The translations under genes and the position numbers were made by a program. The notes beneath the pieces were generated by a model that ran no database searches, had not been told where the DNA came from, and saw only the letters and a list, made by a program, of their open reading frames with translations. Positions 1-48,459 of a stretch of DNA of 48,459 nt are shown piece by piece. Source of the stretch: Clostridia bacterium (lineage in GTDB: Bacteria > Bacillota > DSM-521 > Neomoorellales > JACIYF01); NCBI GenBank assembly GCA_014360065.1, contig JACIYF010000009.1, positions 1 through 48,459 on the forward strand, written 5' to 3'. The stretch's first letter is position 1. Each line of letters starts with the position of its first letter.

Positions 1-81
1 AGGCGACTTTGGGCGAGCCTCGCGAGACGTCGGCGAGACCGAGCCCGGAGGCGGGGCCGAGGACAGGACGTCCGAGGCCGG

Positions 82-210
82 CCTCTTGAGACAGGAGGTC
101 GAATTGGCCGGGAACCCCTCGAAGGGCGAGGGGGAGCCATACGGATCGCTGGCGAGCCCATGTGGAGCCGGCGCCAGCGCTCCGGCATGGGAAATGTTTC
201 GGAAGCATCC
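82..210 (+). ncRNA. Structured leader element, copy 1
   Basis: Near-identical blocks recur at 18081-18298. The element opens with a small hairpin (CCTC/GAGG at 82-98), then a variable stem (CCCCTCG/CGAGGGG here), a conserved block around GGGAGCCATACGGATC, and a hairpin GCCGG (167-171)/CCGGC (182-186) with a 10-nt loop. The loop segment CGCCAGC (172-178) is complementary to GCTGGCG (148-154), which would allow a pseudoknot or an alternative hairpin. The block ends 26 nt before the ATG of the small membrane protein at 237. It looks like a cis-regulatory leader; no known riboswitch class was recognised, and a dispersed repeat is the alternative. Confidence 0.55.
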
Positions 211-236
211 AATAAGGTATCAGGGGAGACGAGGCT

Positions 237-392
237 ATGATATTTTTAAGCATTTGTGGTCTTGCGGTCATTTTGATGCTAGGCTATTACCTCTACCGGC
301 AGAGGACCGATCCGGGCCCAAAAATCTTCCCCTATAATGATGTCCTGGCGGCGAGGAAAACCAGCCAGCCAGGGCCTAATCACCAACCCTAA
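237..392 (+). CDS. Small single-pass membrane protein (51 aa)
   Basis: The frame opens with ATG and encodes 51 residues. Residues 2-20 form one hydrophobic helix (FLSICGLAVILMLGYYLY) followed by a basic RQR, so a membrane anchor with a cytoplasmic Pro-rich tail is likely. A GGGGAG-like ribosome site lies 8-13 nt upstream, right after the structured leader at 82-210. A GC hairpin (GGCGGGG/CCCCGCC, 403-419) follows the stop and could end the transcript, although it lacks a T tract. No family was recognised. The association with the leader and the clean helix argue for a real gene, but its size leaves doubt. Confidence 0.45.
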   Translation: MIFLSICGLAVILMLGYYLYRQRTDPGPKIFPYNDVLAARKTSQPGPNHQP

Positions 393-495
393 TCGAGGAG
401 GAGGCGGGGTCTCCCCGCCGTCCTGTTGCACCAGCGTACGAACGATTCCGTATACGGCGGTTGGCCAAGTGGGTCCGATGTCCTTGAGGACTTTC

Positions 496-1161
496 TTAGA
501 GCCTACGAGAAAGCCTGAGATCTGTTCCCAATTCTCCGGCAGCTGGGCGATGAGCCGCTTCCTTGACCATTTCTAGGAAGTACTGATGCAGGCGAGGGTC
601 AGCGGTCAACTCGGGATGAAAGCTTGAGGCTAAAAGGTGGTCCTGGCGGACCAATACCGCTTGTCCCCGGATGCTGGCCAGCACCTCCACGTTGGGCCCC
701 ACCTTTTCTACCCAAGGGGCACGGATGAATACCGCCGGAAAAGGATCCTCGCCCAGGGCGGGAATGGCCAGATCGGCTTCAAAGCTCTCTACTTGCCGGC
801 CAAAGGCGTTGCGCCGAACCCAGATATCCATGAGTCCCAGCCGGGGCTGGTCGCTGCCGATGATGTGGGCAGCCAGCACCACCAGGCCGGCACAGGTGCC
901 ATAGATGGGAACTCCTTGTCTACCCAGGCGGCGCAAGGGCTCCAAAAGGTCAAAGTCGGTCATTAGCTTGCCCATGGTGGTGCTTTCCCCGCCGGGAATT
1001 ACCAGGCCCTGCACCCCAAGAAGCTCTTCGGGCTTGCGCACCTCCCAGGTCTCACAACCTAGAGCATCTAATACCTGCCGGTGTTCCCGGAAGGCTCCCT
1101 GCAGGGCCAAGACTCCGATCCGGAGCCCTTGGCTTAGCCCTTGACGCGCCGGGGCTGCCAT
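496..1161 (-). CDS. pdxT: Pyridoxal 5'-phosphate synthase glutaminase subunit PdxT
   Basis: PdxT hydrolyses glutamine and channels ammonia to PdxS for PLP synthesis by the DXP-independent route. The class I glutamine amidotransferase core is complete: the GGES loop (residues 57-60), nucleophile Cys90 in YGTCAGL, and His182/Glu184 in FHPEL. The chosen ATG overlaps the pdxS stop (TGATG), a typical coupled start, although earlier TTG and GTG codons exist. The family usually begins at about residue 13 (LRIGVLALQG), so this protein has about a dozen extra N-terminal residues and a polar C-terminal tail (221 aa against about 190). It forms an operon with pdxS. Confidence 0.95.
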   Translation of the reverse strand: MAAPARQGLSQGLRIGVLALQGAFREHRQVLDALGCETWEVRKPEELLGVQGLVIPGGESTTMGKLMTDFDLLEPLRRLGRQGVPIYGTCAGLVVLAAHIIGSDQPRLGLMDIWVRRNAFGRQVESFEADLAIPALGEDPFPAVFIRAPWVEKVGPNVEVLASIRGQAVLVRQDHLLASSFHPELTADPRLHQYFLEMVKEAAHRPAAGELGTDLRLSRRL

Positions 1162-2039
1162 CACCAACCGCGCTCCTGCAACCTGGTACCCAGGGTAGCT
1201 ATCTCCAAGCCGGGCATGGCCTCGCCCAGATCCTTGGATACCTCCGCCAAAACCTTAGGATCGCGGAAATGGGTGGTGGCGGCCACGATGGCCTTGGCTC
1301 GCGCCGAGGGATTCTTGGATTTGAAGATGCCGGAGCCTACAAAAATGCCGTCGGCGCCTAGCTGCATCATTAGGGCAGCGTCGGCCGGCGTAGCAATGCC
1401 CCCAGCAGCAAAGTTCACCACCGGCAGTTTTCCTTCCTGCGCTACCTGGCGAACCAGCTCCAAGGGAGCCCCCATTTCCTTGGCCACATGCGGCAGTTCA
1501 TCCTCAGGGGTATTGGTCAGCTGCCGGATTTGCTCCTGCATCCGGCGCATGTGCCGGACCGCCTCCACCACGTTGCCGGTACCGGCCTCGCCCTTGGTCC
1601 GGATCATGGCCGCCCCTTCGGCGATGCGCCGCAGCGCCTCTCCTAAGTCGCGGGCTCCACAAACAAAGGGAACCTTAAAGGCATGTTTATTGATATGATG
1701 TTCCTCATCGGCAGGAGTCAAGACTTCGCTCTCATCCACGTAATCTACGCCTAAGGCTTCTAAAATTTGGGCCTCGACAAAATGGCCAATGCGAGCCTTG
1801 GCCATAACCGGGATGCTCACTGCCTCCATGATCTTTAAGATCACGGCGGGGTCCGCCATCCGGGCTACCCCGCCGGCAGCGCGAATGTCGGCGGGAACCC
1901 GCTCCAGCGCCATCACCGCGCAAGCTCCAGCCTCCTCGGCAATCCGGGCCTGCTCTGGGGTAGTCACGTCCATGATGACTCCGCCCTTGAGCATCTCCGC
2001 TAGGCCTTTTTTGACCGTCCAGGTTCCTTTCTCTTCCAC
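1161..2039 (-). CDS. pdxS: Pyridoxal 5'-phosphate synthase lyase subunit PdxS
   Basis: PdxS condenses ribose 5-phosphate, glyceraldehyde 3-phosphate and ammonia into PLP in a dodecameric complex with PdxT. I chose the GTG at 2039 because GGAGGG lies 7 nt before it, the N-terminus then reads [12 protein letters not shown] as in the family, and the catalytic lysine falls at residue 81 ([10 protein letters not shown]), matching the B. subtilis numbering. Asp24 (GGVIMDV) and a second lysine in [12 protein letters not shown] are also present. The length, 292 aa, is standard. The open frame extends 45 nt upstream. A promoter-like sequence lies at 2104-2132. Confidence 0.95.
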
Positions 2040-2103
2040 CCCACGTCCCTCCATTTCTGCTGCCAAGAGCCACTTAGCAGTCAAGTAAGCTCTGTTTTTC
2101 CCT

Positions 2104-2132
2104 ATTGTAATCCTACTTGGAACCAGCTACAA
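2104..2132 (-). promoter_or_regulatory. Candidate sigma-A promoter for pdxST
   Basis: Read on the minus strand: TTGTAG, a 17-nt spacer, then TACAAT. The -10 box has one mismatch to consensus and the -35 keeps TTG. It lies about 65 nt upstream of the chosen pdxS start, in the gap after gyrA. Confidence 0.5.
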
Positions 2133-2215
2133 CCCTTAGTCTGGCTTCAGTACCCTAGTGCAGGGCTAGCCGGAGTGGGCCAAGCGACCTCGCTTCCATG
2201 CCGCTGGGTGGCCCT

Positions 2216-4753
2216 CTAGGATTCCGATATGGCCTCGAGTTCCGACTCCGATTCCGGCCCCTCATGAGGACCAGGCTCGGCCGATCCAGGTTCGTCTGGC
2301 CCCAGCCCCTGGGTTTCCACCTCTTCTTTGGCTAGAATCTCGGCAATGGCCACCACCGAATCCCCGGCTCCCAGGCGCATGAGGGTAGCTCCTTGGGTGG
2401 CCCGGCCGGTCCGGGGTATGTCGTCCACCTTGACCCGGATTATGATGCCCTCCCGGGAGATTATCATTAGCCCCTCCCCGGGACGCACTACTTTAAAGGC
2501 CGCCACCTGGCCGCGCTTGAGGCTTCTGGCAATGGTGGCTACTCCCCGGCCCCGGCGGGACTGGCTCCGGTACTCTTCCAAGGGAGTGCGCTTACCAAAG
2601 CCCTGCTCAGTTACCACCAGCACCTCCCCGTGGGGTTTGACTACATCCATGCCGATGACCCGATCCTCATCGGCCAGGGTGATGCCCTGTACTCCCTTGG
2701 CGGTGCGGCCCATGCTCCGCACTTCCTCCTCGGAAAAGCGGATGGCCATGCCTTTCTGGGTGCAAAGAATGATTTCTTGGGAGCCATCGGTGAGGTGAAC
2801 CCCCACCAGCTGATCCCCTTCCTCCAGCCCTAGGGCAATAATACCGTCGCGGCGGGAAGTATCAAACTCCACCAGCGGGGTCTTCTTGACCAGGCCGCGG
2901 GCGGTAGCCATAAACAGGTACCGGCGGGCAGTAAACTCCCGCACCGGAATAACCGCGGTGACGTATTCCCCGGGCTGGAGGTAGATCAAGTTAATCAGAG
3001 CAGTTCCTTTGGCTTGCCGGTTGGCCTCGGGGATCTCGTGAACCCGCAGCCGGTAAGCTCGCCCTTGGTTGGTAAAGAACATTAGGTAGTGATAGGTGGT
3101 GGTGACAAAGAGGTGTTCCACGAAGTCCTCCTCCCGGGTGGTAAGGGCAGTTATTCCCTTACCTCCCCGCCGCTGGCTACGGTAGGTGGCGGCCGGAAGC
3201 CGCTTGATGTAGCCGCGGCGGGTGATGGTCACCACTACCTCCTCCTCGGGAATGAGGTCTTCCACCTCCAGCGCTTCCACTTCCTGGAGGGTGATGCGAG
3301 TACGCCGGGGATCAGCATATTTTTCCTTGATCGCCAGGAGCTCCTCCTTGACCACGTTCATAATTAAGGTATCGCTGGCTAAAAGCTCCTCTAAGCGGGC
3401 AATGGTAGCCAAGAGGTCCTGATATTCCTGTTCCAGCTTTTCCCTCTCCATCCCCGCCAGCCGCTGTAAGCGCATATCCAAAATAGCCTGGGCTTGCCGC
3501 TCGCTCAGGCCGAACTTCTCCATGAGGGCTTGGCGGGCATCGTCCACCGTCCGGGAACGGCGGATGGTGGCGATCACCTCGTCAATATGATGGAGGGCAA
3601 TTAGAAGCCCGTCGACGATGTGGGCTCGCTCGCGAGCCTTTTCTAGATCGAAGCGGGTCCGGCGGATGACCACTTGGCGCCGGTGCTCGAGGTAATGCTC
3701 CAGCATAGCCTTCAAGGTGAGCACCCGCGGCTGCCCGTCCACCAGGGCTAGGAGAATGATGCCAAAGCTATCCTCCATCTGGGTATGTTTGTAGAGCTTG
3801 TTTAGGATTATCCGGGGCTTGGCGTCCCGCTTAAGCTCGATCACCACCCGCATGCCGGTGCGATCGGACTCATCCCGCAAGTCGCTTATCCCTTCCAGGT
3901 GCTTTTCGTGCACCAGTTGGGCAATCCGCTCTACCAGCTTGGCCTTGTTAACCTGGTAAGGCAGCTCAGTGATGACGATGGCGGTCTTGCCGCCCGGGAG
4001 GTTTTCTAGGTCGGTCTTGGCCCGCACCTTGATGGTCCCCCGACCGCTTTGGTAAGCAGCCCGGATGCCCTCCTGCCCCATGATGATGCCGCCGGTGGGA
4101 AAGTCGGGGCCCTTAACGTGCTGCATCAGCTCCCTTACTTCCGCCTCCGGCTGGTCGATTAAGAACACCAAGGCATCGATTACTTCGCCCAGGTTATGAG
4201 GGGGAATATTGGTAGCCATACCGACGGCGATGCCGGCGGAACCGTTGACCAGAAGGTTGGGGAACTTAGCCGGCAGCACCACCGGCTCTTCTAAGCTGCC
4301 GTCGTAGTTGGGAATAAAATCCACGGTCTTCTTATCGATATCCGCCAGCATTTCCATGGCTAAGGGCGACATCCGGGCTTCGGTGTAGCGCATGGCTGCA
4401 GCCGCATCTCCATCCACCGAGCCAAAGTTGCCATGGCCGTCGATCAGGGGGTAGCGGGTGGCGAAATCCTGGGCCAAGCGTACCATGGCATCGTATACGG
4501 CTACATCGCCATGGGGGTGGTAACGAGCCAGGACATCGCCCACCACCCGAGCCGATTTTTTGTGGGGCTTGTCTGGCCCCATCCCCGCCTCGTACATGGC
4601 GTAGAGGATGCGGCGATGGACGGGTTTTAGGCCATCGCGGACATCGGGCAAGGCCCGGCCTACAATTACGCTCATAGCATAATCAATGTAAGCTTTTTGC
4701 ATCTCTTCCTCTAAGAAAATGGGGATAACTTTACCCCGCTCGGGTTGGTCCAT
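2216..4753 (-). CDS. gyrA: DNA gyrase subunit A
   Basis: GyrA is the breakage-reunion subunit of gyrase and introduces negative supercoils with GyrB. Visible are the winged-helix region with HPHGD (79-83), the active-site tyrosine in AMRYTEARM (Tyr123), and the GyrA box QRRGGKG that begins the C-terminal DNA-wrapping beta-pinwheel. The protein is 845 aa with an acidic tail (Asp, Glu, Ser, Pro). The position equivalent to E. coli Ser83 is valine ([10 protein letters not shown], Val84), while the following Asp is kept. gyrB lies 31 nt upstream on the same strand, so the two are probably co-transcribed. Confidence 0.97.
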
Positions 4754-4784
4754 TAATTAGCCCCCTCAAAACCTATCTACTTTT

Positions 4785-6782
<1,998 letters not shown>

Positions 6783-6804
6783 TTAACTATCGCTCCAACC
6801 TAGT

Positions 6805-6813
6805 ATTATAACA
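6805..6813 (-). promoter_or_regulatory. Extended -10 promoter candidate for gyrB
   Basis: Read on the minus strand the sequence is TGTTATAAT, a perfect TATAAT with the TGn extension. No good -35 box is seen 16-18 nt further up, as is common for extended -10 promoters. It lies about 35 nt upstream of the gyrB GTG, so gyrBA can probably be transcribed although the IS separates them from recF. Confidence 0.5.
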
Positions 6814-6889
6814 CAATCTAGGGAATAACTTGGCCCAGCCCTCTTTAACCTGCTCCCGTAGCCGCCTTACCTTACCGGAAGAGCTGGGG

Positions 6890-7031
6890 CTAGCCGTCGC
6901 TGGCCTTAGGGAGCCCCCGCTGGCAGGCCCGTTTGTACAGGGTGATAGAAGCAATGGAGGAGAAGTAGATGCCGGAATCGGTGATTACCGCCGACTTGGC
7001 CGGGCTACCGTCAACCACTTGAAAGGTCTTG
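6890..7031 (-). pseudogene. remB: remB (yaaB) 3' fragment, cut off by an IS
   Basis: This piece encodes the C-terminal half of a RemB/DUF370 protein (KSAVITDSGIYFSSIASIT, then LYKRA) and ends in TAG. Its upstream end is the 9-bp duplication CAAGACCTT at the IS border. Joining it at that duplication to the 5' fragment at 9720-9853 gives one uninterrupted 88-codon frame, the family's usual size. RemB is described in B. subtilis as a regulator of extracellular matrix genes and typically lies between recF and gyrB, as here. The fragment has no start of its own and is presumed inactive. Confidence 0.85.
7023..7031. repeat. Target-site duplication, left copy
   Basis: AAGGTCTTG directly abuts the terminal inverted repeat that starts at 7032 and is repeated at 9720-9728. 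Both copies belong to the coding sequence of remB. Confidence 0.85.
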
Positions 7032-7240
7032 CAGTGCTGACGCATGAATCTATTCCAAGACGCATCCAAAGCACACACCAAATCAGGCGAACAAGCAGTG
7101 CAGATAAAAAGTGTGGGATACAGGAAACCTCGCCTACTTTGGCAGGCTGCTGACTGGGAAGGGTTAGGGAAAAAGGGCGCGGGTAAGGATGCCACCTTTT
7201 GGAGGGGGCTTGGATGCGGGCGGGTTTAGGCGGTTAGGTT

Positions 7241-8659
7241 TCATAGGATTAACCGTAATCTAGGAGGCCGAGCGCAGCAGGCCAAAAGCTGGTCACGATC
7301 AATCCACCGGTTCATCCAGCTTTCCCGAAGGAAGTTTAGGGTTCCCCGAATACCCAGTTCCTGTACTTTCTTTACCAGGGCCTCCGTGTGCAGAGTTAAG
7401 ATATTTAAAAGGTGCCCTAGGTGCATCAATACATGCCAGTTTTTCATGGCCGTCCAGTTCAGAGAGAAAGCATGTTCATACTGATAACCCTGATGTTTTT
7501 CTACCAGGATATTTTCTTCAATGTCCCAGCGGTGGCGGGCTGCACGATTGCAGCGGGCTATGATATTCTTTTTGGTGAAGGGCCGCGAGGATACCCAGGC
7601 CCAGTGGGCTTTTTTCTTTTCGCCTTTCTCTTCCCACGTCTCTGTGCATGCCGCCACGTGAATTTTTAGCCGCCGCCAGGACCCGGAAGCCTCCTGGAAC
7701 TCATAGTCGATATCGTTGGCCCACCAAAAGTTCTGCTCCCGGTCCCCCCAATGGTACTTGAGTTTCTGGTCCCTTTCCAGTTTATTAATGGCCTGCGCCT
7801 CTTCCCGGATGCTTTTCAGGCGGTCCTGGGGCAGGATAAACATAAAGTCCAGATGTAATTGGCGGCACAGGGCCATCATGGGTCCATTGGCGTACAGGCC
7901 ATCAGCCACTACCATTATCCGTAACTTGGGAAAGGCTTCCCGCAGGTATAGCAGCAGCCGTTTGCCGGCTTTTAGTTCGCAATCCTGCTTGGCGAAGGCC
8001 TCTTTTTCGCCCTTGGGGTTCTCGCAGAACTCGGTGAACAGGGGGATGGTTATCCCCTGGGGGCCGACCAGGACTGCTTCTACCGTATAAGCCATATATG
8101 ATACTTCTTCCCCATGTTGCCGGCGGAGGGCTTCTTCAGCAAAGGGTAAACTGCGCACCAACTTCTGCGTCCCATCGATGGCTATTACATAATGCTTTTC
8201 TACCAGTAAGGCCTGTAGCTGCCGGTTGCGCAGCAACCGTTTGATTGTTTGCACCAGCACCCCTTCCAGTTGCTCCGGATTAATCTTTGCCAGCAAGCGG
8301 TTGACAGTGTCCATATGGGGGATAGTGTCAATCTCCGGGAAGACCTCCCGCAGTAGCTCCCAAAAGGTGGGTCGGGTCAGTTCCCGGTTGGCTTCCCTCC
8401 TGGAGCTATAGGCGAAGACGAAGAGAAACAGCCCGCAGGTAAGGAGAACAGTCAGTTTATGCTTGATACTCTGGGGGCGGCGGGGGTCAGGTATGTGCGA
8501 GAATTGCTCAAGCAGTACTGGTAAATAGGCCCGCCATACTGGTAGCTGCGCTGCCAGAGCCGCTTGCCGGTCGGCTGCCTCTTCCTGGCTGGTGGCATAG
8601 GCGCTTTTGCAATTGGGCAGGGTAGCCGGGTGGAGGGACGCGGGATGCCGTAAGGCCAT
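7241..8659 (-). CDS. DDE transposase (ISAs1/IS4-like)
   Basis: A 472-aa transposase. The N-terminal part (residues 50-130: FSHIPDPRRPQSIKHKL, then a hydrophobic stretch and HMDTVNRLL) resembles ISAs1/H-repeat-type transposases. Candidate catalytic residues are Asp162 (VIAIDGTQK), Asp253 (VVADGLYANG) and a glutamate in WDIEENILVEKHQGY (about 381-387). The C-terminus has the YEHAFSLNW segment typical of these enzymes. The ATG lies 2 nt after the stop of the DUF4338 gene, so translation is probably coupled. The exact IS family is uncertain; the long insertion between the second Asp and the Glu (about 130 residues) is seen in IS4-superfamily relatives. Confidence 0.85.
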   Translation of the reverse strand: MALRHPASLHPATLPNCKSAYATSQEEAADRQAALAAQLPVWRAYLPVLLEQFSHIPDPRRPQSIKHKLTVLLTCGLFLFVFAYSSRREANRELTRPTFWELLREVFPEIDTIPHMDTVNRLLAKINPEQLEGVLVQTIKRLLRNRQLQALLVEKHYVIAIDGTQKLVRSLPFAEEALRRQHGEEVSYMAYTVEAVLVGPQGITIPLFTEFCENPKGEKEAFAKQDCELKAGKRLLLYLREAFPKLRIMVVADGLYANGPMMALCRQLHLDFMFILPQDRLKSIREEAQAINKLERDQKLKYHWGDREQNFWWANDIDYEFQEASGSWRRLKIHVAACTETWEEKGEKKKAHWAWVSSRPFTKKNIIARCNRAARHRWDIEENILVEKHQGYQYEHAFSLNWTAMKNWHVLMHLGHLLNILTLHTEALVKKVQELGIRGTLNFLRESWMNRWIDRDQLLACCARPPRLRLIL

Positions 8660-8661
8660 AT

Positions 8662-9576
8662 TTATTTCCCTCCCTCGTCTAAAGTTTCTTCAACAGGCTC
8701 CGGGAAGGGTTCTATGAGCCGCCGGCGCCAGTCCCGTACCAGGGGGTATACCCAGATTGTTTTAACTGAGGCAGCATATTGGTTAAAGGTGTCCTGGCGG
8801 CCGCGACCTGCGGTCTCGCCAATCCTGATCCAGTTGGCCGCCCGGTAGCAGGTGCCCTGGTACCCGGGTTCGACAAAGGTTTCTAAGAGAACCGGTTCAT
8901 AGCCGTAGCGTTCCCGCCAGTCCCTCCGGATGCGGCGGGCTACCAGGGAAAGGGCGTGGCTGGCCAGATGGGGGATGTGGACCTCCGGCAGGATCAGAAA
9001 GCGGTTGTTGTTGACGATACGGGGGCGGTAGCGCCGGCGTTCCTCAGCTGTCCAGCCAATCCACTTATCCCGCGCCGCCAGAGCCTTGGCAGCAGCACCG
9101 AACAACATCGCTCCTACTATCTCCCGGCCTCTGGCTCCCTTTACCCTAATCCAATACCGCTGTTGCGCCCCGATGGCCCGCAGATACCCTAAAGGATGGT
9201 AAGCCGCCAGGGTGGCGTTCCAGTCCGCCCTCTCAAAAGGGGTGACCGGATCTATGGTAACCGGCGCCACTTCTTGAAGTTTGGCTTCGAGCCGTGTTTG
9301 GATCGCAGTTCCTAGCCGCTCCCTGCCTACATTACGCACCCGGTTCTTTTGGAGCGGCGGTAAGGTAATGACCCCTTTTTGTTCTAATTCCAGCAGCAGC
9401 TTTCTACAGGCTTCCATCTTTAATCGTCCGTTCGGGGCCTTCCAGGGCAAATTCTCGCATATGGTCGCCGCGATCTCTTCACGGCTTAAATGGGAAAATT
9501 CCTTTACCGTAATACGTATTAAGTTAATATCCGCCTGGCTAAACTCTCGATCCCCAACCCAAAAAGGCACGTCCAT
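8662..9576 (-). CDS. DUF4338 protein, DruA family, carried by the IS
   Basis: About 304 aa. The DUF4338 core is recognisable: HPLGYLRAIGAQQRYWI, AAKALAARDKWIGW, VNNNRFLILPEVHIPHLASH, RYGYEPVLLETFVEP and GTCYRAANW. This family contains DruA of the Druantia anti-phage system, and many members sit beside transposase genes; their molecular activity is unknown to me. Here no other Druantia gene is present and the partner is the transposase, so a role in transposition is more likely than defence. I prefer the ATG at 9576, with GAGGTG 9 nt upstream, over the GTG four codons earlier. The ATG lies in one arm of an inverted repeat. Confidence 0.8.
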   Translation of the reverse strand: MDVPFWVGDREFSQADINLIRITVKEFSHLSREEIAATICENLPWKAPNGRLKMEACRKLLLELEQKGVITLPPLQKNRVRNVGRERLGTAIQTRLEAKLQEVAPVTIDPVTPFERADWNATLAAYHPLGYLRAIGAQQRYWIRVKGARGREIVGAMLFGAAAKALAARDKWIGWTAEERRRYRPRIVNNNRFLILPEVHIPHLASHALSLVARRIRRDWRERYGYEPVLLETFVEPGYQGTCYRAANWIRIGETAGRGRQDTFNQYAASVKTIWVYPLVRDWRRRLIEPFPEPVEETLDEGGK

Positions 9577-9620
9577 CTGAGATTTCACCTCGCTATTTTT
9601 CCAAGGCTATTATCTCAGAT
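9575..9620 (-). promoter_or_regulatory. Inverted repeat enclosing the DUF4338 ribosome site
   Basis: Perfect 9-bp arms (ATCTGAGAT at 9575-9583 and ATCTCAGAT at 9612-9620) flank a 28-nt loop. In the transcript the ribosome-binding GAGGTG lies in the loop and the preferred ATG falls in the downstream arm, so folding would mask the start. A start-masking hairpin that forms on readthrough transcripts is a known way for IS elements to limit transposase expression. The control effect is inference. Confidence 0.45.
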
Positions 9621-9719
9621 TGGCTTGAGCCTGTCCAGTCCTATTTGCGATAAAATTTTTTCTGGGCCTGTTATTAATTCAGACACCGCAAGGCCTTTTT
9701 TGTTGATGCGTCAGCACTG

Positions 9720-9728
9720 AAGGTCTTG
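9720..9728. repeat. Target-site duplication, right copy
   Basis: AAGGTCTTG, identical to 7023-7031, directly follows the inverted repeat ending at 9719. Confidence 0.85.
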
Positions 9729-9853
9729 TCTTCATCCCGGCGAGCCCGGAGAAATTCCCGGGTGGCCGGGGTATTGTCCACCGTGTCTAGATTGATGATA
9801 CAAATGATCTCGCTCTCAGGGATAATTATGTCCCCACCTAGGTGAAGAAACAT
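9720..9853 (-). pseudogene. remB: remB (yaaB) 5' fragment, cut off by an IS
   Basis: The ATG at 9853 has a near-perfect Shine-Dalgarno (AAGGAGG) and the product begins MFLHLGGDIIIPESEIICII, the DUF370/RemB signature. After 44 native codons the frame enters the IS and ends at TAA (9674-9676), giving a 59-residue chimera whose last ~15 residues come from the IS. The missing half is at 6890-7031. RemB paralogues of the RemA type are DNA-binding regulators; whether this fragment has any activity is unlikely, since the beta-rich C-terminal half is lost. recF ends 49 nt upstream, so it keeps its operon place. Confidence 0.85.
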
Positions 9854-9902
9854 AGGATCAACCTCCTTACTTGCTGGTGCAGCTCGAGCACATGAGGGAC
9901 GG

Positions 9903-11036
9903 CTACGATATCAGCTCCACTTGCCCTGCTTCCACCCGATACCAGCTAGCCTGCTGGGGATGCCAATCCTTTAGTTCTTCGGAGCTAGTAATAAAGATTT
10001 GATTCTTGCTCCCTAAAGTATCCATGAGTAACCTTCTCCGTTCTCTATCTAACTCGCTAAAAACGTCATCTAAAAGCAGAACTGCCGGTTCCTGTGATTC
10101 CTCCTCGAGAAAATCAACTTCAGCCAACTTTAAAGCTACCACGGCCGTCCGCTGTTGCCCGCGGGAGGCAAAGCTTCGCGCCGCTTTCCCGTCAATTAAG
10201 ATAGCAATCTCATCTATATGGGGCCCTACCAAAGTAAACCCGGCCTTTAATTCCCGGGTACGGTTGGCTGCCAGCGCCCGTTCTAAACTGGCCGCCACCA
10301 TTTCTCCTTCTTTGCCCCAACTTCCCCGGTAGACTAACCTTAATTCCTCGTTGCCACCTACCCGCTGATGCCAGCGGCAGGCAGCTTGAGAAAGCCAGTT
10401 TAAGGCTTTAACCCGCCGGACAATAATATCTTGACCAAGCTTGATCAGCTCTTGGTCCCAGACCTCTAGATGGCGAGGGTCTCCTTTCCCCGATCGTAGT
10501 TGCTTTAATAGCTGGTTGCGCTGGCTCAGCACCCGCCGATAGCGAACCAAGTTATAATAATGCTCGGGATGGGCTTGACATATCTGCCCATCCAAGTACT
10601 GGCGGCGAAGCGCAGGCGGTCCGTCGATCAAGTTCACCTGCTCAGGACCAAAATAGACTACGTTTAGCTGGCCTAGCACTTCTCCTAAGCGTTCTTGCTT
10701 TACCTTATCCAGAAATAGCTTTTTTTGACCGTGGCCGCTACCGGAGGCGGCCAGCTGGTAAGTGAAGCGAATATTCTTAATTACTCCCCCGGCCTGGCCG
10801 ATAGGCTCCTTAAGCACTTCCCCTTCTAAGACAAAGAAGCTTTGGTGGTCCTGGAGTAGTTGGGGATCGCGGTGCCTACGGGGAGAAGCGCTGGTCCCTA
10901 AGTAATAGATGGCTTCCAAGAGGTTAGTCTTGCCTTGGGCATTTCTACCTACAATCACATTAAGGTGAGGGTTAAAAGCCAGGGTAAGCTGGGCGTAGTT
11001 ACGAAAGTGGACCGCCTTTAGGTTCCTAAGCCACAA
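9903..11036 (-). CDS. recF: DNA replication and repair protein RecF
   Basis: RecF is an SMC-like ATPase that helps load RecA at gaps. Motifs: Walker A GRNAQGKTNLLEA, ABC signature SRGQQRTAVVALKLAE, Walker B LLLDDVFSELD. I chose the TTG at 11036 because the protein then begins MWLRNLKAVHFRNY, matching the family, with GGAGG 11 nt upstream. The open frame extends to a GTG at 11081 (392 aa), which has only a weak ribosome site and adds a Gly/Glu-rich stretch. The small S4-domain gene often found between dnaN and recF is not present; the gap to dnaN is about 110 nt. Confidence 0.93.
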   Translation of the reverse strand: MWLRNLKAVHFRNYAQLTLAFNPHLNVIVGRNAQGKTNLLEAIYYLGTSASPRRHRDPQLLQDHQSFFVLEGEVLKEPIGQAGGVIKNIRFTYQLAASGSGHGQKKLFLDKVKQERLGEVLGQLNVVYFGPEQVNLIDGPPALRRQYLDGQICQAHPEHYYNLVRYRRVLSQRNQLLKQLRSGKGDPRHLEVWDQELIKLGQDIIVRRVKALNWLSQAACRWHQRVGGNEELRLVYRGSWGKEGEMVAASLERALAANRTRELKAGFTLVGPHIDEIAILIDGKAARSFASRGQQRTAVVALKLAEVDFLEEESQEPAVLLLDDVFSELDRERRRLLMDTLGSKNQIFITSSEELKDWHPQQASWYRVEAGQVELIS

Positions 11037-11148
11037 ATTTTCATCTGCCTCCTGTCCCTCCTCGCCCCCCTGACCCAGCACTCAACCTGCAGGCGACTAG
11101 GACTTAGTAAGGGTGTCTTACTGCCTGATCGGGCGTAAAACCACTCCA

Positions 11149-12270
11149 CTATGATAACCGCACTGGCAGCACCAAGTATAGGCATGAGATCTCCTCAGTT
11201 TGCGCCGGCCGAATTACCGCTGGACCCAGGGATCCAGTAAAATCAATAGTTACTTCTTCTGCACCGATGGCCTGCAACCCCTCCAGCAGATAACGGGCGT
11301 TGAAGGCGATTTCCAGCTCTTCACCCTCGATCTTGGCTGGAAGCTCCTCGTGCATTTCCCCTTTCTCTGGAGAGGAGCTATCCAAGGATACTAGTTGTCC
11401 GGAAAGGCGCAACTTAACCACGGTGATGCGGCTCTTATCCACCTGCCGGCCTACCACCAGCGCCCGCTCAATGCTTGCGGCCAGCTCTTTGGTCGCAATC
11501 TGCATCCGGGTTTGATGGCGGGAAGGAATTACCTGTTGGTAGGCAGGGAACTGTCCTTCCAGCAAGCGGCAGTCCACCACCAGGTTTCCCGCCACCAACC
11601 GACACCAGTTTTCGGCTACTTGGAGCCTAAAGCGTTCCCCGCTCAAAAGCCGGGTTATCTCCAGCAGGTTTTTCCCAGGAACCAGGATTCGGAAAGGCTG
11701 GCCCAATTCCTCCCCTAATGTTCCCCAGGCGTAGGCCAGGCGGTGAGTGTCGGTCGAAACCACATGCAAGGTACCGTCACCGGTAGACTCCACCAGTATG
11801 CCGCTGAATACCCCCCGGGTATCCTCCCGGGCTAGAGCCGCACCCCCTTTGCGCACGGAAGCTACAAAGGGAGCAGTGGGAAGCTCCAAGGTGTCACCTT
11901 GTAGCTTGAGGGCTTCGGGAAATTCCTCCACCGGATAACCATTGATCCGCCATCGGGAATCCCCCTGGCTTAAAACCGCCGCGTGAGGAGTCTCTCCGTG
12001 GCTCCCTAGAAACAGGGGTCCTGAAGGCAGAAAGCGTACCAGGTCAGCTAAATCCCGGGCGGGAAGGGCAAGGCTGCCCTCCTCCTCCACCTCGGCTGGG
12101 ATGCTAGCCTGGATGCGAAGCTCCAAGTCGGTGGCAGTAAGGGAAAGGGTTCCCCCTTGGGCCTCAAGTAAAACGGCTCCCAGGATAGGTAGAGTGTCGC
12201 GGGGAGAAGAAGCCCTTTGGACCATCTGGATGGCAGTATGGAGGTTTTCTTGGCTGCAGGCTATTTGCAT
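11149..12270 (-). CDS. dnaN: DNA polymerase III beta subunit (sliding clamp)
   Basis: The protein forms the ring clamp that tethers polymerase III. The N-terminus from the chosen ATG reads MQIACSQENLHTAIQMVQRA and a family pattern follows (SPRDTLPILGAVLLEA, TATDLELRI). The C-terminus ends PVRLS, typical of the clamp. AGAGGG lies 6 nt before this ATG; the frame also contains ATGs 8 codons earlier. The length, 373 aa, is normal. DnaA boxes lie upstream in the dnaA-dnaN gap, which suggests DnaA control as in other Firmicutes. Confidence 0.95.
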   Translation of the reverse strand: MQIACSQENLHTAIQMVQRASSPRDTLPILGAVLLEAQGGTLSLTATDLELRIQASIPAEVEEEGSLALPARDLADLVRFLPSGPLFLGSHGETPHAAVLSQGDSRWRINGYPVEEFPEALKLQGDTLELPTAPFVASVRKGGAALAREDTRGVFSGILVESTGDGTLHVVSTDTHRLAYAWGTLGEELGQPFRILVPGKNLLEITRLLSGERFRLQVAENWCRLVAGNLVVDCRLLEGQFPAYQQVIPSRHQTRMQIATKELAASIERALVVGRQVDKSRITVVKLRLSGQLVSLDSSSPEKGEMHEELPAKIEGEELEIAFNARYLLEGLQAIGAEEVTIDFTGSLGPAVIRPAQTEEISCLYLVLPVRLS

Positions 12271-12339
12271 ATGTGGCCCTCTTTTCTTCATCATCTTTTT
12301 ATATGCTTGTAGAAGTCGTAGTCATAGGGGCGGTGAGTA

Positions 12340-12402
12340 TGTGGATAAGGGGGTTTAAGCCGCAAAGGCAAAAGGCTAAGCTTTAGGATAATCAGCGGAT
12401 AA
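12340..12402. other. DnaA boxes in the dnaN-dnaA gap
   Basis: A perfect DnaA box (TTATCCACA, inverted, 12340-12348) and a weaker one (TTATCCGCT, inverted, 12394-12402) lie between dnaA and dnaN. Many Firmicutes have boxes on both sides of dnaA, forming a bipartite origin. These sites may also regulate dnaN. Confidence 0.65.
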
Positions 12403-12451
12403 GACCCCGAAGCTATAAGCCCTAACCCACCTATCCCGATTCTATCCCCAA

Positions 12452-13855
12452 CTAACTCTGTGACCACTGTTGAGAAGTGCGGTTAGTTAATTGGTTTTTT
12501 AAGGTCGCGATTATTTGCTGTAAATCCTCATCCTCAGTCAAAAGAGAACTAATCTTATCGCAGGCATGCATAACTGTGGTATGGTCACGGCCACCAAATT
12601 CCTCGCCAATCCGAGGGAGGGAGTTGTCGGTTAGCTCCCGAGATAAGTACATGGCGATTTGCCGAGGAAAGGCTAGGTTGTGGGAACGTTTTTTGGCCTT
12701 AAAATCCTCCACCCTTAAGTTAAAGTAGTCGGCCACTACCTTTTGAATCTCCTTGATGGTGAGGACATGGGAGGGAGCCTTGTCCACCAAATCCTTTAGA
12801 GCCTCTTGGGTCAGCTGGGAATCGATGGGCCGCTGATTCATGGCCGCATAGGCGGCTACCCGAATCAAAGCTCCCTCTAGCTCGCGGATGTTGGCCTGAA
12901 TGCGGCCTGCGATAAAGGCCATAACCTCATCGGGGAGGTTAATACCCTCCTCTTCGGCTTTCTTGCGGAGGATAGCTACTCTGGTTTCATAGTCAGGGGG
13001 TTGGATGTCAGTAATTAAACCCCATTCAAAGCGGGAGCGGAGGCGATCTTCTAATGTCGGTATATCCTTAGGCGGACGGTCGCTGGAGAGGACAATCTGT
13101 TTTTGGGCGTCATAAAGGGCGTTGAAAGTGTGGAAGAACTCCTCTTGAGTCCGCTCCTTGCCGGCTAAAAACTGGATGTCATCCACTAGTAAGACATCCA
13201 TGGTCCGATACTTGTCCCGAAAGGATTCAGTGGTGTCGTCGCGAATGGAATTAATCAACTCATTGGTAAAGTTTTCCGAAGAAACGTAAGCCACCCGGTG
13301 GTAAGGGTTATGCTCCAGCACGTAATGACCGATGGCGTGCATGAGGTGGGTCTTGCCCAAGCCCACCCCCCCGTAAATAAAAAGCGGGTTGTAGGCTTTG
13401 GCTGGAGTCTCGGCTACTGCCAAGGAGGCGGCATGGGCGAAGCGGTTGCTATTGCCCACCACGAATCTTTGGAAAGTATATTTAGGGTTGAGGTGGACAT
13501 GGTTAGTGCCGATCCGAGCCCCGTTGCCCGGCCGAGGGTTGGGATTAAAGGAGGAGGGTTGGGAGTGAAGATTGCTTCTGGGGATCTTGGGAGTATGGCG
13601 TTCCATAAAAGGTAAAACGAAACGGACATCAACTGGCTGATTGAGAACCAAGCGCAGAGTGTTCTTGATCAAAGTATAATAGCGATCCTCCAGCCATTTC
13701 TTAGCAAAAGAAGTAGGGACAGCAATGTCTATGGTTTGGTTGTGGTAAGCGATGGCTTGGGTAGATTTTAGCCAGGTTTCATAGCTTTCTTGGCTCAGCT
13801 CCTCCTTAAGGATACCGAGAGCACGATCCCAAACCTCTTGGAGCGAGGCGCGCAT
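12452..13855 (-). CDS. dnaA: Chromosomal replication initiator DnaA
   Basis: DnaA binds the origin boxes and melts DNA for replication start. Domain I is at residues 1-85 ([20 protein letters not shown]), then a short variable linker, then the AAA+ domain with Walker [14 protein letters not shown] and Walker [15 protein letters not shown]. Domain IV has the DNA-binding signature [15 protein letters not shown]. The ATG has AAGGAGGG six nt upstream. The protein is 467 aa, in the normal range. It is transcribed leftward from oriC, opposite to rpmH. Confidence 0.97.
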
Positions 13856-14178
13856 AGATTACCCTCCTTGGTTATGCACATATAGCTTACACAGGCTGTT
13901 GGCGGCCTGTGGATAAACTGCTAGCTTAGGTTTTACCCTTTCAATTCTAGGCTTTCATCAGTTAGCAACCAACATAATCACACTTTATCCACAGCCGGCT
14001 GGGATAGGAGGGTGGGAGTACGCTACATCGACCCAGCCCATAGAGGAAGCGGTCTTGTCTATAAGGGGATGCCTTTTCATATTAACAAAGAAGGGGAACA
14101 AGGTGCAACTTTGATTTGAGCTGAGAATCAGCCCAGCTCTCGCTCGCACTGCAGTATAAGCGGGAGGCGGCGGTTTTG
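13856..14178. other. Replication origin region (oriC)
   Basis: This gene-free gap lies between divergent dnaA and rpmH. It has two perfect DnaA boxes, inverted at 13908-13916 and direct at 13985-13993, and a variant TTATGCACA at 13872-13880. The stretch 13920-13985 between boxes is A+T-richer than the surroundings and is a candidate unwinding element. Gene orientation switches here, leftward on the left and rightward on the right, as expected where two forks leave. The rest, 14000-14178, shows nothing clear beyond the rpmH promoter that follows. Confidence 0.85.
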
Positions 14179-14208
14179 CTTGACACTTAAGGAGGGTATA
14201 AGCTATAA
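14179..14208 (+). promoter_or_regulatory. Sigma-A promoter for rpmH
   Basis: Perfect -35 TTGACA (14179-14184) and -10 TATAAT (14203-14208) are separated by 18 nt, 33 nt before the rpmH start. It is the strongest promoter-like sequence in the window and should drive the rpmH-rnpA-yidD-yidC-jag operon. Confidence 0.85.
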
Positions 14209-14241
14209 TCAACCTGCTTTTTAAGGAGGAAGGTGGGTCTT

Positions 14242-14376
14242 ATGAAGCGGACGTACCAACCCAAAGTTCGAAGGCATAAGCGGGTGCATGGGTTTAGGGC
14301 CCGGATGCGCACCAAGAGTGGTCGCGAGGTTATTCGCCGGCGGCGAGCTAAGGGGAGAAAGAGGTTAACCGCTTAA
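14242..14376 (+). CDS. rpmH: 50S ribosomal protein L34
   Basis: The 44-aa product is very basic and carries the L34 pattern: [20 protein letters not shown], then [10 protein letters not shown] and [11 protein letters not shown]. The length is exactly that of bacterial L34. The AAGGAGGAAGG ribosome site lies about 8 nt upstream. It opens the operon rightward from oriC, as in most Firmicutes. Confidence 0.97.
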
Positions 14377-14407
14377 AATTGGTGCCGTAGTTGGGGTTGG
14401 GCCGGCG

Positions 14408-14755
14408 GTGCAGGGATGGACTACCCTTAGAGCCAAGGAAGAGTTTCAACGGATTTATCGGTGTGGTAGCCGGGTAGCGGGGCAGTACATGATCATGTAT
14501 TCCCGGGTAGGAGAAGGGGAGAGCTTGTATCGGTTGCGGGTAGGGATCGTCTGCGGCCGGCGGGTGGGGAAGGCGGTAGTCCGGAATCGGGTACGGCGGC
14601 TGATCAAGGAGGCCATCCGTAGGCAGATAAATAAGCTGGAGCGACCGGCCGAGATGGTGCTGGTGGCCCGGCCCGAGGCCAAAGAGGCTGACTTCTGGGC
14701 ACTGGAAAGAGAATTGAAAGAGATGTGGCTGAGGGCGGGCTTGATTTCGGAATGA
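14408..14755 (+). CDS. rnpA: Ribonuclease P protein component
   Basis: RnpA binds the RNase P RNA and helps it process tRNA 5' leaders. The conserved RNR motif is in [20 protein letters not shown] (about residues 53-72), preceded by the usual [11 protein letters not shown]. The frame opens with GTG at 14408; its ribosome site is weak, and the true start could differ by a few codons. The length, 115 aa, is normal. The stop overlaps an ATGA just upstream of yidD. Confidence 0.93.
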
Positions 14756-14793
14756 AAAAGAAATTTTCCCTAAGAAACGGAGACGGTGTCAGG

Positions 14794-15003
14794 ATGCGCC
14801 GCCTGGCCATTTTGCTTATAAAGGCTTATCAGCGGCTGATTTCCCCTTGGTTGGGTGCCAGCTGCCGCTTTTATCCCAGCTGTTCGCAATATACATTGGA
14901 AGCCATCGAGAAATATGGACTAGGGCGAGGGGTCTGGTTGGGCATAAAGAGGTTAGTTAGGTGCCAACCTTTTTCGCCCGGTGGGTATGATCCGGTACCT
15001 TGA
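14794..15003 (+). CDS. yidD: Membrane protein insertion efficiency factor YidD
   Basis: YidD is a small amphipathic membrane-associated protein encoded between rnpA and yidC that aids insertion. From the chosen ATG the protein has 69 aa, beginning [18 protein letters not shown] and carrying the signature [10 protein letters not shown], with [15 protein letters not shown] near the end. In-frame ATG codons upstream (at 14752, overlapping the rnpA stop) would add 14 basic residues; the family usually begins at the one used here. Confidence 0.93.
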
Positions 15004-15056
15004 GGGCAAAATTACCCGGGAGGTGAAATCTGCCTGTCTTACCGGGCAGATGGTAA

Positions 15057-15743
15057 GTGGGAGGTTTAGTTAATTTCTTATCCCAGTCAATTCAGTTTTT
15101 CTACTCTATTAGCGCCGGCTTAGGCATCCCTAGTTATGGTTTGGCGATCATCTTTTTTACCATAGTTGTGAAAGCAGTATTATTCCCTTTAACTTACCGG
15201 CAGTTAGCTTCCATGCGGAAGCTCCAGGAGCTTGCTCCCAAGCAGCAGGAAATTCAAAAGAAGTACAAAAAAGACCCACAGCGGGCTCAGCAAGAGATTA
15301 TGAAGCTGTATCAGAAGGAAGGGGTCAATCCCTTCATGGGCTGCCTGCCCTTGTTAATCCAAATGCCGATTCTGTATGCGTTGTTCATGGCCCTGAGATC
15401 GTTTTTTGACCCAGTGCATCACCCTGCCTATGTGGATATGAGTCGGGCTAGTTTCCTATGGATCGGCAATTTAGGGACCCCGGATCCCATTATTTTACCC
15501 ATTCTTGCGGGCCTAGGTACTTTTTTGCAACAGTGGGTGAGCATGAATCGCGGCGCCGGCGCTGGCGATCAGACCCAGCGGACTATGCTCTATATCATGC
15601 CCATTTTTATGGCCTGGATCAGCCGCAGCTTTCCGGCCGGACTAGCTCTTTACTGGGTGATGTTCACGGTGGTCAGTATTGCTGAAAACTGGATTGTTCG
15701 GCGGGTGCCCATGGCGGCTAAGGAGGTTGCAGGAAGTAAATGA
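15057..15743 (+). CDS. yidC: Membrane protein insertase YidC/SpoIIIJ
   Basis: YidC inserts and folds membrane proteins. This is the short Gram-positive type (228 aa) without the large periplasmic domain. Helices lie near residues 25-45, 95-115, 145-165 and 185-215. The charged hairpin between helices 1 and 2 has RQLASMRKLQELAPKQQEI, and the typical VNPFMGCLPLLIQMPI motif follows. There is no obvious lipobox; the frame begins at a GTG with a weak ribosome site, so a somewhat different start is possible. It overlaps jag by 4 nt. Confidence 0.93.
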   Translation: MGGLVNFLSQSIQFFYSISAGLGIPSYGLAIIFFTIVVKAVLFPLTYRQLASMRKLQELAPKQQEIQKKYKKDPQRAQQEIMKLYQKEGVNPFMGCLPLLIQMPILYALFMALRSFFDPVHHPAYVDMSRASFLWIGNLGTPDPIILPILAGLGTFLQQWVSMNRGAGAGDQTQRTMLYIMPIFMAWISRSFPAGLALYWVMFTVVSIAENWIVRRVPMAAKEVAGSK

Positions 15744-16360
15744 GAATGGTTGAGGCGACGGGCAAGAGCGTGGAAGAAGCGGTGGAGAAAGCGTTGATGG
15801 AACTGGGCCGGGCGCGGGAACAGGTAGAAGTAGAGGTGCTGGAGGAGCCGAGCAAGGGGCTTTTGGGTATCCTGGGTAGTAAAATGGCCCGGGTGCGGGT
15901 GCGGGATAAAGGCGACATTGGCGAAATGGCGGAGGAGTTCGTACAAGGGATACTGGAGCGGATGGGGATTAAGGCGCGCCAAGAGCGCTATGAGCGAGAT
16001 GGTTATCACTATATTCGCATTTATGGCAGCGACGTGGGCCTCTTAATCGGCCGACGGGGAGAGACGTTAAATGCGCTTCAGTACTTAGTGAACCTGGCGG
16101 TGGGACATAAGGCCGGCAAGAAGGCCAAGGTGATTCTGGATGTAGAGGGTTACCGGGAGCGGCGGCAGGAGACCCTGATCCGCTTGGCACGGCGAATGTC
16201 GGAGCGAGTGCGGCGGACGGGGATGGCGGTGGCGCTGGAGCCCATGAACCCGCAAGAGCGGCGAGTAATTCATACTGCTTTACATGGCGATAGCCGGGTG
16301 TATACTATAAGTGAAGGGGAGGAACCATATCGGAAAGTGGTAATCCGTCCCAAACGCTGA
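15740..16360 (+). CDS. jag: RNA-binding protein KhpB/Jag (SpoIIIJ-associated)
   Basis: The 206-aa protein has the three Jag parts: an N-terminal Jag_N domain (residues 1-50, with GLLGILGSK), a KH domain (GSDVGLLIGRRGETLNALQYL, about 95-115) and an R3H domain near the C-terminus (MNPQERRVIHTALHGD). KhpB forms an RNA-binding complex with KhpA and affects cell division and sporulation. The ATG overlaps the yidC stop. A hairpin terminator follows at 16432. Confidence 0.93.
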   Translation: MRMVEATGKSVEEAVEKALMELGRAREQVEVEVLEEPSKGLLGILGSKMARVRVRDKGDIGEMAEEFVQGILERMGIKARQERYERDGYHYIRIYGSDVGLLIGRRGETLNALQYLVNLAVGHKAGKKAKVILDVEGYRERRQETLIRLARRMSERVRRTGMAVALEPMNPQERRVIHTALHGDSRVYTISEGEEPYRKVVIRPKR

Positions 16361-16431
16361 GGGCTAATGGTGGCGCATGGGCCAAAAGAGAACAAAGAGC
16401 AAGCTTTACGAGACAAGTTGGCGCTGAAAGC

Positions 16432-16465
16432 AACCCAGGAATGAGCGATCGTTTCTGGGTTTTTT
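16432..16465 (+). terminator. Rho-independent terminator after jag
   Basis: AACCCAG (16432-16438) pairs with CTGGGTT (16455-16461), with further weak pairing inside, and T residues follow (16460-16465). It ends the rpmH-jag operon. The rest of 16361-16596 shows no gene. Confidence 0.75.
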
Positions 16466-16596
16466 GATGGGGATTAGCTGATGCGAAGGGCGGGGTAGCT
16501 CCACCAAGAGCTACGGTGGGAAGGAGCGGCGGGCCAGGCAGCGAGAGGCAACAATATTTTTAGAAGGGTGCTCTAAGAAGGGTGGGTAAGAGGGAC

Positions 16597-18000
16597 ATGA
16601 GCAAGGGAGCAGCAGGGTATGGGCTTGCGGATACCATTGCTGCCATCAGCACTCCTCCGGGTGAGGGGGGCATCGGCATCGTTCGGCTGAGCGGGCCGGA
16701 GGCCTTGGCTATAGCCTCGCGCATCTTCGTCCCCCGGCGGCCGCGGGATCTTCGTCAAAGCCCTGGTTTTCGTATGTACCTGGGCATGATTGTGGACGGG
16801 GCAGGGGGGCGACCAGTGGATGAGGTTCTGGTATCGGTGATGCGAGCCCCCCGGAGCTATACCGGCGAGGATGTGGTGGAGATCAATTGCCACGGGGGAA
16901 TGGTACCGGTTCGGCGAACCTTGGAGCTGGTATTGAGGGAGGGGGCTAGGTTAGCCGGGCCGGGGGAATTTACTCGGCGGGCTTTTCTCCACGGACGGAT
17001 TGATTTGGCCCAGGCTGAAGCGGTGCTGGACGTGATCCGGGCTCGGACCCGGGCTGGGTTGGAGCTGGCGGTGCGCCAGATAGAGGGGAAGCTGTCCCGC
17101 CGCATCCAGGAGGCGGAACAAGAGCTCATCGGCATTATGGCCAGCTTAGAAGCTAGCATCGATTTTCCTCTAGAGGTGGATGAGCCCGAAGGCGGGGAGT
17201 TGTTGAGGAGGCTTGCGGACCTGCGGGCCCAGCTGGAGGAGTTGATCCGGGGGAGCTCCCAGGGGCGCATCCTCCGGGAAGGGATAAAAGTGGCCATCGT
17301 GGGGCGACCCAACGTGGGCAAATCTAGCTTGCTCAATGGTCTTTTGGGGGAAGAGCGGGCCATCGTTACCGAGGTGCCTGGCACTACCCGAGATCTTATC
17401 AGCGAGGCGGCCAACATCCGGGGAATACCGGTGGAGCTGGTAGATACCGCCGGGATTCGAGAGACGGCTGACCTGGTGGAGCAGCTGGGAGTAGAGAGGA
17501 GCCGCCAAGCCCTGGCCCAAGCTGACGTGGTGTTGCTGGTGGTGGATGGTAGCCAAGGGGCCGATGGGGCCGATGCCCAGTTGGCGGCGGCAGTAGGCGA
17601 TCGCCCCGGGATCTTGGTATACAATAAGATGGACTTGGTTGGAGGCGACAAGCCGGAAGCCGGGGATTGGCTTCCCTCTGGCTGGAGGCAAGTTTATACC
17701 TCGGCCAAAGAAGGCTGGGGTCTAGAGGAATTGCGAGCTATGATTGCGGAAATGGTGCTGGGAGGGGAGGTTAGTCCCGGGACGGAAGTTCTGGTTACCC
17801 GGGCCCGGCACCAGGCAGCCCTGGAAAAGGCGGTGCGGGCCTTAGAGCAAGGGGAAGAGACGGTACAGGCTAAGCTCCCCTTAGATTTATTGGCAGTGGA
17901 TCTCAGGGCGGCAAGGGAAGCCCTGGGGGAGATAACCGGCAGCACCGTGGATGAAGAAGTGTTGGACCGGATCTTTCAGGATTTTTGCGTGGGCAAGTAG
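16597..18000 (+). CDS. mnmE: tRNA-U34 modification GTPase MnmE
   Basis: With MnmG, MnmE forms the 5-carboxymethylaminomethyl (or aminomethyl) group on wobble uridine 34. The N-terminal folate-binding domain begins DTIAAISTPPGEGGIGIVRLSG. The G domain has GRPNVGKSSLLNGL, the TTRD switch, DTAGIRE and NKMD. The C-terminus is FCVGK, the conserved C-x-G-K. I prefer the ATG at 16597; a GTG five codons earlier (16582) is open. mnmG follows after a 319-nt gap that contains the second structured leader. Confidence 0.96.
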   Translation: MSKGAAGYGLADTIAAISTPPGEGGIGIVRLSGPEALAIASRIFVPRRPRDLRQSPGFRMYLGMIVDGAGGRPVDEVLVSVMRAPRSYTGEDVVEINCHGGMVPVRRTLELVLREGARLAGPGEFTRRAFLHGRIDLAQAEAVLDVIRARTRAGLELAVRQIEGKLSRRIQEAEQELIGIMASLEASIDFPLEVDEPEGGELLRRLADLRAQLEELIRGSSQGRILREGIKVAIVGRPNVGKSSLLNGLLGEERAIVTEVPGTTRDLISEAANIRGIPVELVDTAGIRETADLVEQLGVERSRQALAQADVVLLVVDGSQGADGADAQLAAAVGDRPGILVYNKMDLVGGDKPEAGDWLPSGWRQVYTSAKEGWGLEELRAMIAEMVLGGEVSPGTEVLVTRARHQAALEKAVRALEQGEETVQAKLPLDLLAVDLRAAREALGEITGSTVDEEVLDRIFQDFCVGK

Positions 18001-18080
18001 GATGGCGGCCGGGTCAGCCGGGCGGGTCGGTCAGCGCTCAACCCAGAGAATTGCCATCCAAGAGAAGTGAGGGCTGCCAT

Positions 18081-18298
18081 CCTCTTGAGACAGGAGGTCG
18101 AATTGGCCGCCCAGCACTCAACCAACCGCGAGGCTGCAGCCCCAGAAACAGCTTGCTGCGTATAGCGTGGATCCCAAGCTTGGGTCAGTCAGTTGGGTGC
18201 TGGGCGCCGAAGGGTGAGGGGGAGCCATACGGATCGCTGGCGAGGTCATTTGGAGCCGGCGCCAGCACCCCGGCATGGGAAACGTTTCGGAAACATCC
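18081..18298 (+). ncRNA. Structured leader element, copy 2, upstream of mnmG
   Basis: It shares with copy 1 (82-210) the opening CCTCTTGAGACAGGAGGTCG and, after a variable part, the whole block from GAAGGG through the 3' end. The variable part here is much longer: GCCCAGCACTCAAC pairs with GTTGGGTGCTGGGC to make a 14-bp stem (one G-T pair) capped by about 75 nt. The hairpin GCCGG (18255-18259)/CCGGC (18270-18274) again has a 10-nt loop, and its CGCCAGC can pair with GCTGGCG (18236-18242). It ends 21 nt before the mnmG GTG. Upstream, GATGGC (18001) can pair with either of two GCCATC copies (18053, about 18075). The rest of the 18001-18319 gap shows no gene. Confidence 0.6.
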
Positions 18299-18319
18299 TA
18301 GGCGGAAAGGGGGTTTACG

Positions 18320-20212
18320 GTGGGATTTCTAGCAGGGAGCTATGATGTAATAGTGGTAGGAGCTGGGCACGCCGGCTGTGAGGCGGCTTTGGCTAGCGCC
18401 AGGCTGGGGTGCCGGACACTTTTAATTACTTTGAATCTGGATAGCATTGCCCTGATGCCCTGTAACCCGGCCGTAGGTGGGCCGGCTAAAGGACATCTGG
18501 TACGGGAGATCGATGCCCTAGGGGGCGAAATGGGACGGGCAGCCGATGCGGCCCGGATCTCCACCCGGTTGCTTAATACCAGCAAGGGTCCGGCGGTACG
18601 GGCGTTGCGGATGGTAGTGGATAAGAGCGCTTACTCCAACTATATGCGTCGGGCCTTGGAAGCTGAGGCTAATTTAGAGCTGAAACAGGCGGAAGTGGTC
18701 AAGCTCCTGGTTAAGGATGGGCGAGCCGCAGGCGTGGTGTGCCGAACCGGAGCCACCTATGAGGCCAGGGCGGTAGTTATTACCACCGGGACCTACCTCC
18801 GGGGGCGGGTTATTATTGGCGAAGTGAGTTTTGCCAGCGGACCCATGGGCCAGTTTCCGGCTCAAGGCCTAAGCGAGGATTTAGCGGCTCTAGGTTTAAA
18901 GGTGGGGCGGTTTAAGACCGGCACCCCAGCTCGAGTAAGCCGCCGGTCGATAGACTTTAGTCGAGTGGAGATTCAGGAGGCGGATGGGGGGGAGCTGCAG
19001 TTTTCCTACTATCAACCGGCGCCTCCCAGGCCCCAGGTGGCTTGTTGGGTTACTAGAACCAACGAGGCTACCCACAGGATCATTCGCGAGAACCTGCACC
19101 GGGCCCCGCTGTTCAGTGGAGCCATTGAGGGCGTAGGGCCGCGTTACTGCCCCTCCATTGAGGACAAGGTGGTGCGGTTCGCTGACAAGCCCAGTCACGT
19201 GGTCTTCCTGGAGCCGGAGGGCCGAGAGGGCGAGGAGATATATGTGCAGGGGATGTCCACTAGCCTGCCGGAGGAGGTGCAGCTGGCCATGCTGCGTACT
19301 CTGCCGGGGCTGGAGCGGGCGGAGATAGTTCGGCCGGGATATGCCATCGAGTACGATTACGTCTCGCCTGAGGAGCTTAGGCCTACTCTGGAAGTCAAGA
19401 AGGTACCGGGACTGTTCTTAGCTGGCCAGATTAACGGTACTTCTGGGTATGAAGAGGCGGCAGGCCAGGGGCTGGTGGCCGGAGTCAACGCGGCCCGGCA
19501 GGTTAGGGGAGAAGGTCCGTTTACCTTAAGTCGGTCGGAGGCTTATATTGGGGTACTAATTGACGATTTGGTTTTTAAAGGCACCAACGAGCCTTATCGG
19601 ATGCTGACTTCCCGGGCCGAGTACCGGCTATTGCTCCGGCACGATAATGCTGATTTGCGGCTGAGCGAGATTGGGCACCGGCTGGGCTTGCTTAAGGAGG
19701 AAGATTATGCTAAGTTCTGCCAAAAAAGAGAGGGTATGCGGGCAGCCCGGGAGGCGCTGAGGAGGATCACAGTTCATCCCGGCCCGGCGGTGGAGTCTTG
19801 GCTGCAAGCAATCAATGGAGGAAAGCTAAGAGGGGCAACTACGGCCGAGGAACTGTTGCGGCGGCCCCAGGTTAGCTATGAGGATTTGGCTGCCCGGGGC
19901 TGGGCGGTGCCGGTAGGGCGGGAGATCGCTCAGGAAGTAGAAGTAGAAATCAAATTCAGCGGTTATATCGCTCGCCAGAAGGAGCAGGTAGAGCGTTGGG
20001 AAAAGATGGAGGAACGGGCTTTGCCGGAGGGTCTGAACTATATGGAAATAGATGGGATTTCCAGCGAAGGACGTCAGAAGCTGGAAGCTTTTAAGCCACG
20101 GTCTTTAGGGCAGGCGGCGCGGATATCGGGAGTGTCGCCGGCGGATGTGCAAATGTTGCTGTTCTACCTGGAGCAGAAGCGTCAAGCCCAAGGGGTTAGG
20201 CAGTCCAGTTGA
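18320..20212 (+). CDS. mnmG: tRNA-U34 modification enzyme MnmG (GidA)
   Basis: MnmG is the FAD enzyme that works with MnmE on tRNA wobble uridine. The N-terminal dinucleotide-binding motif is [19 protein letters not shown], and the family motifs [27 protein letters not shown] and [10 protein letters not shown] follow. The C-terminal part has [20 protein letters not shown]. The length is 630 aa, as usual. The start is GTG with AAAGGGGG upstream. A structured leader ends 21 nt before it. Confidence 0.97.
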
Positions 20213-20378
20213 TAGGTGGGGGAAGGCCCCATATGGGGGGCGATGGTTTGGAGGTGCTTTACGGTTGGGGCTGGGGTAGGGGAGATGGATTGACGAGAAG
20301 GCTAGTTTTAGGGGGTGCGATGTCATAGGTGGAAGCGGAGATTGGGAGAAGGCGTGGAAAGAAATAGGCACAGCCTTT

Positions 20379-21233
20379 ATGGACAGGGTTGCCGGGATGG
20401 GCTTAGCGATTAGCGAGGCCCAGGCAACCCTTTTGTTTAAGTACTTGGGGATGGTGGAGGCGAAAAATCGGGAGTTTAATCTCACCGCTATTGCCGATTG
20501 GGGGGAGGCGGTGGAGCGACACCTGCTGGAGAGCCTAGTGGGATGGCAGGTGTGGGCTAGGCTGGAAAAGGAGTGTGGTGTTGGGTATAAATGGGAAAAG
20601 ATCCAACTAGTGGATGTTGGTACTGGGGCTGGATTTCCGGGTATGGTGATGGCCATGGCGCCGCCTGGGGGGATGCAGGTAAAGGCGGCCTTGGTGGAAG
20701 CCACCAGAAAGAAGGTGGAGTTTCTAGAGGCGGCGATCCGGGAGCTTGGGGTGCCGGGAGTTAGGGCGTTTTGGTGTCGAGCTGAGGAGATGGGAAGAAA
20801 GAGAGAGCACCGGGAACAGTACCATCTGGCTCTGAGCCGGGCAGTGGCATCGGTGGCGGTGCTGGCGGAGTACTGTTTGCCCTTAGTGCAGGTGGGAGGG
20901 TGGGCCTTGTGGTGGAAGGGGCCGCGAGTGGAAGAGGAAGAGCTACCCAGGGGAATGCCAGCCATTGAGGCCATGGGGGGAAGGGTAAGGGCAGTGGTGA
21001 GGCTTATGGTTCCGAAGGTAAAGAAAGAGGGAGAGCCGGGTAGGGTAGGGGCGAGCGAGGGGGGCGGTAGGGATTTAAGCGGGTCTGAGCCGGGGGAAGA
21101 AGAGGCTCGCCAGCTCAGCTGGGTGGTAGTGGAGAAGGTGGCGCCTACCCCGGCCCGGTTCCCGCGGCGGCCGGGCATTCCCGCCAAGCGACCTTGGGAC
21201 GGTCAGGAAGGCCGGCGGTGTATTCATTGCTAG
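20379..21233 (+). CDS. rsmG: 16S rRNA (guanine-527-N7) methyltransferase RsmG
   Basis: RsmG makes m7G527 in 16S rRNA. The family core is visible: NREFNLTAI, RHLLESL, the SAM-binding DVGTGAGFPGM and the LSRAVASVAVLAEYCLPL segment. At 284 aa it is longer than the usual 210-240; the excess is a Gly/Glu/Ser-rich insertion near residues 212-245 (between VRLMVPKVKK and QLSWVVVEKV) and a basic tail. The ribosome site is weak, and GTG or ATG codons a few residues downstream are alternative starts. The 166-nt gap after mnmG shows no gene. Confidence 0.9.
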   Translation: MDRVAGMGLAISEAQATLLFKYLGMVEAKNREFNLTAIADWGEAVERHLLESLVGWQVWARLEKECGVGYKWEKIQLVDVGTGAGFPGMVMAMAPPGGMQVKAALVEATRKKVEFLEAAIRELGVPGVRAFWCRAEEMGRKREHREQYHLALSRAVASVAVLAEYCLPLVQVGGWALWWKGPRVEEEELPRGMPAIEAMGGRVRAVVRLMVPKVKKEGEPGRVGASEGGGRDLSGSEPGEEEARQLSWVVVEKVAPTPARFPRRPGIPAKRPWDGQEGRRCIHC

Positions 21234-21281
21234 AGCAAACCTTTGCTTGCATTACCGGGTTAAGCGCTGGAATAGAGAAAG

Positions 21282-22097
21282 GTGGTAGCCAGTTTAGCGG
21301 TGGAGAGGCACATTAACCAGGCACGGATACGGACGGTCGAGCTGCAAAAGCGATATGGCCAGTTGGTGGCTGTAGATGGTCTGAACTTAGAGGTCAGGGC
21401 AGGGGAGATATATGGCTTCCTAGGGCCTAACGGAGCTGGGAAAACCACTACCATCAAGATGCTGGCCGGTCTCTTGGAGCCCGATGCAGGGGAGGCATAC
21501 ATTTGCGGGCATAGTTTAAGGCAGGAGCCGCTAGCGGCTAAGGCCTGTTTAGCTTATGTCCCGGATCAGCCGGCCCTGTATCCCAAGCTTTCGGCGCGGG
21601 AGTTTTTGGTTTTTGTGGGCGATCTGTACGGGGTGGCCCGAACCGCGGCTGAGGAGCGGGCGGAAGAGTTGCTGCGCCTCTTTGGGCTCACCGAGCGGGC
21701 CGATGAATTGCTAGAGGGTTTTTCCCACGGGATGAAGCAGAAGGTGGTGCTGGCAGCGGCCCTGATACACAGGCCGCAGGTGCTTTTGCTGGATGAGCCT
21801 ACGGTGGGATTAGATCCGCGCAGCGCTAGGCTGCTCAAGGATCTGCTGGCGGAGCTAGCGCGGCAGGGGGTAACGGTGTTTCTGTCTACCCACATTCTTG
21901 AGATTGCTGAGCGGATGTGCCACCGCGTGGGGATCCTGCAGCAGGGGCGGCTAATTGCTGAGGGTAGTCCGGAGGAGCTGCGGGAGCGAGCTGGCCGGGG
22001 AGGCGAAAGCCTGGAGGATATCTTCCTCGCGCTAACCGGAGCCGAGGACGAAAGGGAGTTGATCCGGGAGCTGGGCCGGGAGGTTGAAGGAGCATGA
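21282..22097 (+). CDS. ABC transporter ATP-binding protein
   Basis: A 271-aa ATPase of the CcmA/ABC-2 type. Walker A GPNGAGKTTTIKML (about residues 49-62), Q-loop replaced by the YVPDQPALYP segment, signature FSHGMKQKVVLAAALIHRP, Walker B VLLLDEPTVGLDP and H-loop STHILEIAERM. It overlaps the next gene by 4 nt (ATGA), so the two form one exporter. The substrate is not known. The start is uncertain: GTG at 21282 is used and a second GTG lies at 21300. Confidence 0.9.
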   Translation: MVASLAVERHINQARIRTVELQKRYGQLVAVDGLNLEVRAGEIYGFLGPNGAGKTTTIKMLAGLLEPDAGEAYICGHSLRQEPLAAKACLAYVPDQPALYPKLSAREFLVFVGDLYGVARTAAEERAEELLRLFGLTERADELLEGFSHGMKQKVVLAAALIHRPQVLLLDEPTVGLDPRSARLLKDLLAELARQGVTVFLSTHILEIAERMCHRVGILQQGRLIAEGSPEELRERAGRGGESLEDIFLALTGAEDERELIRELGREVEGA

Positions 22098-23971
22098 GGT
22101 CAGAGGGCGAGGGAACAAAGCGAGGATTTTGGTCGGCGGTGCGGATCCTCCTTTGGGCACAAATCCGCTCCCTGGTAAACAGCTGGCGGCAGGCGGGAAT
22201 AAAGAGCGTGATAGGCTTGCTGGGACTAGTAGCCATCGCCGGGTTGATGGGCTGGGGAGTGCGGAGTTTGGTGGTGGAGGCGCTGGCGTCTGTTCCCCTG
22301 GCCTTGGCGGGGGAAGTGGTGGGAGGGGTAGCCGAAACCGTATTCTCGTTGGTATTCTTAGGCGCCCTGGCTTCGCAGGTATTTACGGGTTTGATTGCTG
22401 CTTTTCAGAACCTGTACCTAGCGCCTGACCTGGTAATTCTGTTCTCGGCTCCGGTGCCAAGTCGGGCCATCTTGGCGATGAAGTCAATGGTAGTGGCGGC
22501 GGGCAACCTGCCCATGCTAGGCTTTTTTGGGGTGCTACCGGCTATAGTGTACGGATGGGCCGTCGGGGCCGGCGGCGGATACTATGCGGTGGCGGCGGTG
22601 GCGCTGCTTGGCCTTTGGGTACTGGGTACTTCCTTGGCGGAATTGATTAACCTAGCGGTGATGCAGGTGGTTCCCCGGCACCGGGCCCGGGAAGCAGTTG
22701 GGGTGATGGGTGCCCTAGGCGGGCTGGTCGTGTATGCCTTGTTTCAATTGCCTGGCTTGACAGGCGGCGGGCAGGATATGGGCCAGGCGTTGCTGCAAGG
22801 AGGTGGCGTGTTGGAGGCGGTGAAGCAGGTTCCTAGCGGCTGGGGCGCGGTGGCGCTGGTGCGAGCGGCGGCTGGAAACCTTGGCGAAGCGATAGGTTGG
22901 GCAGTAGCCCTGGTCGGCCTTGGTGGCGGGTTGTATTTGGCAACGCAGGTATTGGTGGAACGGGGGTTTCGCCGGGGCTGGATGGCGGTGAGTGAATCTG
23001 GTGGCAGCCGGGTGCGGAGGCGGAGCAGGCGCCTGGGCGCTGGGGCTGGTGCCGGCGGGAGCAGGGAGGCAGGGGTAGAGCGAGCTGCAGTAGGCGCAGG
23101 ATTTAGTCGGAGATGGGTGCAGATAGCTAGCGTGGCTAGAAAAGACTTGCTAACCTTGCGGCGGGATACTCGGGAGTGGTTGGGGTTGGTTAGTCCTCTG
23201 GCGATCGTGACCATTGTTACGTTGCGGACGGTGATGCAAGCGGCTAGAGAGGGAAGCTGGGGCGGTCCTGCTAGCAGCTCCTTGGTCAGCGTGGTGGTGA
23301 TGCTGGCGGTGATGATGACGGGAGAACTAGCTTCCCATGCTTTTGGGCGAGAAGGAGAAGCCGCTTGGATTTTGAATGTCGCGCCGGTTTCGGGGTGGCC
23401 GGTGGTGGGCGGAAAATTAATCGCAGCTGCAATCCCCGCGGCGGTGGCCATGGAAGCTATGGTGGCCATCATTGGCGGGCTAACCAAACTGAGGTTGGCG
23501 GTGATGCTGGAGATAGGGGCGGGGGCGCTGTTGGTGGTTCTGGCTTGCAGTGCTATCGGGCTCTACCTGTCCAGCGGCAACGCTCGGTATTATGCCGATT
23601 ATGGCCGTGGGGGCACAGGCGGCATGGGGATGCTTCTGCTTTGGGTGTATAGCTTCCTGTTCCTGTTGGTATTCGGATATGGGTTGGCGGTGGCCGTGGC
23701 TCCTTCCCAGGTCCTACCGGCTGGGTTGGTGGTGCCAGGGCCGGAAGTAGGAGGGCTGCTGGGCTGGCTTGGCCGGATGATGTATCTAGCTATTCACCCC
23801 TTCTTTTGGGAGGGATGGCAGCGGCTGGCCTTTGGCCTGGGCTTCTCAGTGGTAGTCTGGGCGGCGGTGTTCTTGGGTTTCTTGCTGGCGACGGTAAGGC
23901 GGGTTCGCCGGGGGTTTACTGTGCATGTGGTTTACGGCGGCAGGAGACGGGGGATGAAGGAGGCGGGCTGA
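22094..23971 (+). CDS. ABC exporter permease, about 12 membrane helices
   Basis: The 625-aa protein is largely hydrophobic, with helices in two halves (about residues 35-300 and 360-605) joined by an Arg/Gly/Ser-rich loop (about 300-340: RRRSRRLGAGAGAGG). The layout fits the putative ABC exporter family (large ABC-2-like membrane proteins paired with one ATPase). No substrate can be named. It is translationally coupled to the ATPase. An exporter at this place, between rsmG and parA, is not part of the usual origin gene order. Confidence 0.8.
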   Translation: MRSEGEGTKRGFWSAVRILLWAQIRSLVNSWRQAGIKSVIGLLGLVAIAGLMGWGVRSLVVEALASVPLALAGEVVGGVAETVFSLVFLGALASQVFTGLIAAFQNLYLAPDLVILFSAPVPSRAILAMKSMVVAAGNLPMLGFFGVLPAIVYGWAVGAGGGYYAVAAVALLGLWVLGTSLAELINLAVMQVVPRHRAREAVGVMGALGGLVVYALFQLPGLTGGGQDMGQALLQGGGVLEAVKQVPSGWGAVALVRAAAGNLGEAIGWAVALVGLGGGLYLATQVLVERGFRRGWMAVSESGGSRVRRRSRRLGAGAGAGGSREAGVERAAVGAGFSRRWVQIASVARKDLLTLRRDTREWLGLVSPLAIVTIVTLRTVMQAAREGSWGGPASSSLVSVVVMLAVMMTGELASHAFGREGEAAWILNVAPVSGWPVVGGKLIAAAIPAAVAMEAMVAIIGGLTKLRLAVMLEIGAGALLVVLACSAIGLYLSSGNARYYADYGRGGTGGMGMLLLWVYSFLFLLVFGYGLAVAVAPSQVLPAGLVVPGPEVGGLLGWLGRMMYLAIHPFFWEGWQRLAFGLGFSVVVWAAVFLGFLLATVRRVRRGFTVHVVYGGRRRGMKEAG

Positions 23972-24020
23972 CGGGGAGTAGGTATGAGGCCAGGCGAGGA
24001 AGGTGGTTTGAGGGCTGGCG

Positions 24021-24161
24021 ATGGGGCGGTTGGGGGAGCTGTTAGAGGGGTGGGGAGTTCAACCGGTTCGGGCACCAAGGCCCGCGCTTGAGGATTATGT
24101 CTTAGATGAGCGGAAAGTTGTGGGAAGACAGGAAGGAACCCTAAGGGGAATGTGGAAATAG
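24021..24161 (+). CDS. Possible small protein (46 aa) before parA
   Basis: The ATG has GAGGG 6 nt upstream and opens 46 codons beginning MGRLGELLEGWGVQPVR. No family was recognised, there is no membrane helix, and the composition matches the G-rich coding strand around it. It fills most of the 210-nt gap between the exporter and parA. It could be a chance frame. Confidence 0.25.
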   Translation: MGRLGELLEGWGVQPVRAPRPALEDYVLDERKVVGRQEGTLRGMWK

Positions 24162-24181
24162 GAGATGGTGATTCTGGCTAG

Positions 24182-24955
24182 GTGGTGGCAGAGGTGGGTC
24201 GAGTAATAGCCGTAGCTAACCAAAAGGGCGGGGTGGGGAAGACTACCACAGCGGTGAATTTAGGGGCGGCCCTGGCCCTGCGGGGGAGACGGGTGCTACT
24301 GGTGGATATCGATCCCCAGGCCAATGCCACCAGCGGGGTGGGGGTTAGAAAAGAGGATGTACGGGAAGGCACTTATGATAGTCTCATTGGGCGGTTGCCG
24401 CTGCGGGCGGTGATCAGGCCTACGGAGATTGGGGGGTTAGATTTAGCCCCATCCAGCATTCAGCTGGCGGGCGCGGAAGTGGAGCTGGTGGGAGAGGAAA
24501 GGCGAGAGTACCGGTTAAGAGCGGCGCTGGAAGGGGTGCGGGGCAGGTATGACTACTTGTTAATTGATTGCCCGCCTTCTTTGGGATTGCTTACGCTGAA
24601 TGGCTTGGTGGCGGCCGATTCGGTGTTGATCCCCATCCAGTGCGAGTACTATGCCTTGGAGGGTTTGGGCCAGCTGATGCGGACGGTGGAGTTGGTTCAA
24701 AAAGGATTGAACCCCGGGTTGCAGTTGGAAGGGGTACTGCTGACGATGTTTGATGCTCGTACTAACTTGGCCATCCAAGTGGTGGAGCAGGTGAAGGAAC
24801 ATTTCCGCGATAAGGTCTTCAAGACCATTGTTCCCAGGAACGTGCGGCTAAGCGAGGCGCCTAGCTTCGGTCAGCCGGTTGTTACTTATGACGCCAGGTG
24901 CCGAGGGGCGGAGGTATACCGGGAGCTAGCAGAGGAGGTGTTGGCCAATGGCTAA
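24182..24955 (+). CDS. parA: Chromosome partitioning ATPase ParA/Soj
   Basis: ParA ATPases act with ParB-parS in origin segregation; in B. subtilis Soj also regulates DnaA. The deviant Walker A is KGGVGKTTTAVNLG, followed by LVDIDPQANATSG, LLIDCPPSLGLLTLNGL and the C-terminal VPRNVRLSEAPSFGQPV. The GTG at 24182 is used; the GTG at 24194 has a better-placed AGGTGG. The stop lies inside the parB start region (8-nt overlap). Confidence 0.95.
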   Translation: MVAEVGRVIAVANQKGGVGKTTTAVNLGAALALRGRRVLLVDIDPQANATSGVGVRKEDVREGTYDSLIGRLPLRAVIRPTEIGGLDLAPSSIQLAGAEVELVGEERREYRLRAALEGVRGRYDYLLIDCPPSLGLLTLNGLVAADSVLIPIQCEYYALEGLGQLMRTVELVQKGLNPGLQLEGVLLTMFDARTNLAIQVVEQVKEHFRDKVFKTIVPRNVRLSEAPSFGQPVVTYDARCRGAEVYRELAEEVLANG

Positions 24956-25856
24956 GCGCAAGCTTGGCGGTCTGGGCCGAGGATTAGAAGCCTTGCTATC
25001 AGTGGGCGATGATGAGGGGCGAGAGGAGCCGGGTACGCGGGTGGTGTACTTACGGGTGGAGGATATCCGCCCCGGTAGACACCAGCCCCGGCGAGGCTTT
25101 GATGAAGAAAAGCTGGAAGAATTGGCAGCTAGCATTCGCGAGCACGGACTGGTTCAGCCGGTGGTAGTCCGGCCGACGGCGGAGGGCGGATACGAGCTGG
25201 TGGCCGGGGAGCGGCGGTGGCGGGCCAGCGCCCGGGCGGGGCTGCGAGTAATCCCGGCGGTTATCCGGGAGCTTTCGGATCGGGAGACTATGGAAGTAGG
25301 GTTGATTGAGAACCTGCAGCGGGAGGACTTGGAGCCGCTGGAGGAGGCGGCCGCCTATAAGACGCTGATCGAGGAGTTCAATTTGACCCAGGAGGAATTG
25401 GCGCAGCGAGTAGGAAAGAGCCGGTCGGTGATTACCAATAGCCTGCGGCTTCTGACCCTACCGGCGGAAGTCAAAAGGTTGCTGGAGGCGGGGGAGCTCA
25501 GCGCCGGGCACGCGCGGGCTTTGCTGGGGCTTGAGGATGAGGACACGATGGTGGCCTTGGCCCAGGAAGTGGCAAGGAGAGGTTTGTCGGTAAGGCAGAC
25601 CGAGGAGCTGGTGCGGGCTAGTAAGGAAAAGGGATTGGCGCGCTCAAGGCTCGGGGAGGCCGATAGGAAGGAAAAGGAAGCGGCCGACCCAGTGCGGATG
25701 TGGTTGAGGAATGTCGAAGAACAGTTGCGCGAGGTCCTGGGTACTAAGGTTATGATCAGAGGAAGGGGTGACCGGGGCCGAATCATTATTGAGTATTTTG
25801 CCAGCGAAGACCTTGAGCGGATAGCTGAGGCCATCGCCGGAAAATGTTTCACGTGA
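24948..25856 (+). CDS. parB: Chromosome partitioning protein ParB/Spo0J
   Basis: ParB loads at parS and slides along DNA as a CTP-dependent clamp. Features in order: basic N-terminus (KRKLGGLGRGLEALL) that stimulates ParA ATPase, box I with QPRRGFDEEKLEELAASI, the CTP-binding GERRWRA, ENLQREDL, the helix-turn-helix EELAQRVGKSRSVITNSLRLL and the C-terminal dimerisation region. It is 302 aa. Its last three codons and stop (TGT TTC ACG TGA) are themselves the left part of a parS site. Confidence 0.95.
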   Translation: MAKRKLGGLGRGLEALLSVGDDEGREEPGTRVVYLRVEDIRPGRHQPRRGFDEEKLEELAASIREHGLVQPVVVRPTAEGGYELVAGERRWRASARAGLRVIPAVIRELSDRETMEVGLIENLQREDLEPLEEAAAYKTLIEEFNLTQEELAQRVGKSRSVITNSLRLLTLPAEVKRLLEAGELSAGHARALLGLEDEDTMVALAQEVARRGLSVRQTEELVRASKEKGLARSRLGEADRKEKEAADPVRMWLRNVEEQLREVLGTKVMIRGRGDRGRIIIEYFASEDLERIAEAIAGKCFT

Positions 25857-25860
25857 AACA
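25845..25860. other. parS centromere site
   Basis: TGTTTCACGTGAAACA is the exact 16-bp parS consensus. The palindrome extends to 24 bp (25841-25864). It overlaps the last codons and stop of parB. Confidence 0.95.
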
Positions 25861-25988
25861 TTTTTCCTTTCTTCCCATCCAGGGCCATGGTTATGCCGCA
25901 GCAGTTTCGGGAAGTCCCCGCCCTGAGCCTTCCTTGCTCGCGAAGCGAGGGCAAAGGGCAGGGATGAAAGGCGGTAAAATTTGTGGCC

Positions 25989-26193
25989 TAATCTAGTAAA
26001 GCGTCCACCTGCAGACAAGCGGTCGGAACACTAACCATGTCCGGTAGCCCTGTGTTCCGTAAAGTCGAAGGGGAGTGCCGACAGACGCAGTACCGTGGGA
26101 ACCAAGGGAATTCAGGCCTCTCTGAAGCACCGCAGGTTGCTGATGAAGCAGGAAGCTCCTCCTTGAACGTTAGTGAAGGAAGGGGTAGTTCAC
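25989..26193 (+). mobile_element. IS200/IS605-type right end without tnpB (omega-RNA-like relic)
   Basis: The block resembles the conserved 3' end of tnpB genes and the overlapping omega-RNA: a stretch encoding LLMKQEAPP before a TGA in one frame (a common TnpB C-terminal form), then a hairpin-rich segment ending GTAGTTCAC at 26193. No transposase or TnpB body is present. The following bases (from 26194, GAACCAGTACTTCCGT) would be in the guide position. The exact left edge is unclear. Assignment is by sequence memory of such ends. Confidence 0.55.
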
Positions 26194-28460
26194 GAACCAG
26201 TACTTCCGTGCCACGTGTCACGCACTTGTGCTACCTGCAGCCTAACCTTGGAGCTGATCGCTTGCTAGCAGCTATAAACTTTACGGGAATTAACGGAGTG
26301 GTAATCGCAACCAGCTGGCTTCTGGTTCGCCACCGGATTCATGGCCGCCTAGATCAGCTTCTAGCCATCTTCACCTTGTCGGTGGCTCAGATAGTGCTGA
26401 CTATGCTCATGGCCGGGACGGTCTTTGGCCTTACCCCCAAGGTGCTCTGGACCCTCAACCTGGGACTGTTGATCCTAGCCGCGGCCACTCGGGCTCGCCC
26501 CAAGCCATCGGCCAAACCAGGGCCGCCATCCCCAGGACCCGAAGGGACAGCCATTCTCGCCTGCTCGCATCCAGACCCTGTCTCCAAGCTTGATAGTAGC
26601 TACCTGCCCCCAAGTCGGCGGCAACCTCTAAAAGCGCCCATAGGTGAACCCAGTGGGCCAGCTGAGCCAACTATCCGGGCGGGGGCTGGGCCCGCTAAGG
26701 CCAGATCCATCCACAGTGAGGCGGCTGATAGAGCCAGGCTTTGGGGCTTAAGCTCAAGAACCACCCCTGCACCGCCAGAGGCTTCTTCATCTGGTGAGTC
26801 CTCTGGCCGCGGCAACACTTGGGTGGGTACCGGCGCAGCTCTCTTTCAGGGCTTTACCCTTCCCGCCTGGCTACGGGGCAACCTTTGGGTCCAGATTTTT
26901 CTGGCCTTGACCCTAGGCGAATTAGCTTGGCTAATCCTCCTGGGGTACCTCTTCCCGGAGATGGCCTGGGACAGCCTCTACTATCATCTTCCGGCGGTAG
27001 TAACCTGGCTCAGGGAACAGCGGCTGGTCCTTACCCCCTACAATATCTGGACCAACGTCTATCCCATGAACACTGAGCTACTCATGGCCTGGATCCTGCT
27101 GTTTACCGGTAGCGAAGCCATAATCGACTTGGTCCAGCTCCCTTTTGCTGTGGCCGGCAGTCTCGCTACCTATGGCTTAGGTCGACAAATAGGCCTGGCA
27201 CCGGCCAACAGCGCCGTGGCTGGGTGCATGTTTTTTCTCACCCCCATCGTCCTGGTGCAGAGCAAAACCTGCTACGTGGACGTGGCCTTTGCGGGCCTAT
27301 TTCTGGTAGCCTTCTATTTTGCCTTCAGCTACTTCCTGTCTCCCCGGCGAGGCCACTCCCTCTTGGCTGGCATCTCCAGCGGCATCGTCCTAGGCATGAA
27401 AGCGTCGGCCTCTGCCTACGTGGCCATAGTTCTCTTCCTTGTTCTGGCTGGCAGCCTTAAGGCGGCTCGCCAGGCACAAAAAGAGGCCTGGGCTTACTGG
27501 CTTCGCGATCTCACCTTCTTTGCCTTAGCGTTCCTGGTTGCAGGCAGCTTCTGGTATTTCCGTAACTGGGTTAGCTATGGTAACCCTCTATATCCGTTTA
27601 CCATTAAGCTTCTCGGCATCACCATCTGGCCTGGCCAGGGCAGCATCGATGAGCTGATTATGCAAGCCAATACTCCACCGCAACTGCAAGGCCTGCCTAG
27701 CTGGAAGCAACTTTTGCTGTCCTGGTTGGAATCGCCTGCCCCCTACAACTTTGACCAGCGCATCGGCGGCCTGGGCCCCCAGTGGCTGTGGCTGGAATTT
27801 CCGGCTACGCTTTTGGTTCTGGGGCTGGCTGCCCTTCGGCGGGATCTGCGCCTGCTCTGGCTTCTCCTGCCCTTAGCCTTCTTGTTCGTGGTGCAGCCTA
27901 GCAACTGGTGGAGCCGCTACACCCTCTTCGTGGTAGCCGCCGGGGCGGTGAGCGTGGCCTACCTGGAGCAATCTCTGCCGCGGTCACACGCCCCACTGCT
28001 GCGCATCTATACGTTGGCCTTAGTTCTGGTCTCCCTGAGCCTTAGCTTTACCCAGAGCTATTATCCTCTCTCGGAAGTCAGGCGCTTTCTAACCTTGCCC
28101 CAACCGCAGCGGACCTTCTTTCAGCTGGGGTACCATCTCAAACCCTGGGGAAGGGAAGCGGCCTGGGTGGAAAGCATACCCCCTGGTAGCAAGATCGCCA
28201 TGACCGAGGCCCGTTTTCCCTACCTGCTATTCGGACCGAAGCTAGATAACCAGGTGCTGGTGCTAATGGCTGGCTCCGACGAAGAGATGCTAAAGCGTCT
28301 ACGGGATTCCGGTGCCCAGTTCTTCTTTACTTCCGAGGCCTCAGAATACAATCTCTGGGCGCAAAAATGGCCCCAGGTGCTGATCCCCCTTTACGCCGCC
28401 AGTGACTATGTCGCCTACCGGGTGGACCAAGGGCGCCTGGCCGCCCTCCCGCTTCGCTAG
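26037..28460 (+). CDS. Large GT-C-like membrane glycosyltransferase, N-terminus from an IS relic
   Basis: The open frame is 807 aa. Residues 1-53 are a translation of the IS605-type relic and are unlikely to be original. Two hydrophobic helices (about 85-150) come next, then a Pro/Ser/Gly-rich stretch (about 152-265), then a multi-helix membrane domain with EMAWDSLYYHLPAVVTWL, like the first luminal loop of GT-C enzymes (acidic residue near the first helix). The rest, up to about residue 690, alternates helices and loops, and a soluble C-terminal part follows. GT-C enzymes use lipid-linked sugars. The native start is probably lost or is a TTG near 26223. Function is inferred from the fold only. 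Confidence 0.6.
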   Translation: MSGSPVFRKVEGECRQTQYRGNQGNSGLSEAPQVADEAGSSSLNVSEGRGSSRTSTSVPRVTHLCYLQPNLGADRLLAAINFTGINGVVIATSWLLVRHRIHGRLDQLLAIFTLSVAQIVLTMLMAGTVFGLTPKVLWTLNLGLLILAAATRARPKPSAKPGPPSPGPEGTAILACSHPDPVSKLDSSYLPPSRRQPLKAPIGEPSGPAEPTIRAGAGPAKARSIHSEAADRARLWGLSSRTTPAPPEASSSGESSGRGNTWVGTGAALFQGFTLPAWLRGNLWVQIFLALTLGELAWLILLGYLFPEMAWDSLYYHLPAVVTWLREQRLVLTPYNIWTNVYPMNTELLMAWILLFTGSEAIIDLVQLPFAVAGSLATYGLGRQIGLAPANSAVAGCMFFLTPIVLVQSKTCYVDVAFAGLFLVAFYFAFSYFLSPRRGHSLLAGISSGIVLGMKASASAYVAIVLFLVLAGSLKAARQAQKEAWAYWLRDLTFFALAFLVAGSFWYFRNWVSYGNPLYPFTIKLLGITIWPGQGSIDELIMQANTPPQLQGLPSWKQLLLSWLESPAPYNFDQRIGGLGPQWLWLEFPATLLVLGLAALRRDLRLLWLLLPLAFLFVVQPSNWWSRYTLFVVAAGAVSVAYLEQSLPRSHAPLLRIYTLALVLVSLSLSFTQSYYPLSEVRRFLTLPQPQRTFFQLGYHLKPWGREAAWVESIPPGSKIAMTEARFPYLLFGPKLDNQVLVLMAGSDEEMLKRLRDSGAQFFFTSEASEYNLWAQKWPQVLIPLYAASDYVAYRVDQGRLAALPLR

Positions 28461-28829
28461 TCTTTGACTTACTGGCGGCTTACCGGCGCCGGTCCAGTTC
28501 AACCAGGGGCCTCCCTAACGGGCAGTTACCATAGCCCTTCCTGGCTGACCGGCTGAAGGCGGAGCAGTTCTTTGGTTGCCCGGCGGTGAATTCGACCAAG
28601 GTTCCGCCCAGAGCTATCGTTCCCATTACCACCCGAACGGTTACTTTTCACCCAAACGTTTCACCTCTGACCTCCCTTCCTGCAACCAAGCGAATATCGC
28701 CAACAGTTGAAAACGGCAGTTAAACATCATTTGCTTTTGAACGTCAAAATTCCGGCATTCTTGCCGGGGGAATAGATCACTCTTTGCCACAATAAATGAC
28801 CCGGCCAGGTATGACCCGGACTATGGGCC
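28461..28829. other. Gap without a convincing gene
   Basis: No frame with family resemblance is seen. A 48-codon minus-strand frame (ATG near 28625) lacks support. ATGACCCGG occurs twice near 28796-28820, just before the transposase remnant. The stretch probably includes the lost left part of that element. Confidence 0.4.
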
Positions 28830-29753
28830 ATGGAAATCCGCCATACTTGCTCAGGGGCGCAGAAGTTTAATACAGTTGGGCTGCCCGGGGATTACCGGCA
28901 CTCGCCGGGGATGGAGGCTGGCGAGCGGCGGGATATAGATGCCGACTGGGGGCAGAAAGTTTACCGGGGAAAGAAAGAAGATGGAAGCCCTTGGGAGAAA
29001 GTATTCCCTTGGTTCGGCTACAAGCTTCACCTGGTAGTAGATGCTACCTATGAGATACCGGTAGGCTTTAGTGTAACCAAGGCCTCTGCCGGTGAAGTAA
29101 AAGAAGCCCATAGGCTTTTAGAGGAAATGGCAAAGAAAAGCCCCGAGGCCATGAAGAAGTGCCGATATTTCCTAGGGGATCGTGGTTATGACGACGGCAA
29201 GCTAATTACCAAGCTATGGGCGGACTACGGCATAAAACCACTCATAGACATTCGCAACCTGTGGCGTGACCGGGAAGAAAACAGATTAGTAAGTGGCCAA
29301 AAGAACGTAGTTTACAACTACAAAGGTCAGGTATATTGTCACTGCCAAAAAACAGACAAACGGCCGGCAATGGCCTACGGTGGGTTTGAAAAAGATCGAG
29401 GGACCTTAAAATACCGTTGTCCCGCCAGGCACTATGGAACCAAGTGTGCGGGGATAGAAGAATGTCGGGTCAAAAGCGGAGTAAGGATCCCGCTCAAGGA
29501 AGACCGGCGCATCTTTACTCCCCTTGTCCGCTCAAGCTACCGGTGGAAAAGCCTCTACAAAAAGCGGACGGCGGTAGAGCGAGTAAACAGCCGTCTGGAC
29601 CGGGCTTTTGGCTTTGAGCAGCACTACATACGGGGCTTAGAGAAGATGCAGACAAGATGCACCCTGGCTTTAATAGTGATGCTGGTCATGGCCCTGGGGC
29701 GGGTAAAAGAAAAGGACAGGAAAAACCTCCGTAGCCTGGTTAAAGCAGCCTAG
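28830..29753 (+). pseudogene. DDE transposase, 5'-truncated
   Basis: The frame of 307 aa shows the middle and end of an IS4/IS1182-like transposase: DIDADWGQKVYRGKKEDGS, FGYKLHLVVDATYEIPVGF, LGDRGYDDGKLITKLW, a cysteine-containing region (about 175-215) and the C-terminal VERVNSRLDRAFGFE that carries the glutamate. Relatives have about 100 more N-terminal residues with the first catalytic aspartate; nothing like it occurs before residue 35 here or in the gap upstream. I therefore take it as a remnant. No terminal inverted repeats were found by eye. Confidence 0.65.
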
Positions 29754-30158
29754 AAAAAAGTTCGCCAACAACTCAAGCTGACAAGGTTGACACAGGAGTA
29801 GCATGCCATTTTTCGTCACTTGATAGAGAAACCTGGGTAATTTTCCGGTGCATGGTACCCTACAACGGGCGCTGAACTTGCTGATGGGCCGGATTCCTTG
29901 GGATAATGCCTACCCGCTCTAAGATGTATGGGGCCAACGCAAATTCCTCACCATGGTTAAACATAGCATACAATCTTGAGCTAGGGTATAATAGTTGCTA
30001 GGGGAGAAGCGGCTGCGGAAGAGTAGCTAGCAGGCATAAATGCTGACCATGCCACCATTAGGATAGACTTCCCATGCTTGTAAGCCAATGGCCCGCGCCT
30101 TGAATATTCTCGCCAGAAGGCAGGCCTAAGCTAGTTACAAATACCTTGAGGAGCTAAG
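29754..30158. other. Gap with a possible promoter
   Basis: No gene is seen. A TATAAT lies at 29987-29992 on the plus strand without a clear -35 partner and could serve the DUF4160-DUF2442 pair downstream. The first part is probably the right flank of the transposase remnant. Confidence 0.4.
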
Positions 30159-30263
30159 TTGCCAACGATTTGTGAATTTCTCGTTGCGGCTTTGATGCAG
30201 AATTGGCGGAGGGCAGAAGCTGGTGAGGTACTACAGCAGGTAAAACCTCCAGAGGGGTGGTGA
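30159..30263 (+). pseudogene. DUF4160 gene with an internal deletion
   Basis: A TTG start with GAGGAG five nt upstream opens 34 codons. The first residues (MPTICEF) match the DUF4160 N-terminus and the rest (LMQNWRRAEAGEVLQQVKP) match its C-terminus; the middle of about 40-50 residues is missing, with the frame kept. DUF4160 genes commonly precede DUF2442 genes, as here. The small protein is unlikely to keep the family's function, but its translation may still couple to the next gene 6 nt away. Confidence 0.6.
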
Positions 30264-30269
30264 CTAGCA

Positions 30270-30536
30270 GTGCTACGGGAAATTAGAAACGCATATCCAG
30301 TTAAAGACTACCACCTTATCCTTGAATTTGACACCGGCGAATACAAAGTGGTTGACCTGCGTCAGTTCTTAAAAGGGCCAGTCTTTGAACCTTTAAAAGA
30401 TCCAAGCTATTTTAGGCAGGTAAAGGTAGACCATGAGGCTGGGACGGTTATCTGGCCCAGTGGTGCAGATCTAGACCCGGACGTGCTGTATAGCCGGAGC
30501 ATCACTCTGACGTCTTCCACAGGTGACTTACTGTAA
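30270..30536 (+). CDS. DUF2442 domain protein
   Basis: The 88-aa product carries the DUF2442 pattern: YHLILEFDTGEYKVVDLRQF, GPVFEPLKDPSYFRQVKVD, and TVIWPSGADLDPDVLYSRSI. These small proteins often pair with DUF4160 proteins; a toxin-antitoxin-like role has been suggested from context, but the function is unknown. The start is GTG with a weak ribosome site. The C-terminal tail (TLTSSTGDLL) is short of any extra domain. Confidence 0.8.
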   Translation: MLREIRNAYPVKDYHLILEFDTGEYKVVDLRQFLKGPVFEPLKDPSYFRQVKVDHEAGTVIWPSGADLDPDVLYSRSITLTSSTGDLL

Positions 30537-31375
30537 CCTCCGCTGCAGGTGCGCTGGGAAAGGCCCAGATAAGCCCCGTGATCCAGGCGGGATACAGCCC
30601 CTTCTCGGGGGGCTGGGATCTACAGCTCCGCTCCTCCATGTCCTTCGACGAGCGCATCTAGTACCCCGTTGTTTCGGAGAGCAAGCGGCGTACTTTTTGT
30701 CCCCGCCTGTAGGTAGGAACCAAGGTAAGTGAAAATCGTTCACGTAAGCTGAATGCTAGCCTCCTCTACCCGCCTATGCTAGACCCGTCTCAGTTTGTAC
30801 CTCAGCCAGCCACCGGGTGGTAACCAACGTAATCCGCATGGGAAGGATCTTAAAAACACAAGCAGAAGATGCTATAGAACGGTATCGAAACCCATGAGAC
30901 CTCAGGGCTTCTGCACTTGCAGGGGTGATAGTTTCTGCTTTGGGTCTTGGCAAGAGCGATTAAATCTCAACGTTACATTGTGCACCCATTCATTAAAATG
31001 TCTTCTATGGGTGGCTGCGTTAATCTGTCTCTCTCGCCCGCAGTTTTCGCTTCTAACATTTGCTTAGCGTAAAATAACCGTGGGATCTCCCATTTCCTCC
31101 CATGGAAGGCCAAGGGCCTAAAAAAGTTGAGACCTCATATAGCAGCCTTCTCTAAGTACCGGAGATGAAAATCGTGCCTGAACCAGTAAAGGAGTAACCC
31201 TGCGGAAACGGTACCGGCCTGAAGGGAGGGTGGTAGAGCGGAGCAACAGGAAGAACATAGCTTGGCACCATAAGAGCACCCTTTTGTCTCGGTTTCAAGT
31301 GTATCTGCGCTTGACCTTTGCTAATCAATAAACTTTCCCCACTTCGGGTTGACACTAACGGAAGCGGAGCAATGG
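30537..31375. other. Decayed region without an intact gene
   Basis: No frame here resembles a protein family. The stretch 30837-30867 (ATGGGAAGGATCTT onward) nearly repeats 32278-32307, and 31042-31060 (AGTTTTCGCTTCTAACA) repeats the sequence that directly follows it at 32308. So a copy of the 32090-32323 frame's end lies here, split by 174 nt of other sequence (30868-31041). AGGCC/GGCCT at about 31108 forms a hairpin followed by A residues, not a terminator. Confidence 0.5.
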
Positions 31376-31405
31376 TTGAGATCAGGGCGTTCTTTGTGGT
31401 ATGAT
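31376..31405 (+). promoter_or_regulatory. Candidate promoter of the vapBC-like pair
   Basis: TTGAGA (31376-31381), an 18-nt spacer and TATGAT (31400-31405). It is followed at once by the inverted repeat at 31406-31452 and lies about 160 nt upstream of the antitoxin gene. Confidence 0.5.
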
Positions 31406-31452
31406 TTGACAGAAGCCCTGTTACTCCCAGGGAGGAGTCAAAATTCTGTCAA
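31406..31452. repeat. Inverted repeat, possible operator
   Basis: TTGACAGAA (31406-31414) and TTCTGTCAA (31444-31452) are perfect 9-bp arms. CCCTG/CAGGG pairs inside. Its place just after a -10 box suggests an operator bound by the antitoxin or a 5' UTR hairpin; both are inference. Confidence 0.4.
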
Positions 31453-31563
31453 GGCCGATATTGCGAATAAAGATAAAGATGACCGTTCAAGAACAATTGT
31501 CAACAGATACTATTTCAAAGGAATGGCTCAAAGGGCTGGCCTGTCTCTATACTGGAGGTGAAG

Positions 31564-31788
31564 GTGTTGCTAGCCCCTGAAGTGAATGCGGACGAACTGA
31601 ATTTGCCGGTGGAGGTGGCGCGAAAACTGAAAGGTAAGCGAGTAACCATCGTGGAGGTGCGCGAGGGATTTCTTCTCAAACCTGTGGAAGATCCAATTCG
31701 TGAGGCACGGGGGATTTTGAAGGGAAAGGGCTTTAACGTAGAAAAATACCTGCAGTCCAAGCAATTGGAAAAGGATCTGGAAACATGA
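31564..31788 (+). CDS. VapB-like antitoxin (AbrB/SpoVT type)
   Basis: The GTG at 31564 has GGAGG 5 nt upstream. The 74-aa product has an AbrB-like beta-strand start (NLPVEVARKLKGKRVTIVEV, then FLLKPVED) and a charged C-terminal helix (ARGILKGKGFNVEKYLQSK) that would bind the toxin. It overlaps the PIN-domain frame by 4 nt, the typical antitoxin-toxin arrangement. The gene seems intact, although its toxin is broken. Confidence 0.7.
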   Translation: MLLAPEVNADELNLPVEVARKLKGKRVTIVEVREGFLLKPVEDPIREARGILKGKGFNVEKYLQSKQLEKDLET

Positions 31789-31973
31789 GCGAGTATTATG
31801 TGCTTGATGCCTGTGCCCTCATCGCCTTTCTGAACGACGAAGCTGGCGCAGATGTTGTGGAAGAACTGCTGCGAAAATCTAATCATCAGGAGCCCAATTT
31901 GTTCCTGCACCGGCATATCTTCATTTTCATACGGCTCATTAGGGTGTCTGGACATCTGTCGTTGGCCAGTTGA
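31785..31973 (+). pseudogene. VapC-like PIN toxin, broken
   Basis: The N-terminus (YYVLDACALIAFLNDEAGAD, then VVEELLRK) is a PIN-domain start with its first metal-binding aspartate (VLDACAL). After about residue 32 the sequence no longer resembles PIN and ends at 31973. Intact VapC toxins have about 130 residues with further acidic residues. From about 31880 the minus strand reads as a possible 5' part of another frame (MALIFNLSTGQRQMSRHPN, start near 32024), so the break looks like a recombination or insertion joint. Confidence 0.65.
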
Positions 31974-32089
31974 CAAATTAAAGATAAGAGCCATTGAACT
32001 GGGCTGCATTGCGGTTCCTTTCATTCGTACCCTTCACAAAAAACGGTTCCCATTAAAGCAAGCCTTGCTCGCCGTTTTCCATTAGACAT

Positions 32090-32323
32090 TTGCTGCGAGT
32101 CCATCCGGAAAGAGCCATACTGTCCCAGGCCAACGCCTCGCTTGATTCACTGTCCGAACGGGAGAGACTTTTAGATGCCGGGGAATACGTTGAGCGGTTA
32201 TGGCAGGATAACCTGGAGGAAGATGGCATGTACATTAAGAAAACCAGGGTTTGGCAACAGGCCCGTTACTATACACACATGGAAAGGATCTTAAAAACAC
32301 AAGTAGAAAGTTTTCGCTTCTAA
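32090..32323 (+). pseudogene. Unrecognised gene, probably a 3' fragment
   Basis: An open frame of 77 codons ends VESFRF. It is charged and helical (SLSERERLLDAGEYVERLW) and no family was recognised. There is no ribosome site at its TTG start. Its last codons and following bases are repeated at 30837-30867 and 31042-31060. It follows the broken PIN gene and is likely another fragment in this decayed zone. Confidence 0.3.
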
Positions 32324-32419
32324 CACTTGGCGAATGCTTGCCTAACAGGCTGGCAGGATGGTAATCTGAAACTTGGCGGGCGGGTAGCTTCTACGGGAGC
32401 GTTAGAAAGGAGTTTTCTG

Positions 32420-32731
32420 ATGCGCTGTCCTTTGTGCGATGTAAGCATGAAAGAAGTAGAGCGGCGAGGGGTGTTAATTGATGTCTGTCCGGAATGCCGC
32501 GGGGTTTGGTTAGACCGGGGAGAACTCGACAAGCTTCTGGCCACGGCGGAGCGCTATGAAGGTGAGCGCCATTGGGAAGAAGAGGCGAGGGCCGGCCGTG
32601 GCTGGAAACCGGAGCTCGACCGCGAACGGGAATACCGCGATGACAAGGAATGCCGAGATCGGGAGTGGGGCAAGCGTAAGAAGCGCCGCGGACTTCTGGG
32701 GGAGATATTTGACTTCGACTTCTTTGATTGA
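32420..32731 (+). CDS. Zinc-ribbon protein (zf-TFIIB type)
   Basis: From the ATG with AAGGAG 7 nt upstream the product has 103 aa. The zinc ribbon uses CPLC (residues 3-6) and CPEC (about 26-29), followed by GVWLDRGELDKLL, the standard pattern of zf-TFIIB proteins. A long charged region rich in Arg and Glu (EEEARAGRGW, REYRDDKECRDRE) ends with FDFDFFD. The function of these proteins is unknown; a nucleic-acid or protein contact is likely. It has no operon partner. Confidence 0.8.
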   Translation: MRCPLCDVSMKEVERRGVLIDVCPECRGVWLDRGELDKLLATAERYEGERHWEEEARAGRGWKPELDREREYRDDKECRDREWGKRKKRRGLLGEIFDFDFFD

Positions 32732-32795
32732 ATGTGCCTACTGCCTCAATGCTTACTCAGGTAGCCGAGCGGGGAATCCCCTGCCCGCCAATAAG

Positions 32796-35654
32796 TTATC
32801 CGGCCGACCACTGTTTCTGCTTCTGGCGAAAGGAGGCTTGGTGGGCCCAGCGTTCTTCGGTGATCAGCTGGCCGAAGCTGCGCAATGGCCCTACCCGGAA
32901 CCCATGTTTGGCTGCCAGCCGCTCTAGCAAATGAATATCATCCCAAGTTAGGGTCGGCCCGATGCTAGTATCTTGGAAACGCTGCTCCAGGGCTAGCATC
33001 ATGGTCTCGGCCATGCAGGCGTAGGCTAAGCCCCGCTTGAGCTCAAAATCCCACCCAAGATATGGAGCTCCCGGAATGGCAATTACGCCACCATCGATGA
33101 CTAAAACGTCAGGTCTCATGGCGCTGAGCTCGGGACTAACATTGGCCGGGCGGGACATATCGCAAATAATCGCCCCTGCCTTCAAATGGTCGGGCAAGAG
33201 CAGTTCCCTAGGGCTGTTGGTAGCGGTAATTACCAGGTCGGCTTCGGGCAAGGCCTTATCGAAAGCGATGCTAATCTCTAAAGGTGACCTGGCTACGGCC
33301 GAGGGTTGGCCGCCACCCTTGCCGTCGGGATGGATATCCTCCCTTTGCCTCCGCGGTTGGTCCTTGGTGAGGGCTGTTCCTGCCCGGCCGCCTGATCCCG
33401 CCATGCCTGCCGGGCTAAGTATGCCTTGACGGCCCAGGCAATCAATTACGGTCCCCGAAGCCGCGCTGGGACGGCGGGGGCCATTCTTGGCTTCCCTTTC
33501 GATTTCCTCGGCTATTTTTGCGAGTCGCTTCAAGCTGTGTTCGGGCCGATCCGGGTTGCCCACCAGGATCAGCCGCCCTACCTTCTCGGCCAATAGGAGG
33601 GCTACGCCTCGGCCGATGGAGCCGGTTGCTCCCACCACCGCCACGCTTGCCTCCGCCGGCGGCAGGCCGATCTTTTCTAATGCCGTCAAGGCTACTTCAG
33701 CCGCAGCCACCACCGTATAGCTGTTGCCGCTGGTTATGGCTACTCCGCGGCCACGGACAAACAGGCCTCCACCAGAAACTACCGAGGTGTATGCGCCCAG
33801 GCCGACGATGCTGGCACCGCGCGCTCGCCCTAAATCCACTGCCTGCCGAATCAGCTGTATACTGCTTGAGCGAGGGGCCGCCAACAATTCTTCGGCGGTC
33901 CGGGGCACCACTATGAACTCGCCGAGAGCTTTGGCGCCAGCGGCGGATACGATCTCGGTGCTCCCTATGACGAAGGGATCTACCAGGTCGTTCCAGCTGA
34001 AGGCTAGCTCCCTCAGTTCATCTTCATTAAATGCCTTGAGGCTGGGATCAAAGTCAACGTAATTTTGCCAGGCTACCGGATGTACCAGGAAGGCGAAGCG
34101 GCCTGGTAGAGCGGAGGCCTGCACGGCTAGCGCAGGGGCAAGGCCAGTCACCTTTGCCTGTGGTTGGGGCCAATTGGGCCTGTCATAAGCCCGGCTGGCG
34201 CCCAGTTCCGGCTTACTGCCCCGGGTTACCTGTGGTTGACAGGTCTGCGGGTCGGAGGCCTGAGCGGTTCGGTTGGATTGGGAATTCCCGCCCCAGGACT
34301 TTGGCTCGGACCCTACTGATGCCGGCGAGGTGGAGCCAACCAGGTGATGGAGAAAGCGAGCCGTATCATAAGTAGCCAAGGCGGAAAGCATCTCCTCGAT
34401 GGCCGCAAGACCCAGCTGGCATTCCTGCTCGCTGATTACCAGCGGCGGCTCGATCCGCAGCACCCGATTGCCGTTCAAGGTAGGGGCTACCCGTAATCCG
34501 GTGACGTTTAAGAGGTAGCTGGCAGCAGCTGGAGCAAGAAGCTCCTGTTCTGCCATTACCCCTAGGAGCCCGTTGGGGAAGGCTTGGCGATGGCAGGTAA
34601 ATTCTATCCCCAACATCAGCCCCCGGCCGCGAACTCCTACCAGGATTTGGGGGTATTGTTGCTGCAGCCTTTTCAGCCCGGCCAAGAGTTGGGCGCCCCG
34701 CTGGGCTACCTGCCGCACCAGGCGCTGCTCATCGGCGGTGAGCCACTCGATCACCGCCAAACCTACCCGGCAGGCCAGGGAATTGGCGGCAAAGGTGGAG
34801 GAGTGTTTGGTAGCAAACTCCTCATTATAGACATTTTCCCCGGCAATGCAGGCGCCGATGGGGACAATTCCTCCTCCTAGGGCTTTAGCCAAGAGCAGCA
34901 CGTCCGGGCAGATTCCTTCCTCCTCGTAAGCAAACAGCCGTCCGGTCCGCCCTAGGCCAGTCTGAATCTCGTCTAGCACCAGGAATACTCCATAGCGGTC
35001 GCACAGCTCTCGCACCCCTTTCAGGTATCCGGCTGGCGGTACCACGATGCCGCCCTCCCCCTGGATGGGCTCAACGATAAAGGCGGCAAACTGCTCTTGT
35101 CTCCGGGAAGCGTGCTTCTGGAAAGCTTCCTCCAAGGCGTCCAGGTTGCCGTAGGGCACGAATTCGAATCCCTCTACCGGAGCTCCGAAGGCCCGTTGGT
35201 AACTGCTGCGACCGGTGGCGCTCAATGCCCCTAAGGTCTTGCCGTGAAAGCTGTTGGTGGTGGCCAGGATCCCCATCCTCCCGGTGGCCGAGCGGCAGAG
35301 CTTGATGGCGGCCTCCACCGTCTCCGCTCCGCTGTTGGTAAAGGTGACATATCTTAGGCCCGGGCAGGTGATTTCCACTAACCGGCGGGCTAGCTCCCCT
35401 GCGGCGTTAAGGAAAGAAGGTTGGATAAAGCTAGGTTCCAGGTTATGGTGGACTCTCTCAATGGCCTGCCAGATGGGAGATGGGTTGTAACCAAAAGGTA
35501 GGGCTCCATAGGCGGCAATGAAGTCCAAGTACCGCCGGCCCTGATCGTCATATAAATAGCAGCCCTCCCCTCGGACAAACTTTTTGTCCAGCTTAATCTG
35601 TTCCAGCAGTTGTCCCAGATAGGGATTCACGTATTCTTTAAACGGGTGGGCCAC
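32796..35654 (-). CDS. Fusion: class-III aminotransferase + acyl-ACP-reductase-like dehydrogenase
   Basis: The product is about 952 aa from the GTG at 35654 (GGAGG 9 nt upstream; longer starts are open). Residues 1-435 are a PLP aminotransferase of the ornithine/acetylornithine type: NSGAETVEAAIKLCR, Asp228 (VLDEIQTGLGRTG), Lys257 (LLLAKALGGGI). A Ser/Pro/Gln-rich linker (about 440-515) follows. Residues 520-950 resemble cyanobacterial long-chain acyl-ACP reductase: FAFLVHPVAWQNY, SIVGLGAYTSVVSGGG, Rossmann VAVVGATGSIGRG (671-683), ICDMSRPANVS, VIDGGVIAIPG and AYACMAETMMLALE. A low-complexity insertion (about 715-790) interrupts this part. A plausible reaction is thioester to aldehyde to amine, or a related aldehyde step; substrate unknown. 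Confidence 0.8.
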   Translation of the reverse strand: MAHPFKEYVNPYLGQLLEQIKLDKKFVRGEGCYLYDDQGRRYLDFIAAYGALPFGYNPSPIWQAIERVHHNLEPSFIQPSFLNAAGELARRLVEITCPGLRYVTFTNSGAETVEAAIKLCRSATGRMGILATTNSFHGKTLGALSATGRSSYQRAFGAPVEGFEFVPYGNLDALEEAFQKHASRRQEQFAAFIVEPIQGEGGIVVPPAGYLKGVRELCDRYGVFLVLDEIQTGLGRTGRLFAYEEEGICPDVLLLAKALGGGIVPIGACIAGENVYNEEFATKHSSTFAANSLACRVGLAVIEWLTADEQRLVRQVAQRGAQLLAGLKRLQQQYPQILVGVRGRGLMLGIEFTCHRQAFPNGLLGVMAEQELLAPAAASYLLNVTGLRVAPTLNGNRVLRIEPPLVISEQECQLGLAAIEEMLSALATYDTARFLHHLVGSTSPASVGSEPKSWGGNSQSNRTAQASDPQTCQPQVTRGSKPELGASRAYDRPNWPQPQAKVTGLAPALAVQASALPGRFAFLVHPVAWQNYVDFDPSLKAFNEDELRELAFSWNDLVDPFVIGSTEIVSAAGAKALGEFIVVPRTAEELLAAPRSSSIQLIRQAVDLGRARGASIVGLGAYTSVVSGGGLFVRGRGVAITSGNSYTVVAAAEVALTALEKIGLPPAEASVAVVGATGSIGRGVALLLAEKVGRLILVGNPDRPEHSLKRLAKIAEEIEREAKNGPRRPSAASGTVIDCLGRQGILSPAGMAGSGGRAGTALTKDQPRRQREDIHPDGKGGGQPSAVARSPLEISIAFDKALPEADLVITATNSPRELLLPDHLKAGAIICDMSRPANVSPELSAMRPDVLVIDGGVIAIPGAPYLGWDFELKRGLAYACMAETMMLALEQRFQDTSIGPTLTWDDIHLLERLAAKHGFRVGPLRSFGQLITEERWAHQASFRQKQKQWSAG

Positions 35655-35819
35655 GAAGATCATCCTCCACTTTGCCCTCAAAGCTTGACTACTATCGGCA
35701 GCTTTACGCCCTGCGCCACGCGGCCACCGTCACCACCATCTTCAGGTGAAGGGAATTGTTGCTTTAGGACTATCCGGGGCCGCTTGTGCACAGTATTGTG
35801 CTCATACATCCACTGGCTA

Positions 35820-36008
35820 TTATATGTGCCTACCTGAAAAAAAACAAGCACCTTTTGGGGGCGTACCGAAGCGCGTCGAGAGGATAAACAGCGTGTCGCC
35901 GGGGGCCACGGTATAGAGAATTCCGGTACAGGTAGGCGGAGGTGGCGGAGTCTGATTGCTCACTATGATCGCCCCGGTTGTTCGTGAAGGTAGTACATTG
36001 TATGCCAA
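35820..36008 (-). pseudogene. LysM-protein fragment
   Basis: The frame holds the end of one unit, a Pro-rich spacer (TPPPPPTCTG) and the beginning of a LysM repeat (YTVAPGDTLFILSTRFGT), then diverges and stops. LysM domains bind peptidoglycan. There is no signal peptide or good start, so this is a relic. In 35655-35819 nothing is recognised. Confidence 0.5.
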
Positions 36009-36060
36009 AGAAAGGGTGGGAGGGCGTTCCTGATCTGGTTGAGCACCCTAGTTGACCTCT

Positions 36061-36311
36061 TCATCGCGTCGGAAGAAGGGTATGGAAGAAGTCAAAATGA
36101 TCGTAGTTACAGTTTACCAGCCGGTTTTTGACTTCTTCATAGAAGTCCGTCCCCGGAAGGGGTGTGAGTAGGGAAAAAGTGGCGAAAGACAAACCAAGCT
36201 CCCGGCAATACTTTCTAAACTGGAGTCCGGTCTGACCATGAAAGAGGCGTAGATGTCGATGCCCAGCGATTGAATCGCACCGATGGTTTGCGATGGCTTG
36301 GCTGGCGCCAA
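36061..36311 (-). pseudogene. B12-type radical SAM protein fragment, frameshifted
   Basis: In one frame the minus strand reads QTIGAIQSLGIDIYASFMV and, after a shift, FATFSLLTPLPGTDFYEEV and YDHFDFFHTLLPT, ending in TGA. This matches the C-terminal part of BchE/hopanoid-methylase-like radical SAM enzymes. The cysteine cluster and B12 domain are missing. It is a decayed remnant beside the LysM fragment. Nothing further is seen in 36312-36441. Confidence 0.6.
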
Positions 36312-36441
36312 TGGCTCCAGGGGCGGGAAGCAGTGCCTGGGCCGGCCCCAGGGGTGGCCATGGGGCTCAGGGTAGGCCGCCCAAGGCCTGCGCCTGCTGG
36401 GGCCGGTTGGATGGGTATTGGGAGCCTGATGGGCCGCCTCC

Positions 36442-37494
36442 TTAACCTACTGGCCAATATATCTTTTGGATCTCTGCCACCTTGTCCAGGGCTTCCTGGA
36501 TGGGGGCATCTTTAGCGGCAGGAGGCGGCGCTACCGGCTCTACCACTTGGTCCCCAAACTCACCCAGCTCATTGACGATGGCTCCGGTGGCGTAGGGAAG
36601 AAGCTCTAAGCTGTAACCTCCCTCCAAAACTACCACTGGCCCCCGGGCCCCTATCATCTGGGCTAGCACTTTTACCTGTCGGGTCATTTCCTGGAAACCA
36701 GCACAAGTCACCCGCATTCCTGCCAAGGGGTCGCCGAAGTGACAATCCTGTCCGGCGGAAATCAGGATAAGCTGCGGGTAGTATTGGAGTAAGACCGGCC
36801 GGAGGAAGCGCTCGAAGATTTCCAGATAAACCCCGTCCCCTGCTCCCGGCGGCAGCGGCACATTGAAATTATACCCCTTGCCGTCGCCTAGGCCTACCTC
36901 ATTCGCCTCACCGGTGCCCGGAAAGAGGGGTGCCTGATGAATGGAGAAATAGAGCACTCGGGCATCATCTTCAAAGGCATGCTGGGTGCCGTTGCCGTGG
37001 TGGACGTCCCAGTCCAAAATCAATACCTTGTTGAGGCCGTAGCTGTTTAAGGCCTCTTTGGCGGCGATGGCTACGTTATTGAAGACGCAAAAACCCATGG
37101 CATCATTTTTCTCGGCATGGTGGCCGGGAGGACGTACCAAGGCCAGCGAATAATCCACTTCCCCGGCCATGACCGCCTCCAAAGCCCGCAAGGCTGCCCC
37201 GGCGGCAAGATAGGCCACCCGAACCGATTCTGGGCTAAGCACGGTAATGTTCTGGTCCCAAATGCCGCCTCCTTGGGCGCAGAACTGGGTGACCCGGTCT
37301 ACGTACGCTTTTTCATGAATGCTCAAGACCTTTTCCTCGGGGGCCGGTTGAAACTCAAGCTTCCGCATGCGCTCAATATATCCCCGCTGCTTTAAGAACT
37401 CCATGATGCTAATGAGCCTTTCTTTGCGCTCCGGCCAAGAGCCGGTCTCGTGCAGGAGAAAATCAGGGTGATAGACCAAGCCTACCTTTGGCAA
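36442..37494 (-). CDS. Histone deacetylase family protein (AcuC-like)
   Basis: The 350-aa product is a zinc-dependent deacetylase of the arginase-deacetylase fold. Motifs: RPPGHHAEKNDAMGFCVFNN (general-base histidines), DWDVHHGNGTQHAF (zinc Asp and His), SIHQAPLFPGTG and SAGQDCHFGDPLAGM (zinc Asp). In bacteria such enzymes act on acetyl-CoA synthetase (AcuC) or acetylpolyamines. The start is TTG with AAGGGGAG six nt upstream. The C-terminus carries a short Pro-rich stretch. It stands alone, with larC about 260 nt upstream. Confidence 0.9.
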   Translation of the reverse strand: MPKVGLVYHPDFLLHETGSWPERKERLISIMEFLKQRGYIERMRKLEFQPAPEEKVLSIHEKAYVDRVTQFCAQGGGIWDQNITVLSPESVRVAYLAAGAALRALEAVMAGEVDYSLALVRPPGHHAEKNDAMGFCVFNNVAIAAKEALNSYGLNKVLILDWDVHHGNGTQHAFEDDARVLYFSIHQAPLFPGTGEANEVGLGDGKGYNFNVPLPPGAGDGVYLEIFERFLRPVLLQYYPQLILISAGQDCHFGDPLAGMRVTCAGFQEMTRQVKVLAQMIGARGPVVVLEGGYSLELLPYATGAIVNELGEFGDQVVEPVAPPPAAKDAPIQEALDKVAEIQKIYWPVG

Positions 37495-37753
37495 AGCTAG
37501 CTCCCCTTTCTTTAAGGCCCAAATTATTCTACCTCAGAACCCAAGCGCTTGTCCCTACTAAGCCGGGCCAGAATCTGGAATTTATGTCCAGTATATCCTA
37601 ATGTCACAATTTAGCAATAAACAACTACTTGCTGAGCTTGGGGCACCAAGGCGCCGGAGAGTACGCTGATGCCCAGTAGCTTCACAAATACGCGGTGGGC
37701 CACTCGGTTGCTTATCGGAGCATGGACGGCTTCCGGCGGTAGCTTAGGGCTTG

Positions 37754-39007
37754 CTACAAGGAGGTGGCAAGGGAGGCAAACTTTTCTTCGGCTAGGCGCT
37801 GAGCCATCTCCAACACCTTTCTTAGCGGTTGCCCGTTTTTTTCGGCGATGGCGCGGCAATCCTCGTACTCGGGCGCCATTACCGATGGGGCAAAGGGGCC
37901 GCCTTCGGCCTGCTTCTGGGTGAAGACCGCTGGAGCGCATTTCACCCGTACCGGCCCCCAAGGGGTATCCACCTTAATAAAGGCCCGCGGCAGTTTCAAG
38001 CGGGATTCTAGGCGGTGGCGCACCCCTAAGGTAGTGGTCTCGACAAAGATAAGTTCTATTACCGCCAAGCTTTTCTCCAGAGGGCAGATGACCGAAAGCT
38101 TGAATCCGGGCCGGTTCTTTTTCATCTGGATGGGAACGAAGGAGACATCTAGGGCTCCAGCCTGCATCAGCCGATCCACCAGGTAGCCGCCAATTTCCGG
38201 AGTTAAATCATCGAGATTAGCTTCAATTACCTGGACTACATCAGCCTCGTAAGACCAGGGCGGCTGAGGCGATGAGCTTGGGCCAGCCGCCTGGTTGACC
38301 TCCATCAAAAAGGCCCGCAGCAAATTAGGCCGACGCCTTTTGGCGGTGCCGGCTCCGTAGCCTACCTTCAGGGCCTGACCGGCCGGAAGGGGGCCAAAGC
38401 GGGAGGCCAGGGTGGTGATGAGGGCGGCTCCGGTGGGGGTAACCAATTCCCCTTCCTCCTCCACCCCGTATACCGGTATTCCCGCCAGCAGGGCGGCGGT
38501 AGCTGGCGCCGGAAGGGGTAAAGGGCCATGATGGGAGTTAACCCAGCCGCGAGCCAGGGGCAGGGGCGAGGAGTAAATTGCCTCGGCGCCCAAGAGATGC
38601 AGGCCTAGCACCGAGCCCACCACATCGATGATAGCATCTATGGCCCCTACCTCGTGAAAGTGCACTTCCTCAGGGGTGGAGCCGTGGACTTGGGCCTCGG
38701 CCCTGGCCAAGCGCTCGAAGACGGCTATGGCTTTTTCTTCTACTGGGGCGGGCAAACCTCCCTCAGCAATGAGCTGTTTGATATGAGAGAGGTGGCGGCT
38801 GGGCGGTTCGGTCTCTACCTCCACCTCGACCCTGATGGCGCTGATGCCTCCTTCTTGTAGCCGGCGGTGGTGCAACCGGTACCCAGAGAGTTTTAGGCTC
38901 GAAAGCGCCTGCTTCCAAGTCTCCAAATCCAGCCCCAAGTCGGCCAGGGCTCCCAGCACCATATCCCCGCTTATCCCGGAAAAGCAGTCAAAGTAGATGA
39001 CTTTCAA
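37754..39007 (-). CDS. larC: Nickel insertion protein LarC
   Basis: LarC puts nickel into the pincer nucleotide cofactor of lactate racemase and related enzymes, using CTP. The 417-aa protein has the family start YFDCFSGISGDMVLGAL, the VHFHEVGAIDAIIDVVG motif, PTGAALI, and ANLDDLTPEIGGYLVDRL. A Ser/Pro-rich loop (SSSPQPPWSYE) lies mid-protein. It lies 15 nt after larB. No larA or larE is in the window, so the client enzyme is unknown. Confidence 0.92.
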   Translation of the reverse strand: MKVIYFDCFSGISGDMVLGALADLGLDLETWKQALSSLKLSGYRLHHRRLQEGGISAIRVEVEVETEPPSRHLSHIKQLIAEGGLPAPVEEKAIAVFERLARAEAQVHGSTPEEVHFHEVGAIDAIIDVVGSVLGLHLLGAEAIYSSPLPLARGWVNSHHGPLPLPAPATAALLAGIPVYGVEEEGELVTPTGAALITTLASRFGPLPAGQALKVGYGAGTAKRRRPNLLRAFLMEVNQAAGPSSSPQPPWSYEADVVQVIEANLDDLTPEIGGYLVDRLMQAGALDVSFVPIQMKKNRPGFKLSVICPLEKSLAVIELIFVETTTLGVRHRLESRLKLPRAFIKVDTPWGPVRVKCAPAVFTQKQAEGGPFAPSVMAPEYEDCRAIAEKNGQPLRKVLEMAQRLAEEKFASLATSL

Positions 39008-39022
39008 GGCGTTAACCTCCGC

Positions 39023-39934
39023 TTAAGCCTTGGCGCCTACCAACCGCTGGGCGGTAGTTATGATGGCATCGGCCAGCATGGCGGCGCCAAACCCGTTATC
39101 AATATTAACCACCCCTACGCCGCTGGCGCAAGAGTTGAGCATAGTCAAAAGTGACGCCAACCCTTGGAAATGAGCTCCGTACCCGACGCTGGTGGGCACG
39201 GCGATGACCGGGGCGCTAGCCATGCCGCCTACCACACTGGCCAGGGCTCCTTCCATGCCAGCTACCACGATTATCACGTGGGCCTGGCTAATCTCGCTGC
39301 CCATGTCCAGCAAACGGTGCAGTCCGGCAACCCCTACGTCGTAGCCTCGCCTAACCTGGTGACCGATGAATTCAGCTGATATGGCTGCCTCCTCAGCCAC
39401 CGGGAGGTCGGCGGTGCCGGCGCTCAGGACCAAGATGCGGCCGCCGCTAGCGGGCTTTTCTCTTCCAGGAACAGTAATAATGCGGGCCAACTCGTGGTAC
39501 TGGGGCTCAGGAACCCACTCGGGGGAAGCCGAGGCATTCCCGATCTCAGGTCCGCTGGCCTCTGCCCCGCGAGCGGTGCTATCCATGGCTATTGGTTCCG
39601 GCTTAGGTGGCGGCAGCGAACCGGCTTTATCGGCCTGCCCCAGCGAGGCAAAAGCAGCCTTAACTGCCTCAAAAGCTGACCGGGAGGCCCGAGTAGCCAG
39701 GACTGGGCTGCCGGCACGATAAAGGCTAAGGGCTATCTGGGCCACCTGTTCGGGGGTCTTGTTTTGAGCAAAGATGACCTCGGGCCGGCCGTTACGCAGG
39801 GCGCGATGGTGGTCTACCCGGGCAAAACCCAGGTTTTCATAGGGGAGAATCTTAATTAGCTCCAGCGCCTCATCAGGGGTATATTTGCCAGCTCTGACGG
39901 CTTCTAGAACCTCTTTTAACCGCTCGCGATCCAT
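39023..39934 (-). CDS. larB: Pyridinium-3,5-biscarboxylic acid mononucleotide synthase LarB
   Basis: LarB carboxylates and hydrolyses NaAD in the first step of nickel-pincer cofactor synthesis. The chosen ATG has GGAGG 9 nt upstream and gives MDRERLKEVLEAVRAGKYTP. The AIR-carboxylase-like part has LVLSAGTADLPVAEEA, RRGYDVGVAGLHRLL, VVAGMEGALASVVGG and VIAVPTSVGYG. At 303 aa it exceeds the usual ~250 because of a Pro/Ser/Ala-rich insertion (about residues 108-150). It leads the larBC operon. Confidence 0.92.
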   Translation of the reverse strand: MDRERLKEVLEAVRAGKYTPDEALELIKILPYENLGFARVDHHRALRNGRPEVIFAQNKTPEQVAQIALSLYRAGSPVLATRASRSAFEAVKAAFASLGQADKAGSLPPPKPEPIAMDSTARGAEASGPEIGNASASPEWVPEPQYHELARIITVPGREKPASGGRILVLSAGTADLPVAEEAAISAEFIGHQVRRGYDVGVAGLHRLLDMGSEISQAHVIIVVAGMEGALASVVGGMASAPVIAVPTSVGYGAHFQGLASLLTMLNSCASGVGVVNIDNGFGAAMLADAIITTAQRLVGAKA

Positions 39935-39958
39935 ATGATTTGGCCTCCTCGAAAAGCG

Positions 39959-39988
39959 ACTATACTCTATTAGACAGGAAGGTTCCAA
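39959..39988 (-). promoter_or_regulatory. Candidate promoter of larBC
   Basis: On the minus strand TTGGAA, an 18-nt spacer and TATAGT, ending 25 nt before the larB ATG. Confidence 0.5.
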
Positions 39989-40338
39989 AGTCCTTCTCCT
40001 TGCCCATGCCGGGTTGGAGCCAATAGTTGACAACACCGAGGTGCCGAGCCGGGTGCGCGGGAAGGCATGGCTAAACCGGCCGCTGGATGAGGCTTAGCTC
40101 ACCAGCACTATGCTTTGCCGGCCTGGGAGCTGCTTAGATGCCAGGAATGCTTCCGGCCATACTGGCGCGAGTTGCCATTTAATTCAGAAATCGGGACCGG
40201 GAGAGGAAAATGCCGAAGGGTGGAGAAATAAACCAGTCTGTGGGTCAATTACTGGCTGAAGAGCCGGCAGCTAGGTTGCGGCGAATGTAGAAGCGGTTAA
40301 AGCGGGTGCGGTAATTAAACCATGAGGTGGAACAAGCC
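39989..40338. other. Gap between larB and the DUF4446 gene
   Basis: Nothing is recognised except a 26-codon frame (40210-40290) with GAGAGG upstream, beginning MPKGGEINQSVGQLL. It is in the same phase as the next gene, but two stops separate them. It could be a leader peptide or chance. Confidence 0.35.
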
Positions 40339-40860
40339 ATGAACTTAAATCAGCTGTTGCCGTTGGATCCGACCCTGGCGGCGGTGGGGCTGGCGGGTCT
40401 AAGTTTGCTTTTTAGCCTAATTGCCATGATATGGGCTCGGCGCCGCCTGCGGCAACAGCCAGCTTCGGAGGACGCTTCCCTCATTCGGCAAGTAGAGCGC
40501 AACCGCCAAGCCATTGACCGTGCCCTTCAGGATATTCACCGTTGCCAAGAGGGCATCGACAGCTGCCGCCGGGAGATTGCTGAGGACCGCTCCCAGCTGG
40601 CAGCCTTGGCCAAAAAGCTGGAAAAGAGCCTCAAGCGGGTAGGGCTGGTACGCTTCAACGCCTTTCCCGAAGCTGGGGGAGCTTTAAGCTTTGCTTTGGC
40701 GCTCCTTGATGACCACGGGAGCGGGGTGGTGATTTTGACCCTGCACAATCGCGACGATTGTCGCACCTTCATTCGCCAGGTCCGCCACGGTAATTCGGAG
40801 CAGCGCTTAACCGCCGAGGAAAAGCAAGCCATCGAGGAAGCCCTCGCAGGAAACCATTGA
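40339..40860 (+). CDS. DUF4446 family membrane-anchored protein
   Basis: The 173-aa product has one N-terminal helix (about residues 15-35: LAAVGLAGLSLLFSLIAMI), a coiled-coil stretch (about 50-95) and a small C-terminal domain with VRFNAFPEAGGALSFALALLD and LTLHNRDDCRTFIR, the DUF4446 signature. Members often lie near parB in Firmicutes; function is unknown. The ATG at 40339 has GAGGTGG 8 nt upstream, and a GTG four codons earlier is open. Confidence 0.85.
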   Translation: MNLNQLLPLDPTLAAVGLAGLSLLFSLIAMIWARRRLRQQPASEDASLIRQVERNRQAIDRALQDIHRCQEGIDSCRREIAEDRSQLAALAKKLEKSLKRVGLVRFNAFPEAGGALSFALALLDDHGSGVVILTLHNRDDCRTFIRQVRHGNSEQRLTAEEKQAIEEALAGNH

Positions 40861-40864
40861 AAAC

Positions 40865-42124
40865 GTGGTTGCGCTGCGGCTAAGAGTAGCCGTCTTTAGG
40901 GGAGCGCTGGTACGACCAGCCGCTCACGGTTTGAGGCTGGGCCAAGCGGCGGACCAGCAATCTGGCCGAAGATATATGTTTTTTGGACGAGAACTGGGGA
41001 TGTGGATGGGGGACATGATCCTTTCAGGGAAAAGAGTGAGTAAGCGGCTTAGGATAGCAATGGGGTTGGCCTGGGGCGTAATAGTCGCCCTAGCCAGGCG
41101 TGGGTTGTTTCGGTTGCGGCCGGGCCGGGGGGAAGCTCGCAGCCGGCGGCGAGACTATCCCTCTGGGCTGGCGGAGAATGATAAACAAATAACCCTGATG
41201 CTGGTTCCCCACGGGCGGGGGCGCGTACATAGCTTGGTATTGCCCCGTTGGGCATTACGTTTAGCCCTGGGGGCAGGGGTAGCGGTATTGGCTTTGGCAG
41301 TTGGCCTGGGCATTTTCCTGGGAAAGGCCCGGAGTGAGATTGCCCGCCTGGAGAGCTTACGCCAGGTGAACCGTCAGCAGGCCCAGGCTATTGCCGAGAT
41401 GGAGAGCCGGGCCCAGCAGGCGGAACAGCAGCTAGAGAAGGTAAAGGAACTGGATCAGCGGGTTCGCAGCCTGTTGAACCTTTCACCTGACGGGACCTCG
41501 GCGCCCAATGCTGACAGCCGCACCGACTTATCCTCCCGCTCCCAGCCGCCGGGCATGGGAGGGACGCTACGGAGGAGTTGGCTCCAGAGCCAGGACCAAG
41601 CGGGAGCAGGGCAGGAGGAGCGGCTGGGGCTCCTTGATCAAACCTGGCGGGATCTCCAGCTGGATGCCCAGGCCCAAGCCTCAAACCTAGCCTTGCTTGA
41701 GAAACAGGTTAAGGCCAAGCTCAAGTACCTGGCCTGTTTGCCTACGGCTTGGCCCGTTCATGGGCGCATCACTTCCCCCTACGGCTTGAGGGAGTCCCCT
41801 TTTAGTTCTCGCCGGCAGGAGTTCCACGATGGGCTGGATATAGCTGCGCCCTGGGGCACAGTGATCACGGCAGCGGGCGATGGGGTGGTTGTGTATGCTG
41901 GTTGGAAACCGGGGTACGGGCGGATGGTAACCATTGATCACGGCTACGGGTACAAGAGCTCGTATGGCCATGCTAGCAGCCTGTTGGTGCAAGTGGGAGA
42001 AAAGGTGAGCCGAGGGTCTCCCATCGCCCGGGTGGGAAGCTCGGGCCGCAGCACCGGTCCCCACGTGCATTTTATGGTGGAAATCAATGGCCAGACGGTT
42101 GATCCTTTGCAGATCCTTGATTAG
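40865..42124 (+). CDS. M23 peptidase, membrane-anchored LytM-type
   Basis: The C-terminal ~130 residues form an M23/LytM domain: ITSPYGLRESPFSSRRQEFH, HDGLDIAAPWGT, HGYGYKSSYGHAS, and RSTGPHVHFMVEINGQ. The zinc ligands H-x-x-x-D and HVH are present, so it should cut peptidoglycan cross-bridges. A single helix (about residues 132-153) and a coiled coil (about 155-205) precede it, and a Ser/Pro/Gly-rich insertion lies at about 208-255. The start is uncertain: GTG at 40865 is 4 nt after the previous stop, but ATG codons near 40976 are possible. The next gene is a bactofilin, a common partner. Confidence 0.9.
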   Translation: MVALRLRVAVFRGALVRPAAHGLRLGQAADQQSGRRYMFFGRELGMWMGDMILSGKRVSKRLRIAMGLAWGVIVALARRGLFRLRPGRGEARSRRRDYPSGLAENDKQITLMLVPHGRGRVHSLVLPRWALRLALGAGVAVLALAVGLGIFLGKARSEIARLESLRQVNRQQAQAIAEMESRAQQAEQQLEKVKELDQRVRSLLNLSPDGTSAPNADSRTDLSSRSQPPGMGGTLRRSWLQSQDQAGAGQEERLGLLDQTWRDLQLDAQAQASNLALLEKQVKAKLKYLACLPTAWPVHGRITSPYGLRESPFSSRRQEFHDGLDIAAPWGTVITAAGDGVVVYAGWKPGYGRMVTIDHGYGYKSSYGHASSLLVQVGEKVSRGSPIARVGSSGRSTGPHVHFMVEINGQTVDPLQILD

Positions 42125-42171
42125 GGTCGGGGCAAGGCTGAGCGGCAAAGTCACCTAGGGGCAAGGCAGCA

Positions 42172-42669
42172 GTGGTTTCAAACCCCAATGGGCAGGTGAA
42201 GGGATTGTTTGGAAAAAGCAAAGAGGCGGTAGCGGTTCCAGGGCGGGCGGTGCCGGGCCGAGTGGAGACCCTGATCGGTAGCGAATGTAACTTCGAGGGA
42301 CGGCTGGAATCCCAAGGAGCTATCCGCATAGAAGGCCGTTTTGAAGGAGAAATTAAGACCGAGTCCGATGTAATCGTGGGCGAAAAAGGTCGTACCCAGG
42401 CAAACATCGAGGCTGCTAATCTCTTTTTGGCCGGTCAGCTGCAGGGCAACGTGGTGGTGAGTGGCCGGCTGGAGATTGCCTCCACCGGGCGCCTGGAAGG
42501 AGATGTGTGGGCCCAGGTGATCAGCATCGAGCCTGGCGGCTTTTTTCAAGGCTACTGCCACATGTCGCAAGGCTCGGCGGGAGCCACCAAGGCCCTGCCT
42601 TCCAGCCAGAGTACCAGTGAGGCTAGGCTGATTGGACTAAACCCGGCCGAAAGCGCGGACAACGACTAG
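42172..42669 (+). CDS. Bactofilin (polymer-forming cytoskeletal protein)
   Basis: The 165-aa product has the bactofilin (DUF583) beta-helix: TLIGSECNFEGRLESQGAIR, IEGRFEGEIKTESDVIVGEKG, ANLFLAGQLQGNVVVSGRLEI and STGRLEGDVWAQ. Flexible N- and C-terminal tails flank it, as in the family. Bactofilins polymerise without nucleotide and place cell-wall enzymes. It follows the M23 peptidase by 47 nt, so a joint role in shaping the wall or the spore is likely. Confidence 0.92.
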   Translation: MVSNPNGQVKGLFGKSKEAVAVPGRAVPGRVETLIGSECNFEGRLESQGAIRIEGRFEGEIKTESDVIVGEKGRTQANIEAANLFLAGQLQGNVVVSGRLEIASTGRLEGDVWAQVISIEPGGFFQGYCHMSQGSAGATKALPSSQSTSEARLIGLNPAESADND

Positions 42670-42748
42670 GTCCCAGGCTGGGGAATAGCGGCTGGGGTAT
42701 CAGCGGGCCTCAGCTAGAAGCAAGCTATCTGTAAAAGGGGTTGTCAAA

Positions 42749-43501
42749 ATGTTCAAATGCCCCCGCAGGCCGGGGTACCCAGGGGACGAAAACCACGGCC
42801 CGGACTGGACATTGCCCTTTGTGGATCGCAATCAGGCCGGCTGCCTACTGGGCCAGGCAGTGGCTGCTAGTTTGGGGAAGCTGCCGGTCAAAGAAGGTGG
42901 GTCGCCGCCAGAAGGCGCCTCGGGCGCCATCGCCGCCAGCCAACCGCCGCTAGTGCTGGGCATTCCCCGGGGTGGGGTGGTGGTGGCAGCTCGGGTAGCC
43001 GAAGCTATCGGGGGCGAACTGGATGTAGTGATTTCCCGGAAGGTAGGCGCTCCTCGCAACCCGGAGCTCGCCATTGGCGCTGTGACCCCGGACGGCATCG
43101 CCTTGTGGAACCGCAGGCTACTTGAGGATCTGCGTTTAGATGAGGAGAGCCTTGCGCCCCTGGTAGAAGCAGAAGTCAAGGAAATCAGCCGCCGCCTCAG
43201 CCAATATCGATCCCGTCCTCGCCCGCCCCAGCTTAGCGGGCGGGTACTGATTCTGGTAGATGATGGGTTGGCTACCGGTTTCACGGCCTTGGCGGCCCTT
43301 CGCTACCTGGCCCGGCAACAGCCCACCCGTTTGCTGTTGGCTATTCCGGTGGCTCCGGGGGAAACGGTAGATTTTCTCCGGGGAGAAGTGGACGAGCTTA
43401 TTTGCCTTGCCACCCCGGAACCCTTCTATGCGGTCGGCCAATTCTACCGCCATTTTCCTCAGGTTACCGATGCCGAGGTCATCCAACTGCTCCAAAGATA
43501 A
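42749..43501 (+). CDS. Phosphoribosyltransferase-domain protein
   Basis: The 250-aa product has a type I PRTase fold: LGIPRGGVVVAARVAEAIGG and the PRPP loop VLILVDDGLATGFTALAALR. The early FVDRNQAGCLLGQAVA segment is typical of this stand-alone family (dienelactone-hydrolase-associated or orphan PRTases), whose reaction is unknown. A Gly/Pro/Ser-rich stretch (about residues 48-66) interrupts the N-terminal region. It begins with an unusual cysteine-containing lead (MFKCPRRPGYPGDEN). Confidence 0.85.
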   Translation: MFKCPRRPGYPGDENHGPDWTLPFVDRNQAGCLLGQAVAASLGKLPVKEGGSPPEGASGAIAASQPPLVLGIPRGGVVVAARVAEAIGGELDVVISRKVGAPRNPELAIGAVTPDGIALWNRRLLEDLRLDEESLAPLVEAEVKEISRRLSQYRSRPRPPQLSGRVLILVDDGLATGFTALAALRYLARQQPTRLLLAIPVAPGETVDFLRGEVDELICLATPEPFYAVGQFYRHFPQVTDAEVIQLLQR

Positions 43502-43665
43502 CTTGTCCCCCCAGAGCATTATCCTCATCCTTGGTGGTGTCGTTATTAGTGACATGGGGGCTCGGCCAAGATGGAGCCGGATGGGCGGGGCATAACCCTA
43601 TAGCTGGCTGCCCATACTAAGACGGGATCAAATGATAACTTTTCGAATTGAGAGGGTGGGTAGCA

Positions 43666-43920
43666 TTGTCCAGAGCAACCGGTAAGCCGGTAGTAGCTGT
43701 AGATGAAGATTTGGCGCCAGTACGGCAGGAACTTGAGGCCCAAGGTTTTGACGTGGTAGGCATTGGCGAAGCTCCCTGGGAGCAGGTAAGCGCAGTAGTG
43801 GTCAGCGGTAGTGCCAACAACCTTGCCCAGATGGAGGATATCCACACCAAGGCTCCGGTCATCGACGCCCGGGGAAAGACGGCCCAAGAGATTGCCCGAG
43901 ACTTACAGGAACTAAGGTAG
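43666..43920 (+). CDS. YkuS-like (UPF0180) protein
   Basis: The TTG at 43666 has GAGGGTGG 6 nt upstream, giving 84 aa: KPVVAVDEDLAPVRQELEAQ, GFDVVGIG, AVVVSGSANNLAQMEDI and PVIDARGKTAQEIARDL. This is the short UPF0180 family, common in spore-formers; function unknown. It has no transmembrane segment. It converges with yyaC. Confidence 0.8.
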   Translation: MSRATGKPVVAVDEDLAPVRQELEAQGFDVVGIGEAPWEQVSAVVVSGSANNLAQMEDIHTKAPVIDARGKTAQEIARDLQELR

Positions 43921-43969
43921 CCCTTGCCCCTCGACCCCAGCATAAGTCTTGGCTTTTTCTTAGCCGAGC

Positions 43970-44617
43970 CTAGCGCAGGGTATCGGTGGGAGCTAGAGCT
44001 GGCATCGGCGGCAGGGCTCCAAGCCGCTGGTAAGCCCAACAGATGGCTTCGGCAATGCGGTTAGCCATTTTCACCACCGTGCTCAGCCTGGTGTTCTGAA
44101 GCACCAAGTACTCCATATAGCCTCCTACGTTAACGGTTCCGGTTAAATGCAGTTCCCCCACTGACGGTAGGTTTTTCTGAACTCCGGCTCCAGGCTTGAG
44201 CGGCCCTGGGGCCAAAGTTATATAACCAACACTATCGCTTGGGCCTAAGGAAGCATCGATGGCCACTACCAGGGCTTCCGGATAATGCTCTTCAATATAG
44301 GCTAGCCAGTGGTGAAGATTGGCAGCGTGCACCGGCTCATCTAGGGTGCCCAGTACCTGGATGGCGCCGTGGGAGAGATCTTTTAGGCGGCTACCCACCA
44401 AAGGACCAAGGCTATCGCCGGTGGACCGGTCGGTGCCAATGGCTACGATAACAAGCGGTCGCCTGCCATCGGGGTTAAGAGCTGAGAGCTGGCGGATCAA
44501 GGCCTCCCCCAAGCGCTCCACCACGTCCGGATCTTCATAATGGTATTTTATCTTCTGGTTAAGGGCGGCTTCAGGCAGCGCTGCCGCCGGACGATGCCAC
44601 CAAGAGAATCCGCCCAT
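43970..44617 (-). CDS. yyaC: Spore protein YyaC (DUF1256)
   Basis: The 215-aa product has VIVAIGTDRSTGDSLGPLVG, VLGTLDEPVHAANL, VVAIDASLGPSDSVG and ELHLTGTVNVGGYMEY. This family is related to the germination protease GPR fold and is found in spore-formers; its substrate is unknown. The ATG at 44617 has AGGTGG upstream. A forespore-type promoter candidate lies at 44684-44711. Confidence 0.92.
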   Translation of the reverse strand: MGGFSWWHRPAAALPEAALNQKIKYHYEDPDVVERLGEALIRQLSALNPDGRRPLVIVAIGTDRSTGDSLGPLVGSRLKDLSHGAIQVLGTLDEPVHAANLHHWLAYIEEHYPEALVVAIDASLGPSDSVGYITLAPGPLKPGAGVQKNLPSVGELHLTGTVNVGGYMEYLVLQNTRLSTVVKMANRIAEAICWAYQRLGALPPMPALAPTDTLR

Positions 44618-44683
44618 GACTTCCACCTCGCTTAAATTCCTCTCTCAAACCGGTCCATTTACTTTCCCAGACCGGGTATCTAG

Positions 44684-44711
44684 ATTATATGCATTTTCAG
44701 CTAGTTTAATA
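44684..44711 (-). promoter_or_regulatory. Promoter candidate of yyaC, possibly forespore-type
   Basis: On the minus strand TATTAA, a 16-nt spacer and TATAAT (in CATATAAT). The CATATAA -10 and G-T-A-T-T -35 resemble sigma-F/sigma-G promoters, fitting a spore gene; sigma-A use is also possible. Confidence 0.4.
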
Positions 44712-44761
44712 CTCGGCAACGGTTGGGCATGAGGGCTTGGGCTTAGGCATAGGTTGGTAAT

Positions 44762-44830
44762 GGGGCGAGGTGCAAGACTAGTCTTTCGCCGGCGCAGCGC
44801 CCCCGGCATGGGAGACATTTCGGGAGCATT
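44762..44830 (+). ncRNA. Structured leader element, copy 3 (short form)
   Basis: Only the 3' part of the element is seen. GCCGG (44788-44792)/CCGGC (44803-44807) again closes a 10-nt loop, and ATGGGAGACATTTCGGGAGC corresponds to the 3' block of copies 1 and 2. The loop differs (CGCAGCGCCC), and the upstream GGGCG (44763-44767) is complementary to its CGCCC, in the same place as GCTGGCG of the other copies. It ends 25 nt before the ATG of the YkvI-like gene. Confidence 0.45.
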
Positions 44831-44855
44831 TGCGGCGATAGGGGAGGGGTAGGTG

Positions 44856-45968
44856 ATGGAAGAAGGGTTGGCCGGGGGCAAAAGCGCTCACCGTAGCGCT
44901 TGGGGCGTAGCCCTAACTTATAGCGGCACCATCGTGGGCGCCGGTTTTGCCTCTGGGCAGGAGCTGGCCCAGTTCTTTGGCCGCTATGGCTGGACCGGGT
45001 TGCTTGGCACGGTGCTGGCGGGGGCGCTTTTTGCAGTTCTGGGGTACTTGAGCTTTGAGATGGGGCGGAATCTGGGATCTGTGTCCTACCGGCAAGTTTT
45101 GCTCCGCTTGGCCGGTCCGGCGGGTAGGATCCTGGACGGGTTGACTTGGGTATTTCTTTTGGCTTCCCTGGCCGTCATGCTGGCGGGAGCCCGGGCGGTT
45201 TTCACCCAGCACTGGCATGTTCCTGATCACTGGGGCATTTTGGCGGTGGCGGTGGCGGCGATTCTGGCGGTGGCTTGGGGTAACCGAGGCCTGGTGCGCT
45301 TCAATACTTATCTGGTGCCGCCTTTAATAGCCATCATGATGGGCCTGGCCTTGGTAGCGCTGGTGAGCCGGACTGCCGACCTGACCGAGCCGATGTTGGA
45401 GTGCCCGGGGTTGGAGGTTTTGGCCGCCTGCAACCCCATAAGTCTAATCGGCAACAATTGGATATTAGCCACCTGCCTTTATGTAGCCTACAACATGATC
45501 ATTGGCTTTGCGGTGTTAGCCAGCTTGGGCGGGCAAATGCCGGCGGCGGCTGGGCGGGGAACGGTGTGGGGAGGCATGATTATTGGCGGGTTGGCGATGG
45601 TGGCCACCGCAGCTATCCTATCGGCTGGAGAACCGGCCCTGAACAGCGAGATCCCCCTACTCACCGCCCTGGGGCACACCGAGAGGTACTGGCAGCACCT
45701 GTATGCCATGAGCCTGTTGGTCGCCCTTCTGACTACTGCTGCTGGCGATGCTTATGGCCTGATTGCGCGCATGCAAGAATATCTTGCTTGGCCGGTAGGT
45801 GCTTGCCTGGCTTTGATCCTGGTGCTTGTGGTGCCAATTTCCAACTTTTCCTTCAGCTGGCTGGTGGGAGTAGCCTACCCCCTGGGTGGGTACCTGGGGC
45901 TAGCGCTAATGGCCAGCGTTGTCTTCCAGAGCATCCGAGGCCTAGTGCTGCCGCGCCGGCGGTTATGA
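44856..45968 (+). CDS. YkvI-like membrane protein
   Basis: The 370-aa product has about 10 hydrophobic helices. It begins with the family motif GTIVGAGFASGQELAQFFGRYG in its first helix, an unwound-helix pattern of APC/LeuT-fold transporters. YkvI-type proteins are of unknown substrate. I use the ATG at 44856, with GGGGAGGGG upstream; a GTG one codon earlier is open. The short structured leader ends 25 nt before it. Confidence 0.85.
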   Translation: MEEGLAGGKSAHRSAWGVALTYSGTIVGAGFASGQELAQFFGRYGWTGLLGTVLAGALFAVLGYLSFEMGRNLGSVSYRQVLLRLAGPAGRILDGLTWVFLLASLAVMLAGARAVFTQHWHVPDHWGILAVAVAAILAVAWGNRGLVRFNTYLVPPLIAIMMGLALVALVSRTADLTEPMLECPGLEVLAACNPISLIGNNWILATCLYVAYNMIIGFAVLASLGGQMPAAAGRGTVWGGMIIGGLAMVATAAILSAGEPALNSEIPLLTALGHTERYWQHLYAMSLLVALLTTAAGDAYGLIARMQEYLAWPVGACLALILVLVVPISNFSFSWLVGVAYPLGGYLGLALMASVVFQSIRGLVLPRRRL

Positions 45969-46073
45969 CTAGCCCAACCTGGGTTGGCAATTTTGTCGAA
46001 GCGGGAGGAAAATGGCTATGGAGAGAGAATATTTGATCGAAACCGGCACTTTCGACGGCAGGGAGAAGTTGTC

Positions 46074-47201
46074 ATGCCAACCTGGCTCAAGCGCTTGGCG
46101 CGCCGATGCCTTCTAACTTTTTTAACTTTAAGCGTAACCTTAGCGGCCTCAGCTTGTTCACCCTGGACCCGTTCTGTCCAAGCTCCACAGGCGGTGGAAA
46201 AACGAGCTGCCGATTTGCGAGCCAAACGAGGCCAGCCCGGGGCCGCACCCTCAGCGCCGCCCCGGCAGGCAGTAATATATTACGCTACCGGCGACGGTCG
46301 CTATTTACTTCCTTTGACCGTAGAGGTGGGGCCAGGACCCAGCATGCCTCGGGTAGCGGTGGAGAAGTTCCTAGCCGGTCCACCCCAAGGTCTGGCCAAA
46401 AGCCTGCTTCCGGTGGAGATGAAACTTAGAGATTTCTGGATTGATGGAGATACCGCCTATGTGGATTTAGCCGGCGACCCGATTGCTTGGGCAAAGAAGG
46501 CGGATCCCCAAAGCTTGAAGCAGGCGCTCCAAGGCTTGGTGCTTACCCTCACCGACTTTTCCGGGATCCACCAGGTCCAATTGTTGGTAAACGGCAATTC
46601 CCTTCCTTCCCTAGGAGGAATAGACCTGAAGGCGCCGCTAGGGCGGCCGCTGTGGATAAATCCCTTGCCGCCTACTTCCGGCAAGGCCCTTGGCGGCCCG
46701 GTAGTAAGGGATCAGGAGTCGGAGGCGGCTAAAGGCTTATGGCCGGGAGCTCGGTCGGACTGGTCAGTTGCCGAGCCGAGTTGGGTTACCGTCTACTATG
46801 CCGACTCGCAACTTGCTTACCTGGTGCCAGTGACAGTAGGTATAAGGGCTGGCGAGGAGCCGATGAAGGCGGCGGTCGAGGCCCTTTTAGCTGGCCCTCC
46901 CAAAGGGTCAGGCTTACTTTCACCGATCCAGCGGGATACCCGCCTGCTTTCTCTGAAGGTTAAGAACGGCTTGGCCACTGTGGATCTCACCCGCAAAGCT
47001 TTGGAATACGGCGGGGGCAGCGCCAACGAACTGTTTTTGGTAAATTCTCTTCTCCTTACCTTGACCGACTTTCCTGGAGTTGAGCAGGTGCAGCTGCTCT
47101 TTGGTGGCCAGAAGGTGGAGGTTTTGCCGGAAGGGACCAATGTTGGCCAACCCCTCTCCCGCCCGCCCCTGAATCCTGTCTCTTCCCTTCCTGCCAAATA
47201 G
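46074..47201 (+). CDS. gerM: GerM-like lipoprotein with two GerMN domains
   Basis: The ATG with GGGAGAAG upstream gives a 375-aa protein. Its N-terminus is a lipoprotein signal (RRCLLTFLTLSVTLAASAC, lipobox LAASAC). Two GerMN domains follow: residues about 65-190 (VIYYATGDGRYLLPLTVEV, FLAGPPQGLAKSLLP) and about 240-360 (VTVYYADSQLAYLVPVTVG, LLAGPPKGSGLLSP). GerM acts in sporulation and germination in B. subtilis and helps link SpoIIQ and SpoIIIA assembly. A Pro/Gly-rich linker separates the domains. Confidence 0.9.
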   Translation: MPTWLKRLARRCLLTFLTLSVTLAASACSPWTRSVQAPQAVEKRAADLRAKRGQPGAAPSAPPRQAVIYYATGDGRYLLPLTVEVGPGPSMPRVAVEKFLAGPPQGLAKSLLPVEMKLRDFWIDGDTAYVDLAGDPIAWAKKADPQSLKQALQGLVLTLTDFSGIHQVQLLVNGNSLPSLGGIDLKAPLGRPLWINPLPPTSGKALGGPVVRDQESEAAKGLWPGARSDWSVAEPSWVTVYYADSQLAYLVPVTVGIRAGEEPMKAAVEALLAGPPKGSGLLSPIQRDTRLLSLKVKNGLATVDLTRKALEYGGGSANELFLVNSLLLTLTDFPGVEQVQLLFGGQKVEVLPEGTNVGQPLSRPPLNPVSSLPAK

Positions 47202-47323
47202 CTAAAAACAGAGAGTAGATAGCCCGGCCTGGCTAGTGATAAATTCTTGCTGGCTACATACAATATGGCTATAAAGGTGCCTGAGCAGGTTAGTCTAGCC
47301 CCGGTTGGGACGAGGAAGGGAAA

Positions 47324-48172
47324 GTGGCGGCAGTGAACGGCTTTGACTTTTTCTTTATTTTCTTCATCATCATGTCGCTTCTGCCGGTCGTTAGACAGCG
47401 GCAAATTGCTCTAGCCCGGATGCGGCTTATCCGCCAGCTGGAGAGGCGGCGGGGAACGCGGGTCATTACCTTAATTCACCGCCAGGAAATGATTAGCCTA
47501 CTTGGCCTCCCCTTAAGCCGCTACATCAATATCGAGGACTCAGAGCAAGTGCTCCGCGCTATCCGCCTTACGCCCCCAGACCGGCCCATCGACGTCATCC
47601 TCCATACTCCCGGGGGGCTGGTGCTGGCCGCCGAACAGATTGCCCGGGCCCTATCCAAGCACCCGTCTAAGGTTACTGCCTTTATCCCTCATTACGCCAT
47701 GTCCGGCGGCACCCTGATTGCCCTGGCAGCCGATGCCATGGTCATGGACGAGAATGCGGTTTGTGGACCGGTGGACCCGCAGCTAGGGGAGTACCCGGCC
47801 GTCTCCATCCTCAAGGCGGTGGCGGCCAAGCCGACCCATCGGCTAGAAGACCGGACCCTGATCCTGGCTGATGTGGCTGAGAAGGCCATGGCTCAAGTAA
47901 AGAGGACGGTTCACGATATCTTGCTGGATAAGATGGACCCGGAGAAGGCGGAGGAAATCGCCCAAGCCCTGACCGAAGGCCGCTGGACCCACGATTACCC
48001 CATTGGGCCGGCCCAGCTGGCCGCTTGGGGGTTGCCGGTAAGCACCGAGCTGCCCCCCGAGGTGTACTTGCTGATGGAGCTCTATCCTCAGCCGGGGCAG
48101 CGCCGGCCTTCGGTTCAGTATGTGCCGGTGCCCTACGACGGCGACCGGGATCGCCCCCGACCCCGTCGGTAA
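47324..48172 (+). CDS. Membrane-anchored ClpP/SppA-fold serine protease (SDH_sah family)
   Basis: The 282-aa product starts with one membrane helix (residues 7-24, FDFFFIFFIIMSLLPVV). The crotonase/ClpP-like domain has VILHTPGGLVLAAEQIARAL, the nucleophile-like HYAMSGGTLIALAADAM (Ser at about 128) and ENAVCGPVDPQLGEYP. This is the serine-dehydrogenase-proteinase family, a membrane protease without known substrate. The C-terminal tail is Arg/Pro/Asp-rich. The start is GTG with GGAAGGGAAA upstream; a GTG three codons on is possible. Confidence 0.85.
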   Translation: MAAVNGFDFFFIFFIIMSLLPVVRQRQIALARMRLIRQLERRRGTRVITLIHRQEMISLLGLPLSRYINIEDSEQVLRAIRLTPPDRPIDVILHTPGGLVLAAEQIARALSKHPSKVTAFIPHYAMSGGTLIALAADAMVMDENAVCGPVDPQLGEYPAVSILKAVAAKPTHRLEDRTLILADVAEKAMAQVKRTVHDILLDKMDPEKAEEIAQALTEGRWTHDYPIGPAQLAAWGLPVSTELPPEVYLLMELYPQPGQRRPSVQYVPVPYDGDRDRPRPRR

Positions 48173-48296
48173 GGAGGGGGCAGGGGAGCGCCTCATGCAG
48201 CTAGTTGCCCAACCAGGTTGCTCCGCCAAGGATTACGGAGCCGACCCAGTACCCAAGTTTTGACCGGGGTATGGGATCAGGCGACTGGGAGAGAAG

Positions 48297-48331
48297 GGGG
48301 CTGTCCCCAAGCTTTGCTTGGGGACAGCCCC
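48297..48331. repeat. Perfect 15-bp palindrome between convergent genes
   Basis: GGGGCTGTCCCCAAG (48297-48311) and its exact complement (48317-48331) flank a 5-nt loop CTTTG. There is no T tract on either side. It may work as a bidirectional terminator or be a dispersed palindromic repeat. Confidence 0.65.
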
Positions 48332-48341
48332 AATTCTAAGA

Positions 48342-48459
48342 TTACCCCAGGATGGCCTTTAAGTCCTCTTCCGGAGTGCTGATCAGCTTAATGCCGTAGT
48401 TGTCCTGCAGCACCTTGACCACATTGGGGGTCAAGAAGGCTGGCAGGGTGGGGCCGAGG
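48342..48459 (-). CDS. hcp: Hybrid-cluster protein (hydroxylamine reductase), C-terminal end
   Basis: The 38 residues before TAA read [37 protein letters not shown]. This matches the C-terminus of prismane/hybrid-cluster proteins, which handle nitric oxide or hydroxylamine in anaerobes. The rest lies beyond the window. A carbon-monoxide-dehydrogenase relative is less likely. Confidence 0.65.

What the first reader, a model, noticed from the sequence alone, without database searches (positions are those of the whole stretch)
82..210. A dispersed structured leader, possibly an undescribed cis-regulatory RNA
Seen directly: three related sequences (82-210, 18081-18298, 44762-44830) each end 21-26 nt before a start codon. 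In all three a GCCGG/CCGGC hairpin has a 10-nt loop. The loop can pair upstream: CGCCAGC with GCTGGCG in copies 1 and 2, but CGCCC with GGGCG in copy 3, so pairing is kept while the sequence changes. Copies 1 and 2 also share a 5' hairpin and differ in a variable stem (7 bp in one, 14 bp in the other). Placement next to ribosome sites suggests translation control. I recognise no known riboswitch class.
Basis: partly seen in the sequence, partly recalled or inferred. Interest (0 to 1): 0.75.

Follow-up and report, generated by a model that had tools for sequence, protein, structure and literature searches.

The report
Transposon that lands before ribosome-binding sites
The repeated "RNA leader" is really a small parasitic DNA element, about 100 copies of which in two bacterial genomes have jumped almost always to one spot, just in front of the sequence where ribosomes start reading a gene; relatives of its jumping enzyme do the same, which points to a precise and little-noticed way of choosing targets.

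Summary
The three copies are real and have about 48 more relatives in the same genome and about 55 in a second genome of the order. Intact copies are about 256-bp elements with about 42-nt inverted ends and flanking 8-bp direct repeats (33 of 50 full-length copies at 7-8/8 identity; about 1 expected). So this is a MITE, not a riboswitch. What is striking is placement: the same end points at a gene, with the purine-rich Shine-Dalgarno (SD) stretch about 3-4 nt beyond the 8-bp repeat and a start codon about 25 nt from the element. The genes are unrelated (mnmG, gatC, atpD, rpmF, pth, purD, hemB). Ends of an IS6-like, zinc-ribbon transposase element match the MITE ends and lie the same way. A relative (1226 bp, 353 aa; dimensions of ISNth1) has 11 of 11 copies with AGGAGG-like motifs exactly 4 nt past the 8-bp repeat, while start codon distance varies. 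MITEs of 97 bp, lacking the "leader" interior, behave alike. Best reading: a non-autonomous passenger of IS6 clade VII transposases that select SD sites. The RNA folds into a rod, but a regulatory role is not shown. 'Directly upstream of a gene' was noted once (ISCbo1, PMC3098183); I found no description of the SD rule.

The parts
1..209 (+). MITE copy 1 (5' ~44 nt lost beyond the contig start); 3' end GGAAGCATC at 209
   Evidence: blastn to family consensus 45-254, 96%; CM R1 hit 119-209, 113 bits
210..217 (+). 8-bp target duplication, gene-side copy (CAATAAGG); the distal copy is off the contig
   Evidence: position inferred from the 8-bp rule; sequence
222..228 (+). SD sequence AGGGGAG, exactly 4 nt after the target duplication
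   Evidence: sequence
237..392 (+). 51-codon ORF downstream of copy 1 (MIFLSICGLAVILMLGYYLYRQ...)
18081..18297 (+). MITE copy 2 (5' part decayed), between an upstream gene on the same strand (16582-18000) and mnmG
   Evidence: absent from short copies, present at two stem tips in long copies, and in a TIR-flanked short element at G000:C29
18309..18313 (+). SD-like GGGGG, 3 nt after the inferred 8-bp target (18298-18305)
18320..20212 (+). mnmG/gidA (GTG start, 22 nt after copy 2)
   Evidence: TIGR00136, E 7.6e-140 for the first 326 aa
44788..44830 (+). MITE copy 3, decayed, 3' part only
   Evidence: CM hit 44747-44830, 36.6 bits; blastn 44788-44829, 86%
44841..44849 (+). SD-like GGGGAGGGG before the gene at 44853 (GTG) / 44856 (ATG)

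Best explanation
The copies are a MITE family: non-autonomous transposable elements of about 256 bp (97-bp and 310-424-bp variants exist) moved by IS6-like transposases of the clostridial zinc-ribbon clade (clade VII of Harmer & Hall, clade h of Varani et al.). Shown: TIRs, 8-bp target duplications, ends shared with an IS that encodes such a transposase, fixed orientation, and an insertion point 3-4 bp upstream of the purine-rich SD stretch of unrelated genes. Inferred: the transposase, perhaps through its N-terminal zinc ribbon, recognises the SD motif (RGGAGG on the sense strand) and always joins the left end to the SD side, cutting an 8-bp target that ends 4 bp before the motif. Inferred: because SD and start codon stay intact next to the element, such insertions are tolerated and accumulate, a 'safe landing' strategy. 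Inferred: the interior folds on itself into a rod closed by the inverted ends, so that in the mRNA the element is looped out as a unit and does not mask the SD.
For: Mobility: of 50 full-length copies 19 have 8/8 and 33 have at least 7/8 identical 8-bp flanks, against a mean of 0.8 in random pairings. Position: in G000 and G014 the SD hexamer most often starts 2-4 nt after the 8-bp repeat and the start codon 16-19 nt after it; element-to-ATG distances peak at 24-28. 84 of 98 copies open an ORF of at least 45 aa 17-36 nt downstream, against 24% at random positions of the same loci. Genes are unrelated. Partner: the IS in G000:C31 (~1377 bp) has ends GATGCTTCCGAAACA.. and GGTCCTTCCGAA.., a DDE_Tnp_IS240 domain and a zinc-ribbon ORF; four of its five accessible left ends abut SD plus start, e.g. 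hbd-like and purC-like genes in G014. Independent relatives: the 1226-bp/353-aa IS of G072, 11/11 with the 8-bp rule, exactly 4 nt, then an AGGAGG-like motif, SD-position spread 0.0 against 1.7 for the start codon; a clade-VIII-like IS in G372 (1 of 1 readable); a Cetobacterium somerae plasmid IS before ggt. The four 96-97-bp MITEs without the interior have 8/8 repeats and the same placement. A short IS6 in G258 shows no such placement at 3 sites.
Against: No complete, evidently active transposase was found in G000 or G014: the only near-complete IS has its two ORFs in different frames and no matching flanking repeat, and G014 holds only remnants. ORF2 of this IS scores 51 bits against NCBI's IS6 cut-off of 125, although PF13610 passes. 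By motif alone, only 34-57% of non-coding SD-like sites in the window are RBSs, so motif recognition must be helped by selection or by something else about initiation sites. The negative control is only 3 sites of one IS. Nothing was tested biochemically.
Confidence: 0.86

Rival explanations
1. It is a cis-regulatory RNA (riboswitch-like or protein-responsive leader) that was spread as a mobile cassette and is kept where it regulates translation; position and orientation reflect selection for function.
For: The full-length element folds far better than shuffles (z -5.9 and -9.6); mutations in copies spare the fold more than randomly placed ones (mean z -1.5 and -2.0; 83% and 96% of copies); one hairpin shows GC-to-AU exchange in 13 of 40 copies.
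Against: 97-bp copies lacking the interior and transposase-bearing relatives with unrelated sequence sit at the same place; perfect 8-bp duplications show recent insertion; the genes share no pathway; copies share sub-family ancestry, so fold conservation is not independent evidence; only 2 of 22 genomes of the order have it.
Confidence: 0.08
2. Insertion is not motif-driven but coupled to translation initiation or transcription (ribosome-bound mRNA, R-loop or open DNA at the leader), so that only true initiation sites are hit.
For: Placement at real RBSs is far above the share of RBSs among SD-like sites of the window (0.34-0.57 of non-coding, 0.09-0.17 of all).
Against: In G072 the insertion point is locked to the SD motif (0 spread) and not to the start codon; several copies lie at G-rich motifs without a gene start, e.g. 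convergent to a ymxH-like gene and antisense inside a Na/Pi-cotransporter-like gene in G014. Purifying selection can remove most in-gene insertions.
Confidence: 0.2
3. Unselective insertion with purifying selection alone: only insertions that leave genes intact survive.
For: Harmful in-gene insertions would be lost, and the SD is left intact.
Against: Random, oriented intergenic positions fall 18-32 nt before a possible start only 4% of the time; 3' ends of genes and wide upstream regions, equally harmless, are almost empty; spacing to the SD is exact in G072.
Confidence: 0.03

Closest known systems
IS6/IS26 family, clostridial zinc-finger clades VII and VIII (ISNth1, ISCbo1, ISCpe7, ISTps1, ISHahy6, ISTet2; PMC6807381; clades h and i of PMC7986276)
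   Same: 8-bp target duplication, TIRs, DDE (IS240-type) catalytic domain, N-terminal zinc ribbon, length class; the G072 IS has the published size of ISNth1 (1226 bp, 353 aa).
   Different: The published descriptions I searched give no target rule; here the target is the SD site, in fixed orientation. The G000 IS is a divergent member (31% identity to the G072 transposase) with the transposase split over two frames.
ISCbo1 in Clostridium botulinum group III (PMC3098183)
   Different: The passages read do not report the SD motif, the 4-bp spacing, the fixed orientation or MITE derivatives.
IS6-family MITEs (MITEBth2, MITEHarch3; two MITEs of 227 and 336 bp according to PMC7986276 and PMC6807381)
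   Same: Size class; both ends of an IS6-family element and no ORF.
   Different: No placement rule is given for them in the passages read; high copy number (>100 in two genomes), rod-like fold and nested hairpin modules are features of this family.
Small interspersed repeats of bacteria such as pneumococcal BOX and RUP (PMC3049150)
   Same: Short, structured, intergenic, high copy.
   Different: From my own knowledge: not fixed at one distance before the SD in one orientation.

Membership tests
MITE (non-autonomous DNA transposon) | terminal inverted repeats, no transposase gene | tested here: met
   GGTGCATCCGAAAG..ATGCCGGGGATGCTGGCG / CGCCAGCGCCCCGGCAT..TTTCGGAAGCATC; 93.7% of cells paired in 40 copies
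MITE (non-autonomous DNA transposon) | target-site duplications | tested here: met
   8 bp; 33 of 50 copies at >=7/8, about 1 expected
MITE (non-autonomous DNA transposon) | ends shared with an autonomous element in the genome | tested here: met
   IS in G000:C31 and C161 begins GATGCTTCCGAAACA, identical over 15 nt to the MITE gene-side end; the IS is not evidently active
IS6 family, clade VII | DDE catalytic domain of IS6/IS240 type | tested here: inconclusive
   G000 ORF2: PF13610 35.1 bits (cut-off 27) met, NF033587 51 bits (cut-off 125) not met; the G072 relative meets both
IS6 family, clade VII | N-terminal zinc finger, IS of 1226-1460 bp, 8-bp duplication | tested here: met
   CxxC ribbons in ORF1; about 1377 bp; 8 bp seen on the MITEs (the one complete IS copy lacks matching flanks). 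G072: 1226 bp, 353 aa, 8 bp
IS6 family, clade VII | single intact transposase ORF | tested here: not met
   The G000 copy has two overlapping frames; frameshifting or decay cannot be told apart
Rfam riboswitch / cis-regulatory RNA | match to a described family | tested here: not met
   no gathering hit in the window or L086; best weak hit 15.7 bits, cut-off 40.6
Rfam riboswitch / cis-regulatory RNA | association with one function or pathway | tested here: not met
   tRNA modification, ribosomal protein, ATP synthase, purine, haem genes and others
Rfam riboswitch / cis-regulatory RNA | covariation beyond relatedness | tested here: inconclusive
Rfam riboswitch / cis-regulatory RNA | effect on expression | not testable with these tools
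   needs transcripts and reporters

The most novel reading that the evidence does not exclude
A whole transposase lineage (IS6 clades VII/VIII) reads the Shine-Dalgarno sequence as its insertion signal, using the one motif that recurs at nearly every gene as a harmless address. Its MITEs have evolved a self-contained RNA fold that hides them inside 5' UTRs, so that about a hundred host genes in two genomes carry a looped-out parasite in their leader.
Probability: 0.55. Interest if true: 0.85.

Novelty: new variant of a known kind. Interest (0 to 1): 0.72.

Why it matters
Most insertion sequences choose targets loosely. A transposase lineage that reads the SD motif with base-pair precision and fixed polarity would be a new targeting mode, could place DNA just upstream of almost any gene without breaking it, and would explain how a parasite reaches about 50 copies, in front of essential genes, in a small genome. 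It also warns that repeated, well-folded 5' leaders in clostridial genomes need not be regulatory RNAs.

Tried and rejected
Rfam at gathering and at permissive thresholds: nothing. Nested 3' core hairpin as the main fold: superseded once the 5' end was found. Search of the order and class with the covariance model: only 22 genomes are held, 2 positive; two weak hits in G009 were not convincing. Phylum searches for more transposases gave few relatives. An automatic TIR plus duplication search on single-copy relatives gave only the Cetobacterium element; the rest looked like chance. The first automatic start-codon assignment mis-assigned short genes and was replaced. No literature describing SD-targeted insertion was found among open papers; subscription papers are not covered.

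Full report
1. Observation. The three sequences are present and related; the 22-nt 3' motif does not occur by chance. They belong to a large family: a covariance model of the 91-nt 3' core finds 51 copies in the window's genome G000 and 55 in G014, a genome of another family of the same order. Exact pattern matches name G014's record as a metagenome-assembled Clostridia bacterium, JASUSV01. No Rfam family matches.

2. Extent. The window copies are 5'-incomplete. Intact copies start GGTGCATCCGAAAGAA and end TTTCGGAAGCATC, mostly 251-260 bp; the two ends form inverted repeats of about 42 nt. Variants of 96-97 bp consist of little more than the two ends; variants of 310-424 bp are longer, several by one or two extra hairpin modules CCCAGCACTCAAC...GTTGAGTGCTGGG at stem tips. 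Copy 2's 'variable stem' is such a module.

3. Mobility. In 50 full-length copies the 8 bp on either side agree at 0.71 identity against 0.28 for random pairing; 33 agree at 7 or 8 of 8, about 1 expected. These are target duplications, so the family moves, or moved recently, by DNA transposition.

4. Placement. The same end faces the gene. The SD-like tetramers peak 11-15 nt and ATG 24-28 nt after the element, i.e. the SD lies about 3-4 nt beyond the 8-bp duplication. 84 of 98 copies open a credible ORF there, against 24% of random positions. Of 10 downstream proteins scanned, all matched known families: mnmG, gatC, ybaB, purH, glpK in G000; atpD, rpmF, pth, purD, aroQ in G014. The 14 others have short or no ORFs; some precede a gene whose start lies further down, and at least two lie at G-rich motifs with no gene start (antisense inside a transporter-like gene; convergent with a ymxH-like gene, named by eye). 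Random oriented intergenic positions meet the distance criterion 4% of the time.

5. The partner element. Searching for the ends found an IS in G000:C31 (second copy broken at a contig end in C161), about 1377 bp, with ends matching both MITE ends in polarity. It encodes a zinc-ribbon protein and, in another frame, a DDE_Tnp_IS240 domain. Its left end lies in front of SD plus start codon in C31, C161, G014:C89 (before an hbd-like gene) and G014:C74 (between purB- and purC-like genes, named by eye); one further degenerate end does not. So the placement belongs to the transposase, not to the leader sequence.

6. Independent test. A transposase with 31% identity in G072 is carried by an IS of 1226 bp and 353 aa, the published size of ISNth1 (table in PMC6807381; the identification is my inference from size only). 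All 11 copies follow one rule: 8-bp duplication, exactly 4 nt, then AGGAGG or a close variant; the start codon follows at variable distance. A clade-VIII-like IS in G372 and an IS on a Cetobacterium somerae plasmid agree. A short IS6 in G258 does not (three sites). The alignment is on the SD, not on the start codon.

7. Fold. The full-length RNA folds as a rod closed by the inverted ends (z -5.9 and -9.6). Mutations in individual copies cost less stability than the same mutations placed at random, and a few helices show exchanges. This suggests that the fold matters to the element. Inverted ends are needed at the DNA level in any case, and sub-family ancestry limits the inference. My preferred reading is that the fold keeps the element from pairing with the neighbouring SD and brings the flanks together; this is inference.

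8. Literature. Harmer & Hall 2019 (PMC6807381) and Varani et al. 2021 (PMC7986276) describe the clostridial zinc-finger clades, with 8-bp duplications; Harmer & Hall found no experimental data on them, and the searched terms gave no target rule. A 2011 genome paper notes that ISCbo1 copies are mostly 'directly upstream a gene' with 8-9-bp repeats (PMC3098183). The precise SD rule, fixed orientation and this MITE family were not found described.

9. Verdict. The cis-regulatory interpretation is displaced by a MITE of an SD-targeting IS6-like lineage. Whether recognition is of the DNA motif or of initiation sites in action remains open.

Noticed in passing
window 18110-18204; L195 (G000:C29:7074-7260); L030 (G000:C116): A ~95-nt palindrome-ended hairpin module (CCCAGCACTCAAC..GTTGAGTGCTGGG) occurs at two stem tips of the MITE and also between bare MITE-type ends, again before an SD-like motif; it may be an independent mobile or recombining module.
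   Followed up: partly
L208:1177-2249 (minus strand): The transposase of the G000 IS lies in two overlapping frames (zinc ribbon, then DDE domain); programmed frameshifting or decay cannot be told apart from one copy.
   Followed up: no
G000:C21:31005 (L087) and G014:C73:13580 (L163): Both genomes carry a MITE before a hemB-like gene (named by eye): shared ancestral or repeated insertion.
   Followed up: no
window 1; many G000 and G014 contigs: Numerous contigs begin or end inside the MITE, which fragments these assemblies; true copy numbers are probably higher.
   Followed up: partly
window 30837-30867 and 32278-32308: A 31-nt direct repeat at 94% identity, 1441 nt apart; not examined.
   Followed up: no
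L253 (NZ_CP143320.1:416214-417534): A Cetobacterium (Fusobacteriota) plasmid has three places with this IS; only one was checked for its target, and it fits the rule.
   Followed up: partly
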